Source: Daedaleopsis sinensis (taxonomy: Eukaryota > Basidiomycota > Agaricomycetes > Polyporales > Polyporaceae). From it: 64,000 nucleotides of DNA. Shown one piece after another: positions 1-64,000 of the stretch. A program made the position numbers and the translations under genes. Positions within the stretch are counted from its first letter, which is position 1; every line of letters starts with the position of its first letter. Under the pieces are notes generated by a model. That model was not told the origin of the DNA. It did no database searches and saw only the letters and a list, made by a program, of their open reading frames with translations. Location: NCBI GenBank assembly GCA_033807695.1, contig CM066307.1, forward strand, positions 992,001 through 1,056,000. The letters are read 5' to 3'.

Positions 1-99
1 GGGCACATATTCCTCCACCAAAGTGTAAATAGTGAAGCAGATCGCAAGGCCCGTAAAAGCGGTGTATAAGAATGGATTGTTGGCGATGAACGAGAGCAT
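1..99 (-). CDS. N-terminus of a membrane-anchored protein, cut by the window edge
   Basis: An ATG at 99-97 on the minus strand, in a reasonable start context, opens 33 codons that run off the left edge. The peptide begins MLSFIANNPF and carries one hydrophobic stretch (about residues 9-28) followed by acidic residues, like the N-terminal anchor of a fungal ER enzyme. Cytochrome P450s and several glycosyltransferases start this way, but 33 residues do not decide a family. This is the only sign of an intact gene in the left 15 kb, and the gene body lies outside the window. Confidence 0.4.
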   Translation of the reverse strand, partial: MLSFIANNPFLYTAFTGLAICFTIYTLVEEYVP

Positions 100-1346
100 G
101 ATGGTTTTTTGTTGAGCGTAGGTGCCTGGTGCACTGACGTTGTGGTATGGAGAGGTGTGAATTTGAGCGAGGAGCAGGTCCGGATCCCTCCTCACTTGTA
201 TGCTCTACATTCCAATGATGCCTTTGTTGAGCTCCGCGAAGTGCTGAAAGCAGTGTTTAGTGGGGAAATAAGTGGCCAGCACAAAGTAGGGGAATTGATT
301 ATTAAATATTGGAACATTTGAACCTGAGTAGTGTCGGAGAGTCGGCCAGGGTCTGCCGGGCAGCAAGGTGACGTGGGAACAACCTGGGGTGCCCGAGAAG
401 CCATTCTGAGTTCGCAGTACTGAGCGCTGAGTTGCAACGTACGGTGCGCGGTCAGTAATGTTCAGTACTACGGCGCTGGTACCAGCTTTCGTCCGATTCC
501 ATGACTGTCACTGTCCTCAACAACTCACTGATACACCTGGCCTTATTGCTAATACTACTCGGCACTGACATATCTACGGCCGCAGAATCATTCGTGGAAT
601 GGCCTTGGTACACATCCAACTCAGCTTCTACAATCGATCAGGCGGTGGTGCTGGGATAAAGGTTGTTGAAGGTGGTTATGGCTTACCGGTGGTGCTGGAG
701 CCCCAGGAGCATCTTATCAGTAAGCGTTCATTCACGTTCATCACTCAAAGGCGACAAAATGTATGCAAGCACCTTTGTCAAAGGACCATCGACCACTGTG
801 CGGATGTGAGTCGAACCAGGACGCACCTCAGTGACTTGGATGCATCTCCGAGTTGGGGCAGATCAGTAAGCATGAAACATGCAGATTGGAGCAGCCATTA
901 TACATACATGAGCGTTGATCTCCTTGACCTAGTTGGCCCGAGGAGCTGGAAGGGATATGTCAAGTCAGTTACATCTGCCTGCAAAACTCGGAGGAGGCGG
1001 AGGAGAGGATAATATAAGCGCCTGGGGCTGGCACTGGTGGTATTTTTGCCGAGGGCCAAGGGTAATTGTTTCCATGACATGTATGGCGCTAAAGCACCGT
1101 ATATATGCCACGTCACCGCTGGCACTCTTTTCCCCAGACCGCCAACACAGGAACCCAGGCAGGGACGTGCGCGCAGCGTCCCTCTTGTGCAATGGGGTGT
1201 TCTCTGCAGCTGTCCTCTCAATGCTGGCCACGTTGAGACTACGGGATGGCTTGCATGGGATCCTGAGGGGAAAATCAGTACGTTTGCATGTCTGAAAATA
1301 CCCTCCATTGTTCTTTGGCAACATGGTCTCACCCCACATCCCCCCC

Positions 1347-1436
1347 TGAGCATCACCAAAATGTTGGCGACATCGACGATGCTCACTAACCGTGGTGAGC
1401 ACCGCCAAAGAATGTCGGCGACGTCGACGGGGCTTG
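1347..1436. repeat. imperfect tandem duplication, unit about 49 bp
   Basis: A unit starting TGAGCATCACCAAA at 1347 is repeated from 1396 as TGAGCACCGCCAAAG. The two copies share the TCGGCGAC/TTGGCGAC and TCGACG cores and are roughly 80% alike by eye. The function is unknown. Confidence 0.55.
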
Positions 1437-2016
1437 CTTCGGTTAGATCCTGCAGTATGCTCGAGGACCTTTGGGAAGTAGATTTCTCTACTATATTGTG
1501 CCTGCCTTGCTCATGTCCGATGCATCGCAGAATCTCTATATGCATCACACTGGTTCCTACCAAGCGGAAGAGAGTTTATACGGTGTGTACGAAGCACTAG
1601 TGCTATACATCTACACGCCAAACTAATGTTCCCCATGACTACCCAGGAACATGCACTAGGTGCGGAACACACTCTTGAAGACATTTGCTTTGGCATTATG
1701 TATGTGAATCATCTTTATAGTCTCTGCCACTTTGGCGCATTGTCCTTATGTATCCTTCCAAGGATCCGCCATGTCTGTGGCATGTAGTGCGTACCTCTAT
1801 CTCAGCTTCCCTTGCCTGCAAATAAGCTCAAAGATCCCAGCTCCATGCAACCAAGGCGGCTGAACTTCACATTCCGGCTGTTAGCTTTGCACAATCGAAC
1901 CGCGGTAAGTGGTTAATTTGCAGTATCCTCTAGCCTACACTTGCATTGACATAAAGTGTTTGTCATCTAGGATTGACGCGCCCCCTCAAACGGAGATAGC
2001 GAGAGGAGGGGAAGCA

Positions 2017-2089
2017 GACTCTGGCACTGCTGGGCCCTGCAGAAGGGTGTCTGCAGCGTCTTTATGCAGGACCCAGCAGCGCCAGAGTC
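2017..2089. repeat. 25-bp inverted repeat forming a strong hairpin
   Basis: The arms 2017-2041 and 2065-2089 are reverse complements over 25 bp with two mismatches, and both fold as G-U pairs in RNA. The loop is 23 nt. The arm core is GACTCTGGC..CTGCTGGG. It could be the terminus of a mobile element or a small-RNA precursor; the sequence alone does not say. Confidence 0.7.
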
Positions 2090-3159
2090 CCGGAGGAGAG
2101 GCCCTGCTTTAGATACTCCTGGTTACCTTACTCGCCGTTGTTATCTTTACCCGTTTTCATTGAGGCTTAGCTCAATGATTGCAGTGGCTCTACAGTTTTT
2201 TCACCAAAAGCAACTTTAGGGCAGGCTCCCTTTAGGCGTCTGGTCCACGTCGCAGTGATTGCTGTGCCCGCAATGAGCGCTGTTTTGCCATCTCTGCTCA
2301 GCAAGATATTCTTCATATTGTCCGACCGCTTTGGTTGCATCTTCCAACAACTGTCTTGCAAGCACACAACAATCCCTCTTATCAAAAAGAAAAAGTCAAT
2401 TGCACTGACCATCCCTCACAAAGAAGTGCAGTGTAGCGTGCAGTCCTACAGTGACGACGATGTTCATCGCCAGGGCGTATATTCATAGTATCCTTTTGTA
2501 TCAGCATTGTATAAAGCCAGCCAATGGAAGGGAGTGACAATACAGGAATATATGGAGGAATACGACAATGTCGCCCTCCTCTCAACGCATGTCCAGCCTG
2601 TGCCCCACCTCGATTGCTGCACCTTGCTGAGAGATAGAACCCGCCCAGTGAGTACGGCTTATGTTCTCGACGGTTTACGCAATGTACTCACCTTGAGTGC
2701 TGCCACTGGGCACGCAGTAGGGCCGGGTATGTGACATGTTCATCTGCAACACCATCGCGTCTGGCTGAACACCACCAGATTGGCAGCCAGTGTGCAATGC
2801 GCCACAATCCCGAATCGCTCACCAGGTCCGTGTTCCTAAGTCCCTGACATGTACCTGGCCAGATGTAAACTCCAAAGGACGATGGGTGTCATCCGCCGTC
2901 TGTGCAAGAGTGTGCTATGCGATGAGTGTCAAGGAGCTGCTGACTGTACATCCGTGCAGCGCGTGAGTCTCCGCCTGACTCAATAGTAGTTGGATCATAC
3001 TCACCATGTAGATTGCAGGCTGAGTCGCGTGAAAGAGGAACTTTTGCAGAGCAGAACATCACGCCTGGTGTATCCGGCTGTTTTAATCTGCGAAACCACT
3101 GGCTAGAAGGTCCAGTACTCTAGAATACGAGACCACGGTGCTCGTTGTACCCTCGCATA

Positions 3160-4348
3160 GCACCTGTGGTCACCACTTTTTACGTAAACACCTACACTAC
3201 TGGCCTGCCAGGATGTGCATTCTGTCTTTTATCTGTGCAGGCAGCTTTATAAATGCGAAAAAGCAGTAATCTAGAAAGTGTGCTGGGCTGTTTAGATTGA
3301 GTCTGTCAATTCAAACTGTCCAGGGCACAATTATGGAGTGTCACAGTCACTGGTCAGAAAAGGGTGCTGGGCTGTTATTCAAGCTAGTACATTGGTTGAT
3401 AAAGGGTGCAGGGCGGTCGATTAAACTGGTTTAGAAAAGAGAGCAGGGCAGTTGATGAAACTAGTGCCCCAGTTGAGAAAGTGTGCTAGGCAGTTAATTA
3501 AACTAGTCAGAATAGAGTGCAGGGCAGTTTATTAAACAGATGCATCAGTCAAGAATAGGTGCTGGGCAGTTAATTAAACAGGTACATCAGTCGAAAAAGA
3601 GTGCAGGGCCAGTGACCAATTCTGATATAATGCAATCTGCCAGTTATCTCTTCAGATAACAACTTCTTATCTCTACTGATTGCTTGCTCATCTAATCTAC
3701 TGTCCTAGGATCAAAACCGCACCACTGGGCGCTTACTTAGCACCTTATTACCTTAATTAGGCAGGTAGGTGGCTAGGCTACCCTAGGGGGGCCACTTCCT
3801 CACCCCCTACCTTCCACATTTCTTGATGGATTCCCTCCATTCAAGTTGTGGTATACTTGTCCATCAAATGGCCACTACCCTGTACAATGTGAGTGTACAA
3901 CCCTTTTCATTCAGTGCACTACAATAGGTAGAAATGGTTGCTTTAGTTGGGTATAAAACACTGAATAGCTCAGTAGCTGGTGGGTGCATCATCATGTACA
4001 AAGTACCGTTGAAGAGGGCTATAATGGGGCTTTCCAACGGGCCCTTATACATGGAAACCCATCCACAGGAACACTGGTTATGCACCAGTGCCCCTCCTAT
4101 CCTACCTCCAAATCATCTGGGGTATACCTCTGTAAATTCCTAATCCTTTTCTGACCAGTGACTGTGACACTCCATAATTGTGCCCTGGACAGTTTGAATT
4201 CACAGACTCAATCTAAACAGCCCAGCACCCTTTCTAGATTACTGCTTTTTCGCATTTATAAAGCTGCCTGCACAGATAAAAGACAGAATGCACATCCTGG
4301 CAGGCCAGTAGTGTAGGTGTTTACATAAAAAGTGGTGACCACAGGTGC
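3160..4348. mobile_element. non-autonomous inverted-repeat DNA element with 204-bp arms
   Basis: Bases 3160-3363 and 4145-4348 are reverse complements of exactly equal length (204 bp), with only three visible mismatches near 3183, 3280 and 3307. About 780 bp of unique sequence lies between them and has no transposase-like frame. Each arm begins GCACCTGTGGTCACC. This is the structure of a non-autonomous TIR or foldback element. High arm identity points to a fairly recent insertion or to gene conversion between the arms. I could not see a clean target-site duplication, and both flanks show a further CTCGTTG similarity, so the true termini may lie 20-40 bp farther out. Confidence 0.8.
3362..3612. 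repeat. degenerate subterminal tandem repeats, unit about 40-50 bp
   Basis: The core GTGCAGGGCAGTTAATTAAAC recurs with variation at about 3362, 3403, 3439, 3481, 3515, 3556 and 3598, each preceded by an A-rich GAAAAGA tract. A related core, GTGCTGGGCTGTTTAGATT, sits in the arm at 3279. The repeats lie directly inside the left arm. Subterminal motif arrays are typical transposase-binding regions of several DNA-transposon families; that role is inferred here. Confidence 0.7.
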
Positions 4349-4440
4349 AAAAGTGCATGTTACATGGGCTCAACGAGAGTGTAAAGCACATCAAAAGGCT
4401 GTTTAAGATATGTATCATGGGGGTGTAATGGGCGTGTCAC

Positions 4441-4495
4441 AAGTGTCTAATGGGTGTCTAACAGGTGTCTAACAGGCGTCAAGCAGGTGTCTGAC
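4441..4495 (+). repeat. 11-bp tandem repeat, five copies
   Basis: Five consecutive 11-mers follow the consensus AGGTGTCTAAC: the first three and the last differ by one to three bases, and the fourth is AGGCGTCAAGC. The array lies about 90 bp outside the right arm of the inverted-repeat element. It is a minisatellite with no coding role that I can see. Confidence 0.75.
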
Positions 4496-4632
4496 AGCCA
4501 TGAGACACGACACAAAGGAATGAACATGTTCAACAGCATAGTTCCTCGACTCGAACATCAACTACCATGAGGATAGTTAGCGGCCCACCCGTTATATTAA
4601 GTAATGATTCAACTTTGGTGCAATGCTAGCTA

Positions 4633-5222
4633 TTGACTGACTACGTTGCAGGCACTGCAGAGGTTGCGACCTTACGTAGTAATGCGGACAACGACTCTGA
4701 GCTATACATTGCCGCCATCAGCACTTACATGGTGGTTAACAACAAAATCCCTTCCCCACCTTTTGCAGCTCAGATTCAACATCTCAGCCATCAGAAAAAT
4801 TACCTCAATCTCATACTGCAAGGGAGCCTCCCGGTGGGGCTTTCGGAGTACCAGGGGATGTCTGGGCTACAAGTGCGACCAGGGTGTATGTGCGGATTAT
4901 CAAGCCTAAAGATCCAGAATCAGTACGGGAAGACCTGTCCTGGGAGGCTTTGAGTTTGGTTGACCTTGTCCAACAGAACAAGTTCACACATCCCTTGTTC
5001 CCCACCGCATTCATCAGCATCAGCACCTGTGGACTTTCTTGGTGGCGCCAATATTCATGTCGGAAGTTCGCCTGGGATGTGCGCAGGGCGGGTGCAGGAA
5101 AGCTGGAGTTGTCAGACCTCAATGGAACTGATTTGCTCAGCATGATCTACTCCAACCTGCAGAAGACTCTGAATGTGAAGCCTGCTGCCAACGACCCCCC
5201 TGATCATTTCAACCCGCCATGA
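4633..5222 (+). pseudogene. decayed coding fragment, possible upstream part of the JmjC-like gene
   Basis: Two overlapping plus-strand frames (4633-4953 and 4884-5222) read like protein, with residues such as VRIIKPKDPESVREDLSWEA and GLSWWRQ. They are shifted relative to each other near 4880, so the original frame is broken. No family is certain. The JmjC-like remnant starts about 900 bp downstream on the same strand, so this may be its N-terminal part. A frame between them at 5599-5793 is open for 64 codons. The link is inference only. Confidence 0.3.
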
Positions 5223-6108
5223 TGATCCCAACTCCTAGAACTCGAGATGACTAAGACTCTCCTGACCTTGCAAGCACGGCCATGATTGCTGAATGAGCAA
5301 GCCAACGAGCACTGTCAGTACCTATAGGTTTGCAGTTTCTATAGTTTAGCCATTGCTGGCTGCATATATGCATTAACATATGCCTAACAGACACGGCACC
5401 AGGTGATGATGGCACAGGCATACATGATCTACTACCTTTCAGCCCAGAACCAGAAGTTCCACAACAGTTTGGTATGTCAATGTTGCTCGTCCACATAGTT
5501 GGGGAAGAGCACTAACTTGCCACCAATGTCTCTCGCCAGAGCCGGAGCAGAATGCTGCCCCCCTGCCTAAGCATCCCCAGGGCAATCCCGCCTCCGTTGT
5601 GGACGAGTCTCTCATGCCATCTCCAGGAGACACAGAATTCCCCAGCAACGTGGGTAGCATGGTATGGTGGGGCAAGGTGCGCACACTTCTCCCGTTTGTA
5701 ATTGATGAACCTACTCCGGACAAGGAGGTACACATTGTAAACTGGAAACAGTGTCCAGTATCTCACTCACATCCACAGGATGATGACATGTGATGGGTTA
5801 AATGGGCATCAGGCTGCTCCACTCTTGGGACGGAGTGCCTTGCAAACAGCAAACCAGCTCTGGTCAAAGAAATCTTAGCGTCTTCAGACACTCCTCCCAA
5901 GGAAGAAAGGACGCAAATTGAAGTTCGCATCCGTCAAGCTATTGCCGTGGGACGATGAGCAGTAGTGTTCCCCACGTGTCTGGCCGACACTTACTCATGG
6001 TCAGACAAGACGGCTGCACATCTTAGGGGGTCCAACCGGCGCACTTGTGCAGTGGCATGGTGAGCTGATTCCTGCCCAATTGATCCTTCTAATGCTCCAG
6101 CTCACGCA

Positions 6109-7433
6109 GTGCATAGATGCCAAGACTCGGAAGGACACCTGCAATTGGATCCCGACAACCCAGAGTATAATGCAATATATCAGTCGGGCATCATTAAAGA
6201 TTTCTTCGGGCTCGCCGCTGACAACCAAACCTGCGCCAACCTGTTGGACATACCCATGTCCCACCAAGAGCGGCCATGGTGCATCAGGTGTGTGAGGCCC
6301 CATCCTGTCTCATGAGGTATCATTGACGGAACTCACAACAACCTACTGGACAACAAGGCTGCCCTCAAAAGCACCCAGGGGATTGCCTATGAATATGACT
6401 CGCACTCATCTGCGTCGCAATTACAGGCAAGGCTCCAACACAGCAGTGAATACTCAATTCCCTCAGACACTATACTTTTCTCCAACTGGGCACTGGCGAC
6501 CACAGGAGGATTCCTAACCTATCAGCATCACAACACTACTGGGGCTGCTACATGGGTCTCAATAGGTAGTGGGGCTAAGATTTGAATCCTCTTTACCCCT
6601 CGGGCGAAGACTTGATCCGAGCTCCAGGAAGCCCTACATTGTGCAGCCAACTTTGATCAGTTATCAGACCCTGCACAACTTGAAAAGCACTTTCACATCA
6701 CATCTCTTGTCTTACACCCAGGTGCAGTCTTGTGAGTACGGTGGTTGGCTCTGAAATTTTTTGTCCTAGCTAAGTAGCTTCAGTATACAACCTCCTGGCC
6801 AGTTCCACATGGTCTACACCCCTGTGAAGACCATAGCAGTTGGAGGGCACTTTCTCACATGGGATTGTCTGCACCTGACACTCATGACACAACAGCTTGA
6901 AGAGGCGACAAATCATGCCGAAAACAACTCAGGACACACCAGCATGGTTTGGTGCCTTATGCACATGACTATGGACCTATGCTTCCGACCCGATTTCTCA
7001 AGTACGTGGGCAATAACTTATACGCCATTGGTAGCTCACTCGCAGGAAATGAACAGTCAACGTCAACCACCTCTATGCTCTTTATGAGCTCCTCCTCCTC
7101 CGCGAGCAATACCTGTCCGTTGCAGAACCCAATCAACCACATCGTCCAATGGAAAAGCGCAAAACCAAACATGCCCTGACCAGCACAGTGATGGAACACG
7201 ATTATTGTAGAATTGCTGCACTCATGGTCCTCGACAAGTTGTTCAACAACCTTGGACAGACGTTCACCACACGCAAGATGGCCTGGACCATGTCCCTCTT
7301 TGAGGAGATTATCAAAATCCTTCAGAACATCAAGCTGCCAACCACAGTACTTTACTCGACAGAGATCAAGACAATACAAGCTCAGGAGGAACAAACTTAC
7401 CAAAGCTTGTTCAAGGGTGACAAGCCAACTTAG
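6109..7433 (+). pseudogene. decayed JmjC-like domain gene with an intact intron
   Basis: From 6109 one plus-strand frame continues to about 6733 and is interrupted only by TGA at 6313, 6583 and 6613. It reads NWALATTGGFLTYQHHN then TWVSIGSGAKI, the strand around the iron-binding HxD motif of Agaricomycete JmjC-like proteins, here with Asn where Asp is expected and TGA where Trp is expected. An intact-looking intron (GTGAGTACGG...TTCAG, about 6734-6785) joins LHPGAV to FIQPPGQFHMVYTP and GGHFLTWD, the second half of the cupin fold. After about 7000 the reading moves to other frames, and 7149-7433 gives a C-terminal helical piece. The gene is non-functional. Confidence 0.65.
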
Positions 7434-9021
7434 GCTACCGTGACGAGGAGGTCCAGTAAGCCCACATTGCAAAGCTCAGCACTCTCGCAACACTGACCAT
7501 TGAGCCTTTGTAGAAAATGTGTTCAAAAGGTGTGTGGTCTAAACGCAGTCAAACCAGTTGGCGACATTGTATTGCATCGCATGATTAAATAGTAAACAGT
7601 CTGACAGAATACCTCAGCGCATAGCAGTGGGTTCTTGCTAGAGCGGCCCTGCTGCTTCTCACAATATTGAGGCTCAAGCGGTGCTCCATCCGCCAGCCTC
7701 AGTTCTCACTCAGCCTGAGCCTCAAATGAGGTATAGCGAGCCCCTGTGAAATGTGTATCCAGCGCTGTGCGCCTGCACCTGCTCCAGCTCCTAGGTCTCG
7801 CTATTCATAGCGTGATCGGGGCCCCCGCAAACACTTCTGCCAAAGGCATGGCAGTGTCAGGACCGCTACCCAGTGCGTGAGTGCTTAGACTATGTAATCA
7901 TGCTCTGTCGGGCGGTCGGACTGAATGAGTCATGGTAGAACCGTGGATATGCAGTCAACATTCACGCACCTGCACCTGCTTGCTAGGGTGTGAGCTGAGA
8001 CTGGTCGCATCAACGGCTCGCAGATGTGCAAGTAGGACGCCGACCCCCTGCCCTGGCGACCTTGTATGAGTGATTCAGTCATCACTGACAAGGTCGCCAC
8101 ACTGGGAAGTGCACGTACCAGGGTCCCGCACGACTCTCATAGCCTTGCGCCCTTCCTTGAGCCTTGGAGCTACACACACACTGTGTCAGTCATGCTTGAT
8201 CAAGCAAAAACAACCAGTATGTACGCGGTTTGAGTCAAGCCGAGCGCAGCAAGCGATGACCTGCCGTGTACTGCAGGAACATGCAAGTCAAGTACATGAC
8301 CCAGTACCCCTTCTTGAGGAAGCTGCATCAACCGGGCGGCTACAGGGCTCCTTGTCAATCCCTTGATCATCTAGAGAACGACTGGCAAGCCTTCATCCAG
8401 TGTGTTGTGCACTGTCACTGGCATCGACACTGGCCATGGGTGTGGCGAGCCTGGCCTGAGGTGCGTCAATGACATCGGCCTAGTTCGGATGCGCACAGAT
8501 GTGACCGGGATGTACCCGATGTACAATACGGCGGGGAATAGAAAGTGTTTAATAGTGTTATATCCGGATGGTTGTGGAATGTTTCGTATACACACAGTTA
8601 GATACTGTATCTAATGTGTGGCCAAACCACCTAACACCGTATCTTCCTGGCTATTCTCATATCACGTTAGATATGATTAGACAGGAATCAACCCAGTTAT
8701 ACCGGTTTCTCACTGGTGTTCATTCCTGCAGTGGAATCCTCCAGTGACATGCCAATTGGGATGTCCGGCTGTTCCAAGTCTCATCCTACACCGGTCGCGA
8801 CTTGCTGCCGCACAACAATGGATTTGTTGGTCCGAGTTGAATGTCTGCTACGGGATCACCTTCGACTCGCACTGGCCCCGTCCTATCAAATGTGGCTGGT
8901 GAGTGTGGCTGTCAGAGATAGAGTGAGAGGTACGTACTCTAGTTGTGCGTGTCTGTGGGCGTAGCGAGTGCGAGTGTGTGATCCTGATACAGTGGCGGAC
9001 AGCCAAAGTCAACAAGTCGGC

Positions 9022-9150
9022 TAGCGCTTGACACAGATTTTTTCTGGACAAACTGAGTTCAGAATCATGTGCAGAATCACTGAAAGAGTCCAAAAACACA
9101 CATCCGAAGTTTTTCCCATGAAAAATGGGGGTTGGCCAATATTTTGACCC
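9022..9150 (+). repeat. dispersed direct repeat, copy A
   Basis: This copy runs from CTAGCGCTTGACACAGATTT to the GGGGTTGGCCAATATTTTGA region and matches 9342-9470 at roughly 80% by eye. The best-conserved block is AACACACATCCGAAGTTTTT followed by CCC and an AAAAATGGGG tract. There is no coding potential. Confidence 0.65.
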
Positions 9151-9341
9151 CGTTGAACGCCTTGGCGCTCGTTTTAGACACTAATTGCGGCTTGGATCAC
9201 CTAATCGGGAGTGGTTTCAGAGTGACTTGAGACGAGCAGAACCTCAAGAAATTATCTAAAAGGGGTGCGGTCAAACCAATAGCTCGCGCTAAGCTCGGTT
9301 ACTGATAGCGCCCATCGAGCGCTACAACCTTTGGCAAGCCT

Positions 9342-9470
9342 GTAGCGCCTGATTGGGATTTTTTTGAGTAAATCTGACTCCAGAAACATGATCAGAATCG
9401 CTAAAAGAGCCTAAAAACACACATCCGAAGTTTTTCCCGTTAAAAATGGGGTTTGGCCAAACTTTTGAGG
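9342..9470 (+). repeat. dispersed direct repeat, copy B
   Basis: Second copy of the 9022-9150 unit, 320 bp downstream in the same orientation. It shares the ACACATCCGAAGTTTTTCCC core and the GGTTTGGCCAAACTTTTGA tail. The pair could be terminal repeats of a small element or a local duplication. Confidence 0.65.
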
Positions 9471-11066
9471 ATCAAATTCCCTTATTTGGGATTTTGTGAA
9501 CGATTGGCTCGATGAATTTCGCTCGGAGTAGGCTCAAAATGCTACTCTACTCAATGTGCATCTATTCCGGTGGTTCCGAAGGCCGGCAAAAATGGTCGAC
9601 CAAAGTTGTCGACTTTGGCTGTCCGCCACTGTATACGATCCTGATGTACATAGCAGATAAGCAGCATCGAGAGCAAATATATCAGGTTCCAATGAATATT
9701 CATGTCGTAATGATCAGCTATGCGAAGTGCTTGGGAGGACTGACAGACATACCCCCGTTAATGTGATGTAGGCGGGGGCATTCGTGCTCCTGGCACGGGT
9801 GCACAAGCATTGTACGGTTTGACTATGCTTGCAGACCTTGTGAGTCCCAGGAGCTCTATAGAGACTGAACATACATTACCAGTTCATGGTAGGAACTGTT
9901 CACACTGTCCAAGAACGATGATGCGAAATAACGCCAGTTGTGTGGCCATCAGCGGTTGAGTCCTCGCAGATGTGTTCTGTGAGCTGGGATGAGCAAAACG
10001 TCAGCCCAAGCATGCTCGAGGCCGGTACCGTCCGGGATGGGTGATGCTGTGCGTGCCGCATACAATGGAGGGGGTGCTCACTGCTCCAATCTCCAAAGTA
10101 TCTAGACGGTACAGGTTGAACCTGGACGATTAGTAGACACACTGGTGCAGGATTAACCTTCACACAACGACTCACTAAATATCAGACCCCAGGACGGAAG
10201 CGTTTCTCCACGCGATCCTGGACAGGGACCATCCAGGAAGTAACATTTAGTTCTGGCGACACAACTCGATGCGACTTGCTCCAGCACGCTACAGACAGAG
10301 GTGGTTGGCAGCTGACAAACACGGTCAACTCCAGTCCCTTGAAGGCCACCGTGGGACCTGCTTTGGTAGCAGGTGGAGAGGAGGGACGGTTGATGTCAAA
10401 GACGACGGGTCGCTCAGGGGCATGAGGAAGGTTGAAGGGAGGCATGTTGAAGAATACGGAGACAAGTATGGTACAGAAGGATGGTATAGAGTAGACTAGT
10501 AAAGAAATATGATAGGTCCAGGTTGATTCTAGAGAAGTTGAGATGTTAAGACATAGACGGTGGTGGTGGTGGGCAGATGTTTATGAACGCAGAAGCGCCC
10601 AATCACTGCCGCAGCAGACCTCGGTTCAGGTGTCTTCAGCACAGGTGCCACCTCCCCCTTCTTGCTTTCATTCACAAACCTCCTCCCCTCTGTTGCACAA
10701 CACCATTCAGCTAAATACTCTCAACGAATTAAACTCCTCCTCCTATCTGCCACGCATCATTCAGCTCTCACAGTGCTATCACGACCTCATATCACTGCTC
10801 CTGCGGCCGGACACACTCTGTTCTGCAACTCTCAGCCAGGCCCACACCATGTCACGCTCTTTCGTCCACCACAGTGTCTTCCTCCTTTGAAGGCACAGCA
10901 ACCCTGCCACACGACCATGACACTCGCCTAAAAGCTAGCCCATCGCAGAGTAGTTTGAAACAATTGAGGGAGAGACCATTGTACAGGGCAGTGCACACAT
11001 GGACCTGTAAGTAATCCCTCAGATATTTCGCTTCCTCCACCTGGGTCTGAACACAACATACCACAG

Positions 11067-11939
11067 TGGCTGCTCCCCGTGATACAGACCCCACAAAGAC
11101 TGACACACTGATTTTTAACGTTGGTGACTTGTGAGTAATAATGATGATGTGAGTGGACTGCGGCAGCACTCATACTAATTATATGCAGTGTCTATATATG
11201 CATGGAGGCTGGCCATCCGCTTGCAAAGATAGAAGCCATGCATGTTTGGGAGAATGAAGCTTGCGAGCACACCCTGATCACAATCACCTGGTGCTGGACT
11301 CGAGCCGACCTAGTAGAACAGAAAGCAAAGCCTGCTGGACATGCTGCCAAGTGTCTGCTGGAGGATATGGGTGCATACAAACACATCCACTTCCACCAAC
11401 CAGAACTCATCATTCTCGGAAGTGTCATCGACAACCTCGGTGCCCTGCCAATCCTCAACCTGCAGGGCCAACCATCATTCCCATCCCTCCATCCTCACCA
11501 CCCCTACACTCGCCCCGGTTCCATTGGTACCATCTCAGCTGACATGAAGTCTTTCTCAATCGACATCGCATATTCCCCCATTTGTGCCAATGACTGCCAC
11601 TGTCAGCGCTACAAACCGGACACCGACATCTTGCGCTACTGCGACCATTGCCAAAGGTGGTACTACGAGGAGTGCACGGACCTATGCCGCCCTATTCCCC
11701 CTCTTCAATCTGCATCCATTTCTGAAGAAGACTACACGGACACCGTAGTGTTCACGCAAATCGCCAAAGGGCCCATCGTTCACGGCAATGGGCAATGGCT
11801 GCAGACATTGGAATGGGCTGTGTTGGCGGCTCAGTCGCACCAGTTGGCAAGCAAAGACATCCCTGTTGTCAACGGCGCGTTTTCGACCTGGCTGGCACAC
11901 AACATTGGCGTGACTCGTGGATGCCAGGTCGATGAGTAG
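11067..11939 (+). pseudogene. BAH-PHD-like protein gene, degenerate or incomplete
   Basis: An exon at 11067-11130 (reading DTLIFNVGD) joins across a good intron (11131-11188, GTGAGT...ATGCAG) to a frame running to the TAG at 11937. The join gives VGDFVYI followed by AKIEAMHVWENEACEHTLIT and WCWTRADL, the strand pattern of a BAH domain. Near the C-terminus, YCDHCQRWYYEECTDLC resembles a PHD finger, but Tyr stands where the zinc-binding His is expected. BAH-PHD proteins bind chromatin and are expanded in Agaricomycetes. The upstream exon near 10,960-11,010 does not join in phase in its protein-like frame, so the 5' part looks broken. Confidence 0.5.
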
Positions 11940-14100
11940 GAGGTCGTGCAGAACATCCTCTCTGCAGCTGAGGTCCTGTACTGAGTGTTCCCCCGCTGTG
12001 CTCATACCATCTGACCTGTTGAATGGTGTAGTTGACGTATCATGACCGGTTGGTGTTGCCACTTCAATGACATGGTTGAATATGTACGATGTGATCCCTT
12101 GCAGCTGGTGCATTCACCCAAAGCAAGTATCTTACCTCTAGACTATTGGACCAGCAATAAAGCCAGTGGCCGTTTTAGTATATCTCAGGGCGGGAAGGAT
12201 CTCCCTATGTCGTGCAATGGAGGGTTAGTCTGTATGCTAGCCTCATCCATAAGTCCTTAGTCTCCACACACCCAGCTATCTTCCAGTCCTCCTCTCCGTC
12301 TCAAATTGAGCCTGTGAACATCTAGTCTGGTATACAATAAACCTCACGACCTCCCGCTTACATACTCCTCCCATCTGACTATGACGACTACTTACGACTA
12401 CTTAATGTAAGCGTGAAAGAGTGAGAATTCATAGTGCTGTTGCGGACTTTGTGACATACCTTGCACAGATTGGGGCGCTGTCGTCATGCACGATGGTGGG
12501 TGACATCGACGCACATCCTCTGAGGGCTGTTTAGCCCTGTGTCCAGGAGTCCAGTCCAGTTCCAGGTGGACGGGAGAGTCCATAAAATTGATTTCAAAGA
12601 GCGATGTTATGGATGTTGTCGGATCGGTGCGAGAGCGAGCGCATTAGGTACGGAATGTATGAGCCGTGCTGGATGACTGTGTCAGCAGGGAGCGGATGGA
12701 TCAGAACTGAGAGAGATACTCGTTTTGAGGTATTGCGCAGAGATCGGGGCACCATCGGTGCACATCTTCCGTGGGTCGATCGGACTGATTTTGAGTGGTA
12801 GATGCGAGCTCTGATTGGATGTCCGAGAGCTGGTGGCGGAGGAGTGTATGACTAGCCTGCGGCGCCCATGAAATCGCTATGTGATCAGATTTGACGACCT
12901 GGTCGTATTGTAGTGGTACCAAGCGCCTTCGATGTCCGTCGTTCAACGCATCCCACTACTATGCATTGATGAGTGAGAGAGGGAGAACTGGAGGAGGGAG
13001 GGTGGACTGTGCTGCTCCCGAGCTTCCCGCAGATAAGCGAGAGCTCCCCAAGTGGGACATTGAGAGTGAGTTCCATGAGGATGAACTTGTCCCGTGGGCT
13101 CGACACCGCGGACCGGGTGGTGTCCCCGCGAGTGCGGTCCATGGGCCAGGTGATCATTGCGGACTGGACTCGCAGTGAACTTGCAGTGAGGTCCAGTGCA
13201 GATGGCCACATGGGGCTCTTGCAAGGGCGCAAGTGCGGTTCGTCCCATATTCGAGGTGGGTAGCCCACTTGGGGGAAACCACCTGGGTTTAAAGTGATGT
13301 CTGGTTCTATTGGCGACGAGGTTGGGGAAGTGTCAGTTTATACATATGGTAGCGTCGGGATGGTGGTGAAGGACGAGAATGACAACAACTCGGATGATGC
13401 GTGTCCGCTCATTGCCTTTTGCGGAACTTGTGCCTCTTCCACCCGCTGACACCCTTGCCATCCTCTTTTTTTTTTTTGGCTGAGTGCATGGTGTCTGCTA
13501 CTACTATCACCCCTAGGGTACATCAAGTAGTTCACCGACGCGCTGACATACATGCCAGATTTTCATCCGACTGTATGGGTGCCTTGCTATCCTCTTTCAT
13601 CTACTGCGAGGCCCTGCACTTGTAGTCCATTGCATCTGGCGACACTGGCTGCTCTGTACCCTGTGGCAGCACCTTTCCTATGGCAATGAGGGCCTCGAAC
13701 AAACCTGATGACTGCTCGGAGGTGCTGGCGGAAGGCTACCACAGCAGGCAGACTGCAGACTGGTACATGACTATGTCCGACCGAGCATACAATGACCCCA
13801 TTTGCTAATGACATCTACAGTATACCTGGATATGTTAAGGCTGGGGAATCTCTTATGGAAGCTTGGCACTTATACCATGAGCTGGATCAACTCAAGGCTG
13901 GATCCCCTCAGGATCGCACAACTGCAAGCCTGCTCTGCCTTGCAGAAAGCATGATATGAGATTTTAGGCAAACCAAGGCTCAGATAGAGAACGAAGTACT
14001 CACCCCCATCCCACGCCGATAGCGGGCCTCGATGACGATCCTGCATGTATCTGACATATGTCTGATATCAGTTGACCCGGAGGGTTAACGCCCATTCGGA
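11940..14100. other. gene-free stretch between the BAH-PHD remnant and the SINE-like head
   Basis: Several short frames overlap at 12,890-13,270 where GC content rises, but none has a motif or a coherent splice structure. A run of nine or more T lies near 13,470. A short frame near 13,830-13,960 (PGYVKAGESLMEAW) ends after about 40 codons and is unassigned. Confidence 0.4.
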
Positions 14101-14170
14101 ATATCATCCGGGAGTTTGAATCCTGAACCACCTTAGTCTGGTGCCTTAGACCGCTCGGCCATCTCACGGT
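14101..14170 (-). repeat. tRNA-Leu-like SINE head with A and B boxes
   Basis: On the minus strand from 14170 the sequence reads ACCGTGAGATGGCCGAGCGG TCTAAGGC, a near-perfect tRNA-Leu D-arm with A box, then CCAGACTAAGGT, an anticodon-loop-like segment. A B-box-like GGATTCAAACTCC follows at 14123-14111. It cannot be a working tRNA: the 5' acceptor strand has no complement downstream, the anticodon stem does not pair, and one T of the expected CTTAAGG loop is missing. A tRNA-derived SINE head or a tRNA pseudogene fits best. Confidence 0.6.
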
Positions 14171-15204
14171 GTAGTGCTAGGCGGAGGAGTAGGCTCTGAT
14201 CTGCACCGTGTGGTTATTAGTCAGGAGGCTTGAGCTTGAATGAAACTGAGCCTACAGTGTACTACAGTATACCGCAACAGTTGCATCGAATTGTATGGCC
14301 CGGGAGACTAGGCTATCAAGCTAGCATGATGTACTTCATCAGTAATCACCAAAATCTCTGGCGCGTCTGAATGTCCTGCGCCCAGCGCTAAAACGACGAT
14401 TTTGCCATCCGGCGTACTGACCTGCAGATAGTGTTGCTCTCCGGCATGCGGGCGGGCTGAAATTGCACAGAGGGCGAGCTGTGTACCTGTGCTAATGAAT
14501 ACATGTACTCATCCGCTCGTCAGTTCCACATTGAACGGGTGCGAAGCTACATACCTGGAGCCATCAGTTAGGAACAGTGCTCGGATTTTATAAGCCCTCC
14601 GGGGCAAGTTCCTGAGGCAAAACAATATTCAGCATGTTCTATGTACATTGGAAAGCCTGTACGTAAGTTTTCGAAGCGAACGGTGCAGTGGATGGCAGGA
14701 TATCGAGAGGATGAGTGTCGAGAGGGAAAATGTCTGACAGGGTGCCGGTCCCCGGACCGACGTCTGACATCTGAGATCAGATCGTGTCTGAACTGATCTG
14801 ATCGGTGTCTCAATTTGTCTGAAATGTCTGTATCAGACATTTCAGAGATTTTTGTAATTTCTGATGTTACCTAGCAGAGCTAGGCCAGTGACGGTGTTGT
14901 ATGGACCTCCGGAGTGACTGCAAAGTTCTTCAGCGATACTGGGCAGTTGGTCCGTACCAGAAATGCATAGAGGTCAAGGGGGAGAGAGGACAGTCAACGG
15001 GAGGAGAGGAAGCGTGGGCGGTGGTTTATATCGAATGATGAGGCTGCTGCTTTTGGTAAGTCTCGCTCCATCTTGGGGAGGCGCGATATAAGGTGACGTC
15101 ACTGTGAGTGTCATGGAAAAATTGTTGCTTATAATGGCGAGCAGAGGCCGCAGAGAGACTATAGCTAGGCTGTCTCTAGCTAGGCTGTCTCCACAAGTCC
15201 AGAC
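14171..15204. other. gene-free stretch and upstream region of phosphomannose isomerase
   Basis: It holds a palindrome at 14819-14845 (CTGAAATGTCTG, 3-nt loop, CAGACATTTCAG) within a GATC/GTCTGA-rich tract from about 14,740. A 15-bp tandem repeat, TAGCTAGGCTGTCTC, occurs twice at 15162-15191 in the leader just before the PMI start codon. A minus-strand frame at 14,335-14,480 reads STPDGKIVVLALGAG and stops; it is unassigned. Confidence 0.5.
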
Positions 15205-16727
15205 ATGGCTGCACACAAAAATCTTATCCGCCTCCAAGCGGCAAAGCAGGAGTACGACTGGGGCAGGCACGGCTCGTCCTCCCTCGCTGCCCGCCTGGCT
15301 CCCAACGCCATCGGCCATGGCTTCCAAATAGACGAGAGCAAGTCATACGCCGAGGTGAGTGCTGCGAGCTCTGCGCTCTGCCACTGACCGGTGACCGAGC
15401 AAGCCAAGATATGGATGGGCACCCATCCGAACGGCCCCGCCAATCTATACGACTCCCCGTCGACATCTCTCCTCTCCCTCATCGCCTCCGATCCCTCGCA
15501 TTACCTCGGAGAGACCCTCTGCCGCAAATGGCCCGCGACGACCCACATCCCCTACCTCTTCAAAGTGCTCTCGATCGAGAAGGCCCTCCCCCTCCAAGCC
15601 CACCCGGACAAGGGCCTCGCAGAGCAGCTCCAGCGCGACGACCCGTCCAACTTCGTCGACTCGAACCACAAGCCCGAGATCGCGGTGGCCATCGGAGAGC
15701 CGCTGTGCGAGACGCGCGCAAAGTATGCGGGTGGTCAGCGCGGGACACCACTGGATCCAGCTCCAGAGCCCGAGGTCGGCGACGCCGACACCGCGTTCGT
15801 CGGCTTCGTCGGCTTCCGGCCCCTGGACGAGATCAAGTCCTTCCTCGAGTCGATCCCCGAGCTCGCAGACGCCATCGGCGACGAGCAGCTTGTCGCGGCC
15901 TTCCTCGCGAGCCCGTCCAGTGATTCGCTGCGACGAGTGTACCGCGCACTGCTCAAGCGTGGCGTCGAGGCGCGCGATTCGGTCTCGCAGGTCATCGATG
16001 GCCTGAAGCTGCGCGCGCTGCGCAACGGGGGCACCCTCGGCTTTCACACCAGGGAGCTCGCGAGCCTCGTCGAGAGGGTGAACGCGCAGTACCCCGGGGA
16101 CGCAGGGGTGCTCGCGACGGTGTTCTTCATGAACTTCGCCAAGCTGAAGAAGGGCGAGGCGATCTACATCGGGGCAGACGAGATACATGCCTACCTCGAG
16201 GGCGGTGCGTCTCGACGTCCCCCGTCGCTCGATGCCGCGGTCCTGACTTGCGCCCCTGCCCAGACATCATCGAGTGCATGGCCGTCTCGGACAACGTCGT
16301 GAACGCAGCCTTCGACGACCCGTCCACCCTCGCGCCTCAGATCGACACCTTCGTCGACATGCTCACTTACACAGCGCGCCCGGTCTCGCACTGGGCTCTG
16401 CCGGCAAAGAGGTACGAGCACGGCCTCCGTGGGTGCTCTATCAAGTACGACCCGCCCATCGAAGAGTTCGTCGTCATCGGCACGTTCCTCAGCAAGAGCA
16501 AGGCAAAGGAGGAGCATCTGGCCGCAGTGGATGGTCCGACCATCGGGATCGTCACGAGAGGCCGCGTACTGATCGCCACCAAGAAGGGCGACACTGCTGA
16601 GCAGCTCGAGTTGGCCGAGGGCGGTGTCGTGTTCGTGGCTCCCGGAAACGAGACGCACATCGAAGTGCTCGAGGGCGACGGTCTGGAAGAAGCAGGCGAA
16701 ATCTGGTGGTCGCTGTTCGGAGCATGA
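15205..16727 (+). CDS. PMI40: mannose-6-phosphate isomerase (phosphomannose isomerase, type I)
   Basis: Three exons (15205-15354, 15409-16204, 16264-16727) join in phase to give 469 residues. The enzyme interconverts fructose-6-phosphate and mannose-6-phosphate in the cytosol, the entry to GDP-mannose for cell wall, N- and O-glycans and GPI anchors. Type I motifs are present: QEYDWGRHG near the N-terminus, LPLQAHPDK and NHKPE with zinc ligands, and YIGADEIHAYLEGDIIE spanning the second intron with the last zinc His. About 30 residues with low similarity to the family (near 15,700-15,790, between EIAVAIG and the GFVGFRP block) form an insertion in the catalytic domain. It stays in frame, and I found no phase-consistent intron there. 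The stop lies 122 bp from the convergent mevalonate kinase stop. Confidence 0.93.
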
Positions 16728-16849
16728 GGGCGCATGCACTCACAGCTGTGGCTAAAGTGCAGCACGAGGCGGGAACGTTGATCACAATACATGGCAGTAA
16801 TATACAGCATCTTCCGTCTAGATCACTGCGAGTTGTGCCGCATCGACAC

Positions 16850-19800
16850 TCAGACGAACAACCACTTCCCACGGCCGGATGCCCACTGGGCAAGCTCAGC
16901 AGTGCTGACGCTCTCGAAGCGGTTCCGGATGGACGGCTGCAGGACCAATCCATCCTCGTGCCCGTTCGGCTCAGGGGTGGGCGGCGGGGACAGCGGCGGA
17001 GAGTCGTCGTCCTCGTCGGCCGCGATCTCGTCGTACGGCGAGAGAATGCCGAGGCCCGAACCACCGACCGATGTAACGTAGACTTCAAATTCGGCAGCCT
17101 TCAGCGACGCGATGAGCGACTCCAGCTTGTCTTCCGAGAAATCTAGAAACCGACCATGATGAGTATCACACGATGCACGAGGAGCGATAGACCGTACCAT
17201 CAGGAACGAGTGTCACGGCGCAGCCGCCACCGCCCGCGCCGGTGAGCTTAGTGCTCAGGCGGTAGGGCGCACCGGCGGTCTTCGCGCGGATGACCTCCAG
17301 CGAAGGATGAGACACTCCAAGCCTGGCGAGGTGCACGTGGTTTTCGTCAATGAGAGCCTGCACACACCAACGTCAGCGGGCAGAAACTCGGGCATGCATG
17401 GGGGAACCTACCGAGAGACCACGAAGGAGGAGGTTACGCGGGACCTCGGGATCCGCAAGGGCGCGTCGCGCCTCGTCGCTGATCGTCTGGATGGCGTCGA
17501 GCAGCCTGCCCACGGGCTCGGGCTCCATAACCTTCTTCCTCGCCACCCCCGCGACGAGCGCCTTCGTGTCGCGCGGAATCTTGGAGTCGACGAGCAGGAA
17601 CCGGAGCGACTTGAAGCCCTGGATCTGGTCCATGCCGCTCCGCTTTCCGTACCCGGGACGCACGTACGCGAGCGCGCCGCCAAAGACGGAGACGGAGTTG
17701 TCCACCCCGGACGGGTTTCCGTGGAGCACCTTCTCGGCGATGAACGCCCAGCGGTTGGTCTCCTCCGCGATGGCGGGCGGAAGCGCGCGGCGGCCACCGT
17801 GCGACAAGTGGACGTGGCCGGGGTCGTTGTCTGTCGGCTCACGGGTTGGCGGGGGGACAGAAGGAAGCTCCATGCGTCCGTGGAGGATGAGGAGGGCGGT
17901 GGCGATGCAGACGGAGAAAGATGCCGAGGAACCGAGGCCGGCACCGATGGGGAGCGTGGATCGACATATAAAGTGGAAGGACGGCCTATCACCGCTCGAG
18001 GCCATCGTCATGTACAGGTACAGGAAGGCGACGGCGGCTGCGTGTGACTTTGGTGGCATCTCGGACTCTGGAGGAAGAGCTTTAGACTTGATGGCGTCGA
18101 CCACACGCTGGTCGAGTGTGTCAGGGTGGTCCTGCCCCTTCGGTATCGAGACAACGGCGTCCCACGGAAGCTCGTCAATGTCCCATTCCTGCTTGTAGTC
18201 GCTGATGTCGCTGAAGTGTACAGATATCTTGTTGTCGTATCGGGGCGAGGTGAGCCCGTAGCAACGCAGGTCCACGGAAGCCGCCACCGCCGTCTACAGA
18301 TTACGATAAGGATAACTTCTCCCGTTCGATAATAATGTGGATCACTTACGACACCGTGTACAACCGCATGCTCCCCGAATAGAATCACCTTTCCAGGGGC
18401 ACTGACGAACCACTCGCGGTGTTGCTGAGGACGGGCAGTGCGAGCTTCCCCGAGCGCAAGCTTCTCCACAGCACGGCTGATTGGGTTAGGGATCCTGATA
18501 TAGTCGTTGGCAGCGAAAGTGATTGCACCAGCTTCGACGAGAGCATGGCGGAGATCGTCCAGCAGATCTGCAGGGTCCTCGATACCCACACACAAGCGGA
18601 TGAGATCTTCCGGAAGACCGCGAGCTGCGCGGGTGGCAGGATCAATAGAAGCATGCCTGGGGAGACAAACAAGATGTTTTAGTCACAGCATGATGGGTAC
18701 AGGATTTAGAGGTGACTTACGACATGACGCAAGGCATACTGATCAGACTGTTCACACAGCCAAAGCTCACACTGATTCCCCAGAGTCGAGTGGCCGCGAC
18801 GATACGTTCGCTCAGTTCCTTGTCTCCAGTCTCGAATGAAAGAACGGCTCCATATCCTAGCGCATATATTTGTGAGTCATGATGGACTTGTTAACGGGGG
18901 CTTGTGGAGCATACCGTCAGAGATTCGGTCGTGGATATCCTTGCCCGGATGGTTGGGCAGGCCAGGGTAATGAGTGACAAAGCCGAGCTTAGACATCATC
19001 TGTGCGACGAGCATAGTGGTCGACTGCTGGCGGTCCATGCGGATGGCCAAGGTCTTCGTTCCACGGAGGAGCAAGAACGAGTCGAACGGAGTGAGAGCGT
19101 TGCCTACTGCGTTGATGAAGAACGCAACTTCCTAATAACCACACGCAACCCCTCAGTCGCCCTCTCTTTGCATACGATAAGACGTAACACAGACCTTGGC
19201 CAGGTCGTCGCGGTTGCAGGTAATCACCCCGGCCATCAAGTCGTGGTGGCCGCTGAGGTACTTCGTCGCGCTGTCGTACACGATATCTGCACCGTGCTCC
19301 AGGGGCCGCTGCAGGTACGGACTCATCATCGTGTTGTCGACCACGACCACCGCGTCCTCGCACTTCTCCTTCACCAGCGAGCTGATGCGTGCGATGTCCA
19401 CGATCTTCAGGAGCGGGTTCGTGGGGGTCTCGAGCAGCACCATCGCGGTCTTGCCGGGGTTCAGGTACGGGAGGACCGAGTCCGCCTTCGTCGTGTCGAC
19501 GTGGTGCACGGTCACGCCCATGTGCGCGCGGAGGTAGGTGAGCAGGCGGTTCGTGCCGCCGTACAAGTCGTCCCCGGCGATGACCTCGCACCCAGGCTTC
19601 AGGAGACGGGTGATAACGTCGAGGGCGGCCATGCCGCTCGACACCGCGAACGCATGCGAGGCGGAGGAGATCTTCGCGATGTGGTGCTCTGCCAGATACA
19701 AGTCAGAATCCTGCGACCCACGCCGGTGCACCAGCAAATGTCGGGGGGTGCTGTTCTATCAACGGAAAGGGCTTCGAGCTTCTACAAAGGAATAGAACCA

Positions 19801-20130
19801 CATCTGGGATGCATCACGCAACCCGCACAAGCCCCGAGTGTAACTCTATTCTCAGGCAAGCATCGGGGACACACCTAGGTGGGATCGGGTGGGGTTCCCA
19901 CTCCGAGAGTAGTCATACTGCCCTGCGACGCCCTTGAACGTCGCCGTTTGGTAGATGGGCACGCTCGAGCTCCCATGCTGGTCCTTGTGGTCGGCGTCCG
20001 GGGAGTCGACGGTCGCGCAAAGCGTCGAGAAGCGGTAAGGTTGTCTAGAGCGGGTTAGAGAAGGAGATTCGGGTTCTGGAGTTGGGAGGTCATGGACCGG
20101 CGCTTTGTGAAGGGAGCTAGCCGACGCCAT
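16850..20130 (-). CDS. STR3-ERG12: fused cystathionine beta-lyase / mevalonate kinase
   Basis: Eight exons (20130-19875, 19688-19195, 19131-18915, 18856-18721, 18656-18350, 18293-17412, 17357-17198, 17142-16850) total 2745 nt and give 914 residues without a stop. Residues 1 to about 413 are a PLP-dependent Cys/Met enzyme: YSRSGNPTRSHL, YGGTNRLL, and the lysine motif SATKYLSGHHDLMAG, which favours beta-lyase (cystathionine to homocysteine) over gamma-synthase. Residues from about 448 are a full mevalonate kinase: APGKVILFGEHAVVHG, LPIGAGLGSSASFS, PSGVDNSV and TGAGGGGCAVTL. Exon 5 encodes the end of the lyase, a linker of about 34 residues and the start of the kinase. It has no in-frame ATG before the kinase ATP loop. 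A TCACGTG site lies 146 bp upstream of the start. Confidence 0.88.
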
Positions 20131-20855
20131 ATTCGACGAGCGGAGCAAGATGGGCAGAGCGCGAGGAACGGCGAGCGAGCAGTCTTATCCGTTGGCGAGA
20201 CGAGTGCGAGGATGTCAGGCGAGCTTCCGGTTTTTCGCAAGAGAGTGAGTCGAGCCATAACTCCATATCCCCACATCACGTGCGTCACGCCATGCAACAA
20301 TCGCGCCATGTCGTCGAGGCGCTGGACGCTCTTGTCCGAAACTAGCTGCAGGCCGCCGTCGAATTGATCGATGTTAGTATGGAGGTTCACACAGTGGTAC
20401 GCTAGTGGGCGCGGTGAGACAAGTGACAAAAATACAGATCTAGATGAGAAAGTCCAGAGCAATAAACACGATTGGGGTCACAGGAAACACTAAGAAGCTA
20501 CAGTAGTAGTGCGTTGACATCACGGTACGCTGCAAGGGAATATACAATACGGACGGACAATGCGCGGATTAAGTGACTGGCTAGATGACGTTCGAGTGAT
20601 GAGGTTGTAGGTACCGGTGCCGTCGTGGTATGCAATGCAAATGCGAGGGGGGTAAGCAAGTCGTGTTGTTGTGGAGGATGTGAGGGATATAGGAGGTCGT
20701 GAGGGACCTGTATGCGATGGAGGACGCAGTAAGAGACGACAGCACTATTGATCATTCGAGAGTAGAAATTGTGGGCAAGCGGAAGTTGGCTAGGCGTCGA
20801 CGGCCTCCCAAATTATCGTACATTCTTGCATTCTTGCGTACCGTACGCAGTGGGA
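20131..20855. promoter_or_regulatory. upstream region of the lyase-kinase gene and 3' region of the histidine kinase
   Basis: 725 bp separate the two minus-strand genes. TCACGTG at 20276-20282 matches the site bound by the yeast Cbf1-Met4 sulphur regulators. I see no gene here; the frames are short. Confidence 0.4.
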
Positions 20856-23800
20856 TCAGGATACTCCTAGTTTTTGGAACATCGAGTCGAGTGTCTTGAA
20901 CGCGACGGGCTTGACGAGACTGGATACCAGACGTGAGACAACGAGAAGACTGTGCTATGCGACAATACTCACTATCCATCAACGCCGGCCTCGAATGCTC
21001 GACGCTTGTCTTCGAGAGAGGACATGCCGGTCAGCGCTAGGATGCGGGCGCTAGGATGTGCTCCTGAGGGATCTTCCTGCCTGCGCTTCCCCTCGATCTG
21101 GCGCATTTGCGCCGTCGCACCCACGCCGTCCAAGATAGGCATCGATAGATCCAAAAGCACGACGCTGGAAGAGGGCTAAGTCAGAAACCACACGCATCCA
21201 GGTAACGCAAAGAGACACCGACTCAAAGTATCCATCCGTCTCGAACGTCTGGACGGCTTCGAGGCCGTCCACGGCCTCGCGGTAGTCATACCCCTACAAG
21301 ACGAGGAGTCAGAACCAGACACCGAGATTACGAAAATGAACGGCGGGAACGCACCGTATTTCGGAGCCACTTCACACTGGACGGAAAACACCGACGATCA
21401 GCGAGCTGGCCAGATATAAAGAGCGGACGGGCACTCACAGCAGGTTCCGCAATATGCTATTGTCCTCCACAACGAGCACCCGCAGCGGTCCCCTGAGATG
21501 GACCGTGCCCACGGACGATCTCAGCAGCGTGCCGCCAGTGCCTATCGCGATTGTCGGGCTAGACGGCATCTGCGCCAACTGGGGCGAGCTAGAGGTCGAG
21601 TCCGACTCCGGCTCGTCCTGTTCCACCGTCGAGGGCATGTGCGACCAACTCCCCAATGGGTGCGCAGTTACCGCCCTCGGGCCCAGCGGCGGCCGCAGGG
21701 AGGATGGCATCTTCACCCTCGCATCCGCCGACCTCTCTTCCGGATACCGCCTCGCTAGAGAGGACAACGCAGGCACATCGTACGATGTCGATCGGGTCGG
21801 GGAGTCCGGCCGTGGGTGGTGGTTCACCGCCGACGGCTCTCCGCGCGTGCTGTTCCCGATGTTCAGGGCGTGCAGCGAGAGTTTGAGGGCGTTTACGAGC
21901 CGGCATGGCCCCACAGGCTTGTACACGATCCTGCAGAAGCCGCCGATATTCTCGTACTCGTTGACAGTCCCCATCAGGCGCGGGTCGCCGCGCGCAGAGG
22001 AGAGGATGATGAACGGCTTGGACGGGTCCTTCCGCTCGATCGCGGCAATGACGGGTGTGGGATCCTCGTTCACAATCACGATGTCCCCGCCGTCGCCGGC
22101 CTCGGCCATGGGGAATTCCCAGTCTGACACGAGGTACTGCAGGAGCACCCTGCGTAGAAGCTGCACGCCGCGCAGATTGTCATCGAACGCGAGCAGGGAC
22201 ACCGTTGGCCGCGCCCCGTGTTCCAAGACCTTAGCTATTTCGGCGGCGAAGGACGATGCTTCACTCGGACTCTCGACTGCCTCGGCGTCGAAAGTGACCT
22301 TGATCTCGGTCCCCACACCCTCTGCGCTCCATACGTCAACCTTGCCGTCGACGCCTGGCGAGCGGACGATGCTATTGACAATGGCGAGGCCCAGTCCCGT
22401 CCCTGACTGCAAGGGGTTCTCTTGAGAAAACGGATGGAAGAGTTGGTTCTAGAGTGACGGGGTCACAACGTGAGCTTGTGCGCATGGGCGGTTCTGGAAC
22501 CGCTCTCACCTTCAAGAAGTGCTGGCTGATGCCCTACAAGGATTCATTAGCACCAACTTCACCGCCAAAACCGCAGCCGTGCATGTGCCCGTACCTTGCC
22601 CGTGTCTACAACCGATAGTTCTATCTTGACCTTGCCCGGCGGCGTTTCGCTTGTCGGAGGCAGCTGTCGCAGCATTACGTGAACATATCCGTTCTGCATT
22701 CAACGAAGGCCGTCAGTACCGTAGTTGCGTCCCTCATGCCCGCCCCCGATCGACTTGACACGTACCGATGTGAACTTGAGGCTGTTTCCGAACACATTCA
22801 TGAGGACACGCCTAATACCGCCCTTCTCGCACCGGAATGTCCATGGCTGAGAGAGAGAGGATAGCGTGAGCACACGACAATCCGCTTCGGGTAGCTAGGA
22901 CGGCACATACAGCCTCGCTATGTCCGATATCGATCACAGTCTCAACGTGTTTGTTCGAGCTCGGGAGCATCAACGACGAGCGATCTTGCTTTGGCGGCGA
23001 GTACACACTACCAATCTCGCTTGTGAACATCCGTGCACGGTGGCCGATCCAACAACCCTCCGTGGCGTCTTCAACGAGCTGCATGATGTTGACCCTGTAA
23101 CGTGCAGGTTCGCGTAAGTACCCGACGGCCCCGCATGCGTCTGACGTTGTGAGAGAGCATCGACTGACCGGCTGAGGCGGATGACATTCTCGACGCCGCC
23201 TGCCTTGGCATTCCCGCTCAATTTCGTGAAGTCTAACACGTGGTTGACGGTCTCTACAAGCGACGTTCCGCACGCCTGGACCGTCTGGAGGAACGATGCC
23301 TGGCTGTGGTTAAGCGACGTCTCTGAGAGCAGCTCCGCGGAAGCGAGAATCTGCACGGTCAACATGAGCAGGTGTGCCGCGCCACAGGAACAAGGGGGCC
23401 ACTTACGCCGTGCAGCGGTGTCCGCAGCTCGTGGGAGATACTTGGGAACGAGTGTCAGCTCATGTCATGTGTGCGCTTCCGTGTGGGGTGCTCACTTGGA
23501 GATGAACAAACTCTTCGCCTTATCCGCCATAATCATTCTCCGTTTGAGGACCGCAGAAAGGATAATGACGCCTATCGACAGTTAACATACCGAATACCTT
23601 GGACAAAACTCGAGAGCTCACCGATAGCACGTAGATACGACAGTTCGTGGCCCTCAAGCTGCGAATGGTGTCCGTGCATTAATTGATTGTCTGCGCTGGC
23701 AGCTTCAATTGGGAGTGACTTACGAATGGCGCCGCCCGTTCACAGGTGCTGTACGCACATAGCAAGGCAAACGGTCGCTTATCGATGTTGTAAATTGGTA

Positions 23801-26800
23801 CCGCTGTCAACGGACCCCATGAGTTCCTCTTCCCATATTCCCACCTCTGCGGCTGCGACCACTCACCTAAGACATATTGTATGTTCGAGGGCAGGAAGGG
23901 CCGCAGACTCGGATGCACGATGCCCTCGCACACCTTGCCTTCGGGGTACTTCTCGAAGAACTCCGCCAGCTTGCGATGCTCGTCTCTGCCCAAATTCCTT
24001 GTCTGGGATTCTGCGCTGCCCTCCGCGTCGTGCAGGGTAAGCGACGTTGTCGATTCTGCGCCCACTGTCTCCAGCACGTCGACGTGGGAGACGTCCATGA
24101 CGATAGCGCCCTCCACGTCGAGGGTCCGTTTGACCAGCTTCGCCGCCCGCACGTAGACCCGTTCCATTGGGGCTGCGCTTGGAACTGGCGCCTCGCCCTT
24201 CTCGTCATTTGCTTGTTTGTCGACCTCCAGGCACTCGCGGGTGAACTGTTCCATCTACGAGGGACGTCAGGCACGCATAGTCATATCGACGCAGCGTTAC
24301 TTACCGAGCTCTGGATGCGGTCGCGAATTCTGAGTTGTATCTGCATGACGGTGAGTGTATGGGACTATTGGATCGCGAAATGAGACGTACCTTGTCCTTC
24401 CACAGCTCAAACTCTCGTAGTGTGATTTGCTATCGGAGAAATAAGCATATGTGCATTTAAGACACACTCGACCTACCGCAAATTCCTTCAGTGTATGCCT
24501 GTGACGTGGGCTGAACTCTCGTCTGGGCGTATCATCCATGATAGCGAGGCTGCGTCATGATACATGTCAGTACAACTGCCCTTCTATCAACCTGCAATGG
24601 CGACTGACGTTCCAATGTTGTACCCGTCTTGCGTTCGTAGCGGGCAGCCAGCATAGAAACGGATGTGTGGGTGGCCAGTCACGAAGGGCTGCGCATACAG
24701 TAAGCGACGAGTCGAGTAGCCATGACGTCAACTTACATTCTTTGCAAATCGCCAGTCCTCCTGCGCATCGAGGACAACCATCGGCTCATCATCTCTGCAC
24801 AAAGTTAGCAACGGTCGAAAAATGCGACGAGGGTGTACGTACGGTTGCAAGATAGCATGGGCACATAACGAGCTTGTGCGTGGCATGAAACTCGACCCTA
24901 TCCCAGCTACGACAGATCATGCACGTCAGTTCGCCGTTCCGGGGCACTCGAAACAACGAACACACTCACACTCTGACTTGAAGAACCTACAAGTATAATG
25001 AGATGAGTCGATGTCACTCACGAGCGTTATGAGATGATTTACTCACTGCTCACTTCCGTCGACAAGGGCAATGGCGACGATCCTCGTGTTGAACACCAGC
25101 TTTACAAGATGGGTAATCCGATCGAAATTTGGATCCCGCCCGGTGTTCCAGATATTGAACTTGTATATTGCTCTTCTCCGCTCGAGCTCGTTCGGTGGAT
25201 TTGGGGGAGCAAGATATCCCAGTTCCATAAACATTTGCTCCTCCTTCGCCGCCCGGCCCGCAAGATTGTTCAGCGCGCTCTCACTCGCAGGACGAGATAA
25301 ACCCAACCTCCGCTCGTAGAGCGAAGCGGTTGGTAATGGCGCACTCGTTTGTCGCGTGAGACATATCCTCCTCGGTAGAGCGGGTACTGTCTGAGGATCA
25401 GCACCGAAAGGTGGGGCGGATACTTGCCGCGAAATATCCGTTCCGTTCCTGATCACTGGTGCGCTCGGGACCAGAGGCGCAGAGTCGTTGGAGAAGGAGA
25501 CCACCTTGGAGGACATGGACGCATTTACATCCGGAGAGAACTCTGCACTGCCGAAGTAGTCTTCATCCGGCGGTTCGCTTGACGGCATGGCAGGGGCGGT
25601 GGCAGGAGGCACTACGGCATTCACTATGGGTATTGTAGGTGCAGGGCGCGAGTCAGGAGGCGGTTTTGATGATGGCTGCGCGTAATCTATCCTTTTGACC
25701 GTGCCGTTCTCTGGAGATGGCTCGTCCGAGTGGATGGTACTTGCGTCCGTACTCGCGTCACCTTCATCGACGTCCTGCGTGCCTTGCCAGAAACTGCTTA
25801 GCCGACTCTTGCGCATCGTGTTGGGAGACATGAGCGGAAGGATGTCGGGAGTGAAAACATCGGGGTATGATCCAGGGATCATGGCTGTAACACCTCTCAT
25901 CGGATCCGTCAACTCGTGCTCAGGAGAAGGGAGTGCTAGGGGGGCAACGGAAACGCGCGCAGCGGCCAGTCGTATGGCTGCAGCAGTAGCAGTGGCATCG
26001 GTCGGAGGAATCGGAATACGGGGATGTGCATAAAGCCCTGGGGACGTACGCATGTCGGCGAAGGGGCTCCGCAAGCGATGCGAGAATGGTCCCAGGTTAG
26101 GTGGGACGTTAGGCTTGCTCGGACCCGCAGAGGACTCGACAGCTGCAACATGACGTGAAGGAAGCGGGCTAGCCGGAGGAAGTGAGTTAGTCGGACCTTG
26201 CGGAAGCGTGACATGAGTGTGGGCCTCCGATATAGACGCTAAGTCAGAGAGAAGCGACTTCGGATGGGACGGACGAGTAGGTGGTGGCTCGAACGGTGTC
26301 TCGGCCGGCCTCCAGTCCGGGACCGAGTCGAGCTCAGGAGAGTTGAACACGACGTCCGAGCTCACTCCGCCGACGGAGGTGTTCAAAGGCGTACGGGACA
26401 AACTAGGAGCGTTCAGATGGGATCGGGGCTGGAGGGGTGTTTTGAGAGGATCCCAGCGGCCCATCGAGTACGCGTGGATGAATGTCGCCCAGTCGTAGTC
26501 CGGCTCTACCGTGTTCGTGTCGCGTGCGGAGCCCGCGCTAGGGGAGAGATGGGAGTGCTCATCCGGAGACGGGTCAAACGGGGAAGTGAAGACTTCTAGA
26601 TACGCGCATGCGTCCGCAGTCCGGGGTCAACGATATTCGTGGAGGATACAAGGGAAATTGAGAAACACGCACCGGCGTCCGACAGACGAGATGCCTCTGC
26701 GCGCAACCCAGCTACCGCGGCATGTGCCCTCCGGTTCATCTCCTGGATGGAATGGTCCTGGAGTGAGCCGGATCGGGTGTGCCTATCATCGGGTGACCAT

Positions 26801-27096
26801 ATCTTGCTTGGGCTGGCGGAATCTGGGAGGGAGGCGTACGTAGATGGGGTGAGTTCGCCCATAGGCGGGGCAGGAGGAAGAATTTGCTGCTTTGCCTCGG
26901 CCGAGGACGCGGTAGACGGGCGTCTGTACGTGCGGGGCGGCTTGGAGGGTGGGGTGAGACGGGGGATTGTTGGAACGAAGATAGTGGGGGTGTTTGCTGC
27001 GACTAGAGAGTAGGAGAGCTGCTCAGATTGGATGGATGGGAGTTGGGGAGGACTCTGCGCCGATCGGAGGAGGGTTGGAGACGGGCGGCTGTCCAT
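20856..27096 (-). CDS. GAF-domain hybrid histidine kinase with two receiver-type domains
   Basis: A long minus-strand gene with many short introns; phases agree in every junction checked (27096-26673, 26595-25047, 24986-24970, 24906-24843 and onward). The first 600 or so residues are Pro/Ser-rich and disordered. A GAF-type sensor region follows ([15 protein letters not shown] ... [12 protein letters not shown]), then a second GAF-like segment. The kinase core shows the H-box [16 protein letters not shown]-box [28 protein letters not shown] and [14 protein letters not shown] receiver-like domain with no obvious phospho-Asp comes next, then a canonical receiver ([31 protein letters not shown]) ending in GVS. 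It should autophosphorylate on His and pass phosphate via the last receiver to an Ypd1-type protein. Length is roughly 1,600-1,700 residues. The start at 27096 is preferred; an in-frame ATG near 27,341 would add a Leu-rich hydrophobic stretch. Confidence 0.88.
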
Positions 27097-27403
27097 TGAC
27101 TGTGCCGGCGGAGAACAGAGGGCTCGGAGCAGGCTGGGGTGACTAGTTGTCAGAAAGGGCGTGCAGCATGGGCGTAGCAGCGGGGGCACAGCGAGCAGGA
27201 GGAGGAGCAGGAGGAGGGAGGAGACGACGACCCACGGGCGTTTAGTCAACTCGCGCAGAGTGGGGTGGGTCCGCCTGATCCCCGGCCGGCGCCTACCATC
27301 GCCGACTGACCGAGAACCAGTGGCTGTTGCAGACGTCATCGGCACCTTTCTTTCCAACTCGAGCTCAAGCGCACACGGATGCCACCTCCTCCTCCATTCA
27401 CAG

Positions 27404-30400
27404 CTACTGTACAACATCGAGCAGTACAGTCATCGCCCACATGTACAGCGGCAGTGTCAGGTTGTCGTTCTGCACGCTGAACGCCTCCAACAGCCCCGCC
27501 AGCCCTGCCACAACCACATACCGCCCGCCCTACACGTCCCATCATGCCGTCAGTCCACACCATACTCAGCATCTGCCGGTCTCCACTTGCACGCACCGAG
27601 AAGTCTTCCACCGTCCCAAACACCCGTAGTACCCACGCGAACGCCCACACCGACCCAACGAACGCTGCGCTGCCCTCAATCGTCTTCGGATTCGCTGCAA
27701 ACCACCGGTGTCGACCGAGCCGCTTCCCCACAATCGAGGCCTGCGTTTCAGGCGCAGCCCGCGGTCAGCCACAGTTTTAAGCCAAGATGCCGACAGACGC
27801 AACTCACCAGGGCGTCTCCCACCCCTAACACCAGTGTCCCCGTGAACTGGAGCAGTCTCGACGGTCTGTCGTGAACGAGTGTTAGCCATATAAGGAAGGC
27901 AAACGTCAGCAAGAGCCAAGAGTGCCCCTGAAATACAGTCCACCATTCACCGTCGAGGTCGAATGAATGGTATACAAATCCGATAACCTTCGCTGCATCT
28001 ACAATGCACGGCGTATGCAGCAAGCACCCTCATCGTAACGAACTACATCATAGCGCATAGCCGCTTACGAGATTCCGGTACCACACCGCTACGGTCTGTG
28101 GCGAGTTGGATCCAGCACTGCGGCAGCAGTGCCCGCACATATATCGTCATAGCAAGCTGCGCTGCCAGTCGGTCACATTCATCGAACAGGCCGCCCCGCT
28201 CCCCGCAAGTCACGCTGACCCGTCGATCTCGACCTCCACGCCCGGCTGCCTATCACCGAGCGGCCGAACGTGGAGGAGCGCGTAGCACAGCTCGCTATGA
28301 CGACAGGGGTTCTTCTCTTCCCCTCCTAACACGCACGGCCCGCAAGTAGTCCGAAAAGCAGAAGCGACAGAACCATGATTTAACAGACAGCACTCACCCT
28401 TCGAACCACACCGATGCCGCGCAGCCGGTGAGGAGGTAAAAGTGGCTGAGGATGACCGTCCCGCCGTCCTTCGCGTCCAGGAACTCGTTCATGAACAGGT
28501 GCACCGCCGCGCCGAACGGGTACAGCGCAAAGCAGCGCACGTATTCCGTGAACGTGAACAGCGCGAACGCGCCGCTGAACGCGAGGTGCGTGAACGCAGG
28601 CTGCAGCAAGCGAAGAAGTCAGTGTAAGCCGAGCACCCCGAGGGAGCGAAGACGCGGGTGACGCACATCGACAGCGATCCCGGGCACGAACATGACCACC
28701 GCGAGCGCATGGAAGAACTTGCGGCGAGCGTTGACACTGAGCGTCGGCACGTGCTTGTCCGCGGCGTCGAGCAGGTCGGTCGCGACGTTCGAGAAGTGCG
28801 CCCCGTTCGGCAGGTCTGGCAGGTTCGGGAGGTTCGGCAAATTAGGCATATGGGGCATTCGCAGCCCTAGCATACTCTCCCCAGAAGGTGTCGCAGGCAT
28901 GTTCGGATCGCCGAGCTCCACGGGCACGGCAAGCGGGCTGGGACTACTTCCCTGAGCTACCACCTGCGTGCCGGCAGAGGCATTCTGCATGGTCGCCCCA
29001 TAGGCCGGGCTGCCCGTAGGAGCACCGTAGCGTGGACCGGCTGGGACGACGAGCGGATCGGCCGCATTCAGATGGATGCTGCCGCGAGGGCCCCACTGTC
29101 TCCACCGCCTGCTTCTCGCGAGCTGTCTCGTCCAGCCAGCGACGCTGATGCTGATGAGCAGGCCCCAGTACGCGAGCAGCCCCGGCCGCGTCCACTTGTT
29201 CGTGCCCTCGAAAATCCACAACGCAGCGTACACCCACGGGTCGCGCCCGCCCAAGCACCAGCGCGCCCACAGGCCGATCAAGCCGCCGATGATGAGCAGG
29301 CTGCCGGCATAGAACGCGAGCGCGAGGAGGCGGCGGTGTTTCTGCTTCTCTTCAGGGTAGCGTAAGCGGCGGACGGGCCTCTGAGCGATGTACCGTGACA
29401 GGTAGAGCAAGGGCGACAGGAGGACCCCCGTGAGAAGCGAGCCCGGGATAGTGGCGATCTGGTAAATGAGCAGTGGAGTGGGTAGCCGGAACGTCTTGAT
29501 GTACGGGGTCGTCGCCGGCCAGAGCTGCAACCGTGACGCGCGTGAGATGTGGGGTGACAACGTCGGAGCCGTGCGGTCAGTGAGCCTTCACGCACCTTTG
29601 CCATGGTCAAGTTCAGCGATTCCATGAACAAGACGGTGGCTCCGAACGAGACGAGGCCGAGTTCGCCGAATGTGAACCCACGATGCGCAACTCGCGCGCA
29701 CACGTACAACGAGAACTGGAAGAACAAGGAGCTCGCTACAGCCTCAAGATAGGTCATATCTGTTCTTCGTCAATACGATGTCGCCGTAAGGAACGCAACA
29801 CCACTCACTCTGCCATATTCCGAGTTTCGTCTCTTCCAGCGCGATGCGCACGCAAAGTGTCCAAAGCGTCACGCTGATTACGAAGAGCACATATAGGTAG
29901 GTTCTGCGGCCTTCCTTTCGCGGGACGGAGCTGACTTCACCTTCGGGTACAACGAGCTTTCTCCGATGACGCGCTTCCGTGACCCAGGAGGCGGAGACAT
30001 GGACGAGCTGGATGGTTGCACAGAACGTGGCTAAACTGACGAGATATCTCCTAGAGTGCAAGAGAGCTTCCAAAGGGGTGACGGGGTGTGCTTGATTCGG
30101 AAGCGTCATGGGCGGTTCGATGCGCCAGCCTGCGGGGATGGGGTCACCCGGAGGATCGGTCGAAGACATGGAGAGTGAGATGTATAGAAGTGAGGCGGAG
30201 ATGAGAGGTCCGCATAATAGTCCGGTGAGGATCCCATCATCCAACGAGTTTCTGTCCCGTGTATCAGCATGGCTTTCAGCGGTCTGTAGTACCACTTACC
30301 TATAGTTCTTGGGGACTGTCATCCAAACGTGGCCTGTGTCCCGACTTCTAGGTGCTGTGTTGTTGAAAGAAAATACCGCCGGGGAGCGTCTACCCTCGCG

Positions 30401-31503
30401 CCCGTCGGGGACGCGAGGTGATGTTGGTCGAATTAGCGGTGAAGGAGGCCGTCCTGGAGAGTCGGAATGTGGTATCCGTGTCCATGAAACCCTGGTCCAG
30501 GTACAGTATATTATGGAGGCGATTACAAGTAATGCAAGCTCTACTCAATCGTATCAGCACTGATATCTATAAGAAGCTGAATTGCAACAACACCTATTGA
30601 TATCCACATATCTTCATCGAATGGGCCGGTCGCGAACCCGCGGATTTTGATGGCAGAGTAGCCGAGAGAACATAGTAGTAGGATGTTTTCGAGTGCTTGA
30701 CGCGAGTCGATGGAGACCTTGCATCGTGTGCCCGGTAGACGTACATGTATGTGAACTGTCGTAGGGAAAAGAGAGCGTATAGCCACAGCGGGGTTGTGTC
30801 TGTTTCGTGAGAAGAGTGAAGGCGACCCAGGACGATTCAGCCCGTTCGTAGAACCATCGGACGGGGACTTGAGCTTGACTGCAGGCGACCGAGAGCGCGT
30901 AAACGTCCGTCGTTCGTAAAGCCTAGTCGGGCTGCTCCTTGAGTTACTGGACAGAGACTGGCCACTGCCCTGTCTAGTAATGAACGCCCCATTGCCTTTG
31001 CCGTCCGTTCCCTGGGACCCAACCTGTCGCTGGGTTGGTGGTCGGCCGCGCGGGTCCTGGCGGCTCGTATCCGTCTCTTCCTCTTCGCTCGTAACATCCT
31101 CGGAGTCCGAACTGTCCACCGCCGTGAACACAGACGTCCTTCACACAACCGCGCGCCAAATGACACATACCTTGACTCCCCTGCTTGATAGCTAGTGCTC
31201 CAACCCTGCTGCTGCTTCGACTGGGCCGAAGGAGGGGGGGCCCCAGATGAGTGCGACTGTCTCCGGGTCGAGTGCCTCTTGGCGGGGTGGTCAGCGCGTC
31301 CCGCTGTCCTGCGGGCGGGAGGTGAGGGCGAAGACGGTGACCGTGGCAGCTTGGCGTGCGCAGTACCACCTCGTGCGGTGGTCGAGGAATAAGGTGAGGA
31401 GCAAGAAGGGGTGTGGACGCAAATGCGCCGGGGCACGGGCGATTTGTGTAACTGTTCACGCGTCCCTCACCGTCAGTTCCCCACTGTCCCAGGACTCCCA
31501 CAT
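27404..31503 (-). CDS. SEC59: dolichol kinase
   Basis: A multi-membrane-span ER protein that uses CTP to phosphorylate dolichol, the lipid carrier for N-glycosylation, O-mannosylation and GPI anchors. Exons from 31111 downward (31111-30594, 30540-30300, 30251-29809, 29759-29596, 29524-28667, 28600-28398, 27865-27808, 27740-27597, 27529-27404) all join in phase. The C-terminal catalytic half is diagnostic: ARRKFFHALAVVMF, VILSHFYLLTGCA, LVLGVGDALASIVGKRLGR, NPKTIEGSAAF, and a C-terminal DNLTLPLY segment. A Met/Pro/Asn/Leu repeat, PNLPNLPNLPDLPN, lies in a loop. The N-terminus is less sure: a first exon at 31503-31471 (MWESWDSGELT) and a second at 31256-31171 give consistent phases. The intron 27866-28397 is 532 bp, far longer than its neighbours. 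Confidence 0.9.
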
Positions 31504-31705
31504 AACTCCGAAATTGGGGACCGGCAGTGCACGTGATTGCCCGAGCCTCGATCTCGCTCGGGCCCGGCCGACGCCACTTTCGCGTTGAGACGCGTCCGCC
31601 GGGGAACGCGCCACCTGGTCCTCAAGGCCTCACTGTCGACTCCTCTATCGCGTCCACACTTCTTGTCTTACGCGTCTTGGGCTACTTTCTCTCTTGTATA
31701 CACCA
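31504..31705. promoter_or_regulatory. divergent promoter of dolichol kinase and uracil-DNA glycosylase
   Basis: About 200 bp separate the two start codons. ACGCGT hexamers, the MluI cell-cycle box bound by MBF-type factors, occur at 31590-31595 and 31670-31675, with a third at 31458-31463 inside the first dolichol kinase intron. A CACGTG E-box lies at 31530-31535. Regulation by these factors is inferred from the motifs. Confidence 0.45.
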
Positions 31706-33299
31706 ATGGCTGACGCACAACGCGTAGTCTATCTCGAGGATCTCGATAAACCCGCTGCTATCAAAGAGAATGTCGCAGTAACTGAGAAGACGTCCTCGCA
31801 GACCTCTGTGATCGAAACAGAGGTCAAGAATGGGAAGAAGTCGTCGAAAGTCACTGATACGAAGATTCTTGCTGGCACAAAACGTCAAAGGTCACTCATG
31901 GATATGTTCTCTTCTACACCATCATCTTCGCCTTCGCCGTCTACGAGCTCGAAGGTCGCCAAGACCGGCACACCGACGCTCAACTCGATCCCATTCTCCT
32001 TGTCCGAGTATCAAAAGGACTTCTCAGAGGAGGAGAAACAGTTGCTCGAACTAGAGTGCGAAACGATGGGCAGGAGCTGGTAAATCCCCAAAGATCGATG
32101 CGCACTGCACGGGGCCTGACTGAGGAATGCTATCAATAGGCTGAAGGTTTTGAAGGACGAAATTAGGAAGCCTTATTTCCTCGAGCTCAAGAGGTTCCTC
32201 AATGACAAGGGCGTAAGGGGTCTTGAGAACAGCAAACCGAACCTCGACATCTATCCTTCACGTGCGTAACCAAGTCGTCTCTATGCCGATCTCGTCTCGC
32301 TTATGATGTCTCACTTCTCGCCTGCCAGCGAAGAACATATACACTTGGTCGAACCTCACTCCCCTAGGACGCGTCAAAGTTGTCATCATTGGACAGGATC
32401 CTTACCACGGACCGGGCCAAGCGCATGGCATGTCCGGCCTTCTTCTATTTCCCGCAAAGACTAATATGTAAACAGGCTTATGCTTCTCGGTCCCTCCTGG
32501 GGTAACTGTGCCACCTTCTCTTCGAAATGTGGGTGCTGGAATTGGGAATTGGATATCGAAGTAAGCTTACCGACCTGCGGCAGATCTACACCGAGATCAA
32601 AAACGAATACCCTTCGTTTGAACCACCAAAACACGGGTCAGTTGTGGTTCTGATCAATGCCTCCGTTGGCTGACCCTTCGCTCCTGGTCAGGAACCTCAT
32701 ATCGTGGGCGGAAAACGGAGTCCTCCTTCTCAATTCTGTTCTGACCGTGCAAAAGTCCAAGGCGGGCTCTCATCAGAAGCGGGGCTGGGAGAAATTCACC
32801 AGCACAGTCATTGACGTTGTCGATCGCTACGGTGGGGCTAACCTTGGAGAGAAGGGCGGGTTCGGGGCTGGACGCGGCCGGGGCATCGTCTTCCTCGCAT
32901 GGGGTGTCTGGGCAATGCAGTGTGTGTCAAAGCTTGACGAGGTCAGTTGCGCCCATACGCCTAATTCTGATGGACTAGCGGTGCTCACCCGAAGGATCGT
33001 GATTACTGCGCGTACAGAAAAAGCATCTCATCCTGACAAGTTCTGTAAGTGTTTCCGGTTGCCTATATCTGAAACACGCTCCTAATCGTTGACATGGCTT
33101 CGCCGTTCGTGCACTCGCGTTGCGTCTCATGCCGCACACCATTGATCACAATTGCTGCGTCGTTGGCGGCAATCTGTAGCACCCGTCACCATTCAGCGCG
33201 CACAACGGGTTCATAGGCAACGGCCACTTCAAGAAGGCTAACGACTGGCTTGAGCAGAAATATGGTCCGGATGGCCGTGTGGACTGGACCAAGCTATAG
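31706..33299 (+). CDS. UNG1: uracil-DNA glycosylase (family 1)
   Basis: Eight exons (31706-32079, 32140-32261, 32329-32427, 32476-32528, 32584-32636, 32692-32941, 33018-33044, 33180-33299) give 365 residues. The enzyme removes uracil from DNA and starts base excision repair in nucleus and mitochondria. The catalytic water-activating loop [14 protein letters not shown] is split by an intron, followed by [17 protein letters not shown] and the DNA-intercalation loop [13 protein letters not shown]. The basic, Ser-rich N-terminus contains [10 protein letters not shown], resembling a PCNA-binding PIP-type box (QxxLxxMF-like). The third intron starts with GC rather than GT (32428, GCATGT). Exon 7 is only 27 nt (KKHLILTSS). 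Confidence 0.95.
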
Positions 33300-36105
33300 G
33301 AGCGAGGCGAACTCACCCTTGATGCGTCGTCGATAGCACTTGTACATGTAAGACAGGTGAGCTCATCTTGCACCCCCGGATGCAATGACCACACTTGAAT
33401 TGATTTCGTTTGGGTGACAAGCAACCCTCCGCATTTAGGCCCCCCGGTCGTGGCGTCGGTCCCCATATCACTCGCGCAGTCTTCTAACGACGGCCCCTCG
33501 AGATTCCGAAGTGCTTGGATCACGACGCAGTGGCCTCGACTGCCACGGACATGTGGCGTCGCGAAGTTCCGCCAGTCCGCACCCTCGCGCGATATACACC
33601 TGCCAACCGATCGATCTTCTTGTCATTTGGCCCCCCACATGGTGGCAGGGATAGAAGCACCCTTGTACCGTACACGCGTACGGGATCCCGTTCTATTACA
33701 ACCACGTACATACATCGATATCATCCGCGCTCATACTTCCTTGATATGTCTCCTTCTGCCCCCTCAAGCACGGTGGGCGCATCGCCGTAGACCCTCATGG
33801 TGAGTACAATACTGCCCGGTAGGATCGTCCTTCCGGTCTACGCTCGAATTGTCCCGTTCTCGCTCATGGCCGGCGTTGGCCGTTCCAATCTATAGACTTC
33901 AGACCAAGCCGATGGGCACCTCTGCGCGTCTTCTCGGGGACCCTTCGCACTTGTTCCCACTTTCCGGCACACGCTCAGGCTGTCCAGCTCTCGCCCCTCG
34001 CCATCAGCCGTCTCATGTTCTATCCTACCCGATGTCGTCCGCCGCCATACGTCCGTCCCCCCACCCCACCCCAACCTCTTCTCCCTGGCGACGGCTCATC
34101 AGGACCCAGCATCCCCGCATCTACCGCTACTTATCTACCGGCGTCCGCCGTCCAATGGTGTCCGCCCCTGCGGTCGCCCGCATCACAGGCCGACCACACA
34201 CTCGCTGCGTCTTGACGTCCCGCATCGCGCGTGCGCCCCACGCGGCCGGACCCGTCGATGGCCGTCGTGTCGCTGTCAGACAGACTGTGTGAGAACGCGT
34301 CCGTGCGCGTGATGGCGCAGACACGCCCGGATACGTATGTACGTATGCCTCTGCCTCGCACTCGCATGCTCATGGGCGCGGCGTGCATCGCACCCGCCTA
34401 GTGCTGCAGAGCTAAGCCATACGCATCCGCACACGCATCTTTTGGCCAGAAGAAGCAGACGCAGAAGCGCTCGCGGGCCTAATGCGACGATCTGCCGCGA
34501 CGAAACTCCGGGCTGCCGCACGGACGGTCCCACCTGGCAGGACGCGCGCGCGTCCAGAGCTCCACGGGCTTCCTCCTGCGCACCCGCCCGGGCTCTAGCT
34601 CAGACTCTAGAGACACCCAGTCTGGCAGCGGGGGATCATCGATTAGCAGCAGCGCATCGCGAAGCTCCTGCGCTCCCGCCTCCCCGCGGTGACGCGTTCC
34701 ATGCATCGACGTGCGCGCGCCAGAAGCCGAGGCCGCGTCCGACTCCGAGTTCTCAGCTCAGGGTGTGTAAGTAAAGTAAGGCTGTCTGACACGCAGAAGC
34801 TTGCTAGCGCGAATCCGAATTCGCCTGGACGTCCCGAAGGGGCTCGAGGTCGCGTTCTGCGTCTGCAGAGTTCTGTCACCGGTACCGTTTGCCGGCGCGG
34901 ACGCGGACACGGACACGGACACGGGCCATGGACACGAAGACCGTGGAGTGCACGGACCTTCAAGGAGCTTCTTGACAAGCACTGCAGACTGGAGATGATG
35001 AGCATGACGCGTCGTCTGGGCCTGCCGCGACGGTTTGCGGTCCGCACTGTGTACTGCGCACTGGGCCCTAGTAGTACAAAGTACATGGTAACGTACTTGT
35101 GTGCTGCGCGATGCGCGACGCGCCGTTGCCGACGACACCCATTCGCGGTCGCGGTGGTCGCGAAGTCGCAGTGCGATGCGATGTCATGATCAGTGCACCC
35201 GCGCGCCCGCGCGCGCGTGCGTAGTCCGCGGCACCCGGCACCCTGTAAACGCCCGTGCGGAGGTGGCACGGGTCAGCCGCTGACGACATCTCCGAGCCCG
35301 GGTCGGATTGTGCTTGACAAGGCCGGACGGGGCGGTCGAGTTCGCGTGCCTGGGGTGTGGCATTGTCCGGATGTCCACCTGCAGGACTTGCAAGCCTCTG
35401 CTCGACTCGCCGCCTGGAAGTGCGGTATTCAAGGAGGCCCTGGCCCTGGGCTCCGGAGCGTGACAGGCGCGACGCTGATCGGGCTCGCGAGTGCGACTGA
35501 ATGGGCGTTGGCTCGTCCCTCTGCCTTCCTTGACGCGATCGCCGCGAGAAGGCCGCACCATCATCAACTGAGCTCGTTCGTGCCCGCATAGATGATGGAC
35601 CAGGGCTGCATAGCCCTGCGGCAGCGGGAGGGCGGCGCGGGTGGTAAGTAGAGCGAGTCAGACGGTAGAATACATTTGCGCATGCGGCTCCCATATTATA
35701 CCGTAGCATGTGCGTAGTCGTAGCCATGTGTGCGCCCCGCCTGGGCCGGGCGTCGCGGTAATAGTATCCTGGGGGTAGTAGGTAGTGTCGAAAGATAATA
35801 AGCGTAGGACTAAAGTGCAGCAAAGATAACCGTACAGCAACTTGGACATGCAGCGAGATCGGAGGAAGCGATGCGAGGGGCGGTGTTGGGTGGGAACGGT
35901 CAGGGATCTGAGAGGAGCCAGGTGATGGTCGGCGCGAGGTGGGGGGAGACTAGGCTAGAATAGCGATACATAGGATACAGCGGAGGCTCCAGATGATCCC
36001 GAAAGTGAGAAGTTTCTACGACGTCCATGGGAATGCGGATTGATGAGGGCGCCTTTAAGTCGTCGAGGTAGGCGATGGTCCTGGTCACGGCGTCCCCAGA
36101 CGCGG
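33300..36105. other. long gene-free GC-rich stretch between convergent genes
   Basis: No frame has a recognised domain or a consistent splice structure. The many open frames on both strands are expected at this GC content. It includes a GGACAC-type repeat at 34897-34922 and an alternating CG run near 35,197-35,222. Part may be 3' untranslated sequence of UNG or of the bZIP gene. Confidence 0.5.
34897..34922. repeat. short GGACGC/GGACAC tandem repeat
   Basis: GCGGACGCGGACACGGACAC continues with one more GGACAC unit, and an interrupted copy follows after GGGCCAT. It is a simple hexamer repeat in GC-rich gene-free DNA. Confidence 0.6.
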
Positions 36106-37115
36106 CTAGTGTAGCCGGGGAAATCTCCGCTCAGACCCCCCTGGGAGGTCGAATTCGGGCATGGGCCCATCGCCCACGTTGAGCAGCGCAGACGCAGACA
36201 TGCGCGGCGCCGGGGTCTGGAGGCCGTTTTGTGATGATGGGACATGTGACATCTGGTTGAGCAGTGATCGAAAGCCGTCGGGCTCTGTGAGGGCGCGTCG
36301 TTGGAGGAATGGCGCGAGGTCCGCGTCGCTGTTGTTGGATGATAGTGACGGCGGTAGTGAGGGCTGCGCAGAGGGATGGCCCGACAGGAGCGGATGCGAG
36401 TAGTTGTATGATCGTCGCTCGGAGGAAGGCAGATATCCGAACGACTTCTCGTCGGAGGAAGGGAAGCCTTGCCCTGACGAGAACAGGTCGCTAGCAGCTG
36501 GGCGAGGGATGTGAGAAAATGGCATGTTGTGGTTGTGAGGAGCGGGTGGGGGTAGGGAGAATGAGGAGGAGGAGATGGACTGGTCCGGGTCTTTCTCTCC
36601 GAACATGTTATCGTTCCAGGTGTTGGGGTCCATGCCAGGGGGAGAGGTTTGGGGGAGAGACAGACCTGGACCCATAGGATCGGGGGACATTGACTGCCCG
36701 CTCGCAGACCCAGTAGACAACGGTGACTCTGTTCGACTCGTGGGGGGAGCGGAGCCACCGCCTGAGCCAAGAGAGGAGAGGAGAGAGGGGAGGCCTGAGC
36801 CGTTGGTGCCAGACTTGCCGGCACCGTTCTTTGGCTTGTCCTTGCCTGTAGGGCCCTTGCCGAGGGCGGGACGGTTGGCTGGGGGGAGGTTGAGAGCTGC
36901 CCGAAGAGCGTTGTTCTCTTCTTCGAGCTCTGCAACTCTGGACTCGAGAGCCTAGAGGGAGGAGGAGGGAAGATCAGTGGGGTGTTGCGATCGAGGGATC
37001 TTATGATACGGACCTCGAGATGAGCAGCTCGCCTGGCGCGGAACGCCCTCTGGACGTCGCGGGCACGGTTGGGCGGCAGGTTGTCGTTGCGTTTGCGGCC
37101 GCGCTTGGAAGACAT
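36106..37115 (-). CDS. bZIP transcription factor
   Basis: Two exons (37115-37014 and 36951-36106, intron 62 bp) give 315 residues. The N-terminal basic region (RGRKRNDNLPPNRARDVQRA then FRARR) runs across the intron into a leucine zipper, LESRVAELEEENNALRAAL. The rest is Ser/Pro-rich and probably an activation region. The QRAFRARR element resembles Yap/AP-1-like factors, but aligning on it puts Ala where the DNA-contacting Asn normally sits. It acts in the nucleus; target genes are unknown. It stands alone between gene-free stretches of 2.8 and 3.8 kb, as a regulator with long untranslated regions might. Confidence 0.85.
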
Positions 37116-40100
37116 GGTTATGGACGGCGGGAGAGAGGAGGAGAAGTGCTGCGTCGGAGGTGGGGAGGGAGGGGCGGGTTCGGAGGGGCTCGGCGACCAG
37201 GACGGTGTTTAAGACGAAATGTATAGACGCCGGCGGCTAAGGCAGTCGAGGACACGGTTATTTGGACGCCCGATTCCATTTTGATGGCGGTGCAGACCCT
37301 CGCGCGTCGATCAGGCAGCCACTCGTGCAGTCCGCCGACCCTCGCGACGAGCTCGCGGCCAGCATCGCTCACCGCGATTTGCGCACGCGCATCAGTCGCG
37401 GGCAATCCGCTCTGTCCGCGACTCGCGAGCACAGACGCGCCCTGCCGAGCTGCGCACGCTCGCCCGTCTGGCGTCTGTGGAGGGCAGCTACGCCCAGTAG
37501 GAGACGGCAGAATTCGAACGGCCTTCCCGCCAGATGAACGCAGGTATTCCGAGTCAGTCCGCTTGCTGTTATCTGCCCAGCGGTTCGGGCGGGGAGTGTG
37601 TACTGAGTGTGCAGCTGCTTCTCTCCCACACTCATCGAGTACTCATCACTCCTGCACGCGTCTGCCCCCCAGAATCCCATCGCCCTGGCCGACTTCCGGT
37701 GCGTCCAGCCCCCGCTTCGCGCCCGTCCATGTCGCAACATTGCTCAGGGCTGGCACGTTGCGCCGGCGGTGACGAACACCAGGGCCTGCTGCGAGGAAGG
37801 TTGCGTGTACGGCGTCCAAATGCGCGCGCTCACTCCGTCGGGCGCGGTCCAGACAGTGATCTTCCTCCCCCTAAGCTGTGATCTGTGGTGCCCACACACA
37901 TCTTCCCGGGCAACACGGTCTCCCACTTACCGCTCAACTCGTCTCTCCTCTTTGTCTGCCGCTTCTTACCCCATTCAGTACCTCACCCGCCCTGCATCTC
38001 TGACCACCACGTGCTGTGCTGCACCCACTCTATCTTTCGTAAGTACCGAACCTTCCCTTCGCGCCCAGCCGGCACGCATCAGATTCAACCTCCTCCGTCA
38101 GCTCAGCCCCCAGTCGACGCCCGGTTAGACAGCAGCACGCCGCCCGCTGCCGCCCCGTTCTCACTCGATGAATAATGTCTTTCCCGACTCTCGGTCAATA
38201 TCCCTCCTTCTCCGAGTCCGGACGCTCGGCCAACCTGCAGATCCTTCTCTCACACTTCGTTGACATCCTGCTCCACCACAGACACGGCCCAACATCCGCG
38301 ACTCTTCTCGACACACCAACTCCCGGGGGCTTCGTAGCATCGCGTCGCTAGCATCATGCCCCGTGACAGTTGCGCCCGTCGTCTCTACCTGTTGCCCTCC
38401 GTCGGCACGTCTCATCTCCACCGCCAGCATCTCCACCGCCAGACTAGCAGCACCGGCGGAGTGTGACCTGGACAGTATGCCGTTTACCCCCTGCGTCATT
38501 ATCGGCTACGCGCACCCGGCGGGCGATGGGCACTGGGCAGCACAATCCAGATTGATCTGCGATCGCCGACAAAATGCAAATGCAATTACTTTGGCACCTC
38601 CAGGTGCGCCACCCCCGTCCACACACGTATGCGCTGCTGAGCAGCTCAAAACAAGGAGTCGTCTCTGACTGACCACAGTGGTGATCGGATGATGCGTCCT
38701 GCCATCCTCCTCGGTGCTGAAAGCTCCGCCGGCTCAGACCATGCACCGTCAATCAATGCGGGCTCGGTCCGACCCTCGAGGACCCTCGCAGCTTTTCCGC
38801 ATGCGTGAGCCGCGACGGACGTATGTAGCTCGAGCGTTTCCCCGTTTGGAGGTACGGGCGTTACTTCTGAGGTTACTTACCTACTCCCCGATGACAGCGG
38901 ATTAGAAGTTTCCTTTACGCGGCCGCAGCGCGTTCGAAGAGCAGGTACGCAATACGTACACGACCCTGTCGCTGCTCAGTCAGCGCCCTTTGATGTGTTG
39001 TCACAGAAGACCTACAGCAGCGTGAAATTCACAGAAATATATCTAGGTGGTTGTACCTCCCGCTTAAAGAGTCCGACCGGACATCGGCAACGACTGACTT
39101 CTGCAGCCTACGCCGAAGGGGCACTGGTTGGTAGCTGCTCTTGTTTCTAGGTGTTGTACTTGGTGTTATGACTCCAGGACGCCGCGCAGCACATCATTAT
39201 GCATGGATTTCGAACGACGAAGGCACTATTTCGCACGCAACCCGATGATTTCCTGGGCGGGGAGCGGAATGATAAGTTCCTGGAAGGGCACCACGCTGCA
39301 CCCCACGTCGTTGCCGCCGGATTACTTACCTGATCTCCTACTGTATTGCTTGCGTTGGAACTCAGCTCACGATGAATTTTAAAGGCGCCTAGCCCGCGCG
39401 AACACACACACTTACCCCATCCCAAATTAACACTAACGTCCAACATAGATGCCCAAATCGAGAAGCACTACGCCAACATACTACGCAATGTTCAAAGTGC
39501 GTCCGCGAAGCATTTCACGAACAGGCTCCCTCGGAGCCATTACCCGCGACGTCGCACCGTGTGGGTGCCAGTGGCCCTGTGCACACACAGCGCATTTCAA
39601 ATGGCGCACGGAGGATCACAGATAGGTATGCGAGATTGCCTGGGGACGATGAAATTCTGCGTCCGCTTCTGAGGCCTGAGGACTGCAGCCGCGGCACCAA
39701 ATCGGGCCTCCGAGCCCGATCGAGGGAACGCGCCGTGGGGTGGGCCCGCGATGTACAAGTCACACTGGGGTACTAGCACGCGGCCGGCGGGGACGTAGCT
39801 TACACAAGCTTACACACTCCTCGGCGACCGCGCTACCCGTACCTGCGCACAGCAAATACCTGCTTGCATTATGATTCAATGAAGTTCGCCCGGACTCCCC
39901 TTAACCTCACGTATCACTCACTGAGCGACGCGCAAGCGAGCAGTTGGCTATACATACATAGTGGATGTGCTCATGAGGGCAAAGGTCGGCCGCGTGAAAC
40001 ACCGCCCGTACCGATATCACTGATAAGTGGAACTGCGGGTGCTTTGCAATTCGCTACGCGCACAATAGCAGAAGCCACTGACGATCGCGATCCTCTACAT

Positions 40101-40963
40101 ACATAGCATACTGGCTCCGAATCCTCCTAGTAGGGGCCAGCGATGGCCGGTGGTATCTGCTTCGTTTTTCTATTGAAGCACCAGCTCAGAATGGCAGGTA
40201 CAATCACCCGTCGTGTGGGGTACTAGAATGGAGCGGCGGGGATACTATCATCGTCTGGTGCAGTTAACCGAATGGCTGTGAGTACGCAGTAGCCAACGGA
40301 GTTAATGTACGCACTGGGCGGCAGTGCTGCCACTGGTGGTACTTATCAGTGTTATAGCTTGCACAGGAACCGCTTGTCTTCGAATTCGTGTTCTTGACCG
40401 CCGCGGGTAAATTCAGAATATGATCACAGACAAGGATTCCCGATAAGGCCTTTACTTTATAGCCTCAGCGCCGTGCTCCGTGGTTTACCGCCCGCTACCT
40501 TCTTTGTGCGACTTTAGCTCTTCTACACGTTGTCCCAGCCGCCAGAAGACGGATGTAATAACAGTGCAGATATCTTTGGATAGAACCAGCCTGCAGGGCA
40601 ATTGCGTTCCAAGAGAGAACCGCCCCATTCTACTCACCGCGCCGGGGCGAGACGGCAGAGTCTCACCGTGACCTTCGCCCCATGACAGCTGCCGATTTGG
40701 CTTGAATGTCTGGCGTTGCCGCCGCTGCATGCGGAGGGGAGGTCCCCACAGAGAATGCGGAAAATCGGATGATCAGCCGGGGGGACTACCGAACAACATA
40801 CCATCACGTACTTATCGGTGGGCGTGACTGGCCCAGCAGATAGTACTTACGCTACAACAGAACAAAAAAGAACAGAACAGAACAGCGACCGGTCCGCTCA
40901 TTCGATCCCCGGAACCACGAACTCCAGCGCAGCCAACGGCCCTGGCCCGCACCGCACGATTGT
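37116..40963. other. long gene-free stretch upstream of the bZIP gene
   Basis: No protein domain or coherent exon chain is visible on either strand. It includes the bZIP promoter and possibly a long 5' leader. An AGAAC-type pentamer repeat lies at 40856-40885. The motif GGGGTACTAG occurs near 39,766 and 40,218. Confidence 0.5.
40856..40885 (+). repeat. AGAAC pentanucleotide microsatellite
   Basis: Repeats of ACAGA/AGAAC with one A-run interruption, about 80 bp downstream of the XPB stop codon. It is simple sequence with no clear role. Confidence 0.7.
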
Positions 40964-44301
<3,338 letters not shown>

Positions 44302-44596
44302 CGCAGCTGTGGGATTCCTCTAGCCTAACTGACAAGTGTAAGAATCAGGAAGGCGCGGACACGAACTAGCCTAGGCAGCAAGGCGAAGAGTGGTCGTCGT
44401 TGTGGTAAGCAATCTGGAATGGCCGGGATAGCGAGCGGAGCCGCAGCCTGCCACAGCGCCGACACCTACTCGATTAGTCAGCTTTGAATCGGAGCTCGAA
44501 ACTGATCCGCCCTTGTCCACCCGCGGGGCTGGCGGGCAACGGGCTGCAGGTATCTCTGTCCAAATCTTCCACCCCCTCATCCCCCGGCCTCAAAGT
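44302..44596. promoter_or_regulatory. divergent promoter of XPB and SF1/BBP
   Basis: 295 bp between two start codons facing away from each other, so both housekeeping genes must share this space. I see no canonical TATA element. Confidence 0.4.
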
Positions 44597-46452
44597 ATGT
44601 GGAGACCAGCAACCCGCGAAGTCACAGGCACAAACGAGAGTACGTATCCGTAACACTCCTGTTTTTTGCTCTCTCGTCTGACGCGCACAACAGTCCCGTT
44701 GGGCAACCGTCGGAGGTTCGGTCCAGCACCTGTGGAAGAGGCCGCCCCGCCTCAACTCGCTCAGCCTTCGCCTTCCGCCTACCCACGGCCCCAAGCTCAA
44801 AATGACAGGGAAAGCTCGCGCTCAGACCGTGACACAACCCCTTCCAACGGCGCTGGTAAGTACGGAGATCCTTGTGGCAGACTCACCAAATTCCATTGCT
44901 GCTAGCGCAGACTGTTTTGGTGGTGATGCCGGCCCTCTCAGCATCACGCTGTGTGCATAGACTGACGGAGTCCTTACTAACACACGGTTGCTCATCTCGC
45001 TCTAGCTACTGACCCTAATGCTCCTCGCAAGCGACGAAGCCGCTGGGGGGACGCAAAGACCGAGATTCCTGGACTTCCTACCGCCATCAATGCCAATGGT
45101 GTCTCGCAGGCGCACTTGGACAACTACGCTATCCACCTGCGATTGGAAGAAATCAATCGCAAACTGCGCCTGAACGATTTCGTCCCTCCTGAGCGCGAGC
45201 GGTAAGTCGTTGCACCGCATGATGGTTGAAGTATTGTCTTGACCGCCTTTTCAGCTCTCCTTCTCCGCCTCCGACGTACGATGCTCACGGTCGCCGCACC
45301 AACACACGTGAGGTCCGCTACCGGAAGAAATTGGAGGAGGAGCGGATCAAGCTCGTGGACCGCGCCATGAAGAACGACCCCAACTTCCGTCCCCCAGTTG
45401 AGTACCACCAGATGAAGAGATCGCAACGTCCATCCGAGAAGGTCTACATCCCCGTTAAAGAGTTCCCCGAGATCAACTTTTTCGGTCTGCTGGTGGGCCC
45501 TCGCGGTAACAGTCTGAAGAAAATGGAGCGAGACAGCGGGGCAAAAATCAGTATTCGTGGCAAGGGTAGTGTCAAAGAGGGCAAGGCCAGGCCAGAACAG
45601 TACGCCGAGGACGCAGAGGAAGATCTTCACTGTCTTGTTACTGCTGACTCTGACGATAAAGTCGCTCTTTGCGTCAAGTTGATCAACAAAGTCATCGAGA
45701 CTGTAGGTACTCCCGCAAAACTGTCATGATGATGTCTGAACATTGTTCTACAGGCTGCCTCGACTCCCGAAGGGCAGAACGATCACAAACGTAACCAGCT
45801 TCGCGAGCTCGCAGCGCTCAACGGTACTCTTCGTGATGACGAAAATCAGATATGCCAGAATTGCGGCGGGGTCGGCCATCGCAAGTACGACTGTCCAGAG
45901 CAGCGAAACTTCACAGCGAACATCATCTGCCGTGTCTGTGGTAGTGCAGGTCACATGGCTCGCGACTGTACGGTCAACAGGGATCCGAACGCTGTACACC
46001 ATGGCGGCCCCCCTCCGCCCATGATCAAGGGCGGATTCGATTCGGAGTACGAAAGCTTGATGGCTGAGCTTGGAGAGACCGGGAAGGGCCCTGGTGGAGA
46101 TGGTGGGAGGTGGGGTGCAGGTGCAGGGCACGACATCACAGCCGGTGGCTCTAGTGTTCCTCCGTGGCGACGTCCGGAGGTGTGGCAGAGCAGCACGATC
46201 CCGAACGCTAACCCTCAAGGTGGCCCTAGGCCTCCCCAGGGCCCTTACAATGGCTTCGGCGGCGCTCCTGGCGCTCCTGGTGGATATGGCGGCGGCGGCG
46301 GCGGAGCTCCAGGGTGGAACGGCCAATCTGGTTATGGGCAGCAGCAACCGGGTGGCCCCGGCTACTACCCTTCACAGGACTACGGTGCTGGGTACGCTCA
46401 GTACTACCAGAGCCAGTACTCACAACAGCAAATCAGCACCCCCGCTCACTGA
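44597..46452 (+). CDS. MSL5: branchpoint-binding protein (SF1/BBP)
   Basis: Five exons (44597-44639, 44694-44855, 45006-45201, 45255-45702, 45754-46452) give 515 residues. The protein recognises the intron branch point in the early spliceosome and bridges to U2AF. It begins [19 protein letters not shown], the usual N-terminus. A basic U2AF-ligand-like RKRRSRWGD comes next, then a helical SF1 domain and a KH-QUA2 domain ([20 protein letters not shown], with the RGN loop). Two CCHC zinc knuckles ([14 protein letters not shown] and [14 protein letters not shown]) and a Gly/Pro/Gln-rich tail end the protein. The intron density of this window shows why the factor matters here. Convergent with the rRNA methyltransferase, 348 bp away. 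Confidence 0.96.
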
Positions 46453-46800
46453 CCCCCTGACCACTTCCGCTCGCCTCTCGTCGAATCCCCCGTGTCATCC
46501 CCCTCCTCACGCAGATCCGCCTCGCATCTCTCGCCTTGGTTCTCAGACCCTCCTGACCGTCTAACAGTCCCGTAGCAGCAGTCGATTTCCGGTTCTCGGT
46601 CTCAGACACTCCCAGGATCCGATCGCGAGGGATTGGGTTTGTACTCATCGTCTCCGCCTCCTAACCAATCCGTAGCTCGAGAATCCTTATGCGTCGTGTA
46701 ACTCACTAGGTCTCTAATCGCCATGTTGTATCCGAACAGAGATGAGAAAATATGGCATGATATGAACATGACGCGGGCTACAGTGGACGAGGAGGACAGA

Positions 46801-48681
46801 CTAAGAAACGCTGCCTGACTTGGTCTTTTTCTTCTTCTTACGCTTCTTCGTTGGCTCGCTCCCCTGGTCTCCATCCTCGCCCGTCTTCCTCTTCTTACTG
46901 CTCTCGCTTGAGCACCCGTCCTCTTCGTCCGAACCCCGCAAAAACAAGCTGACGAAGAATCCGTTGGTGGCATCCTCACCAGGCGAACAGCGTACCAACG
47001 ATGTCGCATCAGCTGGACGCAGGGGTTTGTTACAGCGGCGATGGGGCTATGATAGATATGGGACGCACCTGGGTCATCCAACTCCTCTGCTATGCCTCGT
47101 CGGTGCCACGCTGGCAACACCTGTTCTCTGCGCGCCAGCCGAAACCCTCCACCCGCCGCCTCCTCCGTTTTCAGGGCTTGGCGGATCACATGTTCGTTCT
47201 CGACAGCGTGGACACTACATGTTGAATATACGATTCTCTTGACCAACGGAACTGTTGAACGCATTACATGTGTGCTGAAGTGAACATGCACCAGTAGGTA
47301 CTCACATGTCATGGCATGCTGGATCATTTTCAGCTGGAATGTCGCGAGTTTATTCAAACGTTCAGACTCCCCATCGTTCTCCTCTGAAATGCAGCGGTTT
47401 TGAGTTCCCTCGCTGTAGAAAGTGTGCCAAGCAAGTGACACGTACCGTTATCGAGAAGGTGGTCCATCCGATTCACGATCCCTGAGCCGCTACAGGAGGG
47501 GTCGAGTAGGCTATGTGGACGAATGTCAGCGATATCGACGAGAGAGTCAAGGCAGGCTCACATGTGGGTAGCACGACCATATTGCGGATCTTTAGGAGAG
47601 ATATTGAGGAAGTCCGAGTTGACCGCCTCTACGTTGGTGCAATGCGCCTTCGACAGCATGTGCTTGAGAGTAGAGAAGCGTTTGCGATCGCGCTCGAAAG
47701 CATATAGCTGGGTCCCCATGATAGCGTGAAAATTTGTTCGTCACAATGGCTGACGAATTATGAGCTCACCTTGCCCTTGTTTCTCATGATCGCGCAGAGG
47801 TGCGATGTCTTGTTTCCCGGGGCGGCAGTCGCATCTATGACGACGGCGTCGTCTCGAGCGGAGGGCGCAAGGATGTGCGCAGGGAAGCATGAGGCTTTGT
47901 CTTGCAATATGATCTTGCCCGTTAAGTAGAGAGGGTCGTCAATGAAGCGCGTGCTAGGATGGAAGGCAAGCAAGTCTGGGATATGGTCATCCCTTCTGAA
48001 CGACTTGCTACGGGAAGCGCAGCCAGGTTGGATTGTGTGATAGCAGCACGAGCTTTTCGGTCACGTACCTCGAAGAAAGCGGTTCTCCCAACTGATATCC
48101 CTGCTCCTTGAACGTCTTCAAGGCCTCCTCAACCGTCCAGCATGTTCTGTTGATGCGAATATATCTAGGGATAGATGCTTATGATACGACATTTGGCGGG
48201 TGTCATATTTGAGTAAAAGACAAGCCACGCACCAGCTCTAGAATCACCGGTCTGAGCTAACTCGTCGTTCGATTTCGCTCCTCTTTTGATCTTTGCTCGT
48301 TGGAACTCGCTGCTGATCCGGGTTCGATGTCGCAGGAGAGCTTGTTTGATTGGGCCATCTCCCGCCTGAACACCCTTCGCGAGGAGTAAGTCGTGAACGA
48401 GGACTAAGGCAAGGTTGCGGGAAGTGATTTTCTTCTCTTGCTGGAGCAACTGCGTAGCATCAAGAACTTCATTCAGGACTTGTTTGTCTAGCACAACGGC
48501 AGAGCTCTCAGGAACATAGTGTGAAGACCATGGAGGTTGGCTCACATTTCAGTGTCTCGATGACGAGGGCGGCAGTCCTCTTCCTATTCTTCTCGGGCAC
48601 TGAGGCGAGGACACCCTTGATTGAACCTTTCTTCGCATCTAACTTATCAAGCACACTGACAGCCTCAAAGTAAAAATTCAT
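46801..48681 (-). CDS. RCM1: 25S rRNA cytosine-C5 methyltransferase (Rcm1/NSUN5 type)
   Basis: A minus-strand gene with about six to eight short introns. It opens MNFYFEAVSVLDKLDAKKGS, the usual N-terminus of this family. A helical region with VLASVPEKNRKRTAAL follows, then SIPRYIRINRT, and a SAM-binding core: VIDATAAPGNKTSHL, VNSDFLN, and LLDPSCSGSG with one of the two conserved Cys. The catalytic Cys is in VYSTCSVHAVENEHV. The C-terminus is Lys-rich (KKRKTGEDGDQ, then a Lys-rich run), a likely nucleolar signal. The family methylates one cytosine in the large rRNA during ribosome assembly. The start is chosen by family similarity; another open segment upstream (48,700-48,860) has no match and is probably leader. 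Divergent from the J-protein gene. Confidence 0.9.
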
Positions 48682-49286
48682 AAAGCACGAGGTACTACAA
48701 CGGTGTATGAGAGATTAGAGCGACGTGTAAAATGAATATGAGGTGACGTGCGGCGGTGTGGTTTCTCTTGACACTCAAATACTCCTCCACCGAGCCCAAC
48801 ACCAAGCGTGCCAATCCTTCAAGTAAGTACTCGGCGTAGCGATTTGGACCTGCACCTATGGAAGGTTGATGAGCATGCTTTGTTCGCGGGACAGACACGA
48901 AGAATGAGATCATCAGTAAGTGTGTGTGTGCGTCATGCATGGGCGAGCCCACTCCGACAATGTAGATAAGTTTATTGAACAGACATCATATGAAGAGTCC
49001 ATATATCTGAGAGCGAAAGATACACACCTGTAGTGCAGTAGTGGGCAACAAGAGAAGTCCGTGCGTCCGTGCGGGTGGAGGTTGTGTGGAGGTCAAGAGA
49101 AGAGATTTTCATTGATCAAGGCGCTCAAAAAGCTTTTTGAACCCGAAGTGGCAATCATGCGCGTCACACCGGCTACACTGACAGGCTGCAGGTGCATGCT
49201 GCAGTGGCCAACCGGCGGTTTGCCTCGTCACTCTTCCTCCAACCCCTCATCTTGCTTCATCATCTACAGAATTTTTGATACCCTAG
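48682..49286. promoter_or_regulatory. divergent promoter region of the methyltransferase and J-protein genes
   Basis: About 600 bp. It contains a short minus-strand open segment (NRYAEYLLEGLARLVLG, near 48,770-48,840) of unknown status and the untranslated first exon of the J-protein gene at its right end. Confidence 0.4.
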
Positions 49287-51203
49287 AGTGAGTGTTACAT
49301 GCTTGAGAAATGCTAGAGTGCTGACATGACCTACAGTGCCTGTAGAAACTGCGTTATACGACCTCCTAGGAGTATCACCTATCGCCACTGAAGGTTCTGA
49401 AACCTCTTACATGCACGTTGAGACGGAGATGGTTTGACGCGTTCTTTTGATGCCAGATGAGATCAAGAAAGCATATAGGAAAAAGGTACGAGCTACTGCG
49501 TCAGGAACTTGCTTGTAACACTCACCGAATGTTAGGCCAGGGAACATCATCCAGTATGTATCCGCTCGTTTCGGCCCTGTACAATGTCTGACCTTCGCGA
49601 CCTCCGTCAATCATAGGATAAGGTATGTCTACATCAGATGCTATGTCATGAGGAGTTGTTAATATGTTAGTGCATCTAGAATCCCGACGATCCAGAGGCT
49701 GGCCAGCGATTCCAGGAGATGGCTGCAGCGTACGCAGTTTATACGCTTTCAATATTCAAGAGATACTCACTACATCATCTAGCTATGAGATACTGAGTGT
49801 GGAAGAGACCAGGGATGCCTACGATCGATACGGAATGGAAGGCATGTCAAGAAATGGTCCTGGTGGAGGCTTTGGTGGGGGGATGGATCCAGCGGACCTT
49901 TTTGCCGAGTTGTTTGGCGCGAGCATGGGCTTCGGGTTTGACCATGGGCCAGGGTCTCGCGGACCCCGACGGACGAAAGGTCAAGACTCCAACATCCCGT
50001 ATGAAGTGACATTAGAAGATCTGTACAACGGAAAAACAGTCAAGATGAACATGGAGAAGGAGATCGTCTGCGGTGTATGCAAAGGGTATGTTCCTCCGTT
50101 AAACTGGCTGTTCTCTTTGTTCAATCCGGACATTCCTACAGCTCCGGCGCGAAAGGGAGCGCAAAGCCGAAGCAGTGCGTGAAGTGCGAAGGCAAAGGCT
50201 GGAACATGGTCACGACATCAGTGAGTGCAAGCGCATACCTCGCGAACATCGCATAAACCCCTCATCAGGTAGGCCCCCAACGTCTTGGTACGCATCGAGC
50301 CATGTGCATGGAGTGTGAAGGTCACGGCGAGAAGATCCGGGAGAAGGATCGGTATGTTTCATTCATGCACGCGTTAGAGATCTGGTCGGGGACTCATCCG
50401 CGGTGAAGCTGTAAAAAGTGCAAAGGTAGCAAGACTGTCAAGGAGAAGACACGCCAGGAGATCTACGTCGAGAGGGGTATGGCTGACCGTCAACGAATAG
50501 TTCTTGCTGGAGGAGGGGACGAAGAGGTAAAGCTATATCTCTCCATGCACATCTATACAGAAGCTAACGCATTTCCACAGCCGGGCGTCCCTCCAGGCGA
50601 CGTGATCTTCACTCTCAAAACGCGCACACATGAATCGTTTGAGCGGTCAGGGAACGATCTGCTCACGACCGTGCACATCACTCTCTCCGAAGCCTTGCTA
50701 GGGTTCTCGCGCATTCTCCTCACCCATCTAGATGGTCGAGGCGTCCATGTCACCAGTCCAAAAGGCAAAATCATCAAGCCGGGTGACAGCATCATCCTTC
50801 GTGGTGAGGGGATGCCTGTGTATAAGACCCCAGATCACAAAGGGAATCTATACGTCATGCTCGAGATTGACATGCCAGACGAAACCTGGCTCAAGAACAT
50901 CGACGTCTCGGTGCGTGACCGTCAATAGAACGATATGGAGTACATTGCTCATCGTGCACACCTCAGGCACTTGCGGCGTTGCTGCCGCCGAAGAAGCCGG
51001 AGATGGATCCAAAACCTGCAGTCGTTGATGAAGTACCATTCGAGGAAAGCGACATCGTGGACGTGCGTGAAACGCCTTTCCCCGCTGGTACAAATTTCTT
51101 TGATCACGCATCTGGTTTCCAGTTCGGGGAGGGTGACGATGCCGATTGGGAGGATGAAGACGACGACGACGACGGCATGGAGCCCGAATGCCGCCCCCAG
51201 TGA
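49287..51203 (+). CDS. type I J-protein (DnaJ/Ydj1-like Hsp40) with split start codon
   Basis: A co-chaperone that stimulates Hsp70 ATPase and binds unfolded clients. The start codon is A (49287) plus TG (49337) across a 49-bp intron, giving MPVETALYDLLGVSP. Further exons are 49337-49393, 49457-49485, 49536-49553, 49617-49622 (6 nt), 49680-49729 and 49783-50085, and the later ones also join in phase. The J-domain has KKAYRKKAREHHPDKNPDD. A Gly/Phe region (GPGGGFGGGMDP) follows, then the four-repeat zinc finger (CGVCKG, CVKCEGKG, CMECEGHG, CKKCKGSK), and a client-binding C-terminal domain. The last four residues are CRPQ, the position of a prenylation box; Ydj1 ends CASQ. The Cys makes farnesylation possible, but Arg-Pro is unusual. 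Confidence 0.92.
49617..49622 (+). other. 6-nt micro-exon encoding Asp-Lys of the HPD motif in the J-protein
   Basis: GATAAG is flanked by AATCATAG and GTATGTCT. Joined to ...CATCATCCA (49553) and AATCCC (49680) it completes HHPDKNPD. The D is essential for Hsp70 stimulation in all J-proteins. Confidence 0.8.
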
Positions 51204-51742
51204 CCACATTTTCAGCATCATTCCAGACGTGCAACACCATCTTCACGACAGTCACGATAGACTAGACTTCTCGTAGTATTTCCGCCGGTTGTTCAAGGCA
51301 TCTATCTTACACCACATATTTCATACATACACATACCCACGACTCAATCCGCTGCTCAAACATTTCTTGATTGCTTGCTATCAATAAGACATTGTTGGCT
51401 AGCTTCCGGTGTATTGACTCTGAGCATGTGTGGCCGGTCTTTTGCGAATCTGATTGTGCGCGTGAGCCCACGCGCCCTGACAACAGTTACATACGTCCCA
51501 AAGCGAGCCAAATAAGGGAGGAGACAGCCAAACAGACCCAATCAAGGGCGGGATAAGCGCCGAAACAGGGGAGGAGGTCGCGCGTGTGCGCGGTGGTCGA
51601 CCACAACCACGACACGCGACTGACGCACGCTCTACATGCCCCCTTCCTCCACCGTTCTCCACGATCCCAACACGCCCATTCCACGCTCCTAAAATTATTT
51701 GCTTCTATCTGCGCGACTGACTCTCTCGAAAACGCGAGGTAC

Positions 51743-54709
51743 ATGTCATTCTCGAGCACACCTCTCGGTCAAGGCAGACGTCTAGATCACCACACCTTTC
51801 TCAACAAGAACAACCCCAACGCAAACCAACGCCGCGCTATTCCAGCTTCATATTCATACGGGTGCGTGGCCTCGCGCATCTCATACGTTCTGCGGCTTGA
51901 CAATAGATCAGAGCTCCTACCGCTGGTTCGCGCTCACCACCCAAGCCCAACAAAGCCCCCCTTCCCCAAGAAGACGACACCGAAGAACCCGCTCTTATAC
52001 GCTTTGCCCGTCTGAAACAGCGCGAGCAGGTCCAGCAGTCCTCTCAGCCAGAGTCATCTCGCTCCGTGGGTCCCCGCGTTATTCCTTCTCCACCTCACCC
52101 TGAGAAGTGGAGTGTCCGGGACACGTCTGTTAATATCGTCAGCGCATTCTACCAGGCCGCGACTTCATCTGCCGACACGAGCGCCGCGAACACTAGCAAC
52201 GCCAGCACAAGCAACACTAGCATGAACCCGAACGAAGCATGGGCCTCCGGTATCCGGAAGCAGCCCATGGTCCCTCGTAGTACGTCGGTCGAGTACGAAA
52301 AGGAGACCCAGTCAACAATCAACCGACGGCTTGCACCCCCTCCGAATCGCCTTCAACAAGCACGCGTCGTCCGTCCTATCTCAAAGACAGCCTCTGCCCG
52401 TCATGTTCCTGACTCAGAAGGCGAGGAAGAAGTGCAACCGAACGGGCGCGCGAAGACCCCGTTGCAACAGGGCTATGACATGATCGCACGTCTTGTTCCT
52501 GCGACATTCCTCCTGAGAGAGCGGTCACAAGAGCCTGAAGGCCAGTTCTTGTCCCCAAATGGCAACGAGAGCGCGCGCGACCAATCCAGCTATGACTACT
52601 CCGCCGAAGAACGCGAGTTCCAGTCCGGTTCGGCCTCGCAGAAGCCGTCTTCGCGACGGACTGTTGCGCAACATCGTAAGAATCGCATGTCGACGGATAA
52701 CAAGGCCTATCGACCATCCATGTCGGATCTCGATGAGTCGGACGAGGATTTCGAGGAAAACGGGAAACGCACGAGGCGAAAGAAGAAGAAAGGGGGACCC
52801 GGGGGTGGACCTCTCACCACTTTGCCGGTCGCTGGCTATGACAAGAGGAAGAAGAAAAAGAGGGGTGGAAGGGAGAACGGAGCGGGAGAGGAGGATGAAG
52901 AGGGGAGCTCAGAGGATGACCAGTCTAGTGAGCAGGTGCGTGGACCCGCATATAGCCAATGTGCCTGCGCTCAGTCTCGCGCAGAGGTCGTATCAAAGGG
53001 CACCTTCAATAGCTCGAGCTTCTGTCCCTCCGCGACAGCCTTCTGTCCCCCCGCATTACGACTCCAGTGGGGTTGACAACTCGATGGACCTAGAGGGTCA
53101 ACTGGGGCCTCTATCTGATCTAGAAGACCTTCCTCCACAGGTGGACGGCGCATTCCCGCCGACCAAGAACTCCTTTTCTGTGGGTGCAACTCTGGGCAGG
53201 GTGGTGCACGCTCTCGCCAGTCTCGTGCGCTGGGTTATTGCAGCGTTCTTTAACACTGCGACATGGCTGGCGCGACTCATCCAACGACTAAACCTCCTCA
53301 AGTATGGGCTCATCGGCCTCACCGTGTGGTTCGCATGGTACGCGCTGAACAGCGGTATGCTCGATCTCAGCAAAATACCAATTCCTCGAGGACATGCACC
53401 CACTTACCAGGCGCCTGAGATCCCGGCCGCGGACCTCGCTGCTCTGTCCGCACGTTTGCAAGCTCTCGAGAAAGCGTATGCGACTCTCTCCGTTGAAGCT
53501 GAACGCTCGCGCGTGCTTTTGGAGGGCGAGACAAAGCACCGGAGTGATGTTGTTGGACGCCTTGGCTCCCTCGAGACCCGCATCCAGAAGGAGAGCATCC
53601 GCGCGCAAGACGCCGAGACCAAGTTCCGTGCTACCACGAGCGACGGTATCAATGCAGTCAAGAAAGAGGTTTCTCACCTGTCGACCCAACTCCAGTCTTT
53701 GCGCGAGGCAGAGGCACGCCGCCCCACTGTTGGCAGTGACGAGGAGGCACGAGCAAAGCTGAAAGCCCTAGAGGATCGCGTTGGTTCGGTAGAGAGTGGG
53801 GTCAAGGACGCGGTGGAGCTTGGCAAGTCGGCGATGAAGGCGGGTGTGGTCACGGGCAAGATTGCGCAATGGTGGGAGAACGTTGCATCTGGGAAGACGA
53901 AGGCTGTCACTGTCAAGTCGTCCGACGGTCAGGACGTTACATCCCTCATCAACCAGCTCGTCGACACCGCGGTCATGCGCACTTCGAAGGACACCCTCGC
54001 ACGCGTCGACTTTGCGCTCCACTCCAGTGGCGCGCACATCATACCTTCCCTCACGAGCGACACGATGGAGATCCGCCCTTCCAACATCGGCGCGCAGATC
54101 GCTGCTCTTCTGCCTGGTGGCAAGGGTTACCCCATTGGTCGGCCACCCGTGACGGCTCTTCACCACGAGACCCACACTGGACACTGTTGGCCATTCCCTG
54201 GTACCCATGGCCAACTCGGTGTCGCGCTCGCAGCCCCGGTGTATATCACAGACGTGACTATCGACCATGTCGCCAAAGAGGTCGCCATCGACATGCGCTC
54301 TGCACCCCGCCAGATGGAGCTTTGGGCTATGGTCGAGGGCCAAGACAACCACGCGAAGCTGTTCGATTGGCGAGAACATCGTGCGCTCGCCCGCGAGACC
54401 GCGGAGGCTGCTGGCCAGTCACTCCCGCCGAGCGCGCTCGAGGACATCCCGTACCCGCGCACGCTCCCGAAGTACCCAGAGTACATCCGCATCGCGAACT
54501 TCACGTACAACATTCACGCGCCGACGCATATCCAGACGTTCCCCGTGTTTGACGAAGTGAAGGCCCTCGGGATCGACTTTGGCAAGGTCGTGCTGATGGT
54601 GAAGAACAACTGGGGCCGGGACGAGTTCACCTGTCTCTACCGGCTGCGTGTCCATGGGGAGAGGATGGGAGAAGTGCCGCTGCCGTATCCCGAAGAGGAG
54701 GTCGCGTAG
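51743..54709 (+). CDS. sad1: SUN-domain inner nuclear membrane protein (Sad1-like)
   Basis: Three exons (51743-51861, 51912-52935, 52985-54709) give 955 residues. The protein links the nuclear envelope or spindle pole body to the cytoskeleton through KASH partners. The nucleoplasmic N-half is Ser/Arg-rich with a basic stretch (KRTRRKKKKGG, KRKKKKRGG) near residue 345, fitting nuclear import. Hydrophobic segments VVHALASLVRWVIAAFF and LLKYGLIGLTVWFAWYAL (about residues 450-500) carry the membrane span. A lumenal coiled coil rich in Glu/Lys/Arg follows. The C-terminal SUN domain shows GHCWPFPGTHGQLGVALAAP, VTIDHVAKEVAIDMRSAPRQ and FTCLYRLRVHGE. Reading the region as one frame from 52559 is wrong: the true exon 2 frame runs from 51912. 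Confidence 0.92.
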
Positions 54710-55462
54710 GAGGTCGGAAAGCTGTTAGCCGCGGAGAGGAGGGGAGAAGAGAGGAGGTACCCATGCGTCCGTCCGTCCGTCCCTCCATGCACCCTCATGC
54801 TTCCTACTTCCGGTCTATTCTCATATCGCATATGCCTTGCCTCACATCCTCACACAACGCACTACATGTTCCGAGTCCGAAGCATCCACAATCGCATACC
54901 ACCAACAATCATGACCGTCATGACTTTCCTGCTCCCCTCCCCCCTACTGTCCAATCTTGTTTAATTCCTTCACTTATGTCTGATCTATGGCTCTGCCAGT
55001 GATCTTTCCTTCTCGCCTCGTGCACGTTGCTATCGTTGATGGTGTTTGGTCACACTCACTATTCATTACACCGATCCTCGCGCTTTCACCAACTGCTTCC
55101 ATCTCGTCCCTTCCCTTCTGTCCTTGCGTCCTATTCCCGCTTCGCATCCACTCTCGTTCTCCTACTTATGTCGTATCTTGCTGTCTCCGTGGTCAATCCT
55201 GCTGTGACGAGTTGTCTCAATGTATTTGTACCATCCGGGACCAATCAATACGAAGAAGACTCAGGTATATCTCTCTAGAACTCGTTGAACACTCATGTCA
55301 TATCGCGCATATTGGGCTGCTCATGGGTACTCCATGATCTATAGATACTACCTACTTAGTCTGTAGATGGGTGACAATAAGAATACACAATACAAACCTC
55401 CTCCAGCGAGCGTGCGTTCTGATACGTTCTTGCGTGGCAGAGAACACGCATTAATGGTGATG
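54710..55462. other. gap between convergent SUN and C2 genes
   Basis: About 750 bp with no recognisable gene. It holds the 3' ends of both genes. CGTCC repeats (GTCCGTCCGTCCGTCCC) lie near 54,768-54,784. Confidence 0.45.
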
Positions 55463-57122
55463 TTACCACCCCCCCGGCATCGCAGCAGCCGCCCCAGCTG
55501 CAACACTCGGTCTGCTCTCAGCTGCAGCGCCGCCGCCGCCTCCTTCGCCGTCGAGATTCAGCTCCATGTCGAGCTGCCGCGCGAGCTCCATGTCCCGCTC
55601 CTCCTGCTCCCGGAGCCGGCGCTGGCGCTCCGCTTCCTCCTTCTCGATCTCCAGCGCGAGCTGCCGATCCCGCTCCTCCCTGCTCGGGCCCTTCGGCTTC
55701 GCCTGCACCGGCTCGGCCTTCGTCGTCGGGGCTGCGGCAGGAGTGGAAGCGGCGGCGGAGGTGGAGGAGGGATGCTTGGGGGGCGGCTGCGTCTGCGTTG
55801 GTGTTTGCGGCTGAGATTGAGACTTGGGCTGGGGCTGGGGCTGGGACGGCCGCGCGTTGCGTGCGCCCTCGGGGAGGGGGAGGGGCGACTGGTAGCGCTT
55901 TTGGAGGTACGGGTCGGGCAGGTCGAGCGAGGAGGGCGCCGGCGGCTGGGGCACCGGCGGTGGGGGCCCGTACGATGGTGGAGGGTACCCGCCACCGCCG
56001 CCGTATGGGCTCGGGGGATACGACTGGGGCGGGATCTGCGGGATCTGCGGGAAGAGCGGCGGAGGTGCGGAGTAATCCCCGGCGTACGACACGGGCCGGG
56101 GAGGGGCGGGAGCGTACGAGGGGTACGGGCGCCGAGGGGGCGAGCCGTACTCCCCGAATGGCTGGCGGGGAGGAGGGGGGTTGTACGGGTTGTCGAGCAC
56201 GGGTATCTGGGGTTCTGGTATCGTGGGCGCCGGGAGCGCGGGGCTGTTGTACGCTGGGGCGGGGGGCTGCGAGTGCGATTGCGTACGCGCTCTCGGGTGC
56301 GGGGCGCCGCCGCCCGGGCGGAGGAGCGAGGGTATAGGAAGGGAGTCCCGGCTGGGGGCGGGCGGGGAGGGGTCGCGCGGGAGTGCTTGTGCGTGGATAG
56401 GATGTTCTGGAGGAAGGAGGCCCGTACCTGCTTTCGGGCTGGTCTTCGAGGATCCTGCGCCGCCTGGGCGGAGGCTCGCAGGGATCAAGGGGGGCGATGC
56501 GAGTTCTTCCGGGAGAGGCGGGAGTGCTTCGAGCTTCGCCACTGGAGATATATGACCGTTAGGGGCGGCGCCGCCTTCTGGGGGAGACGTGACGGGATAG
56601 GTGTAGTTGGAGGTTGGACGCGTGAGGCGTTCTGCGGGCTTCCACTTGGACGGGCGGCGTTGCAGTGGTGGGGGAGCGGCAGAGTAGTAAGTCATCTCGA
56701 GAAATAGATCTCCACGATAGCCACCCTCTTCGGTCTTCAGAGGTACCCAGTCTGAGAGTAAGTGAGGATGAGAGAGTTTCAGCATCCTAGAGCTTTGTTT
56801 GCTCACCATCGAACTCGCCCGTCTTTAGAGTGATTGTGATGTCCAGCGAGCCTTGTCCAATGAGGTCATCCTGCCTGGGCTCCTTCGAATAACATGCCAC
56901 CTCGAGTTTCCTGGTTTCGTCGGACGCATCTTTGAAGATTGGGAAACGGATCTCCTCGTCCCAGACCGGATGCTGCCCTCCTCTGACCTCGGTTTTGGTC
57001 TTCTTGGTATCTTTGTTTAGCGTGACTTGGGCGTATACATCCTGCTTGTGAATCGTGTGCTTGTCGCGTAGGTTCCGAGCTTTAAGAACGACGACGACTA
57101 AGGTTCCGATCTCCTTGCTCAT
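55463..57122 (-). CDS. fic1: C2-domain, proline-rich ingression-type protein (Fic1/Inn1-like)
   Basis: Two exons (57122-56807, 56751-55463) give 534 residues. The N-terminus is a C2 domain (IGTLVVVVLKARNLRDK, KTEVRGGQHPVWDEE, QDDLIGQGSLDITITL), predicted to bind membrane lipids or act as a scaffold. The long middle is Pro-rich (PYNPPPPRQPFG, YGGGGGYPPPSYGPPPP), giving SH3-binding sites. A charged coiled coil near the C-terminus (SREERDRQLALEIEKEE) precedes an Ala/Gly tail ending PGGW. Inn1 and Fic1 have this layout and work in cytokinesis at the septum with F-BAR proteins. That role is inferred from architecture. Long open frames on the opposite strand reflect the Pro/Gly composition. Divergent from the ABC transporter. 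Confidence 0.85.
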
Positions 57123-57828
57123 TCTGAACCTGAAGTGAGTACATCGATCAACCTGGCCAATGCATGGGATCTCACAGTGTTATCTATTGGTTGGATTGGT
57201 CAGTGGGCTGGGTGATCGCTTTAAGGTGAATAATGATACGAGACGATCCTAGTGGTATGAGATGAAGAAGCGGGTGGAGATGGTCAGCGACGTCGTGATG
57301 GAGTGGCGTTGCATTATATTTTTGAGCTTGCGCACAGAGCTCGGGGAATTTGAAAGGCTGGGCATGGGACACAGCCTAGCGACTGTCTACTTGTGTACTG
57401 CCTGGAGTATATTCCTTTGAATTGGCTGCGCAGATGTCGGGTAGACTTAGCCACAGCATCCTGTTGAATTCATTGCATGTATGTAAGTTCTTACGCGCAT
57501 TGGCCGCTGGAGAACGGACCATGACGCCGAGAGTTCTCCGGCATGGGCGCTACCCGGCAACCATCCTCCGGAGAGCGCCCGTGACGTCGGCTTTTTCGGA
57601 CTGAAAGGGAGTGCGGTTTCGTACACTCATTCACTGACCACTATGATTAGCACCTCTGCCGGTCCGCGGCAAGGACGTTATCTTCCCCTCTCTGTGCGAG
57701 CTGAATAAAACTATAAGTCCATGCGGCGTGCACGTCCGCGACCCCAGGCCTTCCCCCGGTCTCCCCGCCGCTGCTTGTTCCTCCTTGTACGCGTCTGACC
57801 GCTCCCGTATCGCCGTTTACTAGGACAG
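57123..57828. promoter_or_regulatory. divergent intergenic region of the C2 protein and ABC transporter
   Basis: About 700 bp with no coding signal; it must contain both promoters. No motif stands out clearly. Confidence 0.4.
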
Positions 57829-60800
57829 ATGGCAGAAGGGAAACTCAAAAAAGTGGACTCCAACGACACTGACTTCGAAAAGGGTCCAGCCGAGGACGCG
57901 ACTATCACAGACGCCAAGGACACCACCCATCCTTCCCGCAAGTTCGACTTCGACACCGGCGAGGAACATGTGAGGTTCCGTAGACATTGGTGGCAGCTCT
58001 GGTCGGTGACTTGCATATGTACACAGCTCGCTGGAACACTAATTTGGAACCTTACGACTGTATGCAGGCTACCAAAGGACCCACCACCCCCGGCGCCACC
58101 TTCTCTGGATGATGCCTCCGTCATCCCCTTGGTTTCCTCCTCAATTCTAGCAGTGCTGACCTACGCATGGATCAATCCGATAATGGTTCGTACTTCTATG
58201 TGTGCGCGGGACTCTTTCTGAAATAACCGTCATCTAGAGCCTCGGCTATCAACGTATCCTCCAGGCCACAGACCTCTGGAAGATGGATGAGAGCCGTCAG
58301 TCCGGAAACCTCGGTGCACAACTCGACCAGGCTTGGGCTATTCGCGTGAAGGCGGCGAACGAGTGGAACGAGCGACTCATAAGGGGAGAGATCAGACCAG
58401 GAGTCCTCAGCCGCGTCAAATGGTCTGTGCAAGCTCTCCGAGGCAAGGGTACCCACACCGAGCGCCGCGCCGCGCTTGAGGCTCGATGGCGCGAGGTTGA
58501 TGGCAGGAAACAGGCCAGTCTTGCGTGGACTCTCAACGACGTGTTTGGACGCGACTTCTGGTTTGGAGGACTGTTCAAGGTTCTTGGCGACACCTCACAG
58601 CTCATGGCCCCGCTCCTCGTCAAGGCGATCATTAACTACGGTAAGGAGCATCTCGCAGCCGCGCAAGCGGGGCGCGCACCTCCCAGTATAGGTCGTGGCG
58701 TCGGCATGGCCATTGGCCTGTTCTGCACAACCGTCATGACTACCGTCTGCCAGCACCAGGTACGTCTCGGGTGGCTATATGCGCAGTGAACGACACACTC
58801 AAACAGGAAATGCAGTTCTTCTGGCGCTCCATGACCACCGGTCTGCTCGCACGAGCAGCGCTCATAAGTTCCATCTACAAACGCGGCGTGAGTCTCACTG
58901 GCAAGGCTCGCACGACACTTCCCAACGCCGCGCTCGTGACCCATATCTCGACGGACGTGAGACATGCATTTGCCCCGCCAGATAACAAGAGCTATTCTGA
59001 TGTCTCAAATCACGTCTCATAGGTCAGCCGTGTCGATGCTTGTGCGCAGTGGTTCGTAAGTACGATCGCCTCGCCTCCACCCACGTGGTCGTCATTGGTA
59101 CCTGTACTCACCCATTGCTCTATTCGGCCGTCTCGCGCCGACGTTCTATCCCTCTAATCTCTAGCATGCTGGTACGTACTAGCGACGATATTTTCCCCGC
59201 GGTCGCGATACGGTCTTCGATCGACTCGCGGAAGATAGTTTAACCCCCCTTTGCTGACATACGGATGCTGTGCAGTGTGGACCGCACCGATCCAAGTGAC
59301 TATATGCTTGATCATCTTGTTGGTCCAGGTACGCCCTTGGCATATTCGTGCGCGATAACCGTGTCAGCTCATCGTCGGACTCTGGATGCGGTCTACAGCT
59401 CGGCCCGTCTGCGCTGGCGGGATTCTCGCTGTTCCTGTTGATTATCCCGATCCAGGAACGCGTCATGTCCTTCCAGTTCCGCACGGGCAAGAAATCGCTC
59501 AGATGGACCGACCGGCGCGCCAAGATTATTCTTGAGGTCCTTGGTCCGTAATCTGCGCTCATTTCGCGTCTGTTATGGATTTTGATGACGTCGTGCAGGT
59601 GCGATGCGCGTTGTGAAGTACTTCTGCTACGAGCAGCCGTTCTTGAAGCGTGAGTTAATGAGTGCAGCGTCCGGCATGCTAGTTTCGACGATGTATGATG
59701 TGCAGGTATCTTCGACATCCGATACACCGAGCTGAAGAACATCCGCAAGATCCAGTTCGCTCGCTCAGCAAAGTACATTCGTTCCTCTTTCACAGCCTAG
59801 CCCATACACTCACCCGCTTTTCGTCGTCCCCAGCATCGCGGCCGCGTACTCCGTGCCCGTCCTCGCGGCGACGATCGCGTTCGTGACATACACCGCGACG
59901 GCGCACGAGTTCGACGTCGCGATCATCTTCGCCTCGCTCTCGCTCTTCCAGCTCCTGCGCCAGCCGCTGATGTTCCTCCCGCGCGCGCTCTCCGCGACGA
60001 CAGACGCGCAGAACGCGCTTGCGCGCCTCACCAAGGTGTTCAACGCGGAGACCACGGACCCCAAGGACGCGTTCGACATCAACCCGGAGCAGAAGCACGC
60101 GCTCGAGGTGAAGGAGGCGACGTTCGAGTGGGAGGAGAGCAACGCCGCCGCGAACGTGCTGGGGAGCCCGTCCGGGAAGAAGGAGAAGAAGGCATCGAAG
60201 GGGACGGAGACGCCTGCCGCCGTCGGTGCGCCGTTCCGGGTCAGGGACGTGACGATGCTCGTCCCGCGCGGCACGCTTGTGGCGATTGTGGGCTCGGTAG
60301 GAAGGTGCGTCCGACGTCATTTGACGCAGAAATGATAACAGACGTGCTGACATATCTGTGCACAGCGGAAAGGTGATGCCCTCGAGACTGTCAGATGTGT
60401 TCCGTACTGACGTCGATGCAGTCGAGTCTGCTCCAAGGTCTCATCGGCGAGATGCGCAAGGTCAAGGGGCACGTCTCGTTTGGAGGCCGTGTCGCGTACT
60501 GCTCCCAGACGGCATGGATTCAGAATGCTACTCTGGTGAGAAATGTCCCTGAGATCTGGAGGATATCTGTCGACTCACATTGGTGTAGCGGGAGAACGTG
60601 CTCTTCGGACAACCTTACGACGAAGACAGGGTAAGCGTTCCTCCCTATTCACACATCTAGATTCATGCTCACAGAATGGTACAGTACTGGAAAACCATCG
60701 AGCAGGCTTCCTTGCTTCCTGACCTCCAGGTTCTGGCCGATGGTGACTTGACAGAGGTGAGTTAGCTTCGGAGCTTACCTACTGTTCCCATCAACTAACC

Positions 60801-63800
60801 AGGTACGCAGATTGGAGAGAAGGGCATCAACCTGAGTGGAGGTCAGAAGCAGCGTGTATGTACCGGCATTTTCCTGCAGTCAGACGGCGCCTGACGATGC
60901 ATGTAGGTCAACATCGCTCGTGCTTTGTACTATGACGCGGACACAGTCATCTTCGACGATCCGCTATCCGCAGGTACGCTATCCTTCGTCAGTTGCATGA
61001 CCACCCCTCTGACCGTCGTACAGTCGACGCGCACGTTGGAAAGTCACTATTCGCCGACGCGATCATCGGAGCTCTCCGCAACCGCGGCAAGACTGTCATC
61101 TTGGTCACCCACGCCTTGCACTTTCTATCCCAGTGCGACTACGTCTACACTCTCGCAGTACGCAAGATCCGACTTTCCACTGTCGTGCGTGACATCTAAC
61201 TCTTCAGTAGAACGGCCGCATCGAAGAGCAAGGGACGTACACGGAGCTCATGGCGAACGGCAAGGAGTTTTCTCGGCTCCTGCAAGAGTTCGGCGGGCAG
61301 ACGCAAGAGGAGGAGGACGAGGAGGAGGCCATAGAGGAGTCAACGTCTCACGCGCCTGCGATCGACGAAGCAAGGATCAAGTCAGAGAACATCCAACGCA
61401 AGGGTGCAGGGACTGGAAAGCTTGAGGGACGGCTCATCGTCCGGGAGAAGCGCACGACGGGCTCCGTCAGCTGGCAAGGTGATTCCTGCAGCAGCATTCG
61501 AGTTCCTGCATCGGCCGTGGACCCGCACTCATCATGATGCATTTAGTGTACACGGACTACCTCCGTGCGGCTCGGGCTTCCTTCACGGGTCCGATTTTGG
61601 TGCTATGCATGTTGGCAATGCAGGGGTTCCAGATTATGAACAATTACACTCTGATCTGGTGGCAAGCAAAGTGCGAGATTCATTCGTCCGGCGGTCCTCG
61701 CAGTGTCATTGACCCTTCACCCATTTGTGCAGCACCTGGCATCGACCAAATTCATTCTACCAGATGTTGTACGCGGTCCTGGGTGTCGCTCAATCTCTGT
61801 TCACCTTCGGAGTGTGAGTGCGGGCTTGCCGTCATCCCATGAGCTGCCGGACTGATCTATTGGCTTAGGGGTATGGCAATGGACGAGATGGGTTTCTTTG
61901 TCTCTCAGAATCTGCACCATGACTCGATACGGAATATTTTCTATGCCCCCATGTCGTTCTTCGACACTACGGTCCGTCCAATCCTTTATTCCGCTGATCA
62001 GAGTACCATGCTGACACCGATCCCAGCCTATGGGACGTATTCTAAGCGTTTTCGGGAAGGACATCGAGAGTAAGTCCGATCATGGATACTCATATTTTCA
62101 TGGGGTTGCGCACTCACATCGTACGACGTAGACATCGACAATCAGCTTCCAGGTAAGTTGGACCGAAATCAGACACCGTCCCAGTGTACTCACCGTCAAC
62201 TATCTCATTCTAGTTTCTATGCGGCTCTGTAAGTGTATTCCTCTTCTATGAGAAGCGGTAGTCCTAACATCCTGATGCTAGTTGTGCTTACCATTGCGAA
62301 CGTCGCTGGTAGTGTTGTGATCATCACCGTTGTTGAGCACTACTTCAGTAAGTGGTTCAGTGGCGCTTAATCAAAAGAGCATCAGGTTTTGATTTCGTAT
62401 AGTCATCGCCGCGGTTGGTATCGCGGTTGGCTACAACTACTTCGCCGCCTTCTACCGTGCAAGCGCAAGAGAGCTCAAGCGCCTCGGTGCGTTTTGTCGA
62501 GCTTTTGATTGACTTGTGGCAGCATTCTGACTACTAGAGTAGACAACATGCTGCGCTCGCTCTTGTATGCACACTTCGCCGAGTCTCTGTCCGGCTTGCC
62601 CACCATCCGGAGTTACGGCGAGGTCGAGCGTTTCCTGCGCGATAACGAATACTATGTAGACCTCGAAGACAGAGCAGCATTCCTCACTGTGACCAACCAG
62701 AGGTTCGTCTCATGGGCCGTTTACAATCTACCATAATGCTTACGGCGGTGGACTAACTAGATGGCTCGCCATTCGTCTGGACTTCCTCGGTGGTATCATG
62801 ACTTTCATTGTAGGTCTTATATCGTTGCCGCACGTCAAGGCGAGAAACTCACGTCTCAACCACACAGGTTGCGATCCTGGCTGTCTCGAATGCGTCCGGT
62901 ATTAATCCCGCGGAGATTGGTCTTGTCTTGACATACACGAGTAAGTGCCACGGATAGAACGTACTAGCGGCTACTAACAAACGCATACAGCTTCTCTCAC
63001 CCAGCTCTGCGGCATGCTCACCCGGCAGTCTGCCGAAGTGGAGGTCAGCATCTACATCACCTGCCTCATTCGAGCATCCTGATCATACTTCTCATGTAGA
63101 ACTATATGAGCTCCGTGGAACGCAGTACGTTTGTCTGCACTGTAAACAAAGTTGTGGATACTGACATAAATGGGTGGCTAGTCGTACACTACAGTCGCCA
63201 GGATCAGATCCCTCAAGAGGCTTCGCACGAGGTCGCCGAGCACAAGCCTCCTTCAGAGTGGCCAACTGAGGGCGCGATACAGTTCAAGGACGTCGTCATG
63301 CGCTACAGGGCCGGTCTGCCCTTCGTCCTGAAGGGTCTATCGATGCAAGTCAATGGGGGAGAGAAGATTGGAGTAGTTGGAAGGTGCGTCACTAACGCTT
63401 CCATACAGTTGATCGACGTGGAGCTTAGATGATTCCGTTTTGCAGAACGGGTGCCGGAAAGTCTACATTGATGCTCGCGCTCTTCCGCATCGTCGAGCTC
63501 TCGTCCGGTTCAATCACCATCGATGGGTAAGCGCATTAAACGCGCAAGATATTTAGTCCTCTCAACTTTACACTTTCTTTTCCCTAGCGTTGACATTTCC
63601 ACGATTGGGCTGAAAGATCTTCGGAGCAAGATATCCATCATCCCACAAGATGTGCGTAGCTTGTTGATATATTGCAACGCATACACTCATCCTCTCGGTC
63701 TCGTAACAGCCTTTGCTATTCAGTGGTAAGCCCATTCCAAAGGCTGAGAGTTGAATTCCTCCCTAATCTGAACCAGGCACCATCCGCTCCAACCTCGATC

Positions 63801-64000
63801 CTTTCAACCTCTACGTAAGCCAATACAAACCAACGATTCTATTGCGCTGTCCACGCTGACCGCCCTCCCAGACCGATGCGCAATTATGGGACGCCCTCCA
63901 TCGGTCCTTCCTGGTGGAGTCGCCTAAGGTGGACGTCGATGGCACCCACTCCCCCACTTCTCGCTTCAACCTCGACACCGTCATCGAAAGCGAAGGCTCG
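57829..64000 (+). CDS. YOR1: ABCC-type (YOR1/MRP-like) ABC transporter, truncated at window edge
   Basis: Starts [13 protein letters not shown] and has many short introns. Layout: a cytosolic N-terminus with [13 protein letters not shown], the YOR1-type lasso region; membrane domain 1 (about 58,540-59,960); nucleotide-binding domain 1 (about 60,230-61,210) with Walker [18 protein letters not shown] signature and Walker [14 protein letters not shown]; an acidic linker ([11 protein letters not shown]); membrane domain 2 (about 61,540-63,110); and domain 2 with Walker [18 protein letters not shown]-loop IIPQD and [12 protein letters not shown]. The window ends before the second signature and Walker B. 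It would export organic anions or drugs across the plasma membrane using ATP. A 7-nt exon (60366-60372) lies in Walker A of domain 1. Confidence 0.92.
60366..60372 (+). other. 7-nt micro-exon encoding Walker A residues of the ABC transporter
   Basis: CGGAAAG lies between an acceptor (CACAG at 60361-60365) and a donor (GTGATG from 60373). Joined to AG upstream and TCGAGTCTG downstream it completes S-G-K-S-S of GSVGSGKSS. Without it the Walker A lysine is lost and the frame shifts. Confidence 0.75.

Follow-up and report, generated by a model that had tools for sequence, protein, structure and literature searches.

The lyase-kinase gene and its surroundings

The window analysed here is a 64,000-nucleotide stretch of Daedaleopsis sinensis DNA. 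It belongs to contig C8 of an assembly with 24 contigs and a total of 51.6 Mb, whose completeness is not stated. On its minus strand, a gene predicted at 20130-16850 carries the coding sequence of a cystathionine beta-lyase followed by that of a mevalonate kinase. The 8 exons join into 2745 nt, corresponding to 914 codons and a stop codon, without a single internal stop, and all seven introns are of the GT..AG type with lengths of 54-186 nt. The exon count and total length, obtained by re-joining the exons, are identical to those of the initial annotation, which had also placed the joint inside exon 5 (18656-18350), where the lyase end, the linker and the kinase ATP loop are indeed all found. 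The computed mass of the protein is 98.6 kDa, and the gene is made up as follows.

19875..20130, minus strand: exon 1, with the start codon at 20130; N-terminal part of the lyase (residues 1-85), matched by PF01053 from residue 48
19195..19688, minus strand: exon 2, lyase core with the presumed PLP lysine K228 (SATKYLSGH)
18915..19131, minus strand: exon 3, lyase
18721..18856, minus strand: exon 4, lyase; after M363 and M367 no further Met precedes the kinase loop
18350..18656, minus strand: exon 5, the joint, comprising the lyase end (to residue 411), the linker (about residues 412-448) and the kinase ATP loop
APGKVILFGEHAVVHG: kinase ATP loop within exon 5, residues 454-469, including K457
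17412..18293, minus strand: exon 6, kinase core with GLGSS (S593), E657 and D668
17198..17357, minus strand: exon 7, kinase C-terminal domain with KLTGAGGGGCA (residues 801-811)
16850..17142, minus strand: exon 8, kinase end and an acidic/proline-rich tail; the stop codon ends at 16850 and the C-terminus reads ...GKWLFV

The splice choices are backed by homology beyond the open frame, because the lyase profile spans exons 1-5 unbroken and the match to the mevalonate kinase structure 1kvk spans exons 5-8. This support begins at residue 48, and the first 47 residues stand without it.

A phosphomannose isomerase type I gene is present on the plus strand at 15391-16727, with PF20511 and PF20512 matched in 15391-16230; visual inspection suggests that it extends through the frame 15924-16727, so that 122 nt separate its end from the lyase-kinase stop codon, the two genes being convergent neighbours. 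Upstream of the lyase-kinase gene and on the same strand (about 20970-22448, minus), a histidine kinase ATPase domain (HATPase_c) lies in 21438-22448. The frame 20972-21175 (minus) resembles a response-regulator receiver by eye and, together with the HATPase_c frame, perhaps belongs to a hybrid sensor kinase.

The two enzyme halves and their copy number

The N-terminal half is matched by the Cys/Met PLP enzyme domain PF01053 (Pfam) over residues 48-407 with 421.8 bits, covering profile positions 11-380 of 381. In NCBIfam, the joined protein passes the cut-off of TIGR01329, the equivalog model of eukaryotic cystathionine beta-lyase (residues 48-411, 527.2 bits against 487.5). The best solved-structure relative of residues 1-411 is the cystathionine beta-lyase 1ibj (E 3.6e-105), which we take to be the Arabidopsis enzyme, and K228 within SATKYLSGH, presumably the PLP-binding lysine, is aligned with SATKFIAGH of that structure.

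The C-terminal half carries both GHMP kinase domains of Pfam, PF00288 at residues 570-609 (34.9 bits, cut-off 22.3) and PF08544 at residues 761-824 (22.8 bits, cut-off 21), while a weak match to PF10509 at residues 449-486 was set aside (20.6 against a cut-off of 23.1). The mevalonate kinases 1kvk, 2r3v and 8tfo head the 19 structure matches of this half. For residues 412-914 the best of them is 1kvk, presumably the rat enzyme (E 4e-66), and the alignment of residues 451-851 with residues 7-380 of its 395 is nearly full length. K457, S593, E657 and D668 are aligned with K13, S146, E193 and D204 of 1kvk, which we take to be active-site residues of mammalian mevalonate kinase, and all four are kept. 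The mevalonate kinase model TIGR00549 reaches 154.7 bits against a cut-off of 163.05 when the largest genomic stretch is scored alone; when the joined protein is compared with NCBIfam, the best 25 of 49 families are all of the lyase type. In the middle of the kinase, at about residues 609-640 (window about 17784-17879, minus strand), there is a net surplus of 16 residues over 1kvk (102 compared with 86), spread over three alignment gaps.

Since the domains are complete and the catalytic positions are kept, both halves are full length and look active, the former as a PLP-dependent cystathionine beta-lyase and the latter as a GHMP-type mevalonate kinase. A fusion could freeze a domain for structural reasons, leaving one half as a relic in a protein with one activity only, but the full length of both halves, their conserved catalytic positions and the failure to find a replacement for either enzyme in the assembly make this most improbable. 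An SKL-type C-terminal ending serves as a peroxisomal signal. The protein ends in GKWLFV, without an ending of this type, which suggests a cytosolic location.

The assembly itself was searched with PF01053, TIGR01329, TIGR00549, the kinase half and the DNA of exon 5. In these searches exons are scored apart and the best candidates only are scored, and single copy accordingly means that a second copy was not found. No second mevalonate kinase was found in the 51.6 Mb: all three matches of the kinase half are pieces of the gene itself (four candidates were scored), and the three matches of TIGR00549 comprise the lyase-kinase gene together with two low-scoring places, at 38.9 and 22.8 bits, which were rejected as mevalonate kinases with galactokinase and homoserine kinase as their best NCBIfam families. 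TIGR01329 gave 15 matches, 5 of which are pieces of the lyase-kinase gene, and with exons scored apart none reaches the cut-off. The strongest of the other places, C10:2507667-2508830, covers positions 38-382 of 383 with 264.3 bits, far under 487.5, and it was rejected as a second beta-lyase, as cystathionine gamma-lyases top the solved relatives of its 276-residue piece. The remaining nine matches score at most 46 bits, as do the other places of the PLP family, on C4, C6, C11 and C12, with the lyase model. Within the assembly, the search thus revealed no further gene approaching TIGR01329. Exon 5 DNA has one match in the assembly. As a separate observation, two Cys/Met PLP-family stretches on C11 (782331-784171 and 786920-788422) stand in tandem about 2.7 kb apart, and a third is present on the same contig at 734199-735687.

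As no other good copy of the lyase or of the kinase was found in the assembly, this gene most likely supplies both activities in the organism.

The joint between the halves and its possible readings

The linker, as re-drawn here, covers residues 412-448, i.e. about 37 residues or 111 nt inside one exon, with bounds close to the roughly 34 residues (414-447) proposed initially. Its open frame is too weak to serve as proof of a fusion and was rejected as such: when the 111 nt were shuffled with dinucleotides preserved, 1864 of 5000 shuffles were also free of stops (37%), and 1080 of 5000 were free of both stops and Met codons. The codon score of the linker in frame is slightly positive at 0.11 bits per codon (best reverse frame, 0.03), and its codons are less GC-rich at the third position (0.595) than those of either half (0.762 and 0.785). 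Better evidence for the fusion is the lack of space between the lyase end and the ATP loop, as the last conserved helix of the lyase, the linker and the kinase ATP loop are all encoded in exon 5.

On these grounds, together with the features of the two halves, one spliced gene very probably encodes one bifunctional polypeptide of about 99 kDa, with the beta-lyase N-terminal and the mevalonate kinase C-terminal. One competing reading is that of two tandem genes, in which alternative polyadenylation or splicing would end the lyase, and the kinase would be driven by a promoter of its own with a short cryptic first exon. Exon 5 contains no in-frame stop after the lyase. As the initial annotation had stated, there is no contiguous in-frame ATG 5' of the kinase loop; the genomic frame closes upstream at TGA 18685, and no Met residue is encoded between M367 (exon 4) and M549 (exon 6). 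The annotation had gone further and held that the kinase cannot start on its own, which proved too strong. When an ATG followed by one intron of 45-199 nt was allowed under loose splice rules with the kinase motif kept, 23 alternative first-exon paths were obtained, 16 of which add at most 60 residues. Judged by eye, most of these 16 short paths have poor donors or acceptors, and at least two are passable, those using ATG 18654, the donor GTGGGT at 18589 and the CAG acceptors before 18494 and 18476. A stand-alone kinase start was set aside as unsupported rather than impossible.

These alternative first exons weaken the word "cannot" and leave the conclusion of a fusion standing. Because two of them are passable, we rate the tandem-gene reading marginally higher, and the fusion marginally lower, than we would have otherwise. 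The former is still very unlikely, since the halves leave no room between them, with a linker of 111 nt within one exon, and the same fusion has been published in other basidiomycetes, including, in the available text of PMC3720577, a fused lyase-kinase unigene in the mycelium of another species.

It was also considered that a single chain might be a polyprotein, with cleavage in the linker releasing the two enzymes. Such a reading would suit the position of the linker, beyond the lyase model, which ends at residue 411, and ahead of the 1kvk match, which starts at residue 451. Processing goes unmentioned in the available text of the published accounts of the fusion. We regard cleavage as very unlikely too.

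For the bifunctional polypeptide, which would stay uncleaved, the N-terminal half is predicted to have the Str3/MetC activity, converting cystathionine to homocysteine, and the C-terminal half the Erg12 activity, converting mevalonate to 5-phosphomevalonate. With both active sites on a single chain, the direct effect of the fusion would be a fixed 1:1 supply of the two enzymes. The bifunctional enzyme suggested in the initial annotation is thus favoured by the one fused gene, the conserved catalytic positions, the only good copies and the published fusions, with the activities themselves read from the sequence.

Relation to published fusions and biological meaning

The initial annotation had left it as a question whether such a fusion had been described. 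It is already known, having been reported in basidiomycetes in two papers of 2012, PMC3342255 and PMC3468542. According to the available text of PMC3342255, on the Ganoderma lucidum genome, a gene named metC-MVK occurs in 12 basidiomycetes and is absent from Laccaria bicolor; its products average about 886 residues, and in those fungi K00869 has no other homologue and K01760 no other best match. The D. sinensis gene resembles that description in having the same enzymes in the same order, a similar length (914 residues here) and no separate copy found, and from this domain order, length and copy number it is most likely an orthologue of the basidiomycete metC-MVK. In seven of the basidiomycetes, PMC3342255 also describes a conserved insertion of 16 residues; the surplus of 16 residues in the present kinase may or may not be the same.

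The account available from PMC3468542 states that in every basidiomycete examined, Postia placenta excepted, the STR3 orthologue ends in a mevalonate kinase part about 450 residues long, and that, by preliminary analysis, a stand-alone kinase is absent in these basidiomycetes, whereas ascomycetes have two separate and apparently unclustered genes. Set beside these orthologues by description, the present gene is alike in placing the lyase first and the kinase second, with no stand-alone kinase found. The exceptions named in the available text of the two 2012 papers differ (Laccaria bicolor in PMC3342255, Postia placenta in PMC3468542), hinting at errors in gene models. Among Polyporales, GME67_g of Lignosus rhinocerotis is described in the accessible part of PMC4129116 as a fused protein of 918 residues and the sole mevalonate kinase match; the same fusion is seen here, again as the only match to mevalonate kinase, with 914 residues.

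A mevalonate kinase gene is named in the consulted text of papers on Xanthophyllomyces (PMC8420053, PMC4393869), Ustilago (PMC7396576) and Rhodotorula (PMC10835275), and the word cystathionine is absent from the main texts of all four. In the Ustilago paper, as far as its available text goes, mevalonate kinase is the only enzyme of the pathway without a KEGG prediction (PMC7396576).

Another gene fusion of basidiomycetes, described in the accessible text of PMC10051792, joins spermidine synthase to saccharopine reductase, enzymes which are separate in ascomycetes. Similar to the gene studied here, it combines enzymes of different pathways, with the joint within one open exon. The enzymes of that fusion are unrelated to those described here, and mutant work in Cryptococcus is cited for it (PMC10051792), whereas none was met for the present fusion in the literature searched.

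The physiological point of the lyase-kinase fusion has been stated as open since 2012 (PMC3342255, PMC3468542), and its function or reason is left for future study in the available text of PMC3342255, PMC3468542 and PMC3720577. No functional test of the fusion was met in the literature searched, which mostly did not extend to subscription journals. The fusion may link sulphur and isoprenoid metabolism, and one could speculate that it matches the supply of methionine and S-adenosylmethionine to sterol methylation. A further-reaching proposal is that of a fixed regulatory device of basidiomycetes, in which the only lyase is tied to the only kinase, the ratio of methionine/S-adenosylmethionine supply to isoprenoid/sterol flux is set and the active sites regulate each other; we consider this rather unlikely.

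The locus represents one further clean copy of a known fusion, for which the 51.6-Mb assembly was searched for additional copies, and introduces no new principle. Basidiomycetes may share the fusion as a derived character, and PMC3342255, in its available text, proposes that it arose in their common ancestor. If both activities reside in the one protein, one step of sterol synthesis and one step of methionine synthesis would be governed by a single gene in these fungi.
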